From: Sycon ciliatum
Taxonomy: Eukaryota > Porifera > Calcarea > Leucosolenida > Sycettidae
DNA: 64,000 bases
Assembly (NCBI RefSeq): GCF_964019385.1
Contig: NC_088654.1
Location: 23,219,522 to 23,283,521, forward strand
Direction of reading: 5' to 3'
A model generated the notes under the pieces. The model worked only from the letters and a program-made list of their open reading frames with translations, did not search any database and was not told where the DNA came from. Position numbers and translations under genes: made by a program. Positions 1 through 64,000 of the stretch are shown one piece after another (the first letter of the stretch is position 1; each line of letters opens with the position of its first letter).

Positions 1-3000
1 AGCATGATCATGCTTCGTGAAACTATTACAAGTGCAAGCAAAGCACGACTCTCACACGCGATCTCCGTCTGTAATATTTTAGCAGCAATGCAGTTAGGAA
101 ACCCCAATTAGCCCCATCGTCAACATCGCCATCAAGGCACCAAACTCTCACAGGAATGCACCCCCCAGTGAGCATGGTGAGAGTGTAGGCTATGATGTGC
201 CCGATGTCACATTCGCCACGCGAAGAGCGCGTTTTCCAACACCTTGTCTTTGGACCTACCGTACGCTTACCGTCCGAAGACAGACCACCGGTGCACCGTT
301 CCAAAAAAAACCGTTCACCCACGGAAGTGGTGACAGTTATCGGAGTTCCTTTTGATGCAGGAATAACTGCACACTGCGCGCAGCTCTCACACCTACACGT
401 GCAAGAACTTTTGCTGTTTTGGTATGCGCAACCACTCCATGCACACGCATTCCGTTCTAGTTCTCTCGTCCTGGTCCTCACAAACACAGTCTGTGCGGTA
501 TGCGCGTAGCATTCCGTTCTCCCCACGTAGACTCTCTCCTCCCCACGTACACATAATGCACGTACATTTTTTAGTAGAGTATTAATTTTACTTCACTTAC
601 ACTGTCGAGTCAAATAAAAGTGGTCTGCATGCCAGCAAGAGTCCATAACCCCCACATAGCCCCCACATGGACTCTTGATGCCAGCGAGTAGATCTAGATC
701 TCCACACTGTACATACAGATTACAGGGGATTACAGCCTCAGCGCGGGACCAATCATCCTCCTGGCCTTGTATTGACCCGTCGCGTAGAGCTTCATTCCCA
801 AGCGCAGCTGACAGCAGTCAGAAAAAATAATTGTACGCAGTACGTATACACGGTATCTATAGACCGATTTTGGAGACGACATTATAATTATGCTCAAACC
901 ATTGAGACAAAAGGCAAGTAACGCATCACTGTCCCTGTCAGTGGCAGAGGAATGGATGACTATCACGAAAATTAACAGTTTTGACTGCACCTCTTCTGTA
1001 CAAGAACGAGGTCGTGTAGACATAGACGGGTGCTACTAGAGTCAGTAGTACTAGCCATGTACCGGTATTTGAACAGCACACAGCGAGGAACCTCGGAACA
1101 GTTACTCCAGAAGTGGTTATGCTCACTGGTATGTTGATCGGAAGCTATTTCGCCACCCTCCACCTCCTGATCCTATAAACTCAAGTCACACACGTACACA
1201 CACATGAAATACCTCACGCCGTCACAAATGACTGTGTTCACGCACCAGCTAGCGAGCATAACACGCATACTGTACACCAGGAATACCGGTGCACGAGAGC
1301 CGTGAACATGGTGAATGATACAGCACTTTCTCATCCCAGTTTGCATGCAGTGCACCGTACGAAGTCACAGAAACCCACCGTGAAGGCACGACTACAGGCA
1401 TGAAAGGACAGCGCTAGCGCTTAGCGCGAACCCCAAAACTAGAACGGTGTACAAAGTCATCCGAATTACATGTATTATTATTATTATTACTGCTGCAAAC
1501 CTCACACAGCTTTGTATAATAGATCTGGTCAACGCGAAACCTCACCTGAACTTAGGCAAAGCTGTTCGTCAGTCTGGAATCGCAGTGAGGTAGGGACGAC
1601 AAATCCCTCTTGCAGATATCTCTCTGCCTCTGCCTCAACTCTGAACGGTCGGAGGACGACGCGACGGGGCTGCGGTGAGACCAAAGTTACTTCTGTCCAA
1701 GCGGAAGTGCCACGCACCATACACGCTAGTACTCGATCAGTGCGCGAGTCGGAGTGACAATCGCGTTGTGAGACACGCTCACACCTTAGCTGCAAACTGA
1801 TCACAATAACAACTAACGTGTTACTTTCGCTTGCAGCTCTGGTCAAATTATAATATTTTATATCTTCGTGCACACGATTCGAATAATACTGAGTTGGTAC
1901 GCTACACAAATAAACCAAAAGAGATGTGGAGCTGCAGTTTATACGACAGCGCAGTCCGACTCAGAATTTCATCACGTCCTGAACTCCCCCGCGATTGTGG
2001 AAAAAATGTGGATCGTGCGGAGAAGTAAGCTGCTTAGCTGGGACTCGGAGTGAGCTGTGAACAGTATTCGACGTTCCTTCACGTTCCTGCCAATCCTGCT
2101 ACTGTGCTCACGAATTGACAAACAAAAATATTTACAACCAATATCCCATGGAGAGGAGCTGCTTGAGTGCGGTTGGCAGAATGATACAGGTTCCTGCACG
2201 ATTTCTGTGCCTCACGTTTCGCGATGGAGACTTGATTCGTTGAATAGCCGCACTCTACGAGCGGTCTTCACTGTGACTTCAGGACCAGAGCGGCCACATG
2301 CACCGACCATATGTTGGAGTATGCTCTCCCGAGCTCACGTGCCATAATATCGATCTTGTAGACATAAATACGACGACTATGTGTGTCACGAGCGACAGTG
2401 CCTAGCGCCTAGAAAACGTGCCGAACAACGGAGACGGAAAACGCAGCTCTGACAGCAGTTCCACGTGGCGCGCAGCACCCGTCACACACTCGCAAGAGCT
2501 AGGGACTGAGCGCGCGCGGAGGCAAACACTTTTACTTTAGTACTTCGTCTTCAGTCCGGCCTGATATAACGCACGACCAGCACAATGCTGTCACAAAAAT
2601 ATGTTCTGTCAATATTGTGGCTCAACAGGCAGAGTAGAGTGCCAACGGACGCTGTCAGACAGCAGTTGATCGAGCAAAATCCAAACTCTTGCAGTCTTGG
2701 TAGTGTACTCAAGTATGCTCCAAGGCCTGCACAGGCCTCAGCTCGAGTCAGGATCTAGGCGGCTTCACGCCAAAACTTTCCCCGGTGCGCAGCGACCAGC
2801 CTTCAGAAGATTCAGGATGTGACCAACACGTTTACCTAGTTTTCGTGCACTGCTAGCTAGCTTGCGCCTTTCACTTTTCAGCGCTGTGAGGCAGTCTCTG
2901 TTTTGCACGCCTCACAGAACGTGCAGACGTTCTCGCTGGCACGTCTTGGGATCTGTTGAGAGCAACTGAGCACGGAGTTAGTCGATACTGCAGCAGCTGC

Positions 3001-4010
3001 GTTTGAACCCAGTGACTCGCGTCGAGGGCAGGCCATGCACAGCGCTGTGATAGATGAACGATGATGGGTTCTGCCAAGTACATCTAAAGGACCCACTCTC
3101 TCTCTCTCACTAGGCTCTCGATCTCGTGCCGTATCAGGCTTCTGTAACTGGAATTGAACTGAACGTGGAGTAAAATCGCAAATGTCAGGTCGAGAGAGTT
3201 TTAGGTGCTGCACTTGAACCAGTCGAGGAGCGAGAAGGACCTGAGCCAGATTCTCATGTCAGCTCAGATGCAGATGCAGAATGGCCAGGCTGATAGTAAC
3301 ACGGTGCCATGCACGATCACGACCCATGGCCAGAAGCACATGTACACGTATGGAATGCAATGGCAAACGTTCTCTTGTGATGGAAAGAGGCTGACGAAAA
3401 CTGAGAAGAGGGCCGAAGGGAAACACCTCTACACGATCAGATAACTGCCTACTTACTGTGACAGTCCGTGACTTATTTTATATACTTGTACTTGAAGTAC
3501 AATTATTTGATTATGGTCCGGCATTGCAGGCACGAATTATCAACCAGGGTGGCACTCTGCATACATTGTACTGCAAAATTGATAGAATCGTGCTGGCCAA
3601 TAATCATTACCGGTATAATCAGCCGGTGTTGAGAAAACGTGCCGAACCGAAGAGCCATCAACAGACAGCATACTAGTAATTGTAGCTGGTAGACATACAC
3701 ACTACTGGCAGTATTTATTCTTGTTGTACAGTTTAGAGACCGTTCGGGGATACAGGTGTGTATTACCGGTATTTAGTATTATTATTATCATTATTAAATT
3801 TATATTTCAGCAGAGGCAAGCCGGGCCTCTCGAGCCGAAGCCATCTGGACGACCTAAGACAGTTTGCTGCGGATCGCAATGGATGGCAGCAGATAATCAT
3901 TCTGAAGGAGTCGCCACAACTGCCGGATATTGACATGCATATATTGGACAGAGCTAGAGAACAGCAGCCGGAAACATGTGCCTGTATAGCACGGCTGTGC
4001 ATGTTGTACG
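1..4010. other. unassigned sequence
   Basis: I recognise no gene, structured repeat or transposon end here. Open frames are short and overlap on both strands. One stretch near 3810-3990 can be read as a short peptide preceded by a pyrimidine-rich tract and CAG, but with no recognisable family I do not call it. Confidence 0.4.
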
Positions 4011-4047
4011 CGTATCTGTGTTATTATTTTTTATTATATTTTTTAAA

Positions 4048-4515
4048 TTAAGGATTCTCCAGAGGCAAATGAAAGGGAGTCTCCTGGGGAAGGGAAGTGA
4101 AGGTGGCTGTCATGAGAGAGGGAAGAAGGGACATGACAAGGTGAAAAATAAAAATAATGCAAACAGGAACAGCAGAAGCTACTTGCAAAAATTTCTGTAT
4201 ACCTTGCACAGAATACTTGTGCTGCAGATAGTGTCCACGAACAGCAACAGAAAATCGGCTAGCGGATGTCAGACAGCGGATTTCTTCTGGCAGCTTATTC
4301 CAGGCAACACTAAGACAAAATAGAGAGGATTGAGTGAAGTATGTACTAGATTTAGGGAGAATCATAGAAGATGGATGGTGACTACTATGGGACACGGAAC
4401 AAGAGAAATGTTTCAACAATGATGGGTACATGTATCGGGAAAAAACATGGTGGAAGTAAGCAAGGCCTAACATTTGCTGCCGCCATGCAAGTGATTCCCA
4501 GGAAGAAAGTAACAA
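4048..4515 (-). pseudogene. LINE ORF2 C-terminal fragment
   Basis: The frame carries the end of a non-LTR retrotransposon reverse transcriptase protein. Near its middle is the pattern SLFCLSVAWNKLPEEIR, the 'F-S-x-A-x-x-x-W-N-x-L-P-x-E-I-R' block found near the C-terminus of Jockey/CR1-type ORF2 proteins. The polymerase core and endonuclease are absent, so this is a 5'-truncated copy. Just beyond the end on the minus strand is an A/T-rich tail with ATT repeats at 4015-4045, as expected for a LINE 3' end. The 5' break is not defined. Confidence 0.7.
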
Positions 4516-5460
4516 TGTGTATCCTTGGGCGTGGACCAGTCAGGCTGCCGCTTCCGTTTACTCTTGAGGAATGCTCTTGCAGCTACATGTACAGCCTGCC
4601 AAGCGTTCCTGACACTGTTACACTAAGGGAAAACATCCATATGGGGAGTCGGGGACAGCATATTCAAGAAATGGACGGACATTGCATTTATACAGTAAAT
4701 TCGCTGTACCGTGAGGGAGAATATTGACATGCGGCACAAGAGAAATACGCGGCCACGGAATTTATTCGTAATGCTTTGTATGTGTTAAATGATGGGGTTA
4801 GGATGAAACCCATGTGTCTATGGGAAGAAGGCTGAGACAGTAACCATGGTAACGTATCATGCATCAAAGACCTAGTACCGTCGTCGACATGGAAATCCGG
4901 TCGCACGTCTAGCGGCCCCAGGGCGCTGGTCATGCAGCCATGGGTAAGCAGTACATACATGCATGACATTAATATTATGCTGGTCGCACCGGATCAACAT
5001 GATTGTGCACTGTTCTGTAGGTGCTAAAGGGCGCCGGCCCCGGTCAATCGACTGGATTTCCATGTACGGATCCGCGACAGTACATTACTCATGGGTCTGC
5101 GAAATGGTACGTGACACACTTGGTCACCAAGTAGTTGGTGGTGTTGAACAGAGCCTCAGCTTTTTCGGATCATTGCATCTGTCAACATCCTGTTGTAGTG
5201 AGCCGATGTGAGTTTACAACTGTAAATATACACGCCTGCTTTATTTCATCAAAAATCACGAACATGCATGACCAATTTTTCACTAGCTTCACTGACTTGT
5301 GACTCTGTGACGTGTTTGCTCTTTACAAGAAAAAGATAAGCGTTTTTACGTGTTCCACTGCATGCAACATGCTTTTAATTTTTTAATTTTTAATTTTTTT
5401 TCTTCTGTGGGCATTTACATGTACAAATTGCTGACATTGACGCGGAAATGCGATTAATAA
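4516..5460. other. unassigned sequence
   Basis: No gene or repeat boundary that I can support. A short (AAT)n tract begins at about 5455 and borders the inverted repeat that follows. Confidence 0.4.
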
Positions 5461-5478
5461 TAATAATAATTTCTTCGT

Positions 5479-5840
5479 GGAAGAGAAAAGACATATGGAT
5501 ACGAGTTAAGAGTAACTCTCCATCACTGTAACATGATACTATATACAGTCAGAAAGTGCAATAACTAGGCACAAAACTGACAGAGTACTGAAACATTCGA
5601 CGTCCTGACACCTAGCTTCAACACATCTCCGTAGCGCTAACCGACAGCCTTCCAACTTGGAAGGTTCAAGGTTATGGAAAGACCAAAGAGGGGAAGGCAA
5701 CTACTTCAGTACTTCATTACAGAACTTCAGTACTCTGTCAGTTTTGTGCCTAGTTATTGCACTTTCTGACTGTATATAGTATCATGTTACAGTGATGGAG
5801 AGTTACTCTTAACTCGTATCCATATGTCTTTTCTCTTCCA
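5479..5840. repeat. inverted repeat, truncated copy of the 23-kb ribozyme-unit family
   Basis: Arms of about 115 bp at 5479-5594 and 5726-5840 are reverse complements, around a 131-bp spacer. The arm and spacer match the outer part of the large palindrome at 23125-24352: they share ACTCTCCATCACTGTAAC and the spacer text CTTCCAACTTGGAAGG. The continuation at 5841-5880 matches the family 3' end (TTTATGGCTCAACATCCGAG). No hammerhead core remains in this copy. Confidence 0.85.
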
Positions 5841-5919
5841 CATTTATTTATGGCTCAACATCCGAGTTTCAAATAATTTCTTCAGGCGCGCAACGGCATA
5901 GTGCATGCAGTGTGTTTAC

Positions 5920-5947
5920 ATGTACATGTACATGTACATGTACATTG
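5920..5947. repeat. (TACATG)n microsatellite
   Basis: A self-complementary hexamer array. Similar arrays occur at 6341-6364, 7598-7613, 10592-10670, 12806-12893, 13320-13380 and 15689-15713, often touching transposon ends. Confidence 0.9.
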
Positions 5948-6368
5948 TACGTCTCAACACTAGTGAGGACAATGGCCGATATGAAGAGTGTGGGCGTTTG
6001 AAATAAGGAACATGAGTGCAAAGAGACTCAGAGGCAATTGTTCGCCTGGCTACGGCATGTTTTGATCCATTTTTTCTTGCACACCACCAAGAAGTCTCAC
6101 GCATCTTGACATTGAAGGTTGAAAATGCACTGCACTCCATTGCCCAACCAATCAGCGGAGCGTTAGTAACCGTAGGCTGGTGAAACAGCAGGGGATGACC
6201 GCTACATCCACCAGTTTCTCTGGTGATATTATTGTTCTCTCACCTACAACAGGAGTGCGTGTTGCTTACGTGCTAGTCTTAGTCCAAGGAAACAAAGCGA
6301 AGGAACCACTGCACTACTTACTTTCCTCTTGGACTGCAGATGTACATGTACATGTACATGTACAAAGC

Positions 6369-6492
6369 CACAGGAAAACCACGCGTCTTGATTGTCGTAA
6401 CTTTTAAAAAGTTTCATGCCATATAGCAATCTTCAGATTAAACATGAAACTTTTTAAAAGTTACGACAATCAAGACGCGTGGTTTTCCTGTG
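6369..6492. repeat. perfect 50-bp-arm palindrome with hammerhead core in the loop
   Basis: Arms 6369-6418 and 6443-6492 are identical reverse complements over all 50 positions. The 24-base loop carries CTGAAGA and stem-II sequence of a hammerhead on the minus strand. The perfect identity points to a recent origin. Confidence 0.9.
6394..6443 (-). ncRNA. hammerhead ribozyme-like motif, degenerate stem I
   Basis: Minus-strand order is CTGAAGA (position 7 tolerates any base), a stem-loop TTGC-TATAT-GGCA, GAA, then a self-pairing stem III ACTTTTTAAAAGT. Its stem II resembles that of the clean motif at 8021-8064. Stem I does not pair (AAT before the core versus ACG after), probably because the inversion replaced the 5' strand. 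Activity is doubtful. Confidence 0.5.
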
Positions 6493-6564
6493 ACTAGTAT
6501 GTTACTGCTCTGCTTCCGCATTGAGCACTCTATCGATCCGGAGGACTCCGCTATTTGTACATGT

Positions 6565-6640
6565 ACAATGTAACAATGTAATAATAATAATAACTTTATT
6601 AGGATGACCCAAAGGCAAATCGCCTATCGAGGGGTTCAGC
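6565..6640 (-). repeat. LINE 3' tail fragment
   Basis: Read on the minus strand it ends with CGATAGGCGATTTGCCTTTG, then GGTCATCCTAATAAAG, then (TTA)n. The same tail ends the LINE at 43150-43790 and appears reversed at 24470-24600. Confidence 0.75.
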
Positions 6641-7993
6641 GTTGAATGGTTGTGGTATGACAAAGCAAAGAGGCACCCATTGTGTGTGTGGGGGGGGGGG
6701 AGGGGGAGGGGGGAGTTTCGAACTATGTACATGGTGTACGCAAGACTATCGACTTGGTTCTCCCGCCATACCATTTCCGTTGTAGCGAAAACGTTTTTAC
6801 CGTTTGCACGAGAACGAAACGGAACGAAGCCGATTGAAAAACACTTTTGAAGGCGCTTTGAAACGTTTTCGTAACGTTTTTCAGGGTTCTCGTGTATGCG
6901 CTCTTATCAAAATCTGTGGTATTATTATTATTATTTTTTCTTTTTCTTATTTTGTTAGGGATTTCCCAACAGGCAATGTTGCCTTTTTACTGGGATCCCT
7001 AAATGAGACTTTGTGTGAGCGCGAAACAAAGCAGGCGACCCGGCCAGGCGACAAGATGGAGGCAGCGCATTCCACCTGTTGGCACCAAGATATGCAATGG
7101 AATGGAAACCATACCGGGAGTGGCAGGAAGGCAAGACAAGAGCAGCTGTAGCTTGGCCCCGGGTTGTGGCAGCAGTATGTGGGCCAGCGCAGCGGGGAGT
7201 GAATAGGAGGCTGAGAAGTGGGCTGGATAAACCATGCAGACAGCGAAAGACAAAGACGTATTGCTTGAAATTTAAGCGTTGCTCTAGTGTGTAGATCTTG
7301 GTGTAAGCGTACAGTGTCTCAGTGGGAGTTCTGCGGTCAAGGGCAATATTCTTTTTAGACTAGTACGGCTGGCTGTTATCAGCTGGTTGTATGAATGGTG
7401 GGATAGACAGTTAATGTAGTACACTGTGTTCTTTCGAAATAAAAACGTTTTGGACAAAAACCTTTTTCAATTGTTGTCGTGCGAGGCCTGTACTGCTGTA
7501 GTCCGAATGTTCTCTGGTAGATCTACGGCTACCACTGACGGAGTCAAGTCTGGGATGATGATTTGCTTGATGACCACTATGGATACGGTGGCTAAGTTTA
7601 CATGTACATGTACAGTCAACCTACCCTTATAACGATATTTGCGTCAGACCAAGAAATATTGTTATAAGGGTAATATTGTTATAGGGGCAACTGGTTCACT
7701 TCATACACATACGTCATAATACATGGATTTTATTCATATTTTCACTCTCCATAGCATAAAAAACTGACGCACATGCACATTATGTACACAGCAAGGTGCC
7801 CACTGGTACATGGTGCCCCCATTGCATTTCGTCAGCAACTTATCAAGTGAAGCTTGCCCTACCTGGATAGTGGGCTCTACATATTCCTTGCTAGATATTG
7901 TTATAAAATGGAAAATGTCGATTGGTCAGCCCATTTTATATCCTTATAGGGGTAATATCGTTATAGCAATATTGTTATAGAGGTAAGGCATTG

Positions 7994-8503
7994 CAGACTC
8001 AGCGGAGGACGTTCAGGTTGGTTGTAACTCTGAGTTTCATGCCGCTAGGCAATCATCAGACAACTGATACTCTGGTCTACCCAACAGTATGCTTATAAAC
8101 ACATAGGGCCACAAGCATAAACAAATTTAGCGCTAAATCTGGTGTGAGGTATGGGGAGAAAGCTGGCGTGGGCCAAGGCGCGACCGTGGAAGTGCCAGGA
8201 GGGTGGCGGGCAACAGGCAGGTGTGAGCATGAAAGCGCGGAAAGAGGCGATGGGGAGGCAGTGTACAGCAGATGTGTGTGGGGGGGGGGGGGGGTGCCAG
8301 GAGGGTGGCGGGCAGTGGCCCAGTGAGATCACTACAAGTAGGGAGTCGTTTGGTGACGGGCAGGCGTGAGCAGAGTGGCATCGCCAACAACAGGCCAAGG
8401 GATTGTGTTATTTTATAATAATGGGTGCTCAGGCAAAGTGCAGTACAGTACTTGGTCAGTTCATGTGATAGGTGTGAAATTTGCGAGGCGGAACTTATTC
8501 TCA
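7994..8503 (-). mobile_element. hammerhead-bearing insertion with 14-bp target duplication
   Basis: About 510 bp is flanked by direct repeats GAGGTAAGGCATTG at 7980-7993 and 8504-8517. The related pogo-like copy at 12896-13310 carries the uninterrupted site (near 13030-13055, reverse orientation), so this is an insertion and not a family difference. It carries a hammerhead ribozyme on the minus strand and no reverse transcriptase. TSD size and ribozyme fit Penelope-like elements or retrozymes. The short frames inside look non-coding. Confidence 0.8.
8021..8064 (-). ncRNA. hammerhead ribozyme (type I, minimal stem III)
   Basis: On the minus strand: GTTGT, core CTGATGA, stem II TGCC-TAGC-GGCA, GAA, stem III ACT-CAG-AGT, cleavage base U17, then ACAAC. 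The GTTGT/ACAAC strands form a perfect 5-bp stem I and all conserved core bases are present. Predicted self-cleavage lies between plus-strand positions 8026 and 8025. Confidence 0.85.
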
Positions 8504-8647
8504 TGAGGTAAGGCATTGTATACAAAAGTCAATGGAGTGATTTGGTTTGGCAGAAAAATATCGTTATAAGGGTAAGATCGTTATAGAGGTTATCGTTAGA
8601 TGTACTGTGTACATGTACATTGTATAAGGGTAGGTCGACTGTATATT

Positions 8648-8887
8648 AGACTCAGTTACTCCACACGCCGTGAGAACCCCCCCCCCCCACCCTGAGCTCA
8701 AGCTGCGGGAGAGATACATGATTGTACAAGTATCATTGTTTAGAATTGGAAGTAGTAAAATACGTATTTTACTACTACATGTACCAATTCTAAACAAGGA
8801 GACTGATACATGCACATGTGCATGCATCTCTCCTGCAGCTCGAGCTCAGGGTGGGGGGTCCTCACGGCGTGTGGAGTGACTGAGTCT
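8648..8887. repeat. 240-bp imperfect palindrome
   Basis: AGACTCAGTTACTCCACACG at 8648 is mirrored by the end at 8887. The arms meet at a central hairpin AGTAGTAAAATACGTATTTT near 8755-8780. It starts only a few bases after the pogo-like right end. No hammerhead core was found. Confidence 0.8.
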
Positions 8888-9001
8888 AAAGTACGGGCAA
8901 AATAACACATTTTGTGAAGAATCAACACAATTACATAAAACGAATCATCAGATACAGTAATGATTATACAGAGTCTGTCACTCAGTAGGATCACTGCAGG
9001 T

Positions 9002-9840
9002 TCACTGGATGCGTGCCTCCGCCGCCACTAGCACAGCAGGTGACTCAGGCACGGCACCACGCAGGCACATAGCACCACAACGCACCAGGGCAAACCCAAG
9101 GCGGCAGCGCAGCAAGGAGATAATCTGCGCGTATGGCTCCTTGCTCTTTTCAGCCCGGAGAGAGGCGATCCGCGTGAAAAGAGCATTGGTATGCTTGCCA
9201 TAGCCACCAGAGGCAGAAAGCACACGGGTACGAAGGAGGCACGCTCGACTTCGCGTACTCGCTGTTCGTACTCCGGCGCTTTTCCTGTTCATGGCCTCTG
9301 TAGCTAGCAGCGAGGGAGGTGGCACGATTCGAAGACGCAAAAGGGTTGAACACCCGTACATCAATAAAGATGCGCTCTAATCGGCCACCCCACACACCAC
9401 TAGCCGCAACGTCCAGCCGAGCTTGCTCCTCCGTGACAGCTGTGCGATGGCGGAAGGCCTCTCCGGTGACGGGCTGGAGGTGGGGTTCCACTGTCACGTT
9501 GTGAGCGACCTGCCTTAGAGCTCTGGCGGTGATGTCCCTGGCCTCGTTATGTGGCAGCGTCGGGAAGCCACAACGAGCACGACAGGGCGTGACTCACATT
9601 CAGCGGCTTACTGCGCACGCAGAGGCTTGGGAGCCGAGGAGGTGTCCAACCGTACCGGAGGCACAGGCCATCCCGGAAATCTCCCTTGGTGAGGGTGAAA
9701 CCATGGCGGCTGAGGGGGCGGCAGGCCAGCCAGCTGGATGCACCCTTTTCTGAGGCCAGGTCGAGAACTGGGGCCAGCTCCCGGTGATCCGAGCGAAGGG
9801 CGTGAGCCATAGACTTGGACGCGCTCCGCTTCTCCGCACG
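9002..9840 (-). pseudogene. C-terminal part of a restriction-like-endonuclease LINE protein
   Basis: Reading down the minus strand: the block GDFRDGLCLRYGWTPPRLPS, a zinc-knuckle-like stretch (C...HALSC), a short P-H-N-E-A-R-D block in another frame, then EPHLQPVTGE, ARLDVAASGVWGG, FIDVRVFNP and a basic tail with CRLGFALVR. Cys/His cluster followed by R-H-x-E/D and D...DVRV matches RT-distal restriction-like endonucleases of the PD-(D/E)XK fold, as in R2/NeSL/Hero-type LINEs; this assignment is inference from order and motifs. The copy is frameshifted near 9560 and 9200-9350. A better-preserved relative lies at 28115-28732. Confidence 0.7.
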
Positions 9841-10178
9841 AACCGTCGCCTTGACCGTAAGTAAGGTCTAACAAAATAGAAATACCTGTACTCCATTTAG
9901 ATCGTCCACGCCACCGCCGGAGGCACAGGCCATCCCGGAAATCTCCCTTGGTGAGGGTGAAACCATGGCGGCTGAGGGGGCGGCAGGCCAGCCAGCTGGA
10001 TGCACCCTTTTCTGAGGCCAGGTCGAGAACTGGGGCCAGCTCCCGGTGATCCGAGCGAAGGGCGTGAGCCATAGACTTGGACGCGCTCCGCTTCTCCGCA
10101 CGAACCGTCGCCTTGACCGTAAGTAAGGTCTAACAAAATAGAAATACTTGTACTCCATTTAGATCGTCCACGCCACCC
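9655..10178. repeat. 262-bp tandem duplication
   Basis: Bases 9655-9916 and 9917-10178 are nearly identical direct repeats. The unit holds the first part of the LINE fragment (frame SDHRELAPVLDLASEKGASS) plus about 90 bp of other sequence, so the duplication arose after the element inserted. Confidence 0.9.
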
Positions 10179-10830
10179 CTCAGCTGGGGCATCGGTCATT
10201 CCAGGCGCTTACGCACATTTCCATCTACTACAAGTATGTAGTACTGCACTTGGAGTGTAACTGTTATACGGGTCACGGAGCCGTGGTAGTCCTGGTATGG
10301 CGGAGGTCACAACGAAGTGGGATATGATGTACATTGTAGTTTGTAAGTTTAGTTGGGGCCCCCCTGGGTCTGGCCTTGGTTTAGTGTCCACTTCTGCGCA
10401 AAGGAACTGGAAGCAAGTCATCCCTCCTCTTGACTTCTCCAAGCGAAGGCACCGGATTAGTTATAATTAATGTGATGCCCAAAGGCCCGGATCTCTTACT
10501 AATACCTCATGCCAGTCATGGTTGTTAACGTTTGCGCGAGGAACTGGAAGCAAGTCATCCCTCCTCTTGGCTCACCATCCGTGTCTAACGTATAAAGTAC
10601 ATGTACATGTACAAGTACTGTGCAAAATACACGTACACGTACACGTACACGTACACGTACATGTACATGTAAGTACAAGCACAAGCTCCGTCCGTTATGT
10701 AAACACAGTGATGGTGCATTCCGAACACAGTAAGTGCACCTCGACCGTTGACTATTCAAGTCATATTGATAATTTTTTTATTTATTCAAGTCATAATGAT
10801 AATTATTATTATAAACTTCTCATGAATTCA
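10179..10830. other. low-information region with TACATG/ACGTAC arrays
   Basis: No gene. The phrase GGAACTGGAAGCAAGTCATC occurs at about 10407 and 10538, and hexamer arrays lie at 10592-10670. Confidence 0.5.
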
Positions 10831-10925
10831 TTGGTTTGAGGGAAGGATGCAAACGAGAAAAGTCTGACGAAAACATTGACGACAGTCACCAGACTCACCA
10901 CCAGAACTCGAACCAGGGACCTTCG
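10831..10925 (-). repeat. decayed tRNA-derived SINE fragment
   Basis: TTGGTTTGAGGGAAGGATGC and the following text parallel the SINE at 61913, down to CTCGAACCAGGGACC, the complement of a tRNA B box. The rest of the tRNA head has decayed. Confidence 0.6.
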
Positions 10926-12893
10926 CTTCTCACCAATTCTTCATCTTCATCCCTGGGGTATACAGTCATGTACACTATTGCCTGGGTAATAATTATAGAG
11001 TTTATGGGATGACGTCATCATTTGAGATGTTTTGCATGAAGAAAACCACGACGCAGCCGTGCGAACTAGTACTAGCAAGAGTATACATGATGTAATGTAG
11101 TAGCGTGTGGGTTTCAGGTAACTAATACTAGTAATAGTTGCAACACTCTCACAACCTTTGGTTAAATAGGAGCGGATTTCACTATTACCATATTTATATC
11201 AGATTATATATAACCACTATTATTGAACATGCGCACAACCGATCCTTGTCCAAATCAAACACTAGTAATCCTTAAAAGTATGAAGAAATGATACATGTAC
11301 AAATGTACATGTACATGTATTCAAGACTCAGTACAGACTACATTACAGTAAAACTGTCTTGCCGTTGTCATTCGCAATCTCTGTAGTCTACAAATAGTAG
11401 TGCGGTCTCCCGCACTTCCTCTTGCACGGCGCACGCCAGTGGCCCAGTGACCATAATACTATCACACTCTATCCAAAATGTTCATCATGATGATCATATG
11501 AGTAGGCTCAAGAGTACATGATGATGTCAAGTCTAGGTCCAGTATGATACGATTTGTGGTAATAATAGTACTGTGCGGTTGTGACAGATTCTCAGAATTC
11601 ATTGGTACTGAAGCGTCGTGTGCTGCGTAGAAGAAAACAAGCTGCTATGACAGGCATTACACATGCTGCTGTCAATCTGCTTGAGAATCGTTGGACGAAT
11701 TCCCACAATTCACAAGCCAGCGACACTCGCCAATGATGTAAGCATTGGGCCATTGGCAAATGCATGCATGTGCACAGGTCTTCACGGTGTTGCTCCGGAA
11801 CGTGACAAGTGATGACTGATGGACAAATCGTGCAGCTATCCGGCTATCCGACCTCTGAGTCCAGACCTTGCGCTCCTCCATGTGACTCCACGGCGTCCCT
11901 CCCAACCCCATTGGCATTGCATCGTCGTGACTAGCTGCAGGAGGTAACTAAGATCTAGCCTAAAGGCTAGGAAAGCCAAAACCATCCTGTCGCCCTTCAA
12001 CTATTTGGTCAAGGGCTGGCGTTTGTCGGAAGGAACCTCCGTGCTAAGGCATGCACAGGAGCAACGACTTGGGAGCGGAGATTAAAGCCAGAGGAACGTG
12101 ATTACGGTCTCTTAGAATATCGTGCCATGAAACGATCCGAGTGCACACTGAGGCAGGACATCGCCACGAAATAGGGCTTGAAAGTGATGACGTCAAAACG
12201 GCCAGGGAGTAGTAAGTTGACATCAGATTTCTACTTTTGGATCCACTAAGGTGTGACTTTGCTATTGCCTAAGTATGTGGGTGCATAGCAACCCACTCAT
12301 GTCGCATGCAGGTGTGACTTTTATTTCGCCACCAGTTGTAACCCCGCCCCCAGTAGCCAAATCGGTCAGTTTCACTGGCTACATCACCATGCTGTGGGTA
12401 AGACCGCTTGAAATGTGCTTGGATCCATACAAAAACTGGATCCAAGTGGATCCAGTTTTTGAATTTTTGAAATTGTTGCTATGCTGTGACGTAGCACTTT
12501 CAAGCCCTATGGGGTACCAGTACTACTACATGTACATGTACTTGTACAATATCATGTACATGGGCTCGGCTAGCTCGGCTCCATTTACATGATTGTACAG
12601 TCATGTACATAATACTGCAGCAATACAGAAGTACCCTGGCTATCTCCTCTGAGAATGGCTGAATTCGCAAGTCATCATGAAACGTTACCATGAGGCTAAA
12701 GGCTACAGTTGCAATGCAATGATTAGTAAGAACTACCAAAATGAATGGGAGGCGACCTAACTAAGTGCCCACAGGACTGCATTGCATAATCAAAAGTATG
12801 GGATGTACATGTACGTCACGTACAATGTCATGTACATGTACATGTACATATACATGTACATGTACGCGTACATGTATGATGTACATGTACATG
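10926..12893. other. unassigned sequence
   Basis: No coding signal or element ends found, apart from a small hairpin near 12430-12465 (ACTGGATCC / GGATCCAGT) and TACATG arrays from 12806. Confidence 0.4.
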
Positions 12894-12895
12894 TA

Positions 12896-13310
12896 CAGTC
12901 GACCTACCCTTATAACGACAACCTCTATAAACGATATTACCCTTATAACGACAACCTCTATAAACGATATTACCCTTATAACGATATTTTTCTGTCAAAC
13001 CAAATCACTCCATTGACGTTTGTATACAATGCCTCACCTCTATAACAATATTGCTTTAACGATATTACCCCTATAACAATATAAAATGGGCTGACCAATC
13101 GACATTTTCCATTTTATACCAATATCCAGCAGGGAATATGTAGAGTCCACTGTCAAGGTAGGGCAAGCTTTACTTGAAAAGTCGCTGGGACATGACGAAA
13201 TGCCATGGGGGCACCAGTGGGCACCTTGCCGCGTAAATAAAGTGCATGTACATGTACATAGGTTTTTGACGCTAGGAAGAGTGTAAAAAATGAACTACAT
13301 TGTACAATGT
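12896..13310 (-). mobile_element. pogo-like element, second copy, truncated
   Basis: It starts after TA with CAGTCGACCTACCCTTATAA and repeats a 40-bp internal block (ACCTCTATAAACGATATTAC) twice. It is homologous in reverse orientation to the 7613-8641 copy and carries that copy's empty site for the hammerhead insertion. The far end is lost in (TACATG)n. Confidence 0.75.
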
Positions 13311-13319
13311 CATGTGTAA

Positions 13320-13380
13320 TGTACATGTAAATGTATTGTACATGTACATGTACATGTACATGTACATGTACATGTAAATG
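13320..13380. repeat. (TACATG)n array
   Basis: A hexamer array bounded on each side by ATGTAAATGTATTGTA. Confidence 0.9.
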
Positions 13381-13847
13381 TATTGTAAATGTAGTTATGG
13401 TAATAAACGAATTCACAGTTCGCTTGAGACTCAGATACATGTACATATACAGCAAACAAGCCTTGATTGTCCTTGTTGTTCTGTTGTGTACATATACATG
13501 TAGATGGAATGTTCAGCACCCGTCGGAACGCCACCACCCTGCTTAAAGATCAAAGGTGCAGATGCAGCTCCTAAAGCGGTGGGAGGTGAGTAGATCAGCC
13601 CACCAGCAAAGTAGTCGAAGACCAAAAATCCCATTCGCTGCATGCATGTTTCCCTCGAGGCCACGAGTTCCCAATTCACTGTGGGTCGCAGCACCTCTGG
13701 AAAAAACATCCTTCCGCATCCGAGCAGGACTTGTATCATCTGCTACCCTCTGCTTCCCAATCATGTTCTGTTTCTGAATCATGGTCTTAGACCATCCCAC
13801 TATGCCTGGCTGCCTACTTGTGGTACATGCAATACATGTATGCTTAT

Positions 13848-14732
13848 TAGGGCTCAAACGGTCACGGTTTTACCCCTGACGGATAACTGCTAAGCTAACG
13901 GTCGGTTTAACGGTTATAACCTATAAGCCACGGCAATCCTGCGGACTCTTTTTTAACCGTATATTTGACTATACTCATTCAAAAAATGTACCCTTTTCAG
14001 CACAACGCACACATGTATATTCTCTTGCATGCTCATTCATACATACTCTCACACCAAGAGACCAGATATGACCGAGTTGACAGCCCAGAAATTGCTTGCG
14101 TGTGCGACAGCCTGCGAAAATGCATACTTTGCAACGACCTGATACTTGAAAAATTGACTGAAAAGTTACTGCGTAACCGTTATTTATTTTATTTTTTTTA
14201 AACTTTGTTTTACTTCGCAAAATCCAAACGGAAATTTCTTCCCAATGACAAGGTAGCGAAGATCTTAAGAGGGAAGAAAAAAAGAGAGAGAGAGAGAGAG
14301 ATAAAAAAGGAAAGAAAAAAGTGTGTATGCACTGGAAATGATAGTCAGCTGGAAATCGGATCCATTGTCAAACATGGCATTTGCTACTGTTCCATGTAGT
14401 CAACGAGCAATTGCGTACGGTACTGCTGCAGCTTTGAAGGTCTTCAGAGTTGTGCTGGAGCGGACGTCTCCAGGTAATTTACCTGTAGCGTTGAAGGCGT
14501 ACCTCGACTTGCCAGCGTTTGTTCTTGCAACTGGAAGACTGAGTCCGTCCTGCTGCTGAAGGCGGGTTTCTCTGGTCATTTGTGGAGTCATTAGTTCTGT
14601 GACGGACTGCGATGTCTCACCGTGTAGGCTCTTCCACACAAGAGCTAAGGTGTTCGTTATCTTTATCGGTTAACCGTTAATTCTTCGTAACCGGTCTGCA
14701 ACCGGTTAATCGGACTAACCGTTTTAGCCCTA
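13848..14732. mobile_element. hAT-type non-autonomous transposon, 885 bp
   Basis: The terminal inverted repeats start TAGGGCTCAAACGGT on the left and end ACCGTTTTAGCCCTA on the right. The element is flanked by an exact 8-bp duplication ATGCTTAT at 13840-13847 and 14733-14740. TAGGGCT-type ends with 8-bp duplications define the hAT superfamily. Internal sequence includes AACCGTTA-type subterminal repeats. The 79-codon minus-strand frame inside (14400-14639) is not recognisable as transposase. Confidence 0.9.
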
Positions 14733-14740
14733 ATGCTTAT

Positions 14741-15860
14741 GCATCCAAATTAGGAACTATTCGGGTACGTCACGACTGTTCATACAAGTACAGTGTAGTT
14801 ATAGTAGGACATACAATTTGCAATGTAGCGTCGCAGAGGACGAGCTGCTCGACCATCAGACGAATGATAGTCCACATGCCTTTCCTTTCTTCGTCTTTTT
14901 GTGAGAACTTGGACAATGCACGTGTCCAGGCAAGAAGGCAGCAATGCCTGTTCATTCTGGCGAAGTAAAATAAAATAATACCAACCAACCAACATGTTGT
15001 CCAATAGTGGCAAAAAGCGGAACAAGAAATAGCACAGCGCGATGCACAATGTAAGTTCAGTCTTCAATAGTTGTACGGCATAGTAAAGGGAGAGGGAGGC
15101 ATTCGGCAATATGCGGGGCCCGGGGTGGGCATACAATGGGAGAATTTCCGTTGGCAGGAGCGTAAACAGAGCCTGTGCAGTCTCCATTCATTCGCCACAT
15201 TCTCCCGTCGACACTATGCTCCGTGTTGGTGGCTATTACGTGTCCATCCACGAGCCAAACAGGCGCCTGACGGATGTGTGGCAAGTCTTCTGGCGATCGC
15301 CTCGCTCGCAATGTCCTAGACCGATAATGCTACCTGTATATGAATAAACATAAGAAGGCAGAGTGACACGTTTCTCACGACCGACAGATATTAGTCTTGC
15401 AAGCATTCAATGATTCGGACAGATGGCTGACAACTTAAAGTCTTTCCTCGGACATAGACATGTATCAATTTACGTTTCTAGTGCTAGTAGTTGACTGCAG
15501 AGTGCAGACGCAATGACCGGGAGAGGACTTGCCGTCACATCGCCTTCCCGTCAATCATGCCTATGCCGCATGACCAAGCCTGGGATCAGGGTGATGGAGC
15601 AGATTTCGCAACTGTGCTACAATACAATGCACTGATCATGGCATATTGTGATTTGTTGCGCTAAACCCCGAGAGTACAGTAGTTGTGTCATGTACATGTA
15701 CATGTACATGTATGTCTGACTCTTTATGCTGGAGTACGAGCATTGTCACAAATGTTCAATGTACTTCTTGAAGTTGCATAATATGTATTTTTTCGATGCT
15801 CTTGGTGCCTCTCGCTCATACCTAAAATGTCATTAGGCACGAAAGCACTGACACAAATCA
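14741..15860. other. unassigned sequence
   Basis: No gene recognised. CTGGCGAAGTAAAATAAAAT followed by CCAACCAACCAAC near 14955-14995 resembles the 3' ends of the LINEs at 27030 and 40900 and is probably a short LINE tail. Confidence 0.4.
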
Positions 15861-15868
15861 TCCAACAG

Positions 15869-16572
15869 TAGCATGGGCGGGTAATGCTAGTTATTTGCTG
15901 CGATAATGCTAAAGGCAATGCTCATAATAAGATGAGGATATAATGCCACTTATAAAGCTCACACTACTCCATAATGCCAGTTTGAAAGTTGGAAAAGTCG
16001 ATTTAAGAAGGCCGTCTTGGATCAAAGCCAAAGCGTGGAGGAAAAAACGTAAACAGCACTGAGCATGTTGTCTGACACAATCCACTGAGAAAGTTGATTT
16101 GCAACGTCAAGTCTCGGGACGAAGCCTGATAGGTTCAGATGCACGATTTTCGGAACTGGACCTACAGTGCATTTCAAAACTATAGACGCGTAGGGTTTTT
16201 GAAATATTTCAAATTTGGCTGGAACTTTTTGAGAACAGTTTTCGGAATATTGCTCAGGATCTCTCCACAATTACTCTCATATAGTTTCTAAAGGATTGGA
16301 TAACCGACGCCCAATTTGGAAAAATTTATGCACAAAGTGATCACAGATTTTATGTGGTATAGATGCTGGCATAACGGTTTTTGCCTAGGTACGCGTCTAT
16401 AGTTTTGAAATGGACTGTAGCCAGCTTCATGCATGACACCGTTGTCGACCGGCAATTATGCTTGCAATGCCAATTTTGCATGCGAAATGGTGTTATAATG
16501 CCAGCATTATGCCACCTGAAAAAAAGGGACTATAATGCCAGCCATAATGCTAGCATTACCCGCCCATGTCTA
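15869..16572. mobile_element. hAT-type non-autonomous transposon, 704 bp
   Basis: The ends are TAGCATGGGCGGGTAATGC and the complement of TAGACATGGGCGGGTAATGC. They are flanked by the exact 8-bp duplication TCCAACAG (15861-15868 and 16573-16580). TAATGC/GCATTA occurs repeatedly near both ends, like hAT transposase-binding subterminal repeats. A separate mariner-type element is nested inside at 16165-16417. A second, split copy has its two ends at 21802 and 44044. Confidence 0.92.
16165..16417. mobile_element. Tc1/mariner-type MITE nested in a hAT element
   Basis: The 28-bp inverted ends begin CAGTGCATTTCAAAACTATA and CAGTCCATTTCAAAACTATA, differing at one base, with TA on each side. The 253 bp contain no coding frame. 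Confidence 0.85.
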
Positions 16573-16580
16573 TCCAACAG

Positions 16581-17516
16581 GGAAACGCTTCTCCGTACCT
16601 TATGTTTCTGCCTTTCTGGACGCCTATTAACTTGTACCTTTGTTCTGGAAACCTCAAGTGTCCATACCTGTGAGAAATCGTGAAAAATCCGACTTCGATT
16701 TCGTTCTGAACACAGTACCAAGAAACACGAAACAATGCGACTTCAGACGGCCTGCATTTCAAACCCACGCCTTACGCTTGGACGTGGGGCAAGAAAGGAG
16801 TTGGCACTAGTAGAGCGGAGAGCAAGACTTGCCATGGTCAGGGCTGGAAGTCTACAACATCGGCGTAACGGTTCAAAAACTTGCACGTGACACAGCGTCA
16901 GCGGCACTGGCAACGAACTCTACCAAAAGGCAAAACTCAGTTCTACAATACACGATCAGACGATCACGTCCTACATGTACAGGTATAACATCTGGTATGC
17001 AAAGGCAGGCAGTTATGCTGCCCCTTAGTAATAAGCAGTCTTGCGAACGTGCAGCTCCGAGTAACAACAATGGTTACACGCGACTAGCGAGTGTCAGCGC
17101 ATGTCAATCTGTCAACGACTATGGCGAGCGAATCCTGACAGAATGACATGCATTGTCGCGGCTGGTGAGATCCTTGGGGGCCGACACTGAACGTGTGCCA
17201 AATTGGTAAATTCCATGTGCTTTCTGTCATCCGCAACATGTTCTACCACACAGGGGAATGGATGTCAGTGCTTCAAATCTCTGTCCTCACTGTCCTGACT
17301 GTTGATCTTATGTTATACTGCACATTGTACTTCTGAAATAATCATGGTCATCTATTTTGTGAAGACCATCTTGCGGAACACGTGATGTAGATTAAACGAC
17401 TATGATTGCGACATGCCATGTCTTTGGTGCAGGAAACGTGCAGCGAAAGAACGTGTCGACTACTTGGCCTAGACTAGAGCTGAGCCTGCTGGAATTCCGT
17501 CTGACTTCTTTGACTA
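16581..17516. other. unassigned sequence
   Basis: I see no gene, repeat boundary or transposon end. Confidence 0.4.
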
Positions 17517-17600
17517 CAGTCAGACCTCGCTTGACCACACACATCTGTTTTCCACAAAATTATCCGGATAGGCGAGGGAATCGGATAATCGAACACAGAT
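17517..17600. repeat. single pogo/mariner-type terminus
   Basis: After TA the sequence CAGTCAGACCTCGCTTGACC resembles pogo-like ends, but no opposite end was found. A similar orphan end, CAGTCGAACCTCTTTAGGAC, is at 29844. Confidence 0.35.
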
Positions 17601-17996
17601 AATATATGTATGCATGCCATATGCTGCAAATCGGTAACCAACGATTACATGGCGACTATACTGTTACTATCATGATTGTAGGCTAGTGCTATATGCACAC
17701 GTACAGTGTAGGTCTTACACACTGGATGCGGTGAGGACTCGTATTGCAATCATGCGTTATGCACACAAGAAAGAGCGTGCTCGCAGCGGGTTTTGGCCAG
17801 GTCCGTTGTCGCCGTCCGAGCGTTCTTGATGTTTGAGTGGCATTGTCTCTGCCAGCCCTACATCGTTCGGCCACATACCAGATCTGCAGTACAATTCGAA
17901 TCTATGAGTACAATTTAAAAATCGAACCGCATTATTTTATGCTCTGGCACGGTGTGGCCTCCCGAGTACAACACGAACATAACTACTAGTAACACA

Positions 17997-19430
<1,434 letters not shown>

Positions 19431-19869
19431 GATGTGTCTGCATGGCTACTGAGCAGAGACTCTGGGTCGGCGGAGCTCATAGAGGAGCTCTTCCTGCCTC
19501 AGCACCGCCCACCAGACCAGGGTTCATGTCTGTATGTTTCTTCCGCTGCACGTCATGCCGAGTTGTGCACCAAGAACGTACCCATCTTTATTTTTCACAA
19601 TTTAGGCATTCATGTTTCTGCCCTGAAGTTTACAAGTACATGTATGTATCGTTTCTGGAATAGCATTTTCTCTCTGGGTAAACGGTGTTGTTCCGCTGGG
19701 AGAAATCCTGACTCTCACCCTTTGCAACATTCTAACTTTATGTACGACTCTAACCTGATCTGGCTGCATGGAGCAGTGCAACGCTTCTAATGTTCCCGAT
19801 GAAAATATACAATGTCATGTAAATACGGTTCTTCAAACAATAGGAGGACAGAGAAAGTGTTTGTTTGAT

Positions 19870-20410
19870 ACGGTTCTTCAATGGATACGATAGTTTGCGC
19901 CGATGTCTTGTCCTCAACTCTCGCTAAGCTGAACAATAAACTAAGATCACTGGGCACGAGCGTCCCTGTTGAGAAAACTGTGGTCATGAGGATCTTGCTG
20001 ACGAATGTTCCTGGCGTGCAAACTCCAGTTATTGTTGAGCTGGGTGGCACCAAGTCTCCCCAGAAGAGTTAGCGTAACTCGCTACCTTGGTATCCTTGTC
20101 GTCGACAACAATTTTTCATTTACTCCATACATAGACTAACTATATCACCAGCAAGGGGGGGGGGGGGCACTAAAGATTGGAGCGTTGCGATACACCTGTC
20201 CCAAAAGAGCAGAGTTTTCTCGTCGCCAGTATGCGCTCAGTGTAATCCAGCTTGACCTTGCACAGTGTTTCCTGTCTGTGCTTCACAACTACTTCTCGAA
20301 GTATCACTGTATCAGCACAATCCAGGGAGCGACTGTTTCCTCTCTTCCGTATAGCTATGCAAGTTACCCGTGCCTGGTACTTCACACAATGCTACTGTTC
20401 CGCCCAATAT
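19870..20410 (+). pseudogene. LINE reverse transcriptase C-terminal fragment
   Basis: The frame LAKLNNKLRSLG...VEKTVVM is followed, after a frame change near 20065, by VRYLGILVVDNNFSFTPYI. That is the 'thumb' pattern of LINE ORF2 proteins (K-S-V-R-Y-L-G-I-x-x-D). It is interrupted by a G run at 20155-20167. No FADD core, so heavily truncated. Confidence 0.65.
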
Positions 20411-20649
20411 GGCGGTAAATGTGGCTGTAAACACACGTGAATACACGTAAAAGTCGAACATTTATCAATTATTGATTGGGTTGAGGGAAAGATGCAACCA
20501 TTTTATGAATTTCTCACGTGTTCGCCAACTCGTCATACATGTATTGTTCAACCTGCATCATGCGCTGAAGGTTACCTAAACACTCTACCACGGCCTCTTC
20601 GCTCCAAACGTTACTTAAAAAATTAAAGGGTTCATCAAATTTTCGGAGC

Positions 20650-21110
20650 AAGGCCGATCAGAGTGGAAACCGATGTTAAGCTTCTCGGTGTGACCTTGGA
20701 CCGCAAACTGCTGTTCCGCAACCATCTCCACCAGGTTGCAGTCAGAGCCAGCCAGCGCCTTGGCTTCTTCAGAAAGGAGTACTAAGTACCCAGTACTCGA
20801 CCGCAACGGTCGCCTCAGCGTATACAAAAGGCTTCATCCGCTCAACCATGGAATATGCTCCCCATGTCTGGCAAGGCGCAGCCCGGTCCAACCTCACAAA
20901 GCTTGACCGCATCCAGCACCGGTGTATGCATAGCATTGGCGCTGGGACAATGCTCCCAAGCTTCTCAGTGCGTAGGCAAGTCTCGGGACTGTGCTACCTG
21001 TTCAAGCTGCACTACATTTCCGGTCCGTGGTGCCACAAAACTAGACAACAAATGGACTCAACTAACGAGCTATTCACGACCCACCTAACAGCCTACATGT
21101 ACATGAAGTT
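20650..21110 (+). pseudogene. second LINE reverse transcriptase C-terminal fragment
   Basis: It shows VKLLGVTLDRKLLFRNHLHQ, then, in another frame, GFIRSTMEYAPHVWQGAA and LDRIQHRCMHSIG. These match the post-palm region of CR1/Jockey-type ORF2 (stem-region RSxxEYAxxVW and L-x-x-I-Q-x-R). Frame changes occur near 20780. It is a different copy from the one at 19870. Confidence 0.7.
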
Positions 21111-21534
21111 GTGAATTTTATCTGCTTTTGCTAACCTAAGTTAGGTGTCTTAGTGTGAATGTCCACAGCTTCTAAAATCATTCAACGACTTCGCACTGCG
21201 TGCAGCCAATGGAGACACGATCATGTCTTATAGTGCTAAGAAGTGGCAGAGCTCGTGAGACTCGGATATTGTAGCAGCGTCAGAGGCAGATCGACTAAAT
21301 GCATCCTTTCCTGGAGGTTTGACAATGTGCAGCCTTTCTTCCATTTTTGTTCCAAACCAAGCGCATTATATCCCTTGTTGAAGCATTTTAATCAGCATCA
21401 CAAGGTAGTTTTTGGATCATTATGATTAGTATTATACGAACATTTTCGGAGCATTATCCGCTGGACTCTATTTAGTGGCTGCTAAAATAATTTAAAATAT
21501 TATTCCAAATCGACAAGGAGCGCTATGTATGGTC

Positions 21535-21801
21535 CTTCAATAGCAGGTGTGTATATAACAGCCTCATTGGGCATCTGCCCTTGTTTTTCGGATGCCATTG
21601 TCTGCTCCTTCTCAAAAAGGACCTGATTATGCCAAAACATATGCCTTCAATTATGCCTTCAATAGCAGGTGTGTATAAGAGCCTCATTGGGCATCTGCCC
21701 TTGTTTTCGGATGCCATTTTATGCTCCTTCTCAAAAAGACCTGATTATGCCAAAGAGTATGACTTCAATTATGCCTTCAATAGCAGGTGTGTATAAGAGC
21801 C
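21535..21801. repeat. about 121-bp tandem repeat, just over two units
   Basis: Units start near 21535, 21656 and 21775, each with CCTTCAATAGCAGGTGTGTA. The third unit is cut at 21801 by the hAT end, and the continuing sequence reappears at 44045 (TAAGAGCC, then CATTG and CCCTTGTTTTTCGGATGCCA). Confidence 0.8.
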
Positions 21802-22037
21802 TAGGCATGGGCGGGTAATGCTAGTTATTTGCTGCGATAATGCTAAAGGCAATGCTCATAATATGAGGATATAATGCCACTTATAATGCTCACACTACTC
21901 CATAATGCCAGTTTGAAAATTGGAAAAGTCGATTTAAGAAGGCCGTCTTGGATCAAGGCCAAAGCGTAGAAGAAACAGCAGTGAGCATGTTGTCTGAAAC
22001 AATCCACTGAGAAGGTTGATTTGCAACGTCAAGTCTC
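21802..22037 (+). mobile_element. left half of a split hAT element
   Basis: It begins TAGGCATGGGCGGGTAATGC and matches 15869-16105 almost base for base. Homology stops at about 22037. The preceding 8 bases TAAGAGCC (21794-21801) recur right after the matching right end at 44044. Confidence 0.8.
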
Positions 22038-22310
22038 CGGTAGGGTCCAGCGGATAATGCTCCGAAAATGTTCGTATAATGCTAATCATAATGATCCAAA
22101 AACTACCTTGTAATGCTGATCTGTATATTGCTTCAACAAGGCTAGCTATAATGCTCTTGGTTTGGAACAAAAATGGAAGGAAGGCTGCACATTGTCAAGC
22201 TTCCAGGAAAGGATGCATTTAGTCAATCCGCCTCTGAAGCTGCTACAATATCTCTCACGAGCTCCACCACTTCTTAGCACTACAAGACATGATCGCGTCT
22301 CTATTGGCTG

Positions 22311-23124
22311 TTCTCCATTGCAACTTTGATGCAGGGTTGTGGCTGAATAGCGGGTGTATCAAGTCTTTCCCCTTGCATATCCATGTAGTGAGAGGTGAAA
22401 CCATTATTGCTGGTGATCATTTGGATGCTGGAAGCATATCATGGGAAGTGATGTTCCTGCCTGCAGACAAGCTGTCACTGCTTCCACTCTGTGAAAAAGG
22501 TCTTCATCTGAAACAGCTCACGTGAGGCCAGTTCCTGAGAGACTATCGATCGCAGATCGAGATCTCTCCCATCTGCGGAAATCCTGAAAACACGTGGTCA
22601 GAAGTTATTTTGCAGCTCTACATCCTCTGCTTGCGCTGTCTTCTTCTCCTGAGGTTGCGTGGAGACAAATGGTTGGCCACAATACTCTTCTTTTCTGATA
22701 GCACTTGACTGTAGGCCTTGCATTACAATCGTCCACGACGAACTGTACGTGCTTCACCAGGAAAGTAAGACACGCGCTGCTGAGCACTCAAATCGTCTTG
22801 GTACTGCGTCCATGAGAATTGAAACTCTAGTTCTTTTCGAGCCTGATGAGCTGGACTCAGCAAAGGCAGTTATTTGGAACAAGGTCTTTCTTTTTACAGC
22901 CGCTCCTTCATCCAGGTCCAATTTTATCGATGGATCAATGTTTACTTCAGTATCGCTAGAGATGCTATGGCCAGAGCCTATTATTAAGTCTCCTTTATTC
23001 ACTTCTTTCGAAGGCGATAAGCCAGACCCACCGGGAAATATTTCCATGGGTAGGACAGCAAAAAGAAAGTGAAAAAACAAAAAAGCCAAAAACCAAAGGG
23101 ACAAGAATTATTATTATTATTATT
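22311..23124. other. unassigned sequence
   Basis: Open frames of 137 codons (plus, 22659-23072) and 116 codons (minus, 22754-23104) overlap each other. The minus one begins with a hydrophobic, signal-like stretch (SLWFLAFLFFHFLFAVLP), but neither has a recognisable domain. ATT repeats start at 23106. Confidence 0.35.
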
Positions 23125-24352
23125 GTAGAAAGGAAAAGGACATAAGGATACGAGTTAAGAGTAACTCTCCATCACTGTAACTGGATACTATATACAGTCA
23201 GAAAGTGCAATAACTAGGCACATAACTGACAAGAGTACTGAGACATTCGCGTCCTGACACCTAGCTTCAACACATCTCCGTAGCGCTAACCGACAGCCTT
23301 CCAACTTGGAAGGTTCAAGGTTATGGAAAGATCAAAGAGGGGAAGGCAAGCGCAACGAAAACGAGCAAAAGCTACAGTCCCAACGGAACAAAGAATGTCG
23401 ATTGTTACTGGACGATGACGAGACCAGTACGAAATTTGACAAAGCGGTCTAACTACAATTCGAAGCAGCAAAGCAGCACACCACCCAACTTGGGTGGGTC
23501 ATAAATATCAAAGATAAGTTAAGAAAGGGGAAGCTTTGCGAAAACGAATTGTACAAGCCGAAAGCCAAACTCCTACAGTACTCCTCATGCATGACATTGT
23601 GATGGACTAGTTGACTACAAAACAAGTTGTTTCATACGACGTACGTTTCGCCGTATGGTTCGTGACGGCTCATCAGGTGTGCAATTTGAAACTCGGATGT
23701 TGAGCCATAAATAAATGTAGAAAGGAAAAGGACATAAGGATACGAGTTAAGAGTAACTCTCCATCACTGTAACTGGATACTATATACAGCCAGAAAGTGC
23801 AATAACTAGGCACATAACCATACAGCGAAACGTACGTCGTGTGAAACAACTTGTTTTGTAGTCAACTAGTCCATCACAATGTCATGCATGAGGAGTACTG
23901 TAGGAGTTTGGCTTTCGGTTTGTACAATTCGTTTTCGCAAAGCTTCCCCTTTCTTAACTTATCTTTGATATTTATGACCCACCTAAGTTGGGTGGTGTGC
24001 TGCTTTGCTGTTTCGAATTGTAGTTAGACCGCTTTATCAAATATCGTACTGGTCTCGTCATCGTCCAGTAACAATCGACATTCTTTGTTCCGTTGGGACT
24101 GTAGCTTTTGCTCGTTTTCGTTGCGCTTGCCTTCCCCTCTTTGGTCTTTCCATAACCTTGAACCTTCCAAGTTGGAAGGCTGTCGGTTAGCGCTACGGAG
24201 ATGTGTTGAAGCTAGGTGTCAGGACGTCGAATGTCTCAGTACTCTTGTCAGTTATGTGCCTAGTTATTGCACTTTCTGACTGTATATAGTATCCAGTTAC
24301 AGTGATGGAGAGTTACTCTTAACTCGTATCCTTATGTTCTTTTCCTTTCTAC
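23125..24352. repeat. 1.2-kb near-perfect palindrome (inverted dimer of ribozyme unit)
   Basis: Arms 23125-23660 and 23816-24352 (536 and 537 bp) are near-identical reverse complements. The 155-bp spacer contains the hammerhead and an extra partial copy of the unit's 3' end (23717-23815). On the minus strand this reads: 3' end of one unit, hammerhead, then a full unit, a head-to-tail junction. The plus-strand unit starts inside the hammerhead at 23816. (ATT)n lies outside both ends. No reverse transcriptase is encoded. Confidence 0.92.
23633..23681 (-). ncRNA. hammerhead ribozyme at palindrome centre
   Basis: On the minus strand: CACAC, core CTGATGA, stem II GCCGT-loop-ACGGC with a 10-base loop, GAA, stem III ACGTACGT, cleavage base C17, then GTATG. 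Stem I pairs 4 of 5. The plus-strand arm at 23839 has GTGTG, which would pair perfectly with CACAC. All core bases are intact. Confidence 0.85.
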
Positions 24353-24469
24353 ATTTATTTATGGCTCAACATCCGAGTTTCAAATTATTATTATTATCTT
24401 TATGATGAAGAAAGGTAAAGGACAAAATGTTACGAGTTACTATATTGGCTCACCATCCGAGTTCAAATT

Positions 24470-24600
24470 ATTATCTTTATTTGAGGAATGACCCAGAGGC
24501 AGGTAGCCTATCGAGGGGTTCTCCACTTGTGCGATATTGAATAGGTAGCATAACAGGGGGGGGGGGTAGAATAAATAGCTAGACACATGGAATGAGACAA
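24470..24600 (-). repeat. LINE 3' tail fragment, interrupted by a younger LINE
   Basis: Read on the minus strand it contains CCCCTCGATAGGCTACCTGC, then TGGGTCATTCC, like the tails at 6565 and 43730. The LINE at 24604-27056 inserted directly beside it. Confidence 0.65.
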
Positions 24601-24602
24601 TA

Positions 24603-26795
24603 ATGTCCCTAGCAACGGTTGTGCCCACTGATATTAGTGACCACAGCGCTGTGGAAGCCTTTATTCAGCTTGCCGTTGACGTTCCACCCGCGTCATCCAC
24701 GACGTCGCGGCTGACCAGGAATATACGTGGCGTTGACATTAACTCTTTTCGGCAAGATATCCTTGAGGCTTCTCTACATGATTTTTCGGATCACAATGAT
24801 GTAAATCACATGTGGAAAGAGTGGCACACTAAGTTCCTGTACGTTTTGGACAAGCATGCCCCGCTGCACAACTCTAAGCCTTCCCGGAGGGCGATACCTC
24901 CCTGGTCTGACAGAGAGCTGCACCAGCTCGAACAGCGTAAACGGCGGCTGCACAGCCGTTGGCGGAAGGATAGGACAAACGGCACACTGTATGCAGAGTT
25001 TAAACAAGCACGTAGCACTGCTCGGAACGCGTATCGGCGCAAGCGAAACGAGTACTTCTCCCGTCAGTGCGAAGAAAATGTGGCCAACCCTAGGAAGTCT
25101 TGGGCCATTCTAAATGCAGTCACTGGGCGTTCACGTCGCCGCCAAGATCCTAGTTGTAGCATCAGCGAGGTGGCCGACACGTTCCACTCTATTGTCACCG
25201 ATCCCAACCGTCCTGAACAACTCTGTACCCCGCACGGTCCCGCTGGACCCGTCTCCTTGACCGAACTTGATCCTGTGACTCCTGCTGACGTCCGACGTCT
25301 CCTTGAGAAGTTGGATGCGCGGAAAGCCACAGGTAGTGACGGCATACCGGGCTCTCTGCTACAGCAGTGTGCTGACTTGCTTTCATATTCTCTTGCTGTG
25401 CTGTTCTGCACCTCGCTGAGGACTGGAACCATTCCATCCGCATTTAAATTGGCGTCTGTCGTGCCACTGTACAAGGCCGGTGACCCATCAGTCCCCACCA
25501 ACTATAGGCCTGTATCCCTTCTCCCAATAGTGTCCAAGTTGCTGGAGAGGGTAGTGCAACACCAGTTAGTTCGTCATTTGGACTTGACCCAGGCATTACC
25601 CGAAACACAATTTGCCTTCCGCAAGAAATGTTCCACGGAAGACGCCCTCTGTGTGCTGACTGATAATCTGCAGAAGGCGAGAGACAGTGGCAAGACCACA
25701 GGGCTGTGCCTATTAGACATGTCGAAGGCTTTTGATAAAGTGCACCACGACAAGTTAATTCAAGACCTCCTTGCGGTTGGAATTTCTGGAAAAGCCCTTA
25801 GTTGGTTCGTCGACTACTTGTCCGGCCGCAAGCAGCAGATCCTCATCTCGCCTTCAACCAGCCCTGCTCTGGCTTGCACCTGCGGAGTGCCCCAAGGCTC
25901 TGTTCTCGGCCCTGTCCTCTTCAGTATATACACACGCGATGTCCCTTTGGTTTCCTCGCCTGTGCCAAGTGTACAATTTGCAGACGACATAGCCCTGTAC
26001 GACTCCCAGGCCTCAGCGGCGGAAGCGTCCAGAACCCTCACCACAGCGGCAACTGCTCTGGCCGGTTGGCTGAAGTCCCGAGGCCTTATCTTGAACGCCA
26101 CCAAGAGCCAGGTTCTGACTATCTCTCCCCAGCAGCATGTACAGGAAGTAACAGTCAAAAGCGGCGACTGTCTCCTCCCCTCAGCGTCTTCTGCGCGCTA
26201 CCTCGGCGTTCACCTTGACAATCGCCTAGATTGGGACACCCATGTAAACTATGTGGTCACCAAGGTTGCCAAGAAAATTGGCGCCTTGTGGCGGGCACGC
26301 CGAAGCCTATCAAGACGCTCTCGTCAGGTGTATGTGAAGGCGGTCATAATGCCCGACCTGCTTTATGGCTCCTGCTGTTTTTCAGCCGCAATGCGAGAGG
26401 GTCAACTGAAACGACTGCAAACCACGCAAAACAGAGCCATCCGCTGTATCGATGGCAACCCGCCCCGGACAGCCATGCAGCCGCTGCTCACTGCTCACTC
26501 CCTGTACCGTGTCAGCGAGCTCTACAGGCAGAAAATATTGATCACCATCTGGCGGTGCATCAACGCCCGCATCAGCCCTGTGCTCGCCCAGCTTCTGACC
26601 CCGGCACAAGGCACCCCTACCCGCCATCAGCAGTCAAATGGCCTACTAAGCCAGGCAAACCGTAGCCGCCGCGGTCAGCGGAGATTTTCTGTTGCTGGTG
26701 CTCTGCTGTGGAACGCTCTCCCTGGTGAGGTCCGCACAATTACCCGGCTACCTGAGTTTAAGCATGCATGTGTACCATACGCCTGTAGGGAGTAG
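24603..26795 (+). pseudogene. LINE ORF2, reverse transcriptase part open, endonuclease missing
   Basis: Of 730 codons, residues 9-18 (TDISDHSAVE) are the last APE-endonuclease motif (SDH). The catalytic Asp/Glu parts upstream are lost. The palm motifs follow in order: NYRPVSLLPIVSKLLERVV (about 300), QFAFRKKCSTEDAL (about 337), LLDMSKAFDKVHHDKLI (about 368), GVPQGSVLGPVLFSIYTRDV (about 435) and FADDIALYDS (about 465), then YLGVHLDNRLDW and a C-terminal GALLWNALPGEVR. The reading frame is uninterrupted, so the copy is young, but it cannot move by itself without the endonuclease. The first ATG lies at the truncation point and is probably not a natural start. Confidence 0.88.
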
Positions 26796-27056
26796 TTCGA
26801 GTTGCTGCTGATTGCTCTGCTCTCCCTCCCCGTGCAGTTCAGTAACCCGCACGTAGTATCACAGATACATCGTATTCTCTCTCTCCCCCCGTTTACCCGC
26901 AGTTATTAGTATCCTATTCTCTTACTATGTGCTTCCATAGCTTTTACTATGTTCTTCCATAGCCACTTCTAGGCTAAGCCTTCGCCGTCATTTTATTGGG
27001 TCGTCATCCCGTTTGAATGTGCGAAGTGAAATAAAAACCAACCAACCAACCAACCA
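24604..27056 (+). mobile_element. 5'-truncated APE-type LINE
   Basis: The copy has candidate 7-bp target duplications ACAATAA at 24597-24603 and 27057-27063. It ends GTGCGAAGTGAAATAAAAAC followed by (AACC)n, a 3' microsatellite tail. The 5' break falls at the end of the endonuclease domain. LINE-B at 36457-40930 is a close relative with a similar 3' end. Confidence 0.85.
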
Positions 27057-27313
27057 ACAATAAAACTTCAAAGGAAAGTGTGATGTGCAATTACTGCGGA
27101 GGTGTAGGAATGCCAGTGGTTCTATGGGCATACTCGTGTGTATATACATGTACATGTACACTGTAGACGTAAACTCTTCTTAAATTCCTGCAGGGTGATA
27201 CACGTACATTGTCAGGGGTGGATGCAAATTTGCGAGCTCCTGAACTTTACTCCTTTTTCGGTTTCCCGGGGCACTAGGCCCTTGGAACACCAGTAAAATT
27301 AGTGATAATTATA

Positions 27314-27931
27314 ATGGCCGGGAAACTCGACCCCAATACGGACATCGCCGTGCTTACTGACGACGAGCTCAAGGAGCTCATCCAGCGACTGGGACTGGAG
27401 TTCCCTAGAAAGGCGAACAGGCCAATGCTGATTGCCCTACTGAGAGGATCCAAGGACTCGGCTCCCGTAAGTCATGCTAACCCTGATGTAGCTAGCCTTT
27501 GCGCCACACTCTCCGAACTTACCGGGGTAGTAAAGGAACTGAAATCAGAGCTAAAGACGATGAAAGATGTGAATGTACAGCTGAGAGATTCCGAGAGGGA
27601 AATTCAGGCGTTGAAGGACGACGTGCAAAGGCTCCGCCGTGAACTGTATGCTGAACAAGATCACCAATTCCGTTTGACCCACGTCCACACTGACCCTGGG
27701 GATACAACTCATCTCAGAACTAGTACAAGTACCCTCCCAATGCACTTTAGTACGAGTACCGACGCTACCCCAGTCACTCACATCACCACGTGCACACACA
27801 TTCAAAGGGCTTTTTCTATAGATCTTTCAACAGTTGTCTTCCTGGTAATCTTTTGCCCTCGATCCCAGCTGCTCTCTCACTCTGGCCTATATAAACCCAT
27901 CATTCTTTCTCATTGCTGTGTGGAATTATGA
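27314..27931 (+). CDS. small protein with SAP-like N-terminus and coiled coil
   Basis: About 205 residues. Residues 10-45 (LTDDELKELIQRLGLEFPRK...LIALLRG) look like a SAP-type helix-extension-helix DNA-binding motif. Residues 65-115 form a heptad-rich coiled coil (LSELTGVVKELKSELKTMKD). The last 90 residues are Thr-rich and then hydrophobic, and look non-coding. It lies between a LINE tail and an endonuclease-LINE fragment, so I suspect a truncated retrotransposon ORF1 and not a host gene. The ATG at 27314 is preferred over one 12 bases upstream because it precedes the conserved-looking part. Confidence 0.45.
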   Translation: MAGKLDPNTDIAVLTDDELKELIQRLGLEFPRKANRPMLIALLRGSKDSAPVSHANPDVASLCATLSELTGVVKELKSELKTMKDVNVQLRDSEREIQALKDDVQRLRRELYAEQDHQFRLTHVHTDPGDTTHLRTSTSTLPMHFSTSTDATPVTHITTCTHIQRAFSIDLSTVVFLVIFCPRSQLLSHSGLYKPIILSHCCVEL

Positions 27932-28109
27932 AGTGAAGCCCAAGAGCTTGTTTTCCTCCCGCTAGTGCTGTCAGCCTGTATCACTTTCTGTTGTAAGCCC
28001 AAAGTGCCTCAGACACGAGCAGGCTGGCAGACACTACACAAACACGAGGCCCAGCTGCACAGCACATTGTAGAAAATTCGTACGCAGACTCCGCAAGGCA
28101 GCCACCAAG

Positions 28110-28732
28110 GCCGCATGCACCTGGCCACGACAAACGTACGTCGTCTGCTCAGGTGGGTGGCCCATCAGGTGGCAGTTGAGCCACACCTCCAGCCACTCTC
28201 CGGAGAGCAACTCCGTTATCGCACTGCTATTGCTGACGACCAGGCACGCCTAGACGTCGTAGCTAGTGGCATTTGGGGAGGACGGTTCGAACGCACCTAC
28301 ATTGATGTACGGGTATTCAACCCCCATGCGTCTTCGAACCGTTCCAACCAGGGAGTAGTAAAATACATTTTACTACTCCCTGGTTCTAACTCACTTGCTG
28401 CTACCTATGTCCGTCATGAAAAGGCTAAGCGTCGTGCGTATGAGCAGCGCCTGAGGGAGGCGGAGCATTCCAGCTTTGTCCCCGCCATCTTCTCTACCAC
28501 TGGAGGCATGGGAAAGCATGGTGCTTCGCTCTACAAACGCATCGCCTCTCTCCTCGCTGCCAAGACTGGGGAGCCATACAGCATCACCCTAGCTGCCATC
28601 CGCTGCCAGATTGGCTTTGCACTGGTCCGTTCAGCGCTGATGTGCTTGCGTGGTGCACGCAAGGCATTCTTACCAGCAATGGCCTCAGACTCGGCAGCGC
28701 TTGTGGTTGCTGAAGCAAGAATCTCAGCTTGA
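28110..28732 (+). pseudogene. restriction-like-endonuclease LINE, C-terminal fragment
   Basis: About 205 residues open in one frame: VAVEPHLQPLSGEQLRYRTA, ARLDVVASGIWGGRFERTY, IDVRVFNPHASSN, then an inserted 14-residue palindrome product, a basic YVRHEKAKRRAYEQRLREAEH, FSTTGGMGKHGASLYKRIAS and IRCQIGFALVRSALMCLRGA. The D...IDVRV pair resembles a PD-(D/E)XK nuclease active site. The zinc knuckle and RT are missing. Closely related to 9002-9840 but without frameshifts. It is followed by (ATT)n at 28740. Confidence 0.75.
28347..28384. repeat. perfect 18-bp-arm hairpin insertion
   Basis: ACCAGGGAGTAGTAAAAT is followed by AC and its exact complement. It interrupts the otherwise conserved FNPHASSN-SLAATY stretch of the endonuclease fragment while keeping the frame. 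Similar AGTAGTAAAATAC...TACT palindromes occur at 8755-8780 and a short one at 32090-32104. Confidence 0.85.
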
Positions 28733-28751
28733 GGCTTACATTATTATTATT

Positions 28752-29168
28752 ATAGCAATAAAAACTGCTTTATGGCAGTTTTCTAAAAAAAGTTATTGTG
28801 TTCTAGTCCATGGACCCCGTCTAAAAAGTAAGAAATTAACAAAATGTGATAGCCGAAAGTTAAAATTTCACACAAAACCTCACAATAATCACAACACTTG
28901 AAATGCTGCTTTCAACACTAAACTTGTACTGCACCAACAATTGGCAACATGCATGTCATGCATGCATAGGAAAGAGGATCACGAGGGGAAAAGGTCTTCT
29001 ACATGTAGCTTTTCATTCTGTGTGTGTGATTATTGTGAGGTTTTGTGTGAAATTTTAACTTTCGGCTATCACATTTTGTTAATTTCTTACTTTTTAGACG
29101 GGGTCCATGGACTAGAACACAATAACTTTTTTTAGAAAACTGCCATAAAGCAGTTTTTATTGCTATAA
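28752..29168. repeat. palindrome with about 147-bp arms
   Basis: Arms 28752-28898 and about 29020-29168 are nearly identical reverse complements, with a spacer of about 120 bp. (ATT)n lies at the left border. No hammerhead core was found. Confidence 0.88.
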
Positions 29169-29169
29169 T

Positions 29170-30042
29170 TTCTTTCTTTTTTTTCTGTCACCAATCAATG
29201 GAATGTCCTATATCAATAAGTAAATGATGGCCTTCACATCATATCAATACCGTATTATACGCATTGATGTGCAAGCCTTTCCTTGCAGAAAATGGCACTA
29301 GCATGTTCTTCTGCGGGGAAACATGGGAGTAGTGGTGGACCGTGGTGATCCTTTTTTTATTTTATACGGAGGTCATTCTGTGCATGTTGCTGTAGCAGAA
29401 TTTCATGACTCTAATTGTCTTGCCTTTCAGATTTCCCCACCCTCAATCAGATATATTTGAGAATGTAAATGTAACCAGGTGCGTGTCACAGATGTTTTTG
29501 TTGATTCTGTGTTTATAATGGTTTATAATCATGGGTTATCGTGATAAGGTCATCCTGCATCATATTGCACTGAAATGGTAATCCTGTTGATGTCGATACA
29601 ACTTTTGGAAGTAGTTCAATGACTGTTAGTCCACGATTTTCTAAAACAACACAGCAAAGGAGGAACAATAAACATGTATTAAAATGTAAACAAATACATT
29701 GCTGAGTCCGACACCTCGTTCCAACAACTACACTGATCCTGAGGATAAATGGGGCAAGGCTATGGTTGGAGGTACTGAGAGATAAACAAGGCACTCCATA
29801 ATAATAAAATCTTACACATCTTTTGGTGAGTATGAATGATATTCAGTCGAACCTCTTTAGGACGAACACCAAGGGACCGATGGTATTTATTCTGTGAGTT
29901 TGTCTTAACCTATTTTATAACCAGTGAATACAATTATTTCTCCAATAGACATACGAATAGATTTCTTCTACAGCGAAAGATTCTAAGCCACACCAACTCA
30001 TTGACTCGTCTCGTATGAAAGAAATGAGTCACTAGAGCTATA
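29170..30042. other. unassigned sequence with orphan pogo-like end
   Basis: At 29844 CAGTCGAACCTCTTTAGGAC looks like a pogo/Tigger terminus without a partner. Otherwise nothing recognisable. Confidence 0.35.
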
Positions 30043-30703
30043 GAGAGGTTCTGTAAAACGAAAATGCGTACAAACTTTCGTTCTACGTCATGAAGTGCGA
30101 AACTTCGCACGAACTTTCGCAACTTTGGACGCGAAACTCGCAGGGAACGCGAAATGAACTGTCGTACACACTTTCGTGAGATCGGGTCATGGCGTACGTG
30201 CGCTTGGCCCGCGCAATAGGCAAAGCCCGATTTTGCCAGGGAAACTTCGATATTTTGCCGCAACATTTTGCTCGCCCATCGTCGATATTTTGCTTTCATT
30301 TTGCCAGGTCACTCGATATTTTGCTCCCTTTTTGCTCCAATGCAAGGCCAAATTTGGGTCACGTGTAGGAAAACTGACCGAAAGTGGGTCACGTGTTGGC
30401 AAAAATAAGAAAAAATGAGTCACGTGTTGGCAAAAATGTACGAAAATGAGTCACATGCATCGTATAAGTGTAAAATCTCCCAATTTCCCGCGAACATACC
30501 GATATTTTGCTCCATTTTGCCAGCAAATTCTCTCGTGAAAATTCTTCGATATTTTGCCAGCAGAATTGCTAGCAAAATCGGGCTATGTCTACCGCGCAAA
30601 CTACGAAAATGTGCAGAACGCAAAGCTCGTGCAAAAATTCGTACACACTTTCGCAAGGACTGTCGCGAAACTTCGTTCGAATTTTCGTTTTGCAGAACCT
30701 CTC
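30043..30703. mobile_element. TA-flanked MITE with GAGAGGTTCTG ends
   Basis: The inverted ends GAGAGGTTCTGTAAAACGAA and the complement of GAGAGGTTCTGCAAAACGAA lie between TA dinucleotides. The inside is rich in CGATATTTTGC and GTCACGTGTTGGCAAAAA repeats. No coding frame. Confidence 0.75.
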
Positions 30704-30705
30704 TA

Positions 30706-32149
30706 CTGAACCTTTCTTTAGCAACATGACGGCAACTGAAACAGCAACAGAGAATGTACGATACATGTACAGCACATTCTTGCAGGTACTACAAACAGAT
30801 TGCAGATCGTAATTCTTGCTTTGGCGGCACGAAAATTTATTTGGGGCAGTGCAATCTCGGCGGTACTCACAAATAATAAATCAAACAGCCCAGACTAGAG
30901 TAAACAAATCCAATCATACAAGTGCGAGATCTTCACGAGACTGCACCCATTGGCTTGTTTCGTATGAAGCAAACAAGTTTACTGAACCTCTCCACACTGA
31001 TTTTCCCGGATATGCGAATTTATTTTGCAAACTCGGTCAATGGATCCTTGAACCTTTCCCTCCAGATTGGGAACTGCCAACGATAGTATGCCACTGACCA
31101 GTGCCTTACTTTTAACGTACCATTGTACAATGAATTATGAGTATTTCGACAACACACCTAACATAAGCCTTACCGTCAAGAAGGTGAACTCGCGTTCTTC
31201 GCACACTGTAGACAAGGGCAAAGAGATAAAAATGGATCTAAATCCGAATAAAATCAGCACACGTTTCCGTAAATGAAAGGGTGAGCATAAGCAAATGAAT
31301 CGAAGGAAACCGGTCAACTCAGTGATCATCTGTCATCGAGTATTCCGTAAAAGGAGGCCTCGGCAGCGGAAAAGCTAAATTTAGAAAAGAGATCCTGTCA
31401 GCTTTTCCATTATTTATTGCATTCCGCCCAAAATCAGCACACTTTTCGTAAATGAAAGAGTCAACACAAGCAAATGAATCAAAGGGAACTGGTCAACTTA
31501 CCTGTCATTGAGTAATATTCCGCGAAATGTCTCAGCAGCGCCGAAACGAAATAAGCCAGGCCAGGAGACGAAATATCCGAAACAGCTCATACAAGACGCA
31601 GTTCCAAAGGAGAAAGTTCCTCGCGCATGCACATCCAAACACGGACATGCGGTCATCCGCTGCAACACAATGTCTGCCGTGCACGTGCACAGCACGCGGC
31701 TACCACCCGTTGGTAGATCTAATACCGAGCACCTTACGTAGAGACGTACGTAGCCTAAGTGAAATACCGAGCACCTTACGTAGAAACTTACGTAGCATAG
31801 CGGTGTCGTTTTTCTTGCCATGTGAACACAATAATAGAAAAGCTGACAGGATCGCTTTTCTAAATTATCTGTCAAGTGTCATCTTTATTAAATACAGATT
31901 TTTATGTTTTGCCCGTATAAGAGGCATGGTTTGAGTTTTAAAAAAAATATAAAAAAACGTACGCAAAAGCCAAATCACCGTAGAGAGGAGACATCGCGGT
32001 ACACAGCACTGAAAACACCCAAGAGTGCACCTGGTCTTTGTGGTCCACTTCACAACAATAACACACACAGAAGTCTCTGCTGTGAGCAGGGAGTACTACT
32101 CCCTGGCTGTGAGCACGGTGGATCGGCAATGGCTTTATTATTGATATTA
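30706..32149. other. unassigned sequence with local repeats
   Basis: A roughly 180-bp direct repeat (GTAAATGAAAG...CATAAGCAAATGAATC at 31270 and 31450) and an inverted pair (AGCTTTTCC / GGAAAAGCT type, 31371-31410 and 31836-31868) suggest an old structured element. TACCGAGCACCTTACGTAGA occurs twice at about 31722 and 31766. No gene. Confidence 0.4.
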
Positions 32150-32814
32150 GAGAGGTTTTGCATTCCGAATTTCGGAATGATTTTCGACTGTGCTTTTCCG
32201 AGAAAAGCGCGTTCCGAAAAACGGTATTTTCAGTGTTTTGCATTCCGAAAATCTGATTCGACTTCGTTTCCAAGGGTTGCCATGCAAAACAAAATGGAGA
32301 GCGTCGAAGGGGTTGAGCAGGATCAGGGAAATACCTGGTATTTTACGACTCCCTAAGCAGAATCAAATCCATGTGCACAGGTCAAACTGAATTTGGGTGC
32401 GGTTCGAAGACGAGGACGGACTGATGGGGAACCAAGTGATCCAACAGCTGAAGACGAGGTTGGCGAACTACTCACGTAACTGTCTTGTACTGTCAGTAGG
32501 CTCAAAAGGAAGATAGAGTGTGATGGAGTGTGAGAAGATTAGTCAACATGGCGAGATCAGCGAGAGCAGCAAAACTCAAAACTACATACGTGGAACATTT
32601 TCAAATAATCGAGAACAGCAGAAAGCAAAAATACAAACATGAAAAATACACTTTTTTGTATTCAAATATGCACTCCCAAACATGAAAGAGCCGAAAATCC
32701 ATTTTCGGAAAACCATGCACTTTCGCCACCACACTTCCGAAAGTTCGACTACTTTTTCGACTGCTGCCGCCACATTCCGAAAATAATTCCGAAATTCGGA
32801 ATGCAAAACCTCTC
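32150..32814. mobile_element. TA-flanked MITE with GAGAGGTTTTG ends
   Basis: The inverted ends begin GAGAGGTTTTGCATTCCGAA on both sides, with TA flanks at 32148-32149 and 32815-32816. Length (665 bp) and terminal GAGAGGTTYTG match the element at 30043 (661 bp), so these are two subfamilies of one group. Repeated TTCCGAAAA motifs inside. Confidence 0.8.
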
Positions 32815-32815
32815 T

Positions 32816-32896
32816 ATTATTCAAGGAAGAAAAAAGAAAAATCAGGAAGGAGATATTATCTCCTTCCTGATTTTTCTTTTTTCTTCCTTGAATAAT
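32816..32896. repeat. perfect palindrome, 40-bp arms
   Basis: The 81 bases are an exact palindrome around T32856, starting at the MITE's flanking TA. It would form a very stable hairpin. Confidence 0.92.
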
Positions 32897-33073
32897 TGTA
32901 CGCATAGGGCCTGATAAGAAAAATTAGCACAAGACACTGCTGCTACTGTAGTCGCACAGCAAAACACACAGAAAACGACAAAATGTTACAATGAATGTAA
33001 CAACACCCGTCCAAGCTAAAGGACCGACATCCCTGCCCCAGGACGGCATCTCGAAACCCCCACACACTCACCA

Positions 33074-33157
33074 CACGGTCATCATCCAGCTTCAGTTCAA
33101 TCACTGTATTCTTCCCCTGCAGACTCAACCCCCCTGTCACTAGCCATACAATCTGAA
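33074..33157 (-). other. possible coding exon
   Basis: On the minus strand an ATACAG acceptor-like site precedes an 84-bp stretch reading LQIVWLVTGGLSLQGKNTVI and ELKLDDDRV, then GTGAGT, a good donor. The protein is not recognised. Could be chance. Confidence 0.2.
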
Positions 33158-33479
33158 GCTGTATGTAACCATACAATGGCCCACGACGCACACACCACCC
33201 CTACGTTTTTTTAACTAAAAAAGAAAAGCAGTCGTAACTGCAACAGCCACATGGCCAATAAGAAAAACCAATACGATATATCGATAAACACACACCCAGA
33301 AGTCAGGGGTGGGAGGGTGGGATACAAACTGCACCAACGAAAAGCCACTGCGAAGTGACAGGAATGCGGTCCAGCACAACATTTTTGCTGACGCAAAAAG
33401 TTGTGGGGAAATCCCAAAATCGGTGCGATTTTGCATGAGCCCAAATGTTCAAGTTACCCACAAAGACACAAGCTTTCCA

Positions 33480-34014
33480 ACTCTCTTTGGCTGTTGGAAA
33501 GCGTACCGACCCGTAGGACGACCCCGCGTGACGGTGTACTACATTGGAAATGTTGACCCGGACTGCGATGCGGATTCAATAGCTGAACACTGCAAGGCAC
33601 AAGGCGTATCTGTAGTACAAAGCGTCGTGTACACCTCCGTCCACTTTAGAACAGCCTCTGCTCGTATATAGTCTTGGGCTGTGTTTACATGAGAAATTTC
33701 AACCCGGGTCGAGTTCAGCCCGGGTTGAAAGTCTGTACGACAGACAAAAGAGGTGAGCGTTTAAGACAGTTGACCCGGGTCAAATACTGATATGCCGCAA
33801 AAAGTCCACTTCTACAGTCCTGTATGGTCACGTGAATCCGTTCGCGCGAAATTTGCATCTGCAGTGCTGTTCAAACCTGGCGCGACATACGCACAGAAGT
33901 ACAGACGCCAAGAAGGTCGCGGAAGAATCGTTCTGGCCTGATGAAGTTGGCCGTACTGTAAGAGAGTGGCGATTTGGTACAGAGGCCTGGGCTCTCAAAC
34001 CCGTTAAAGCATAA
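33480..34014 (+). pseudogene. LINE-A ORF1, C-terminal part, interrupted
   Basis: The frame RPRVTVYYIGNVDPDCDADS...VVQSVVYTSVHFRTASARI ends near 33668. It resumes at about 33897 as DAKKVAEESFWPDEVGRTVR, then EWRFGTEAWALKPVKA and a stop. 'xSFWPxxVxxRxWxFG' endings are seen in ORF1 proteins of CR1/L2-like LINEs. About 230 bp of foreign sequence (GGCTGTGTTTACATGAG at its left) splits the frame. The stop (TAA) overlaps the ORF2 start ATG at 34014. Confidence 0.6.
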
Positions 34015-34862
34015 TGGCTCAAACCACCGACCCACTCCCCTTGAACCCGCATGCTCCAGCCTTTACACCATCGTCTCCTCAACCTTTGGCCCCCGTAAGC
34101 CGTTCATATACCCACATAAAGTTTGGCCACATAAATATTTGCAGCCTTAGACACAAAACACACATTATTGCTAAGTTAATAGACCAACATGCCCTGGATC
34201 TTCTGGCAGTTACTGAAACGTGGCTTGACTCCAGCATCTCGGACAACGAAGTCTCCGTGCCGGGAGCAATTCTTTTCCGTCGTGATCGGCCATGTGCTGA
34301 GGGCTGCTCGTGCTTGTCCTCCTGCAGCCCCTGCAGGAAAGGAGGGGGAATTTGCATGTACGTGAACGACCAAGTTAATGTGACTCCTGTCTTGACCCAC
34401 TCGCATGCCAGTCTAGAATTGATGTGGCTCAGAACCGCCACAGTCAATGATGGTGTTTTGTTCGGTTGCATATATCGGCCACCATCCGAGCCAGTGGAGT
34501 ACTGGACTCGGCTTGCCACAGCCACAGAACAATTGGACAGCGAAAATGTTGTATTATTAGGCGACGTCAATGTAGACTTCCTGCATCAGGCATCCAGCGT
34601 TTTCCAACATCTCAAGAACACACTTTTACTCCCGTGCGGGCGGGATGGCCAATAAAGTCCAGGACGCAACCAGAATCACTGCCTCGACACGCACGTTGAT
34701 TGACTGCATACTGACGAACGTAGACCTTGTCACGTCAGCATCCGTTATAGACTGTGAGTTCTCAGACCATCGCCTGGTCACCAGTACTGTCCCATTGTCC
34801 ACAGCGGGCACACGGAACTCCGACACCGCTGGTCAGCAACCAAGCAGACAACGCAGAGACTA
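34014..34862 (+). pseudogene. LINE-A ORF2, APE endonuclease part
   Basis: The start ATG is at 34014. Endonuclease motifs: HINICSLRHK (Asn), LAVTETWLDSSI (catalytic Glu), GCIYRPP, LLGDVNVDF (Asp/Asn) and, after a one-base frame change near 34640, IDCILTNVDLV and CEFSDHRLV (final Asp-His). A Cys-rich insert (CAEGCSCLSSCSPCRKGG) at residues 95-112 is unusual. The frame is broken at 34863 by a poly-A retroposon. Confidence 0.8.
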
Positions 34863-34868
34863 CCCCCC

Positions 34869-34922
<54 letters not shown>

Positions 34923-35142
34923 CTCATCCATTCTTCCTCACCTTCTCTTGTCTTTATCGCACTAAATCACCCCCTTCTTTTAGGCAATGGTGCGCAAGCT
35001 CACGTTAACGCCGAGACCATAGGTCGGTGTTGTGGGCTTGCCTCACCAGCACAGGCTTGCTTTGCAGCCCCTACTCTCCCTGCTGTTTTGTGATTGTATG
35101 CTCTGTTGTCTTCTCCCCTTCTGACGAGTAGGTTGTGTACTT

Positions 35143-35176
<34 letters not shown>
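34863..35176 (+). mobile_element. short poly-A retroposon in LINE-A
   Basis: About 310 bp: a C/CT-rich start with (CT)n, unique middle, then 33 A residues. It splits LINE-A after GAGACTAC and the LINE frame resumes at TACCGAGGC, so only TAC is clearly duplicated. No tRNA boxes seen. Could be a SINE or processed transcript. Confidence 0.6.
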
Positions 35177-35178
<2 letters not shown>

Positions 35179-36456
35179 CGAGGCTTCGACGCAGACCGCT
35201 TCTGCGGTATGTTGTTGTCTTCCAATCTTCATCATTTTGCAACCACTGACACTGACCTGATGTTAGACGAATGGGCCGAGACATTTAATGCTGCACTTGA
35301 TATTGCAGCGCCTTATGTGCCCAGGAAGCGACCGAAGCGGAATCGGAAGACTTGCCCTTTCATGACCAAAGCTCTTCTTGACTTGATCAGGGAACGCAAA
35401 TCAGCCTTCAAGAAGTTAAAAGCAGCCAACTTTCGTGACATGGACATAATGGCGCAGTTCAAGAGATTACGTAGTCAGTCCAACAACTTGTACCGTCATC
35501 TTCAGAATCGTTACTTCGCGGATCGGTGCAGGACGTATGAACGGGAACCTCGACAGTTCTGGAAAATATTGAACACGATCACCAAGCGTACGCCACAGAG
35601 GCAAACAGTTACTATCCCAGCTGAGAGACTAAACGATTACTTCCACGCTATTGTCACCGATAAACATGCTACCTATGATCTGCCAAGGGGTCCGGCTAAC
35701 TCTACGGACCTCAGGACGTTCGAGGCGGTAACTGTCTCAGAAGTGAAAAGGCTAATCAGTGCCCTCCAGAGCCGCAAAGCTCCTGGCCCGGACGGAATTA
35801 TGCCTTTTTTGCTAAAGGTATCGAAAGACGTAGTCGCCCTGTCACTTACCATTTTGTACAACACTTCCCTCTCTTCTGGACACTTTCCATCCCGGTTCAA
35901 AATTGCCCACATCACCCCGATATTGAAGTCAAAACAAGGCCCCCGTAATTGCCCTTCCAATCACCGCCCGGTGTCTCTCACGTCTATTCTCGCCAAACTC
36001 CTTGAGCAGCTCGTGTTCTCTCGTCTGCAGGTGTTTTTCCAAGAACGTTGCCCGTTCCATGAAGATCAATTTGGTTTCCGGAAGCACCGGTCGATCGAGC
36101 AACTCCTCACGAAGGTAGCGAATGATTGGCTGCTGGCCCGCGAAGCGAGTCTGCATACAGCTGTTGTTTGCGTTGACCTGAAGAAGGCGTTTGATACCGT
36201 GCAACACCAGCAACTTCTCATCGCAATCGCGGCCGTGGGTATTTCTGGCATAGCCCTGGCTTGGTTGCAGTCATACCTCCGTGGACGACAGCAGCGCGTG
36301 GTTACCTACATCGGAACGTCTCCTCTGGTACCAGTCACTAGTGGCGTACCTCAAGGCACCATTCTGGGCCCTGTGCTCTTCAATTTATATGTGCAAAAGC
36401 TGCCGCTCACAGCTGATGCTCTTTCCTGCAAGCTGCCGATGTTCGCGGATGACATG
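35177..36456 (+). pseudogene. LINE-A ORF2, N-terminal half of reverse transcriptase
   Basis: In one open frame: a spacer domain, RKAPGPDGIMPFLLK, ITPILKSKQGPRNCPSNHRP, VSLTSILAKLLEQLV, QFGFRKHRSIEQLL, CVDLKKAFDTVQHQQLL, GVPQGTILGPVLFNLYVQKL, then MFADDM at the break. The sequence stops exactly after FADD-Met at 36456 where LINE-B begins. No stop codons in this part. Confidence 0.9.
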
Positions 36457-36508
36457 GCTTTTTTTTCTTCTAAAAATACCGAGTGGTAGGCAAATTGAGC
36501 GCTCTGAC

Positions 36509-37590
36509 ATGGACAGGCCAGCTGTCCATTTCCAGTGTCCAAAGACTGTGAAGCATCTGGACGTAGCAAAGGCAATTCAAGCCTGCAGTCTCTCGCTTGG
36601 AGATGTCCTCCAGATCGACCTGCACGGCCGGCCCGGGTCTTGTGTTCTGACCCTGCGTGATTTCGCCACCAGGGACAAGCTCGTCGCAGCAAATCTGCAG
36701 TTGGAGGGTAAGAGCATTGACGTGCTACCGGGAGATGGCACAGTATCGCTACCCGTGTTTACATTTATGGTTGCGAACCGGCATTACATCTGGGCCACAT
36801 AGAGTCGGCTTTGGGGGAATTTGGCGAAATTGTCGGCAATATTGATTGCGAATTTGCCACCGTTGAGAAATTCAAAATTCTCACGGGGGTACGACGGGTG
36901 CTAATGATTCTGAAGAAAGGTGTACCCTGCAAGCTAAGCATTCAGAAAAGGTCGTACCGTACACATCACCGCGACCAGATACAGACGTGCTTTCGCTGTG
37001 GTGTATCTGGCCACCAAGCACGTGACTGTCCTGCACGCCCAAATGCTGCACGTACACGTACGCATCACACTTCGTACTCTACTGTCGTACAGGGCCAGGC
37101 TGCGGACCGTACGGCGGATGACAGTCCGGATGTACTCGTTCATGTACAAGAACCCACTGGCGCTGAACCAAATCCAGGAGCTGCGATAGCAGGCGAAGCA
37201 ACAGATAGCAACTGCCCATGTCCACCAAAAGGTTCAACCACACTAGAGGGCTCGAGCCAACAACAACAGCAGCAGCAGCACTGCGACAAGCGACCACCAA
37301 GGGTCTCTAAGATACCTGTACGGCAGGCAGCTAATTCTGTACCAGTCGCCACGCCAACAACCCTGCCAGCAGAAGAGGCTACACGTGGAGTGCCGGCATT
37401 TCCGCTCTCTCGTGGGAAGGGGTGTCACTCTTCACCTGATGACGAAGGATTCATCCGCGCATCAGGCAAGCACACATTCAGCGCAAGAGTCCTGGCATTC
37501 GACCCCCAAGTCGCATGGGCAAATGAGGCATCTGCAAAAGAGATGCACCGCCTTGCCCAACGTGTGAGGAGTCGGCGAGGAAGCCAATAA
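36509..37590 (+). pseudogene. LINE-B ORF1 with CCHC zinc knuckle, one frameshift
   Basis: From the ATG at 36509 the frame runs about 80 codons (AIQACSLSLGDVLQIDL) and shifts by one base near 36755-36780. It continues as GHIESALGEFGEIV...GVRRVLMILKKGVP and a zinc knuckle CFRCGVSGHQARDC (C-x2-C-x4-H-x4-C), then a Gln/Pro-rich linker and a C-terminal basic tail (RLAQRVRSRRGSQ). Such nucleic-acid-binding ORF1 proteins coat LINE RNA. The frameshift would truncate the product before the knuckle. Confidence 0.8.
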
Positions 37591-37740
37591 CCAGTAAACT
37601 TCTGCTTGTAATCTCGATTCTATGCTAGTCCTCGTCATGATTGTTCTTTTACTTACTAATTACTACTTTTCACTGCTATATCGTCTTTAAATCCACACGC
37701 TCAGGTATTCTCTCCACGAGCTGCCACCATCAGTTTTCCG

Positions 37741-40539
37741 GTGAGCACCCAGGATACCCGAACGCTTAAACTAGGTTTTTTGAATGTCTGTAGCTTGCGC
37801 TACAAAGTAGATGAAGTAACGGCACTCCTCCGGGTGCAGGACTTTGATGTTTTTGGATTGGCCGAAACCTGGCTGGACAGCACTATTGGTGACGGAGAAG
37901 TAGCTATTCCTGGATACAGCCTCACAAGGACCGATCGCAGCGGCAGGCGAGGTGGCGGCACGTGTATCTATTACAAATCCACCCTGCCAATCAAACCGCG
38001 CCCAGATCTAAGCGTAAGCGGCTTAGAGCTGGTGTGGGTTGACGTACAGATACATCGACAGCATCACCGTGTCGGCTGCGCCTACAGGCCGCCTGACACA
38101 TCCGTGGAGTTTTGGACTGATTTAGAAAGTGCCATGCATAGTGCTGGCTCTTCAGCCACGTCTTTAACTTTGTTGGGGGATTTCAATGTGGACTTGTCCG
38201 CAAATCACCCCAATCATCAGCGAACCCATCTACAGAGCCTGTGCTGCACCTTCGACTTAACCAACTGCGTGGATGCAGTGACGCGCATCACTCCAAGTAC
38301 GCCGAAAGGCACCCTTATTGACCTTGTCCTCACGGACAGGAAGATGGTATCCAGCTGCAGGGTGATACCTTGTCTGATCAGTGATCACAGCGCTGTGCTC
38401 GCCAACCTGAACATTTCAGTTCCTCGTGCAGAGACTCAATCGAAGCAGGCCAGGCGGATTCGGAATATAAGTATCCCTGAGTTCAGAATCGCTCTGGAGC
38501 AAGAACTTCAGCATTTCCCTTCCCTTCCACAGTCGTCAAGCGTGGATGATACGTGGCATGATTGGCACTCGCGCTTTATGACTGTCCTGGACAGGTATGC
38601 TCCGATGAAGACTGTACCACCGCGCCGCAAGCCTCTACCTCCATGGTCCGACCGTGAGACGTATCAACTCATCAGGACACGGAATAGGCTGCACACGCGC
38701 TGGCTCCGGAACCCCGAAGATATGGCACTTCACAGTGCATTCAAACTGGCTCGGACGCAGGCATCTAACGCGATTCGGCGCAAACGAAACTCGTATTTTC
38801 ATCAGACATGTCAATCTGCATCTGCAAACCCTCGTAAGCTCTGGCAGCTCATCAACAGCCTTACAGGCCGTACCCGAGCACAACCGGATCCTACATGCGA
38901 CGTTGAAGAGGTCGGCAATACGTTCCATCAAGTTGTGACCGATGCCAATAGACCTCCCATATTGGCAGAACCTCAGGGGCCATTGAGAGGGGAAGTCCTT
39001 TCAGATTTTCGAGGGACTGATGCAGGTTCCGTTTACGAACTGCTCCGTAAAGTCGACGCCAGAAAAGCAACCGGTAGTGACGGGGTCCCAGGATCGTTGC
39101 TGCTCGCCACTGCCGACATCATCGCACCAAGCCTCACCCAACTTTTCAACATGTCCCTGAAATCGGGTATCGTTCCTCGGGCCTTCAAGCTAGCAGAGGT
39201 TCGCCCCCTCTTCAAATCGGGAGATCCTGCTTCCCCTGCGAATTATAGACCAGTATCTCTACTACCCATTATTTCGAAAATCCTCGAGCGGATTGTACAA
39301 AACCAGTTACAAGGTCAGCTTTCCCGTGTTCATGCGCTGCCTGACACGCAGTTTGTGTACCGGCATGGCTACTCAACAGAAGATGCATTGGTTGTCCTGA
39401 CGGACACGCTCCTGGAGGCCCGCGATCGACGCCAGGTATCGGGAGTGTGCTTTCTCGATCTCTCCAAGGCATTTGACAAAGTCAGTCATGAGCGTCTCAT
39501 TCAGGACCTGTTTGATTTAGGAGTGACAGGCAGACCCCTTCGCTGGCTCATCAGCTACCTCAGTGAGCGGACACAGCGAGTTTGTTTCGGGGCCAGCAGC
39601 AGCACAATCACCTCTTGCAGCTGCGGTGTGCCCCAGGGATCGGTGCTCGGCCCGTTGCTCTTTAACGTGTACACAAGAGATGTTCCTCAAGTAGCCCAAT
39701 CCGCAGCCACGATCCAGTTCGCCGATGACGTCGCAGTATATTGTAGCGCTGACACGACTCAGGCTGTTGCCAGTACGCTCTCCACCGCAGTCTCCTCCTT
39801 GGCTGCATGGCTGGAAGAGCGAGGACTGATTCTGAATGAGAAGAAGAGTCAAGTTCTCACAGTCTTTCCTGGGAGAGACGCTGGACCCCGGGTCACAGTC
39901 TTCTGTCGCAGTCAAGCTCTGCCGACAGTCACCAGCGCGAAGTACCTTGGCGTCATCATTGACGAGGGGCTGAACTTTCAGCAACACCTGAAAGCCATTA
40001 CAGCAAAGGTGTCCCGCAAAGTAGGTGCCCTCTGGCGGACTCGGAGATGCTTGAGCCTGGCGGCCCGAGTCACCTACTTGAAGTCCGTGGTGATGCCGGA
40101 TCTGACCTACGCATCAAGTTGTTTCGTGTTCTGTCTAACTGCCCAGCAAGCAACGGATCTCCAGACGCTGGAGAACAAAGCGGTTCGCGCAGTTTTTGGC
40201 GCTCGGCCATACGACTCTGCTCAACCTCTCCTCCAACGGGTGGAACTCTACCGAATCTCAGAGCTGCACAAGCAAAAGGCGCTAATGCTCACCTGGCGAT
40301 GCATCCACGGCATTGCGGGGAACCGGCTCTGTGGACTGATTTCAAGGTCACCAGATCGGCGTACCCGCTTGCAGAAGGACATCGGAGCGCACATACCACC
40401 CGCCGCAAGCCGCGCTGGTCAGGCTAGGTTCTCTGTTGCCGCTCCCAAGCTGTGGAACGCACTACCCAGCGACATCCGCACCATCCCCCAACGCAGTGTG
40501 TTCAAAATGTCAGTCATCCCACATACGCTCGCTCCATGA
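37741..40539 (+). CDS. LINE-B ORF2: APE endonuclease and reverse transcriptase, intact
   Basis: A 932-codon open frame. Endonuclease (about 10-230): FLNVCSLRYK, GLAETWLDSTIGD, RTDRSGRRGGGTC, AYRPPDTSVEF, LLGDFNVDLS and SDHSAV. Reverse transcriptase (about 430-710): RKATGSDGVPGSLL, PLFKSGDPASPANYRPVSLL, QFVYRHGYSTEDAL, CFLDLSKAFDKVSHERLI, GVPQGSVLGPLLFNVYTRDV and FADDVAVY; then YLGVIIDEGLNF and APKLWNALPSDIR. All catalytic residues visible are present. One deviation: QFVYRHG where relatives have QFxFR. The first usable codon is GTG at 37741; no in-frame ATG precedes the endonuclease, so ORF2 may start by reinitiation or at a non-AUG codon. Confidence 0.92.
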   Translation: MSTQDTRTLKLGFLNVCSLRYKVDEVTALLRVQDFDVFGLAETWLDSTIGDGEVAIPGYSLTRTDRSGRRGGGTCIYYKSTLPIKPRPDLSVSGLELVWVDVQIHRQHHRVGCAYRPPDTSVEFWTDLESAMHSAGSSATSLTLLGDFNVDLSANHPNHQRTHLQSLCCTFDLTNCVDAVTRITPSTPKGTLIDLVLTDRKMVSSCRVIPCLISDHSAVLANLNISVPRAETQSKQARRIRNISIPEFRIALEQELQHFPSLPQSSSVDDTWHDWHSRFMTVLDRYAPMKTVPPRRKPLPPWSDRETYQLIRTRNRLHTRWLRNPEDMALHSAFKLARTQASNAIRRKRNSYFHQTCQSASANPRKLWQLINSLTGRTRAQPDPTCDVEEVGNTFHQVVTDANRPPILAEPQGPLRGEVLSDFRGTDAGSVYELLRKVDARKATGSDGVPGSLLLATADIIAPSLTQLFNMSLKSGIVPRAFKLAEVRPLFKSGDPASPANYRPVSLLPIISKILERIVQNQLQGQLSRVHALPDTQFVYRHGYSTEDALVVLTDTLLEARDRRQVSGVCFLDLSKAFDKVSHERLIQDLFDLGVTGRPLRWLISYLSERTQRVCFGASSSTITSCSCGVPQGSVLGPLLFNVYTRDVPQVAQSAATIQFADDVAVYCSADTTQAVASTLSTAVSSLAAWLEERGLILNEKKSQVLTVFPGRDAGPRVTVFCRSQALPTVTSAKYLGVIIDEGLNFQQHLKAITAKVSRKVGALWRTRRCLSLAARVTYLKSVVMPDLTYASSCFVFCLTAQQATDLQTLENKAVRAVFGARPYDSAQPLLQRVELYRISELHKQKALMLTWRCIHGIAGNRLCGLISRSPDRRTRLQKDIGAHIPPAASRAGQARFSVAAPKLWNALPSDIRTIPQRSVFKMSVIPHTLAP

Positions 40540-40930
40540 AACGTATCACCCATTATTCCAGTCACTGTTGCTGTCGCATCCACTCGCAGTCCACGTCCAC
40601 TGATGTCGACCGAGGTAGCTCTCTTGCTACTGTGAAAATAGTGACATGTACCCAGCTAATATCTCTGCTTCGTTCAGGGAATTCAGAATAGGAAGTCGGC
40701 TGTACCACCCGCTCTTTTCTTTTTACTTTTAAAAGCGATTATTAGCAATAACATGGAAATTTGTTCCTTGGCTCACCATCTGAGTTCTTAAAGCTATTAT
40801 TCATTTTCTGCTGCCCCCAGTTATTTCTTTTACTTGTATTAGTATTATTTTTTTTGCCTTCGCTTTCTTGTTATTGGGCAACTTGCCCGTTAGAATCTGC
40901 GAAGTAAAATAAACAACAACAACAACAACA

Positions 40931-41787
40931 ACATGACGCTGTATGCCAGTAGAAGGTCGCCAAATGAAGCTGTCAACGCCGTCAACAAGGTACTTTCAGT
41001 GCTTGCTCTAGATCTTGCGGACCTAGGGTTGTCAGTCAACTCTGCCAAAACTGTCGCCATGGTCATTTCCAAACTCCCCCTGCACCTGTCTGTTCCTGTG
41101 ATACTCAATGATCAGGTATTGACCCGCGTTACCAGCACCCGAATCCTGGGGGTCATCATTGATGACCGCCTAACGTGGTCGCCTCACATTGACTTTGTAA
41201 TTCGCAAGACATGTGCTAAGGTTGGCGCTCTTCGTCGGTCCTTTCGGCAATTGAGCAGGAAGGCCAGGAGGCAATTTATTGTATCAGTCATTCTACCTGA
41301 TCTTTTGTACTGTTGCTCGTGTTCTGTAACGAAGCTGTCCGCTAAGGACCGCCAAAGGCTCTCTACTGTGTTCCGCCGTGCTGTGCGAGCTGCCTGTGGT
41401 ACTAAGTCACAGGACGACATCACGCCATTATGGACCACATTGGCGATTTATCCATTTGAACACTATAATATAATTCTCAACTTTGCCCAGTTTATTCATA
41501 GAAATCATGTCATCATCTCACTGCCTACCCTAACAGAATTATTTCCACCGATCACAACAGGCCTTAGAACTAGAAGCCACTCTAATGCTTCCATTGCCAT
41601 ATCTAAGCACCGGACAACTGATGGAGTAAATTCTTTTTCTAATCGTGCCGCAATTTTCTTTAATACACTGCCTGCCGAGTGGCGCAGACACCACCGTACC
41701 TCTACATTTGCAAACCAACTCAGGGATCTTTTTAAAGACCCAGTGGCGTTTAAGAAGTATTTTGACCTTCTTTTTGGAATCTGTTGA
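40931..41787 (+). pseudogene. LINE-A ORF2, C-terminal half
   Basis: It resumes in phase directly after the FADD-Met break: TLYASRRSPNEAVNAVNKVL, SVNSAKTVAMVI, RILGVIIDDRLTWSPHIDFV, LPDLLYCCSCS and FSNRAAIFFNTLPAEWRR, to a TGA at 41785. Open throughout, so LINE-A was little decayed when LINE-B entered. Confidence 0.9.
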
Positions 41788-41996
41788 GTTTCTCGATGAT
41801 CTTGATAGTTCTTGTACTAAGCTTGAAGTTGACTTGGTGTTTGATTACTGTACTGCTTGATGTCTGGATTCCAATTCTTTCTATTTTTTCTTTTCTTTTC
41901 CTTTCCTTTCCACTTACCCCGTTATCGGCCCTCTTAAGAGTTGTGTGTATCACTGTTGAGGCATCCGATGGTAAATAAAATAAATACTACTACTAC

Positions 41997-42566
41997 TAGG
42001 GAGTCTGCAGCGGTCATCTTCGGTGGTAGACAGTTCCAAAGTACAGAAGTTCTAAATAGGAACATTGACTTTGATAACGACTTGTATTTAGGTAAAATGA
42101 TTTTGTTAGGCCGCCGGACACTTTTAGAAACACTGAAACTACATGTAAATTGCGAGAGGTAACTAGGGTGGTGGAAGATAAACTTATGCAGCGTAACCAA
42201 ACACATGAATTGCCGCCGATACTTGAGAGACTCGAGCACCGCTAGCTTGTTCAAGTCGGACTTGGTAGTTTCGTACTGGAACTTAATCTTCTTCTTCTTG
42301 AGGTATGACCGTACAAAACGCGCTTGGATTTTCTCCAAGGTTTCTGTGTGCTTTGATGTGCGACGACACGACCATACTGCTGCAGCATATTCCACCACCG
42401 GTCTCACGTAGCCTTTGTATAAGATCATGAGTGCTTTTGTTGTTAGACGATTTGACATAATTATAACATAGCAGATTCACACGTTGTCGGAACTTCGAGA
42501 GCACAGATTCGAAATGATAGCCTTGACGGCTTGAGTCAAACAGGACGCCCAGATATTTAATGGTGG
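41997..42566 (-). pseudogene. LINE-C reverse transcriptase C-terminal fragment
   Basis: On the minus strand: IKYLGVLFDSSRQGYHFESV in one frame, then LMILYKGYVRPVVEYAAAVW, LEKIQARFVRSYLKKKK and TSVLWNCLPPKMTAADS in another. Typical LINE C-terminal region. Truncated at its 5' side by the element at 42567 and joined at its 3' side to the LINE-A tail. Confidence 0.8.
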
Positions 42567-43146
42567 TAGGCCTCGACCAAATATGCTAAAAAAAGAGCAT
42601 AATATGCTCTCTTTTTTTAGCATATTTGGTCGACGACCAAATATGCTAAAAAAGAGAGCATTATTATGCTCGTCGCATATCAGGGAAAACGTCCATAATA
42701 TGCCCAAGGCTTAGCAAGAAATGCAAAAAGATATGCCAAAATATGCCAAAAAATGCTCGACATAAGCTGAAAGTGTAGATCATTTCAGTAAAATTACAAC
42801 CTTGGAATATTCATTGGCTTCACGGCTATCATGCTTTTGGTGCAAATCAAAACACATGCGGAATAGTATGGCTGGGGTGTGTCCCCACTCCCCAGCAACC
42901 GTAGCGATAGTGTTCATCTATGGGGAAATGTAGCAAACGCCTTAACCATTCCAAATTCATCCATAAAAGGCATTTCTGAACGCATTTTTGTGTCCATAAT
43001 ATGAATGTTTTGTCCTCATTTTCTTCAGAATATTTTAATTATAATTATGCTGGCTTCATTCCAAAGTTCCCTTTGTCGCTCAATATGCCATAATATGAAC
43101 ACAAAAATATGCGGAAATATGCGCAAGCATATTTGATCGAGGCCTA
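42567..43146. mobile_element. hAT-like non-autonomous element
   Basis: The ends are TAGGCCTCGACCAAATATGC and the complement of TAGGCCTCGATCAAATATGC. ATATGC/GCATAT repeats fill the termini, and two strong hairpins lie at 42575-42670. The flanking 8-mers differ (AATGGTGG, GATGCTCC), so no target duplication remains; the flanks are two head-to-head LINE-C fragments, suggesting recombination. Confidence 0.65.
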
Positions 43147-43149
43147 GAT

Positions 43150-43790
43150 GCTCCTTTACAAGAGCTACGTTCGACCCGTTATAGAGTATGGTGTTGTGGT
43201 GTGGGCGTACCGGCTACCTGCTTCTGATTTGTGTGAGCTAGACAAACTCCAAGCAAGATTCATCAGGTCGTACTTGTGACGGCGTAAGTTTCGATTTGCC
43301 TTCGACACGCCAAAGCAAGATCTGAACGCATTCGCAAAACTAGAATCACTGCAGTACCGTAGACAATTCATTAGCCTAGTTACATTGCACAAGTTTATTT
43401 TCAAACACCGGAACACCTAGGCTCAGTTCAGTTTTAATATTTCCCGTAGTGAGAGACGCCCCAACAAAATTATCCTCCCCAAAGCCTTGACAACATCCAA
43501 ATCACTTTTTTTTATTCAAAACCTCCCTTTTATGGAATTGTCTCCCACCCACATTGACTTCGGAATCTTCTGTCCATTTATTCAAGAGAGAGTAGCGCAA
43601 ACATTCTTGTCAGTATTCAGGTCTACTCGCTGGCATGCCGTTACCCTGTTCATCGTATTCCCCCCCCCCCTTCCCAATCTGTACTCTCTTGTACCATCAT
43701 CCTTCAATGCGACGTACCCCACGATAGGCGGTCAACCTTTGGGTCATCCTAATAAAGTTATTATTATTACTGTATTATTATTATTATTTC
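43150..43790 (+). pseudogene. LINE-C C-terminal fragment with 3' tail
   Basis: LLYKSYVRPVIEYGVVVWAY and LDKLQARFIRSYL parallel the 41997-42566 copy in opposite orientation. An in-frame stop follows RSYL and further frame changes are present. The 3' end has CCCACGATAGGCGGTCAACC and GGTCATCCTAATAAAG, then (TTA)n, the tail seen at 6565 and 24470. Confidence 0.78.
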
Positions 43791-43821
43791 AAACTCCGGT
43801 ATTGAGCCAATAATAAAAGTA

Positions 43822-43880
43822 GAAAGGAAAAGGACATATGGAAACGAGTTAAGAGTAACTCTCCACCACTGTAACTAGAT
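43822..43880 (+). repeat. fragment of 23-kb ribozyme-unit family
   Basis: GTAGAAAGGAAAAGGACATA and the next 40 bases match the outer arm at 23125. Only this terminal piece is present. Confidence 0.75.
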
Positions 43881-43912
43881 ACGCGAAAAGCACTAGTGCA
43901 CTAAGGGCTAGT

Positions 43913-44044
43913 TGTCGACCGGCAATAATTATGCTTGTAATGCCAATTTTGCATGCGAAATGGTGTTATAATGCCAGCATTATGCCACCTGGAAAAAAGG
44001 ACTATAATGCCAGCCATAATGCTAGCATTACCCGCCCATGCCTA
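43913..44044 (+). mobile_element. right half of a split hAT element
   Basis: It matches 16438-16572 and ends CATTACCCGCCCATGCCTA. The next 8 bases, TAAGAGCC (44045-44052), equal those before the left half at 21802. The flank then continues the tandem-repeat unit cut at 21801. Confidence 0.8.
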
Positions 44045-44320
44045 TAAGAGCCCCATTGTGCAAATGCCCTTGTTTTTCGGATGCCATTTTATGCTCCTTC
44101 TCAACAAGGACCAGATTATGCGAAAAATTATGCCGGCATAATCCGCTTACCCCTAAAGGTCGGCAGGCTGTCCGTTGCAGGTTTTAGGCGGGAGTATGGA
44201 TGGAAAGCGCCTGTTGGTGGATGGCGTAGCGAGGCAAGCAATCGTGGCTTCCAGTTCAGTTTGAGATCGGTGGAAAAGATGATGCTGGACTGATTGCAAA
44301 TTTCATATCCTGGATAGCCA

Positions 44321-44924
44321 TTTCCCAAAGGTGCTCTTTTAATTCGCACTTAGTGCTTTTCGCGTCTCTCAAAATATGCTGAAAAAGTGCTCTGTTTTCA
44401 GTGAAAACAGGCAAAAAGTGCTCTTTTTTCAGTGAAGCATAGCCATGATACATGTTCAGATATGAACCCAAGATGAGAAATGAATACGCACTCTTCCATT
44501 TATAGGTCCACGAAAGGCAAAACAGGAAGTAAAGTTCACTTTTATGTTTATGACTTATGTACATGTATCTACATGTATGTCATTCGGATCTTCCCAAGTT
44601 GTACATTGTACTGTTGAGATACCGAATTCAAATAAATCATTACCACACCAATACCAAAAACCCACTTTTTACAGCATTGTGTACACCGGGTACAAGCTTC
44701 ACCAACTTGTTGCCCCCCAAAAAAGTGGCGTGCCAACTTCCAAGGCCCATGGAGCACTGGGAAACTTTGATCGCATGCATGAGCGAACAGATTTTAGCAC
44801 TTTTTCAGCTAAAAAAGCTCAAAAAGGACGATACTCACTGAAAAACGCAATAAAGGGCGAAAGAAACGGGCTTTTCCAAAAAGGGCCAAAAAGGGCGGAA
44901 AACAGGGCGAGCACCTTTGGGAAA
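44321..44924. mobile_element. TIR element rich in AAAGTGCT motifs
   Basis: TTTCCCAAAGGTGCTC at 44321 is mirrored by GAGCACCTTTGGGAAA ending at 44924. Subterminal AAAAAGTGCTC/AAAAAGGGC repeats suggest a hAT-like non-autonomous element. No target duplication is clear. Confidence 0.6.
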
Positions 44925-44928
44925 GGGC

Positions 44929-46323
44929 AGCTTATACATGTAGACCTCTACATTGTCTGAGCGAATGAACCAGATTTTGTGACGTCATTGCTGGAAGGTT
45001 GAGGTGAGGCCAGAAGAACGTCTTAGGTAGAGAGCGTATTTGCACCCACTGTCTAGTCGATTTTGTGGATCGCACATGAAATGGATACACAGACAAAGCA
45101 GGCCAAGTACATGAGAGAGTGGACGATGTGCGGATCGACACGGCCTGCGGGTACTTCATTAAAGTTACCCGTGACATAACTAGGATAAAAGTTAATCACT
45201 GCAAAAACATTGCCAAGTATGTGAGCACTTTGGACTTGACAGAAGAGTGCACGGGCGACGTTGACAAAACATACTGCGGTGACTGTCACTATCATGACAG
45301 CAGGGCACATCGCACGCAGCATTGCAGATCGTGTCGAATTGCGCATCATAATATTGCAAAATTGCTCCTGTGCATGCAAGTGGATTTCATTGCACTTCTC
45401 AGTTTGGGAAATGCTCGATTATGACAATTCTCCGTGTGAGTGCACTAGCCCTGAACAGACATGTAGGTGAACCGTTTGTGGTGTCTCATAGCCTACCTCA
45501 CGACCTTCTGCTTCCTTTCTTCATCACTTGTATCTTGCAGGTATATCATCCCGTGACGACCACATTGAAGTCTGAATTTGAAGTGTGAAGATGCTTCAGC
45601 AACCACATCGTACTTTTCCATTGCTTTCAAGGCATTGTGCTTCTACTGTGCATGTGTGTAACTTGTGGGGTAAACATGTGATGACATTGTATGCTGGCGA
45701 CACGGTCAGATGTTCATGCGTCTAATGTACACCTGCATGTTATGCATTGAAAAGGATTTGCCACTTGCGATCCTGGGACGAGTATCAGGTCCGCTTTGTC
45801 CTGTGTGGGCTGTATCAGATTGCTGTTCACTTCTCTATCTGTTGGATATGTGACTTTCTGCAAGTTTCTGGTGTATGATGGCCACGTCCTTGCTTGTCAC
45901 TTTGTATGATATTACATTCTGTATTCGCTGCTTCCATGGCATGGTCTGTAAACTGCAATCCTTGGGCAAATGTCATGTTTGCTATGTTGTGCTTTGGCCG
46001 TCAGCTTGTCTACACGCTGTAGTTGAATTATTTTTGTTTCACAACTGACTTCCTCAAGTACGGTGGCCACTGCTTTGCATGGCATTATACATGAAGAATT
46101 TCCTGTTTGTGTCGTGTGCATGTGCGTATGTGTGCGTGGCCACGTGTGTGTGCCGTGTGCATACACATGTTTGTGTATCTGTGTTCGGGGTAGCGAGGCG
46201 GAGAGGGCTGGTATGTATCAGTGTGTTATTGCAGTTGCATGGCTACATACAGTACATCGCGCGCGTGCTCAACATGTTTACCTTCGGGGTTGGGGTGGGG
46301 AGGGAACGGAAAAAGAGCTGAAA
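44929..46323. other. unassigned sequence
   Basis: Several short plus-strand frames (45119-45424, 46063-46335) lack recognisable domains. The region could contain introns or UTR of a gene whose last exon may be at 47368. Confidence 0.35.
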
Positions 46324-46800
46324 TTATCCATATAAAAATCGCTCTGTGAGCGGTTCTGAAAAACCTTTACTGGTACTGCCCCGTCGTAAAAGTAAGAAAT
46401 TAGAACTGGCCCATTGTCCCCCCAAATGCGAACTGATCCACCTAAATCGCGAATGACGGGACCCGAACGCACCAGTAGCACGAGGTTCCTACCTGTGGAT
46501 GCAGATGGGGACGTTGGTCCGGACCAAAGGCCATGTACTGTACTAGCGGTAGGCTTCCCTATCAAAATAATAAATTCTACGTACTGCTACTACTGGTGTT
46601 ACCCTATGATAATTGCCGTGATCCTGTGCCCTCCCGACCTCGTGCTACTGGTGCATTCGGGTCCCGTCATTCGCGATTTAGGTGGATCAGTTCGCATTTG
46701 GGGGGACAATGGGCCAGTTCTAATTTCTTACTTTTACGACGGGGCAGTACCAGTAAAGGTTTTTCAGAACCGCTCACAGAGCGATTTTTATATGGATAAT
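46324..46800. repeat. palindrome with about 162-bp arms
   Basis: Arms 46324-46485 and 46637-46800 are near-identical reverse complements (TTATCCATATAAAAATCGCT at the outer edge). The spacer is 151 bp. No hammerhead core. Confidence 0.88.
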
Positions 46801-47367
46801 GTACATGCATGCCATATTCGGCATACACATTAGCAGGCTGTGTTCATTACGGACGGTGTGTGGGACGGGGTCTGAGAACGAAAAGAACAATGTTCGTTTC
46901 AGGGACGACAAACAACCTTTGCAACGACACATTTAGCGTCCATGAGCGGTTGTGGAATTACGCCGACTCACCATTATGACCTCATTCATGGAAACATCTA
47001 CAAGTATAGCATATCCAAATTACAATCAAACAAAAGAAAAAAAACAGGACACACTTCAGGCTCTTTACGAACATCTTGAACGTTTTCGGTTTCACAAGTA
47101 TACTTTCAAGCCTTCTCGTCATGTGATATACAGACAAAGGGAAAGGAATAAGAACAGTGGATTAAGTACAGTAAGGAGGTGATAACTCAGTGCAAAGAAG
47201 AACGGATAACTAAAACTAACAGCAAAAATGTGTGACCTATACACATAGAAATCATGACACAAAGGTGCAAGTGTTAGAAAACCTAACAAGCGTGACTTGT
47301 GGTGTGACTACAAGAGACTTATGAATAATTATGACGTCATACAATGTTATGGTTGATGTTTGTGCAG

Positions 47368-47478
47368 GGCTTGGATCAGATCTGCTTTGACTTTGGAATC
47401 TTGCTGGCGTTGTTCTTCGCCTTCTTCATTTCCGGACTTCTGATACTGGTGTTGCGTATCCGCTACATCAAGCGCTAA
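47368..47478 (+). CDS. possible last exon of a small membrane protein
   Basis: After a TTTGTGCAG acceptor-like site, exactly 36 codons run to a TAA: a short polar start (GLDQICFDFG), a 20-residue hydrophobic segment (ILLALFFAFFISGLLILVLR) and a basic end (IRYIKR). Hydrophobic helix plus basic cytoplasmic tail is the layout of a C-terminal membrane anchor. The clean phase-0 match and lack of repeats around it favour a real exon, but no upstream exon was identified and the family is unknown. The Tc1 copy at 47916 would then lie in its 3' UTR. Confidence 0.35.
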   Translation, partial: GLDQICFDFGILLALFFAFFISGLLILVLRIRYIKR

Positions 47479-47684
47479 TGTCTGCCAGGCGCAATGCGTT
47501 GACGTATCACTCTGAGGTGCTAAACCTGACTTGATGATGGTGTTGTTCTAGTGTTGAGATGATTCTGTATTCCGCTATGTTTGTCAGTGTCTTTCATGTT
47601 GCTATTTTGTTAGTCATACAGCCCATATACACTCCTTAATGTCAACTTCAGTAGTGGACATTCCCAGACAAGTATTCTGCCTGT

Positions 47685-47686
<2 letters not shown>

Positions 47687-47777
<91 letters not shown>

Positions 47778-47790
47778 GTGTATGTGTGTG
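47687..47790. repeat. (TG)n microsatellite
   Basis: About 100 bp of TG with TATG variants at the right. Confidence 0.97.
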
Positions 47791-47915
47791 AGGTCAATTT
47801 AGTTCTTGTTTATCTGTTGTTGTGGTGTGTTGTGTGCCGTGGTCAAGTGTGTGTGTGTTTTCCATTACGTTCATATCTGCACTGAGTGTGTAGTGTATAT
47901 GTATGCTGGTATGTA

Positions 47916-49585
47916 CAGTGGTGGCCAAAAGTGATGTCCGGCACCCAAAAATGGGTGAATGTTGAGTGAGATTGGTTATTCTGGCCTGGTGATTCTTTCA
48001 ATGACTTGCAATGCGGTCTGTAATCGATTTTCGGGGGAAAGCATGACGTCATATATGTCACGTGACCTATTACGTCACACAAATGGCTGCCAAAATGCGG
48101 ACATGACTTTTGGCCAAAAATGCGTACGCACATTGTACCGTACTACCGTAGTTTTTGACAGGCCATGCATGCCGGGAATTTGAAAGCTTGCAAGCACAGA
48201 GCTTCAGGAGTCGTCCTGGCGTGAATTTGTCACCGAGAGATTTCGTTTTGACCCCAATGGCTGGCAGGAAAGACCTCTATGCTAGCACGAAGCTGGCCAT
48301 TGTAAAGTTGAGTCAGAATGGTGAAAAATCTAGTCAGATTGCCAGGATTTTGGACCTGAACGAGCGTACGTGCCGTAGAGTCATTGCCAAACATCATGTC
48401 GATGGACGTGTTGAAAACTAGAAGTGTTCTGGCCGGCCCAGGGTGACCAGGGCCAGCTACGACCATCGTCTAAAGATACTCCATATGGCAGATAGATTCA
48501 AAACCAGCCCGAAACTGAGAGCTGAGACGACCTAGCAGATGGGTTCACGGGTGTCTGGACGAACGGTGCGCAGGAGGCTGCAGAACGCAGGCCAGAAGGG
48601 CTGCATCGCCGTGAAAAAGCCTTTCATGTAGGCCAAAAATTTGAAAAAACGACTAAAGTTTGACCAGGCCCACAGGAACTGGACAGTGGCAGATTGGAGT
48701 CGTGTGCTGTGGACTGATGAGTCAAAATTCAACTTCCATGCCTCTGATGGAGTGAGGTTTGTTCGCTGGAAGCCTGGAGAACGACAAAGCCTGAATTGTT
48801 TGCGTGGTACTGTGAAGCATGGAGATGGAGATATCATGTATGGGGATGCTTGTCGGCGACGCGCGTTGGACGGCTTTTCAAGGTCGAGGGCATCATGACA
48901 GCCAACCAATACATGGGCATTCTGCAAAATGTCATGCTGCCGTCCATGACTGACCTTTTTGCTGATGAACAGGCTATTTTTCAGCAGGGCAATGACCCCA
49001 AACATACAGCCAAGGCAACCAAAGCATGGCGCGCGACGCAAGACTTGACGGTGATGGAGTGGCCACCACAGTCACCAGGTTTGAATCCCATTGAGAATCT
49101 ATGGGAAATGCTCAGCCAGCACCGCCAGGGCAGCAGGAGGGCAAAAAACGATGGTGAGCTCTTCACTGAGTGCAAGCAGGCATGATATTCGATTTCACTG
49201 GATATCTGCTGCCGCCTCGTTGAATCGATGCCGCGCCGCATGGCAGCTATGATCAAGAACAAAGGAGGCCCAGTAAATTGGTACAGGCTGACTCCAGAGA
49301 GTCTGGCCTTAGTTTCTGTAGGGATTAGAACAGTTTAGATGAGAAATAGTTGACTCTACGCCGCGTATTGTAGATTGTGCAATATTGGCCAAAAGTGATG
49401 TCCGGCCGCACATTGCCATACTTAGGGATAGGGACACAGAAAATATACTTTTGGGAAATATTTTTGAATATTCTCCTCTAAACTTTGTATCTGCTCTAGA
49501 AAATGACAGGTGTACAGCTTGTTGTGCCATTTTGTTGAATGTAACCGAGAAATCCACCTGCGGACAAGACTTTTGGCCACCACTG
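47916..49585 (+). mobile_element. Tc1-type transposon, 1.67 kb
   Basis: The ends CAGTGGTGGCCAAAAGT and its complement are flanked by TA (47914-47915, 49586-49587). Each end also carries an inner copy of the terminal motif in the opposite orientation (48099-48118 and 49386-49406: GGCCAAAAGTGATGTCCGG), so both ends are hairpin-like. One transposase gene lies between. Confidence 0.92.
48257..49185 (+). pseudogene. Tc1-type transposase, inactivated
   Basis: N-terminal helix-turn-helix (KLAIVKLSQNGEKSSQIARI, residues 12-31), GRPR hook, second DNA-binding helix set, then the DDE domain: VLWTDESKFN (first Asp), QQGNDPKHTA and SPGLNPIENLWEML (Glu). In Tc1-family DD34E proteins the second catalytic Asp is the first residue of the DND motif; here it is Gly (GGC). 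In-frame stops follow HVDGRVEN, RAETT and KKPF, and a frameshift lies near 48800-48890. The C-terminal end is also eroded. Confidence 0.92.
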
Positions 49586-49589
49586 TAGC

Positions 49590-50087
49590 TGCTGGGTCAG
49601 ACTATAGTTATGTTTTGAGATTCTAGTTTAGATCATTTTAGGTGCAGCCTGATTAGAATGGGTCATGTGAATTTCAGTACACTTGCAAACACTACATATA
49701 TTGTTACTAGTAAACAGTGCTCTCTTTGTCATTTACAACAACTGCTGATATTATGCAGTGTATGGCATGTCAGTCACTCAGTTGTTTTTTATAGTTTTTC
49801 AGTGTCTGCTGTTTTATTTTTGTTGCTAAAGTAATGCAGGGTTTATACAAACACTGACTGTTGTGTCATGGCTACAAGTGAGAAGATCTTCAACCCTGCT
49901 GAGTGATCTGTGAATTTGCTGTGTGTGTGTTTGTGTGTACGTGTGTGTGTGTGTGTGCATTTGCAGATTTGCGTGCTTCTCTTGCGACGTGCGTATACAT
50001 GGTACATGGTGTGTGCGTTTCTCTGTGTGTGTGTATGTATGTGTGTTTGTGTATGTGTGTGTGTGTGTGTGTGTGTATGTGTGTGTG

Positions 50088-50127
<40 letters not shown>

Positions 50128-50200
50128 GTGTGTGCGTAGATGAATGTGCGAAGCGGGCGTAGGTCCTTGGTTATAAATTATTGGACCAGTCAGATTTACT
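49590..50200. other. unassigned sequence with (TG)n
   Basis: T-rich sequence, then GT-rich microsatellites at 49918-49965 and 50025-50145. May be 3' UTR of the putative gene ending at 47478; no poly-A signal is decisive. Confidence 0.35.
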
Positions 50201-50240
50201 ATACCGTATTTTTCGGAGTATAGTGCGCACCTTTGTATAA

Positions 50241-50979
50241 AGCCTAGTTCACATTCGACGCAACGCCGACGGTACGGGACGTAAGGGCTTGTCGGGAGGG
50301 CTGGGGTGAGCTGTATAATCCTGTACGATTCGTACGACACGACATGCAGCAGTCGTTGCGACGTTCAACGTCGAACGGCGCGAGTCATAAGGCACGGTCA
50401 GTGACGGGGTGACTTTTGGACCTAATTTCTCGTTTTTTAGACTTCTTTTCAATTATTTCTCCTTGAATGAAGCGGAATCAATTTCACAATATCAGTTTTT
50501 CATGAAGACCAAAAAATAGCTCTGAAAGTTGTGGCATTCAAAAAATAGCCCCAGGAAATGATAGAATAGTTCGTCTGTCACGCTTCTGAACTATCCCTAA
50601 ATACAATAAGTAACATGAGATCTTATGTTGCTAAAATTCAACTCAAGTCGTGCTAGTCATTCTGTGAGTTATCATGGGAAGCGCAGTGTTCGAAATGCTA
50701 AAACTTTCCAAGTACGAATCGGGAGTAGTCGGCGCACGACGCCGTCTCCTGTTCACACTCGAATTGCAGCCGTTTTGTACGCTTGCGTCCCCGTCTACGC
50801 CCGTCTACGGTATGAAAAGTTGGATCGATCCAACTCTTCCCGTCGCTTCCCGATCTGTACGGTAGTACGGCTGCATTCCCGTTCCTGGTGTTCACATTGG
50901 ACGCCGTCAGTCCGTCCCGTCGCTTCCCGTCGATCCTTACGTCGCGTCCCGTCGCGCCCCGTCGAATGTGAACTAGGCT
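50241..50979. mobile_element. PIF/Harbinger-like non-autonomous element
   Basis: The ends AGCCTAGTTCACATTCGACG and the complement of the same are flanked by TAA (50238-50240, 50980-50982), the 3-bp duplication of PIF/Harbinger. Internal repeats of CGTCCCGTCG. No coding frame recognised. Confidence 0.75.
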
Positions 50980-52929
50980 TAAAGGGGAAGTTAAGGCAAA
51001 AATTAAAATTTCACCAGTTGTAGTCTTCGGGGTACTGAGTCGAATGGTCTTGGTCCGAGGAAGCTGAGACGCTCCCTTCCTACTTGAATCCCAATCGAAC
51101 TCGCGCACTTCCACCGAAACTGGGTGACTGCGCCCTACGAGATGGGGATTTGTATGCAAAATGTCACTAAAAGCGCCATTTCGTTCTTATAAAAGCACGG
51201 ATGACCGCGATTGACACATATGTTGTAGTCTTTTGGACGCTGAGTCGACTGGTTTTGGTCCGAAAAGGCTGCGATGCAGCGTTCCGCCTTTATTCCCAAT
51301 CGAACATGGTTGAACAAGCGGTCACGTGCTCCTGCGTACGCCAGTCACCTGGTCACCGTGCCTGCAGGGTACAACTTACTAGCCTGTTTGACCTTTTTTG
51401 GGTGCAGTCCTGTCACTCGAGTTGAACTCGAGTTGAACCTTGGTGTGAAAGTAATTGTCACCTGCTGGCGTGGTGACCAGGTGATTTGGGCACCCAGGAG
51501 CACGTGACCACTTGTTCAACCATGTTCGATTGGGAATAAAAGAGGAACGCTGCATCGCAGCCTTTTCGGACCAAAACCAGTCGACTCAGCGTCCAAAAGA
51601 CTACAACATATGGGCCAATCGCGGTCATCCGTGCTTTAATAAGAACGAAATGGCACTTTTAGTGACATTTTGCATACAAATCCCCATCTCGTAGGGCGCA
51701 GTCACCCAGTTTCGGTGGAAGTGCGCGAGTTCGATTGGGATTCAAGTAGGAAGGGAGCGTCTCAGCTTCCTCGGACCAAGACCATTCGACTCAGTACCCC
51801 GAAGACTACAACTGGTGAAAAAAAAAAGGGGAAGTTAAGGCAAAAATTAAAATTTCACCAGTTGTAGTCTTCGGGGTGCTGAGTCGAATGGTCTTGGTCC
51901 GAGAAAGCTGAGACGCTCCCTTCCTACTTGAATCCCAATCGAACTCGCGCACTTCCACCGAAACTGGGTGACTGCGCCCTACTAGATGGGGATTTGTATG
52001 CAAAATGTCACTAAAAGCGCCGTTTCGTTCTTATAAAAGCACGGATGACCGCGATTGGTCCATATGTTGTAGTCTTTTGGACGCTGAGTCGACTGGTTTT
52101 GGTCCGAAAAGGCTGCGATGCAGTGTTCCTCCTTTATTCCCAATCGAACATGGCTGAACAAGCGGTCACGTGCTCCTGGGTGCCCAAATCACCTGGTCAC
52201 AACGCCAGCAGGCGACAACTTTCACACCAAGGTTCAACTCGAGTTCAACTCGAGTGACAGGACTGCACCCAAAAAAGGTCAAACAGGCTAGTAAGTTGTA
52301 CCCTGCAGGCACGGTGACCAGCTGACTGGTGTACGCAGGAGCACGTGACCGCTTGTTCAACCATGTTCGATTGGGAATAAAGGAGGAACGCTGCATCGCA
52401 GCCTTTTCGGACCAAAACCAGTCGACTCAGCGTCCAAAAGACTACAACATATGGGCCAATCGCGGTCATCCGTGCTTTTATAAGAACGAAACGGCGCTTT
52501 TAGTGACATTTTGCATACAAATCCCCATCTAGTAGGGCGCAGTCACCCAGTTTCGGTGGAAGTGCGCGAGTTCGATTGGGATTCAAGTAGGAAGGGAGCG
52601 TCTCAGCTTTCTCGGACCAAGACCATTCGACTCAGCACCCCGAAGACTACAACTGGTGAAATCCCTAGTAAAATAAATAAAATAATAATAATAATAATAA
52701 ATTTTAATTTTTGCCTTAACTTCCCCTTTAACTTCCCCTTTAAAGGGGAAGTTAAAAAAAATTAAAATTTCACCAGTTGTAGTCTTCGGGGTGCTGAGTC
52801 GAATGGTCGTGGTCCGAGGAAGCTGAGACGCTCCCTTCCTACTTGAATCCCAATCGAACTCGCGCACTTCCACCGAAACTGGGTGACTGCGCCCTACGAG
52901 ATGGGGATTTGTATGCAAAATGTCACTAA

Positions 52930-53731
52930 GGCTGTACTCACACTACTTGAAAAACCGCATACAAGTGACTTATGTGTGAATGTTGCCACGGTGACGGTTG
53001 CGAAAATGAAAAAAGCCCTTGAAAGCCGCTTGAAAGGTTTCAGCGGAAACGGAACCCTCTTCTACGAGGTTTTTTGCTTTCAAGCCGTTTGGAAAGCTGT
53101 GTGAGGTCAGGAGGCCGGAGTACTATTGTACCTTGAAAGGCTCCAGAATAATTTTCATGCTTTGTTTCCTCGTGCGTGGTCGTACTGCTCCTGTACATAT
53201 ACTTGTAGTTTCCTTTTTTGCCTGTCATTTCTGAATTCTGTGGTGTTTTTTCCGAGTATTTTCCGTCTTCTTTCTTCCAGTAGCTTCCCGTTGTTTTGAT
53301 TGCCGTTTCTGTCGCATTTCTTTTGTACCATTGCTTTTGTACCGACATCATGCCTCGCGTAGTGTTTTCTGACGACTTGGAGAAGAAGCTCATCGAGCTG
53401 TGGAGAGAAACCTCTTCATCCGTCGACGTCGACGATGTGCTACTTCTTCGCGAGGCATGGCGAATCCAAGCAAGATATAACTGTTTCTATTTTTCTCATG
53501 AACTGAAAATTTCATATAAGTTGATCGAGCGCAAACAAATTGAAGGAACGCAGCCTCGGGATTTGCAAAACTACCACATGGCAATCATGTTTCTCCATGG
53601 TAATTTGCTGACAAAAAATGTTTCAAGTCGTCACTGGAGTGCAGTGTGCTTGGAAAGGCTTTTTCAAGTACTTTTGTCTAGTTTTGGACGCGACATTCGC
53701 GTCAAACTTTCAAGTAGTGTGAGTACAGCCT
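52930..53731. mobile_element. Harbinger-like element inside third unit
   Basis: GGCTGTACTCACACTACTTG is mirrored at the right end (CAAGTAGTGTGAGTACAGCC) and flanked by TAA on both sides (52927-52929, 53732-53734). The host unit's sequence TGTCACTAA/AAGCGCC is split there while the two other units are whole, confirming insertion. Confidence 0.82.
53350..53600 (+). pseudogene. possible MADF/Myb-like fragment
   Basis: From the ATG at 53350 the frame begins MPRVVFSDDLEKKLIELWRE and turns into non-conserved sequence within 30 residues. The acidic-hydrophobic EKKLIELWRE start resembles MADF/Myb-like proteins that PIF/Harbinger elements encode beside their transposase, which fits its position inside such an element. 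Only a start remains. Confidence 0.4.
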
Positions 53732-54263
53732 TAAAGCGCCATTTCGTTCTTATAAAAGCACGGATGACCACGATTGACCCATATGTTGTAGTCTTTTGGA
53801 CGCTGAGTCGACTGGTTTTGGTCCGAAAAGGCTGCGATGCAGCGTTCCGCCTTTATTCCCAATCGAACATGGTTGAACAAGCGGTCACGTGCTCCTGCGT
53901 ACGCCAGTCACCTGGTCACCGTGCCTGCAGGGTACAACTTACTAGCCTGTTTGACCTTTTTTGGGTGCAGTCCTGTCACTCGAGTTGAACTCGAGTTGAC
54001 CCTTGGTGTGAAAGTTTTGTCACCTGCTGGCGTGGTGACCAGGTGATTTGGGCACCCAGGAGCACGTGACCAAGACCATTCGACTCAGCACCCCGAAGAC
54101 TACAACTGGTGAAATTTTAATTTTTGCCTTAACTTCCCCTTTAACGCGCACCCCCAATCTTCGTTGAAGTACATGCATTTCATATTCGGAGCATAGTGCG
54201 CACCTGCGATTTAGGGCCTAAAATAGCACATTTAAAGTGCGCACTATACTCTGGAAAATACGG

Positions 54264-55313
54264 TAATCATTTCTCATTTTCTGATCTCATTTTCCTACAC
54301 TCAGTGACTCTCCTGTGTTGTACACCAGTGGGTGATCGCTCCCTCCCATCGTATTAGAACACATACACGCACGCGCACACACACACGAAACATACCAACA
54401 CACATACCCACACAGAAACTCAGAGGGTGTTGTGTTTGCTTGTGACAGTGTTCAATACAACAAGGTGAACATTCAGGATCACACGCTTGAGTTGCTGTCT
54501 GATGATCGTTCAGAACTGTGAAACTCAGAGTTACAGCAGAAACGCTTTTCATTCTTCTCAAGTGTGCGCACGTAGACGCACACGTACGTTCGTTGCTGCC
54601 CCCTAACTCTTGCCCCCCCCCCCCTGCTCCCAATCTGTAAGACCACGTCTGCGAAGTCGAACACAATCATTCAATGAGCCAGTTCACTCGGAAACTCCCC
54701 CCCCCCCCCCCCCCAACACACATTCATAATAATATGCACAAGACTTGTCAAGAGTGTGTGCTGTGCTGGTATAACAGGAGCCAGGTAAAAACCTTTCTCC
54801 GTCATACCACACACAATGTTAACCCATGCACAATGCCAGTGATTGACATTCATGTGAATCACGCCACGTGTTCTTCACAAACAAACATACAGTCTGCATA
54901 CCGGTGCACTGCACACAGCCAACTGTCAGTGTAATTCAGGAAACACAGAAGAGACAAGGAAATGGAGTGAAAACATCGTGTCAGCACAAGACACTCAAAA
55001 TAATATTTTTGTATTGCAGGCAGTGTTATCAGCATGGCAGCGCTCAGAATTGAGAAAAGATTGAAAAAGTTTTTGAAAATTATCTGCTATATAGACAGGC
55101 ACGACTGGCAAGGAAAGCTCATACGGTCAACTCAGTGTTTGGCCTGGGCAAGAGGAAAATGGGCTTTGCACTGCCCCGTTATAGGCAAGCAGTTAACGGT
55201 AGCGGCTGGAAAATCAAGTTTTGTACAAGAATAGAACACAGTGCTCACCGCCAAAGAGAATCTGTGCCGGGGCTGGTGCTGGCTATAACCATGGCAACTG
55301 TACATTATCATAG
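54264..55313. other. region downstream of the NLR gene
   Basis: Contains a hammerhead motif (54492-54539), C-rich runs at 54616-54628 and 54699-54714, and no other recognisable gene. Confidence 0.5.
54492..54539 (+). ncRNA. hammerhead ribozyme, weak stem II
   Basis: TTGCTGT, core CTGATGA, a 14-base stem-II segment, GAA, stem III ACT-CAG-AGT, U17, then ACAGCAG. Stem I pairs six to seven bases perfectly and the stem III is the same as at 8021-8064, so the two belong to one family. Stem II (CGTT/ACTG) has one mismatch and one wobble. Element borders were not found. Confidence 0.75.
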
Positions 55314-58055
55314 TTACAATCGGAGCAATTCAATCATCTGGAGAGCACATTCAGGATCATCTACCAGCGGCCGTAGCTCGGACACCAACCTGCTGTTATC
55401 CCCATACTCTGGAGGGAAGCAGAGCACACTAAGCTTGCTACACTGGCGAACAGCCTGTACGAACTGGGCTAGTACACGTCGTTCCTCCGATCTAGGACCA
55501 TACGTGAAGGAATACCCTGTGACATACAGTACTTCCAGGTTCCTGTTAGAATGGAGAATTTCCAGAATGGACGTGAGCGGCACATCAGCACAGTACTCAC
55601 GGTATAACAAGGAAAGTGAAACAAACCGCAAATTCCTACATGAACTCAGCGCTCGGCAGACCAAAGCAAAGCCGTCAGTGCCGACTTTATTCAAATCTAA
55701 ATCCACATGCTCCAGGCTGGACGATGCGGACAAAATGGCTGATGAAAAGACATTACCATCGGTACAGGGATTCCCTTGCAAATTGAGCACACGTACATGT
55801 GTGTAGTGTGCCAAGCCATTAAGAATGCAGCGCATAGCAGTGCTGGGTAACCTACACTCATCAAGGCGCACTTCCTGCACGTCCACACAAAAATGGGTTG
55901 TGAGGAAATGAGCAATGGCATTGCAATCTAACAGGCTGAGGCTCACATAAAGAAAATTCAGAGAAAAGATCTGAGAGAAGAATGAACAATGGCCATTACA
56001 AGATGACGTACCTTGATACTGGCAGTGCTCTAGATAAGCTACTAACAAATCAGCTAGGCAACGGCGTTCTCCCCCGTAAAGTGTAGGAGGCCGTATGGGT
56101 GCGGCAGTAGCAGCCGGGGCAGCTCCAGGTGCTGATGGTGTCGATATCTCCGATGTTGCGCCTGTCATCGCATGCTGCTCACAATGCGATGCGGTCGCGG
56201 GATCCACTTTACGTACAGCCGACAGCAACACCTCTGCACTCGCCTCCGCTGCCTCGTTCTTCCATATGCTTACAAGAGTATCCAGGTACAAGTCGTCCGT
56301 CAACTCCCTGCCTCGCGGCAGAGCATTGTCGACACGCTGACGACCACGGCCTTGCCCGGCGGTGCCAACCAGCAGCTGATCGGCGAGCTCTTTCATCTTT
56401 TCAACTGACAGCGCCGATTTCAGCACCGCATGGATACGGTCCACGTCGTTGCTTTGCTTGGTTGGCTGAGAACGGCTCACAATGTCGTCGAGCAGGCGTG
56501 TATCAGTCTGGCTGCATGCACGTTGCGTACGGTCACGGTTGCAGATTATCCGCCACAGATGCTCCATGATGGCGATTGCTGGCTTTGGAGGCGCGAGCGC
56601 GATCAGGAAACGCCAGAACATAGTCATGTGACCGCTGTAATGGCCGACTCTCCTCACCAGCCACGCAGCGTCGTTCTCGTCGTTCAGCATCTCGCTAGAC
56701 ACGTACCAGGCCGCCAAGAACTCCTGAATGGACAAGTGAGCAAATCGATATTGCCGGTCTTCTGTTGAGCTGGTGCTCTTGTACGCCATCAGCAATCCTA
56801 ATTCAATGGCAACCGCGCTTAGTTCTGCCGAAATGACATCCTCCTCGTTGAATACCATCTTTTGCTGAGCTAGCATAGATAGTGCAAAACCAGATAGCTC
56901 CTTCAGCACTTTAATCTCGTCTGTCTTGATGGCGGAAAGCTTCTTGTAGCGCTTGCCCGTACGCCGTTCCATGACACGGCGGACAAGAGACTCGTACAGT
57001 CCTGTACTGGATTCCGGCAATTTACTACCGTCTCTGTCGTCCATGAACAATTCACAAGCCAGCGCAGCAAACAGAGGTGTACTCATTAGCGACATTGTGC
57101 CCTCTTGTGAGCGGAGCTGCTCCAGCATAGCCTCGCCTTTCACACCGCCCACCACTTTCTTCACGTACGTTTCAACGTTGTCTGGTGAGAATCCAACCAC
57201 CTCCACTTGCTGTTGATACTCTCCACATTGCGACAGGGTATGAGCATCAGTACATGGTCGAGACGTCACCACCACATGCATATCACCACTACGCCTTCTC
57301 AACAGTAGATCATGCATGTATTCACTGCAGTTCTCCAACTTGCACTCATCCAGCCCGTCTAGCACAATGCAAAGACGGGACTGGTTGCTGCGAAAGAACC
57401 GGGACATCTCCAGCAGCTCATCTGTCTCCACATCCAGACTGGAGAATCGACGTGCCAGCAAGTCGCACAAGCTCGTAGCAGCTTGCACCTCGGCACGTCG
57501 TAATTCCACTGCCAATACCAGATCAAACTTTCCACGCCACAGCTCACCTTTAGACCAGAGGTATTCCAGCATGATCAGAAAGATCGTGGATTTGCCACAG
57601 CCAGCGCTACCAAACGCTAGTACATTCTTTTTGTTCGCTTCCACTGGTTTCTTGGCACGCGGCTCCAGTAAACCAGAATCAGCTACCTCATGGGCACAGC
57701 CCGGGCGTGGCGCGGCCCCCTGATTGCAAGACCGCTCGCTGGTAGCGGAGAAAATATCTTCCAGTTCAATGCCACGCTCGGCCGTAGCGACCCTTTGCGG
57801 CTGAGCCTCGGAGAACAATTTCAACTGGCGTGCTCGTTCAGAAGCAGACGAAAAGGACGATGACTCGTTACTGAAAAGTTTGGAAAGTTCGTCCTTTGTC
57901 AGCAACGTCAAGTTGACAAAAATATCTTTCAATGGGATTTTGGCATCGCTGGCAAGGCCACCGCTAATCTGAATACCAGCCTTCTCAACTGCCTTAGCCA
58001 GCAAATCACGGGCAGTTCGGACAGAAGCTGGCAGCTTCTGCTCGTCGGACGCCAT
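55314..58055 (-). CDS. NACHT-LRR (NLR) innate-immune receptor-like protein
   Basis: NLRs are cytosolic sensors that bind ATP through NACHT and oligomerise. One exon; the open frame extends to an ATG at 58097, but I prefer the ATG at 58055 (MASDEQKL, G at +4), giving 913 residues. Counting from 58097: residues 1-115 hold no death-fold domain I can identify, with IELEDIF at 110-116; NACHT starts near 158 with Walker A GSAGCGKST (163-171), Walker B LCIVLDGLDE (242-251) and VVVTSRP (275-281); the winged-helix end is YRFAHLSIQEFLAAWYVS (450-467); a Pro/Ala linker with GRGRQR follows; irregular leucine-rich repeats occupy about 715-870 (VQEVRLDECRL, VRVLNLQGNPC, LEHVDLDLNKV). All ATP-binding residues are present, so it looks functional. 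It stands alone between ribozyme-bearing and palindromic repeats. The missing effector domain may be absent or encoded in upstream exons. Confidence 0.92.
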   Translation of the reverse strand: MASDEQKLPASVRTARDLLAKAVEKAGIQISGGLASDAKIPLKDIFVNLTLLTKDELSKLFSNESSSFSSASERARQLKLFSEAQPQRVATAERGIELEDIFSATSERSCNQGAAPRPGCAHEVADSGLLEPRAKKPVEANKKNVLAFGSAGCGKSTIFLIMLEYLWSKGELWRGKFDLVLAVELRRAEVQAATSLCDLLARRFSSLDVETDELLEMSRFFRSNQSRLCIVLDGLDECKLENCSEYMHDLLLRRRSGDMHVVVTSRPCTDAHTLSQCGEYQQQVEVVGFSPDNVETYVKKVVGGVKGEAMLEQLRSQEGTMSLMSTPLFAALACELFMDDRDGSKLPESSTGLYESLVRRVMERRTGKRYKKLSAIKTDEIKVLKELSGFALSMLAQQKMVFNEEDVISAELSAVAIELGLLMAYKSTSSTEDRQYRFAHLSIQEFLAAWYVSSEMLNDENDAAWLVRRVGHYSGHMTMFWRFLIALAPPKPAIAIMEHLWRIICNRDRTQRACSQTDTRLLDDIVSRSQPTKQSNDVDRIHAVLKSALSVEKMKELADQLLVGTAGQGRGRQRVDNALPRGRELTDDLYLDTLVSIWKNEAAEASAEVLLSAVRKVDPATASHCEQHAMTGATSEISTPSAPGAAPAATAAPIRPPTLYGGERRCLADLLVAYLEHCQYQGTSSCNGHCSFFSQIFSLNFLYVSLSLLDCNAIAHFLTTHFCVDVQEVRLDECRLPSTAMRCILNGLAHYTHVRVLNLQGNPCTDGNVFSSAILSASSSLEHVDLDLNKVGTDGFALVCRALSSCRNLRFVSLSLLYREYCADVPLTSILEILHSNRNLEVLYVTGYSFTYGPRSEERRVLAQFVQAVRQCSKLSVLCFPPEYGDNSRLVSELRPLVDDPECALQMIELLRL

Positions 58056-58459
58056 GGGTCGCGGGCAGATTTGCGTCCAAGTAGCTGCAAGGAGCACCAG
58101 GCAACAACGTCGTGCAAGGAGACGCTACAATTATTTTTTACTTTGCCTGCATGACAGATGATTGTACGAATCCTGGGTGGTCGGTGTGCGAGGAGGTGGT
58201 GACGGTACGTGTATAGCTCAGAACTATCCTCGGACTTTGTAGTTGTTGCGTTGTTTTTCCACCGCTACAAATCATGTATTTTTGAAGTCCTGTGGTACAT
58301 GGTGTATTATGTACCGGTACATGGTGGTGATGGGGGGGGGGGGGGGGGGGCGTAGATCCACAAGAAGAAACCCTTCTCATTACACACTGCACTGTAAAAT
58401 GAGTGAAAAATCTTTTTTTCGAAATATTTATTTCAGTACTGTGCATGTGACAGTGTCTG

Positions 58460-58757
58460 GTGTCACCAAGAGTACATAACCCCCCAGAGTGTGCAACGCC
58501 TGATCCAGCTCTGCATAGGGTCTTGGTCGAGCGGAATCGGATCTTTGCGTCATAATACCGTACACATCTGGGGGGAACCCGGGGAGTCGCGGGTACTCTT
58601 GGATCAAAAACAATGGTGCCCTGCCTCGAGACCGGCCTTGCGCTGGTGTGAAGTGTACGCATGACATCAGAAGATCCGATTCCGCTCGACCAAGACCCTA
58701 CACAGAGCTGGATCGGCGTTGCACACTCTGGGGGGTTATGTACTCTTGGTGTCACCC
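58460..58757. repeat. palindrome with about 85-bp arms upstream of the NLR
   Basis: Arms 58460-58544 and 58671-58757 are reverse complements with a few mismatches (for example ACCAAGAGTACATAACCCCC). It sits 360 bp upstream of the NLR start. No hammerhead core. Confidence 0.85.
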
Positions 58758-58759
58758 GG

Positions 58760-59070
58760 CATGCACTCATCAAGCATTACCTGCTACTGTACCTACACAC
58801 AGACTGGTCACAGTACTACAAGTACAAGACATGATTAATCAATTGTACTAGTACTAGTACTAGTACTGGACCAGACTACGTTACGTAGTACATTATTGTA
58901 GTGACATCTGTGGAGTCGTAAAATTCCGACTCTTGGGTAGAGTCAGACAATCAGTACTGACAGTAAGGGAGTTTTAGCAACTCGTGAACGACGACGAGCG
59001 CGCGCAAGTCATTATCCATTACTAATGGATACGTCGCAACCACTACTTCGTAATGGATATCATTATTATT
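58760..59070. other. unassigned sequence
   Basis: Only short tandem motifs such as (CTAGTA)n at 58847-58866. Confidence 0.45.
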
Positions 59071-60019
59071 ACTTCCTCCGTATACAAAAACTTCGTGACT
59101 TTTTTTTGAAAGCTGCGCACAGCTAAGGAATTGTTCCGTTTGACTTGGAATAACACTCGTGGCATTGTCTAACCTGTTTACAAGCTATATACAAAGAAAA
59201 AGCAACTCAGACGAATAAGATTTAGTTTTTTCAGAGTCTTCGTCGCTCATGTCATCGTCACCTGACGACGCTGACTCCAGATCGCCAATAGTCGCTGCTT
59301 CCGCTCGCATTTCGTTCAGATTCCTGTCACCTGCAGGGATGATCCGACGCTGGACTTTGGCTACGTCCTCTTCATCTCTAGAGCTGTGTACGAATCGGTG
59401 TCGACTATATTCAGTCGTTCCAACCCACGACCTCCATTATGCCGTGAAACGAGTCGTACAAGCACATCCACACGCTTCGCATTTTCTCGCCAGGGTAATC
59501 CTCCCAAGCATTCTACAATGGCTTCGAGGAGGTCCCTGCGATTCCCCTTGGCGACAAAGGAGACGTCTGACTGGAGAGAGGCGAAGAAAGCCAGGCCATC
59601 GACATTCTGATCCTGAGTCTGCGCTGGTTGCACGACGACTGAAATGTTTCATCTTGCCGTCCGAGCGAAACAAATCCTATGTTCTCACGCTGCGTAGATC
59701 TATGGGGCCGCGCACCGCAAGTACGAGCCTGGCCAGTTTCAGGGCAGCGAGTGCCACGTGACTCCGTGTTCCGGCCACGAGCTACACTTCGTCACTGTGT
59801 TAGTTTCGAGCAAGTAGGTGTTAGCTTTTTTTATTTGACTCTTGAGTTTCTGTCGGCAACGTCCTCACACGCCGTGGAGAATCTGTTCAGGATCAACCAA
59901 ACTAACCTCGACATGGACGTGGGTTGTCGATGACAGCCTTTGGCGCCGTTCGTTGAGCAGGTTCTTGCTCAAAAACACCGTTCAAAAAAAGTCACGAAGT
60001 TTTTGTATACGGAGGAAGT
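59071..60019. mobile_element. TIR element of 949 bp bounded by ATT runs
   Basis: ACTTCCTCCGTATACAAAAA starts a terminal repeat of about 40 bp that is mirrored at the right end (TTTTTGTATACGGAGGAAGT). ATT runs abut both ends. Minus-strand frames inside include a 90-codon stretch (LLEAIVECLGGLPWRENAKR) and an acidic DLESASSGDDMSDEDSE segment in another frame; I do not recognise them, but they may be remains of a captured or transposase exon. Confidence 0.7.
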
Positions 60020-60119
60020 ATTATTATTTAAAAAGGCGACGTGGAGACAATAGTCTTAATAATGCAATGAATATAACTAAATGCGCACTCATATCACAAC
60101 CATGGGGACGAATAATGTA

Positions 60120-60155
60120 TTCCAGAACGTTTTCTTGTCACAATTATCAATGGAA
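60120..60155 (-). ncRNA. hammerhead-like motif, inactive core
   Basis: Stem I TTCCA/TGGAA is perfect, stem II TTG-TGA-CAA, GAA, stem III AACGTT and C17 are present. The core is TTGATAA instead of CTGATGA, two changes at conserved bases expected to abolish cleavage. Confidence 0.6.
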
Positions 60156-60664
60156 TTCGTGACTAAAGAGAATGATGAAACTACAATAGGATTTATACAC
60201 TTGGAGTGAAACAGCGAGGATACAAGCATAGTAAGAAAAATAGCACAAACCTAGGAACAATTTGCACAGGTAATAAACTAACTTGTTGTCTAACCCCGTG
60301 TGTCGTGAAAGTTATGATGATTCTTGGTTCAGTGTTGTTCGTTCTGCAAGTAGTTTCAAGCAGTTGAAAGTTCTAGAAGCAGTCTACATTCGCATTCGTG
60401 ATCCAAATCTTTGTAAACAAAAAGAAAATGTCACCGCACTTACGCTATTCCAGTAAATTCGCACTCACACACACTTGCACATGCATGTCCATTGTCACAC
60501 TGCACTTGCAGAATTTCCTATCATTTCTCACCTCACCTATAGTTTATTACCTGTGCAAATTGTTCCTAGGTTTGTGCTATTTTTCTTACTATGCTTGTAT
60601 CCTCACTGTTCCACTCCAAGTGTATAAATCCTATTGTAGTTTCATCATTCTCTTTAGTCACGAA

Positions 60665-60700
60665 TTCCATTGATAATTGTGACAAGAAAACGTTCTGGAA
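60665..60700 (+). ncRNA. hammerhead-like motif, inactive core
   Basis: The same motif as at 60120-60155 in the opposite arm of the palindrome, with the same two core changes, so the changes predate the inversion. Confidence 0.6.
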
Positions 60701-60756
60701 TACATTATTCGTCCCCATGGTTGTGATATGAGTGCGCATTTAGTCATATTCATTGC

Positions 60757-60760
<4 letters not shown>

Positions 60761-60800
<40 letters not shown>
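60761..60800. repeat. (ATT)n microsatellite between two ribozyme elements
   Basis: About 13 ATT units. Similar ATT runs occur at 61880-61912, 62487-62506, 63261-63272 and 63933-63957, each at an element border. Confidence 0.95.
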
Positions 60801-60944
60801 GAAAGGGTTTGCTCCCCACACCGGAGCTCGCGCTATTCCGCCGACTTTACTTGACACTTGACTGACTCACGACTGCCATCCAGAGCACACGAGAAGTCCA
60901 TCGAACCTTCGACTCGGCAAACCTGCAAGAAAGCACCACTCCCT

Positions 60945-60990
60945 GCTCAATACACAGTGTTTCGGGGAATTCACCCCTCATCAGTTGAGC
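60945..60990 (-). ncRNA. hammerhead ribozyme, inverted copy
   Basis: The exact reverse complement of the motif at 61174-61219. Confidence 0.85.
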
Positions 60991-61173
60991 TTGAGTAGGC
61001 TGAGGAAGATTGTGCCTAAAGAGCACCACTCGCGCTGCTATCTGGTGTTCACGAGGTGTTTGTCGCGCTGGAAACGGAGTGTCTCTGTAAGTTTGTATCC
61101 CTGATGATGTTTGTGCCTGGAGAGCACTATATAAGTGGTGCTCTTTAGGCACAATCTTCCTCAGCCTACTCAA

Positions 61174-61219
61174 GCTCAACTGATGAGGGGTGAATTCCCC
61201 GAAACACTGTGTATTGAGC
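61174..61219 (+). ncRNA. hammerhead ribozyme (canonical)
   Basis: GCTCAA, core CTGATGA, stem II GGGG-TGAATT-CCCC, GAA, stem III ACA-CTG-TGT, A17, TTGAGC. Stem I is a perfect 6-bp helix, stem II a perfect GC helix, and every core base is present. Predicted cleavage after 61213. Confidence 0.92.
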
Positions 61220-61650
61220 AGGGAGTGGTGCTTTCTTGCAGGTTTGCCGAGTCGAAGGTTCGATGGACTTCTCGTGTGCTCTGGATGGCAGTCGTGAGTC
61301 AGTCAAGTGTCAAGTAAAGTCGGCGGAATAGCGCGAGCTCCGGTGTGGGGAGCAAACCCTTTCTTACAATCATCGCCGAAGTCGCAACCACTACTTCGTA
61401 CTGTTGTGCCCAGCGCGGGCTTGCGACTAGTTGGTTTGGAGGTGACAGCGTTGCGAATGACCGAGGGTCCTCGACGTCTGCCTCACCGTCCAGGAGCGAC
61501 ACTGACTCGCGCTGCTATCTGGTGTTCACGAGGTGTTTGTCGCGCTGGAAACGGAGTGTCTCTGTAAGTTTGTATCCCTGATGATGTTTGTGCCTGGAGA
61601 GCACTATATAAGTGGTGCTCTTTAGGCACAATCTTCCTCAGCCTACTCAA

Positions 61651-61696
61651 GCTCAACTGATGAGGGGTGAATTCCCCGAAACACTGTGTATTGAGC
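61651..61696 (+). ncRNA. hammerhead ribozyme (canonical), second tandem copy
   Basis: Identical to 61174-61219, displaced by 477 bp. Predicted cleavage after 61690. Confidence 0.92.
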
Positions 61697-61878
61697 AGGG
61701 AGTGGTGCTTTCTTGCAGGTTTGCCGAGTCGAAGGTTCGATGGACTTCTCGTGTGCTCTGGATGGCAGTCGTGAGTCAGTCAAGTGTCAAGTAAAGTCGG
61801 CGGAATAGCGCGAGCTCCGGTGTGGGGAGCAAACCCTTTCTTACAATCATCGCCGAAGTCGCAACCACTACTTCGTAC

Positions 61879-61912
<34 letters not shown>

Positions 61913-62474
61913 GACTGGTTTGAGGGAAAGAGACAAACGGGAAAAGTCTGAAGAAAAAATTGACTGTCACCACCAGGACTCGAACCAGGGACCCTCGCTT
62001 GTAGCCAGCGATGCTCTAACCACTGAGCTATGGTGTAGTCGTCATCCCAGCAGAGGCCGTTCAACATTTTCTTCAGACTTCGTAACTCACACTTCCTGTG
62101 AATCCACACAGGCGGGTGGGACGCAGCCCTCACTGTAACCCACACACTTCACGTACAAACTAGCACGCGGGGAGCCCCAAGTCGTAAAATACTGACTGGT
62201 TTGAGGGAAAGAGACAAACGGGAAAAGTCTGAAGAAAAAATTGACTGTCACCACCAGGACTCGAACCAGGGACCCTCGCTTGTAGCCAGCGATGCTCTAA
62301 CCACTGAGCTATGGTGTAGTTGTCATCCCAGCAGAGGCCGTTCAACATTTTCTTCAGACTTCGTAACTCACACTTCCTGTGAATCCACACAGGCGGGTGG
62401 GACGCAGCCCTCACTGTAACCCACACACTTCACGTACAAACTAGCACGCGGGGAGCCCCAAGTCGTAAAATACT
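61913..62474 (-). mobile_element. tRNA-derived SINE, two tandem copies of 281 bp
   Basis: Copies 61913-62193 and 62194-62474 are almost identical. Each has on the minus strand a tRNA-like head and an unrelated body. A third start (GACTGGTTTGG) follows at 62475 before an ATT run. A decayed relative is at 10831. Confidence 0.85.
61969..62040 (-). tRNA. tRNA-like SINE head
   Basis: A box TAGCTCAGTGGTTAGAGC and B box GGTTCGAGTCC, with anticodon stem TCGCT/AGCGA. Base 33 is G instead of U and the acceptor has mismatches, so it is a SINE promoter and not a working tRNA. The next copy is at 62250-62321. Confidence 0.65.
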
Positions 62475-62556
62475 GACTGGTTTGGTTTTATTATTATTAT
62501 TATTATTCAAAGGATCTGTCGGGGAAGTGAACTGCCTGAAAAGAGAAAAAAACGCC

Positions 62557-62627
62557 AGACCCACCAGGACTCGAACCTGGGACCCTGCTTGTCATGAGCA
62601 ATGCTCTAACCACTGAGCTATGGGACC
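62557..62627 (-). tRNA. tRNA-like SINE head
   Basis: The same 71-base head as at 63110-63180, in reverse; a further identical copy is at 62862-62932. Confidence 0.65.
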
Positions 62628-63109
62628 AGGCTGAACCTAGAAGGCGCTGACAAGTTTTTCACTCCAAAGGCAGCTCACAACACGTGCCACACATACTGAT
62701 GGCACTTGGGTCTTTTTCCCTCCCCCAGGGGACCAACCACGGTCAGTTTCTGGAAACTACCAGAGGTGAAAGAAAGTGATTAAATTTGGAAAGGATTGGG
62801 AGAACTTCAAATTCAAAGGATCTGTCGGGGAAGTGAACTGCCTGAAAAGAGAAAAAACGCCAGACCCACCAGGACTCGAACCTGGGACCCTGCTTGTCAT
62901 GAGCAATGCTCTAACCACTGAGCTATGGGACCAGGCTGAACCTAGAAGGCGCTGACAAGTTTTTCACTCCAAAGGCAGGATTTCCAGAAACTGACCGTGG
63001 TTGGTCCCCTGGGGGAGGGAAAAAGACCCAAGTGCCATCAGTATGTGTGGCACGTGTTGTGAGCTGCCTTTGGAGTGAAAAACTTGTCAGCGCCTTCTAG
63101 GTTCAGCCT

Positions 63110-63180
63110 GGTCCCATAGCTCAGTGGTTAGAGCATTGCTCATGACAAGCAGGGTCCCAGGTTCGAGTCCTGGTGGGTCT
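63110..63180 (+). tRNA. tRNA-like SINE head
   Basis: A 71-base near-complete cloverleaf: acceptor GGTCCCA/TGGGTCT (one mismatch), D arm GCTC/GAGC, anticodon stem TTGCT/AGCAG, T arm CCAGG/CCTGG with TTCGAGT loop. Position 33 is A, not U, so the nominal TGA anticodon would not be presented normally. Its three copies here show it to be a SINE promoter. Confidence 0.65.
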
Positions 63181-63331
63181 GGCGTTTTTTTCTCTTTTCA
63201 GGCAGTTCACTTCCCCGACAGATCCTTTGAATTTGAAGTTCTCCCAATCCTTTCCAAATTATTATTATTATTGCAATGAAAAATATCAATTGTGCACTCA
63301 TAATCATGTATAAACAATTAAAATGAAACAA

Positions 63332-63367
63332 TTCCAGAACGTTTTCGTGTGACCATCATCAGTGGAA
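63332..63367 (-). ncRNA. hammerhead motif with weak stem II
   Basis: TTCCA, intact core CTGATGA, a 9-base stem-II segment (TGGTCACAC) that pairs poorly, GAA, AACGTT and C17, then TGGAA. Stem I is perfect. Confidence 0.6.
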
Positions 63368-63801
63368 CATCGTCACATAGCAAGAATCACTAAAACAACC
63401 AGTTATATAGCTAGAGTAACATGAAAAGAAGCGTGAGAATGCAGCACAGCTAGCGGTTATGCATAACGCGTGTAGTGTGAACCTTTGCAGTGTATCTGAG
63501 AATGGTAGCAGTAGATGAATGTGGCAGCTGTGAGTGCGTGTGAACAAAAACTGGTGAGTGTGTATTATTTAAAAAGTGTGAGTGCTACAACATTTTCTTT
63601 TTGCTTGCATAGAACAGGGTCACGTGTGCGAATATATACAGCTGCCACATTCATCTACTGCTACCATTCTCAGATACACTGCAAAGGTTCACACTGCACG
63701 CGTTATGCATAACCGCTAGCTGTGCTGCATTCTCACGCTTCTTTTCATGTTACTCTAGCTATATAACTGGTTGTTTTAGTGATTCTTGCTATGTGACGAT
63801 G

Positions 63802-63837
63802 TTCCACTGATGATGGTCACACGAAAACGTTCTGGAA
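63802..63837 (+). ncRNA. hammerhead motif with weak stem II
   Basis: The same motif in the other arm, with an identical core and stem I. Confidence 0.6.
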
Positions 63838-64000
63838 TTGTTTCATTTTAATTGTTTATACATGATTATGAGTGCACAATTGATATTTTTCATTGCTATT
63901 TTACGACTGTTGTCTCCTCGTCGGTTATTTAAATTATTATTATTATTATTATTATTCACACATATCCGCCGGATGAGTACGCGTGGACCATGCACCATGG

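Follow-up and report, generated by a model that had tools for sequence, protein, structure and literature searches.

We analysed a 64,000-nt window of contig NC_088654.1 of the calcareous sponge Sycon ciliatum (assembly GCF_964019385.1, positions 23,219,522 to 23,283,521 of the forward strand), whose genome comprises 538 Mb in 313 contigs. Towards the right end of the window lies an insertion, here called B, which has the limits that an earlier note had given it and is adjoined by similarly built elements. Its features, in window coordinates, are the following.

60801-61879, plus strand: whole family B insertion inside an (ATT)n tract, its 477-nt unit first inverted in a short run and then direct in a longer one
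60759-60800: left border and target tract, (TTA)14
61879-61912: right border and target tract, (TAT)11
60801-61030, minus strand: minus run of B, with its outer end at the short site (unit position ~153), reading inward
61028-61879, plus strand: plus run of B, with its outer end at the long site (unit position ~187) and a 34-nt tail
61214-61690, plus strand: 477-nt unit between two predicted cleavage sites
61174-61219, plus strand: type I hammerhead 1 (descriptor), CTGATGA at 61180, predicted cleavage after 61213
61651-61696, plus strand: type I hammerhead 2 (descriptor), CTGATGA at 61657, predicted cleavage after 61690
60945-60990, minus strand: hammerhead of the inverted arm, CTGATGA at 60984, predicted cleavage after 60951 on the minus strand
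61367-61400, plus strand: internal copy of the tail hairpin, CGAAGT..ACTTCG with an AC-rich loop, between two putative reverse transcription start sites
61844-61879, plus strand: tail hairpin at the long outer end of the insertion

The repeat period of the insertion is 477 bp, with a reported stretch of 300 nt at 100%, and the inverted arm is 240 nt long and 99% complementary; the minus and plus runs overlap by 3 nt at the inner joint. The two border tracts confirmed that (ATT)n stands on both sides, and the unit proved to be non-coding as previously described, since its longest ATG-started ORF has 44 aa and an ORF with RT plus GIY-YIG is absent. The unit has a G+C content of 53.7%, and its RNA is predicted to be strongly self-paired, with a minimum free energy of -201.8 kcal/mol (z -5.3) that none of 100 shuffled sequences reached.

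The hammerheads were identified with a strict type I descriptor (stem I of at least 5 bp, CUGANGA, stem II of at least 4 bp, GAA, stem III of at least 3 bp, and H17), which gave three matches in the 64-kb window and none in 200 first-order Markov windows. All three ribozymes of the earlier note, two identical copies 477 bp apart on the plus strand and one in the inverted arm, match this descriptor, and the cleavage positions it had proposed, 61213 and 61690, are the sites that the descriptor predicts. Its term "canonical" is somewhat lenient: stem III is weak, with 3 bp and a triloop, and the B ribozyme had no match to the Rfam hammerhead models, including with a 120-nt query at E ≤ 10, and did not reach the gathering score of Hammerhead_1 (RF00163).

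A genome search with the 47-nt ribozyme core, allowing up to 3 mismatches, returned 4,632 matches (2,357 forward, 2,275 reverse; control, 0), and B matches were spread over many contigs among those listed. With the B unit as query, the best 40 of 715 first-look candidates were scored, and the listed matches were grouped into 40 clusters, all of which were mapped (39 outside the window and the window copy). These loci are the best-scoring copies, a sample biased to young ones, and include runs of 6-7 units. B comprises subfamilies of 477 and 480 nt, set apart by 19 columns, none of which falls in the 77-column ribozyme region (a chance probability of about 0.04, by arithmetic). Per-position variability was 0.003-0.010 in the ribozyme region against a unit mean of 0.028, and unit positions 41-60 and 221-240 are conserved as well as the ribozyme core. 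The earlier note had named genome-wide copies lacking conserved ribozyme pairing as evidence against its reading; the part of the copies examined did not bear this out: 91 of the 126 ribozyme regions taken from the 40 loci share the same 79-nt sequence. The description of the element as retrozyme-like is borne out by the type I hammerhead, the tandem non-coding units, the thousands of dispersed cores and the retention of the core.

Scoring by script gave 41 B rows from the 40 loci, 33 with two divergent runs (minus then plus) and 8 with a single run. The same order was seen in a sample selected independently of end type: among 100 perfect cores listed on contig C1, opposite-strand neighbours within 1.5 kb were minus-plus in 16 cases and plus-minus in none. 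Most outer ends fall at one of two sites about 34 nt apart in the unit, ~153 ("short") and ~187 ("long"), and these two sites flank a small hairpin, CGAAGT CGCAACCACT ACTTCG, with an AC-rich loop. The script assigned 23 rows as long+short, 1 as short+short and 0 as long+long, and the other 17 were truncated or ended elsewhere. Two of these 17, the window copy and L028, were read as short+long from the print-out, and the short+long pair is thus found in 25 of 26 assignable rows (binomial p 4e-7; 15 of 41 unassigned), or in 24 of 25 when one of the near-duplicates L012 and L015 is removed. In L023, the single short+short row, an ATT tract separates the two runs, which may represent two insertions. 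Rows L013 and L040 contain two insertions each, and L026 has its short end behind a deletion; the counts were left as scored. L034 is a genuine departure from the pattern: it has a 13-bp duplication, but one of its outer ends (right end, near 4646) is at unit position 123, away from both usual sites. The inner joints vary in unit position, and 30 of them comprised 12 with microhomology (1-7 nt overlap), 6 blunt and 12 with filler (1-33 nt).

We also examined the target sites. The border is adjoined by (ATT)3 or (AAT)3 in 24 of the 41 B rows, compared with a background of 0.95% of window positions 100-59900. In the 17 rows outside ATT, direct repeats measured 12-14 bp in 8 rows and 6-8 bp in 3, and were absent from 6, whereas a mispaired control, combining left and right flanks from different loci, reached 12 bp in 0 of 270 cases and 6-8 bp in 21 of 270. 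At L046, a B copy lies inside an element of family F with 11-13 bp duplicated, and the insertion site is present once in two uninterrupted F copies of the window. The neighbouring elements and the F copies are listed below; PLE denotes a Penelope-like element.

60029-60760: neighbour A, a pLTR element in inverted form that belongs to the PLE family in L090; the long tail is left and the short end right
61913-62484, minus strand: neighbour C, 281-nt tRNA-bearing unit, tandem, without inversion here
62506-63258, minus strand: neighbour D, two divergent runs of a 306-nt unit that bears a tRNA, with the short end left and a 28-nt tail right
63273-63934: neighbour E, inverted PLE pLTR element, short end left, long tail right, pLTR of the intact PLE L088
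63807-63840, plus strand: minimal PLE-type hammerhead in E, with a second copy on the minus strand from 63362
5477-5873: F copy 1, an inverted element with one short and one long end and, as read from sequence, a 9-12-nt target duplication
23126-24386: F copy 2, inside (ATT)n, with the left end short and the right end long
23632-23682, minus strand: type I hammerhead of F copy 2, 22.3 bits with Rfam RF00163, below the gathering score of 34

A and E flank B on either side, with C and D between B and E. L088 is a full-length PLE with a 1006-codon open frame, the E pLTR at both ends and a minimal hammerhead in each. The Pfam matches of its frame were weak and below cut-off (RVT_1, E 4.9e-6; GIY-YIG, E 0.005) and a PDB search found no relative; 1,515 homologues were found, and most of the best 120 carry PF00078 with PF28514 and PF26215. 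In a genome search for PLE frames, 46 of 14,400 first-look candidates were scored, and further such frames were found, several of which stay open for most of their extent, with 99%, 84%, 70% and 58-67% identity to L088. By eye, neighbour A corresponds to sequence upstream of the PLE in L090, which is 70% identical to L088. All five inverted pairs scored among E copies combine a short end (260/261) with a long end; a sixth pair, adjoining a PLE frame, was left out, and the search favoured long-end copies. The tail between the two ends is DNA of a common N-terminal stretch in L088 and in 5 of 6 upstream regions, and the sixth (L094) falls short of this stretch. The tail hairpin of B was not found in L088 or in the six further upstream regions (L088 and five of the six show other tails, L094 shows none). 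By eye, B, D and the PLEs have no tail sequence in common and are alike in arrangement alone; tails other than that of B mostly fold weakly (-1.8 to -6.4 kcal/mol).

The 306-nt tRNA-like unit of D (62506-63258; loci L068-L087) mostly has paired short and long ends like B, at sites about 28 nt apart: in 25 rows, 14 were long+short, 2 long+long, 0 short+short and 9 not assignable. The D border is adjoined by (ATT)3 or (AAT)3 in 22 of 25 rows, and all three rows outside ATT have duplications of 12-13 bp. For C, no short/long end pair was seen in 20 loci and the window; in most of its runs one end falls near unit position 279-281 or 1-7 and the other varies, mostly against ATT. C seldom inverts, and one array (G000:C13:1016875-1025866) holds about 32 nearly identical 281-nt copies. 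A loose hammerhead core pattern had no match in C or D. ARAGORN (bacterial code) calls the tRNA-like units of C and D Pyl and Ser. We rejected the notion that they are ordinary tRNA genes, since the base before the anticodon is G or A rather than U, which makes decoding unlikely; the anticodon loop of the C unit has no U33. The F hammerhead is unrelated to that of B, and its region has 11 genome matches.

Several other features of the window were noted. Direct and inverted repeats, nested in one another, about 160-445 nt long and as much as 99% complementary, occupy 51008-54016, and a 262-bp tandem duplication (9655-10177, 99% alike) lies partly within a minus-strand open frame. An open frame with a NACHT domain (NLR-like) is found at 55314-58124 on the minus strand. 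The near-perfect inverted repeats at 28749-29169 and 46323-46800, perhaps small DNA transposons, have matching ends on the two sides, appear palindromic at each, and were discounted as dissimilar to B.

To compare units within insertions, we measured divergence, which was 1.58% between opposite runs of one insertion and 1.62% between units on one strand; between loci it was 4.47% with both subfamilies pooled. For 27 of 40 loci, the compared stretch has an exact match in some unit outside the locus, and because of this and the pooling of subfamilies, the likeness of units within an insertion is modest evidence and tells little of single molecules. L042 has zero mismatches between its runs in any register. 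Four units of L017 carry variants that alternate ABAB at three sites, as they would if copied from a two-unit (dimeric) circle. In L018, the place of one variant unit, the first counted from one outer end but the fifth counted from the other, suggests a multimeric template. Across 432 site counts, 56 were fixed in an insertion, 321 were private to one unit and 55 were common to some units; 30 of these 55 were judged to reflect gap placement (columns 103-105, 134 and 137), and 14 came from L031 and L032, two copies of one old duplicated locus. From such patterns of unit variants, the template of B was likely circular or multimeric.

Based on these sequence features, we consider B to be probably (at a rough probability of 0.8) a non-autonomous, non-coding ribozyme retroelement that is of the non-LTR retrozyme type and is moved by a Penelope-like enzyme. 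What the earlier note had singled out as possibly new, an inverted-plus-tandem architecture bordered by ATT, is real and family-wide, but it is better explained by Penelope-like insertion than by a new design of element: the paired ends, divergent order, duplications and ATT preference read from the sequence match the PLE signature, and the architecture is also found in PLE pLTR elements and a tRNA-bearing family of this genome. Three points hold us back from a firmer statement: L034 does not fit, unit likeness carries modest weight, and PMC11167929 found the top and bottom strands of PAc insertions in bulk to be alike in start site. Membership of B in the retrozyme class is provisional, because its circle is a putative one and its size and G+C content lie outside the published typical range.

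In the proposed cycle, a multi-unit transcript would be cut by its own hammerheads into 477-nt units, which would then be ligated into circles. A protein from a PLE would make staggered cuts in the two strands of an ATT-rich site, about 12-13 bp apart. Each 3' end would prime reverse transcription at one of the two starts flanking the tail hairpin, one at ~153 and the other at ~187; each cDNA would extend over at least one unit of the RNA template, circular or multimeric, before end joining united the two cDNAs in the middle. We tentatively offer a broader generalisation, as possible rather than probable: each PLE insertion may use both hairpin starts once, one per strand, as would be expected of two enzymes in complex with one RNA hairpin, and any small RNA bearing such a hairpin may be copyable (its unit closed by a hammerhead in B and F, or carrying a tRNA in D), in which case tRNA circles or multimers would be ribozyme-free counterparts of retrozymes.

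The same enzyme might move B in the way proposed while using a long linear multimeric transcript as the template, with the ribozyme and circles irrelevant to transposition. The displaced variant unit of L018 favours such a template, but 5' truncation of linear templates should on the whole leave short arrays, and B includes runs of 6-7 units; the identity of L042 in every register and the dimer-like alternation of L017 also argue against it, as does the ribozyme core being among the best-kept parts of the unit, though positions 41-60 and 221-240 equal it. We therefore regard a linear template as unlikely, while giving it appreciable weight. Mobilisation by a LINE through target-primed reverse transcription with twin priming appears very unlikely. 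Twin priming places one outer end at the 3' end of the RNA and leaves the other variable, whereas both outer ends lie at fixed sites in most assignable B rows, and the combination of ATT sites and paired tails matches the PLE pLTR elements of the same genome. The window does contain RT ORFs, one with an Exo_endo_phos domain and another (24579-26795), considered as a partner and set aside, with RVT_1 as its sole domain, and LINEs are named as a possible retrozyme partner in the available text of a review (PMC11722881).

The inverted joint could also have arisen if a single cDNA had snapped back and primed itself, a mechanism put forward for Penelope copies of A. vaga (PMC3846280). This would suit divergent runs that have one common sequence and the joints that are near-palindromic, such as those of L010 (113/118) and L036 (300/297); in most other copies, however, the runs end at unrelated unit positions, and the joints are a mixture of microhomology, blunt and filler types (12, 6 and 12 of 30). 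Since the outer ends use different sites and the inner stops are unrelated, two separate initiations would be needed, and we judge snap-back to be improbable. Amplification of satellite or palindromic DNA with no RNA step would account for a short unit in tandem and inverted repeats, but thousands of cores over many contigs among those listed, together with target duplications, an uninterrupted host site and fixed pairs of ends, leave it next to no likelihood. Mobilisation of B by a Penelope-like enzyme thus remains our preferred reading.

Published work on these systems is cited here from the portions of each paper that were available. Purified PAc cuts ATT on both strands in vitro, its reverse transcription starts at two adjacent internal sites that bound the genomic "tail" and lie in an AC-rich stem loop, and its ribozyme mutants still inserted (PMC11167929). 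In A. vaga, inverted pLTRs with an optional 31-bp tail at one of them were explained by self-priming (PMC3846280). PLEs are a strong partner candidate according to the retrozyme authors (PMC7229834), and a review states that metazoan retrozyme repeats have no conserved motif from which to deduce the partner retrotransposon (PMC7761336). In the accessible portions of the literature searched, no paper ties retrozyme ends to PLE starts or gives a one-short-one-long rule, although either may be in print elsewhere. As far as we searched, therefore, the evidence from sequence that would link a retrozyme-like element to PLE machinery appears new, as do the one-short-one-long end rule and a tRNA-bearing family without a hammerhead that seems to be inserted likewise. 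The insertion ends of B point to a partner class and may reveal the machinery that moves such elements in animals. They also suggest how PLEs may integrate, in the concrete terms of one hairpin with two starts that serve two strands, and on this model the inverted pLTRs and optional tail of PLE copies could arise without self-priming.

B resembles the metazoan non-LTR retrozymes (Cervera and de la Pena 2020, PMC7229834) in its type I hammerhead, dispersed tandem non-coding units from dimers upward, highly self-paired RNA and co-existing PLEs with minimal hammerheads. Its target duplications of 12-14 bp, longer than 4 bp, also fit a trait of that group. In contrast, its unit of 477-480 nt and G+C of 53.7% differ from the approximately 170-400 nt and under 50% typical of metazoan retrozymes, values that are typical rather than strict criteria, and its divergent runs with paired outer ends, often in ATT, have no counterpart in the available descriptions of PMC7229834. 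With PLEs (PAc, PMC11167929; A. vaga, PMC3846280), B shares the optional tail of 30-40 nt, inverted terminal runs, tandem units, an ATT or AT-rich target, short duplications and a hammerhead upstream of the start sites. It differs from them in having no ORF, in a tail hairpin unlike the PLE tails compared, in duplications of 12-14 bp against 8-10 bp for A. vaga Penelope (PMC3846280), and in its hammerhead, where stem II is full and stem III has 3 bp, in contrast to the minimal form of PLEs. The LTR retrozymes of plants (PMC4918200; PMC7229834) are, like B, non-autonomous ribozyme elements with a putative circular RNA, but they have a type III hammerhead and a 4 bp duplication (PMC7229834), whereas B has a type I hammerhead and a longer duplication.
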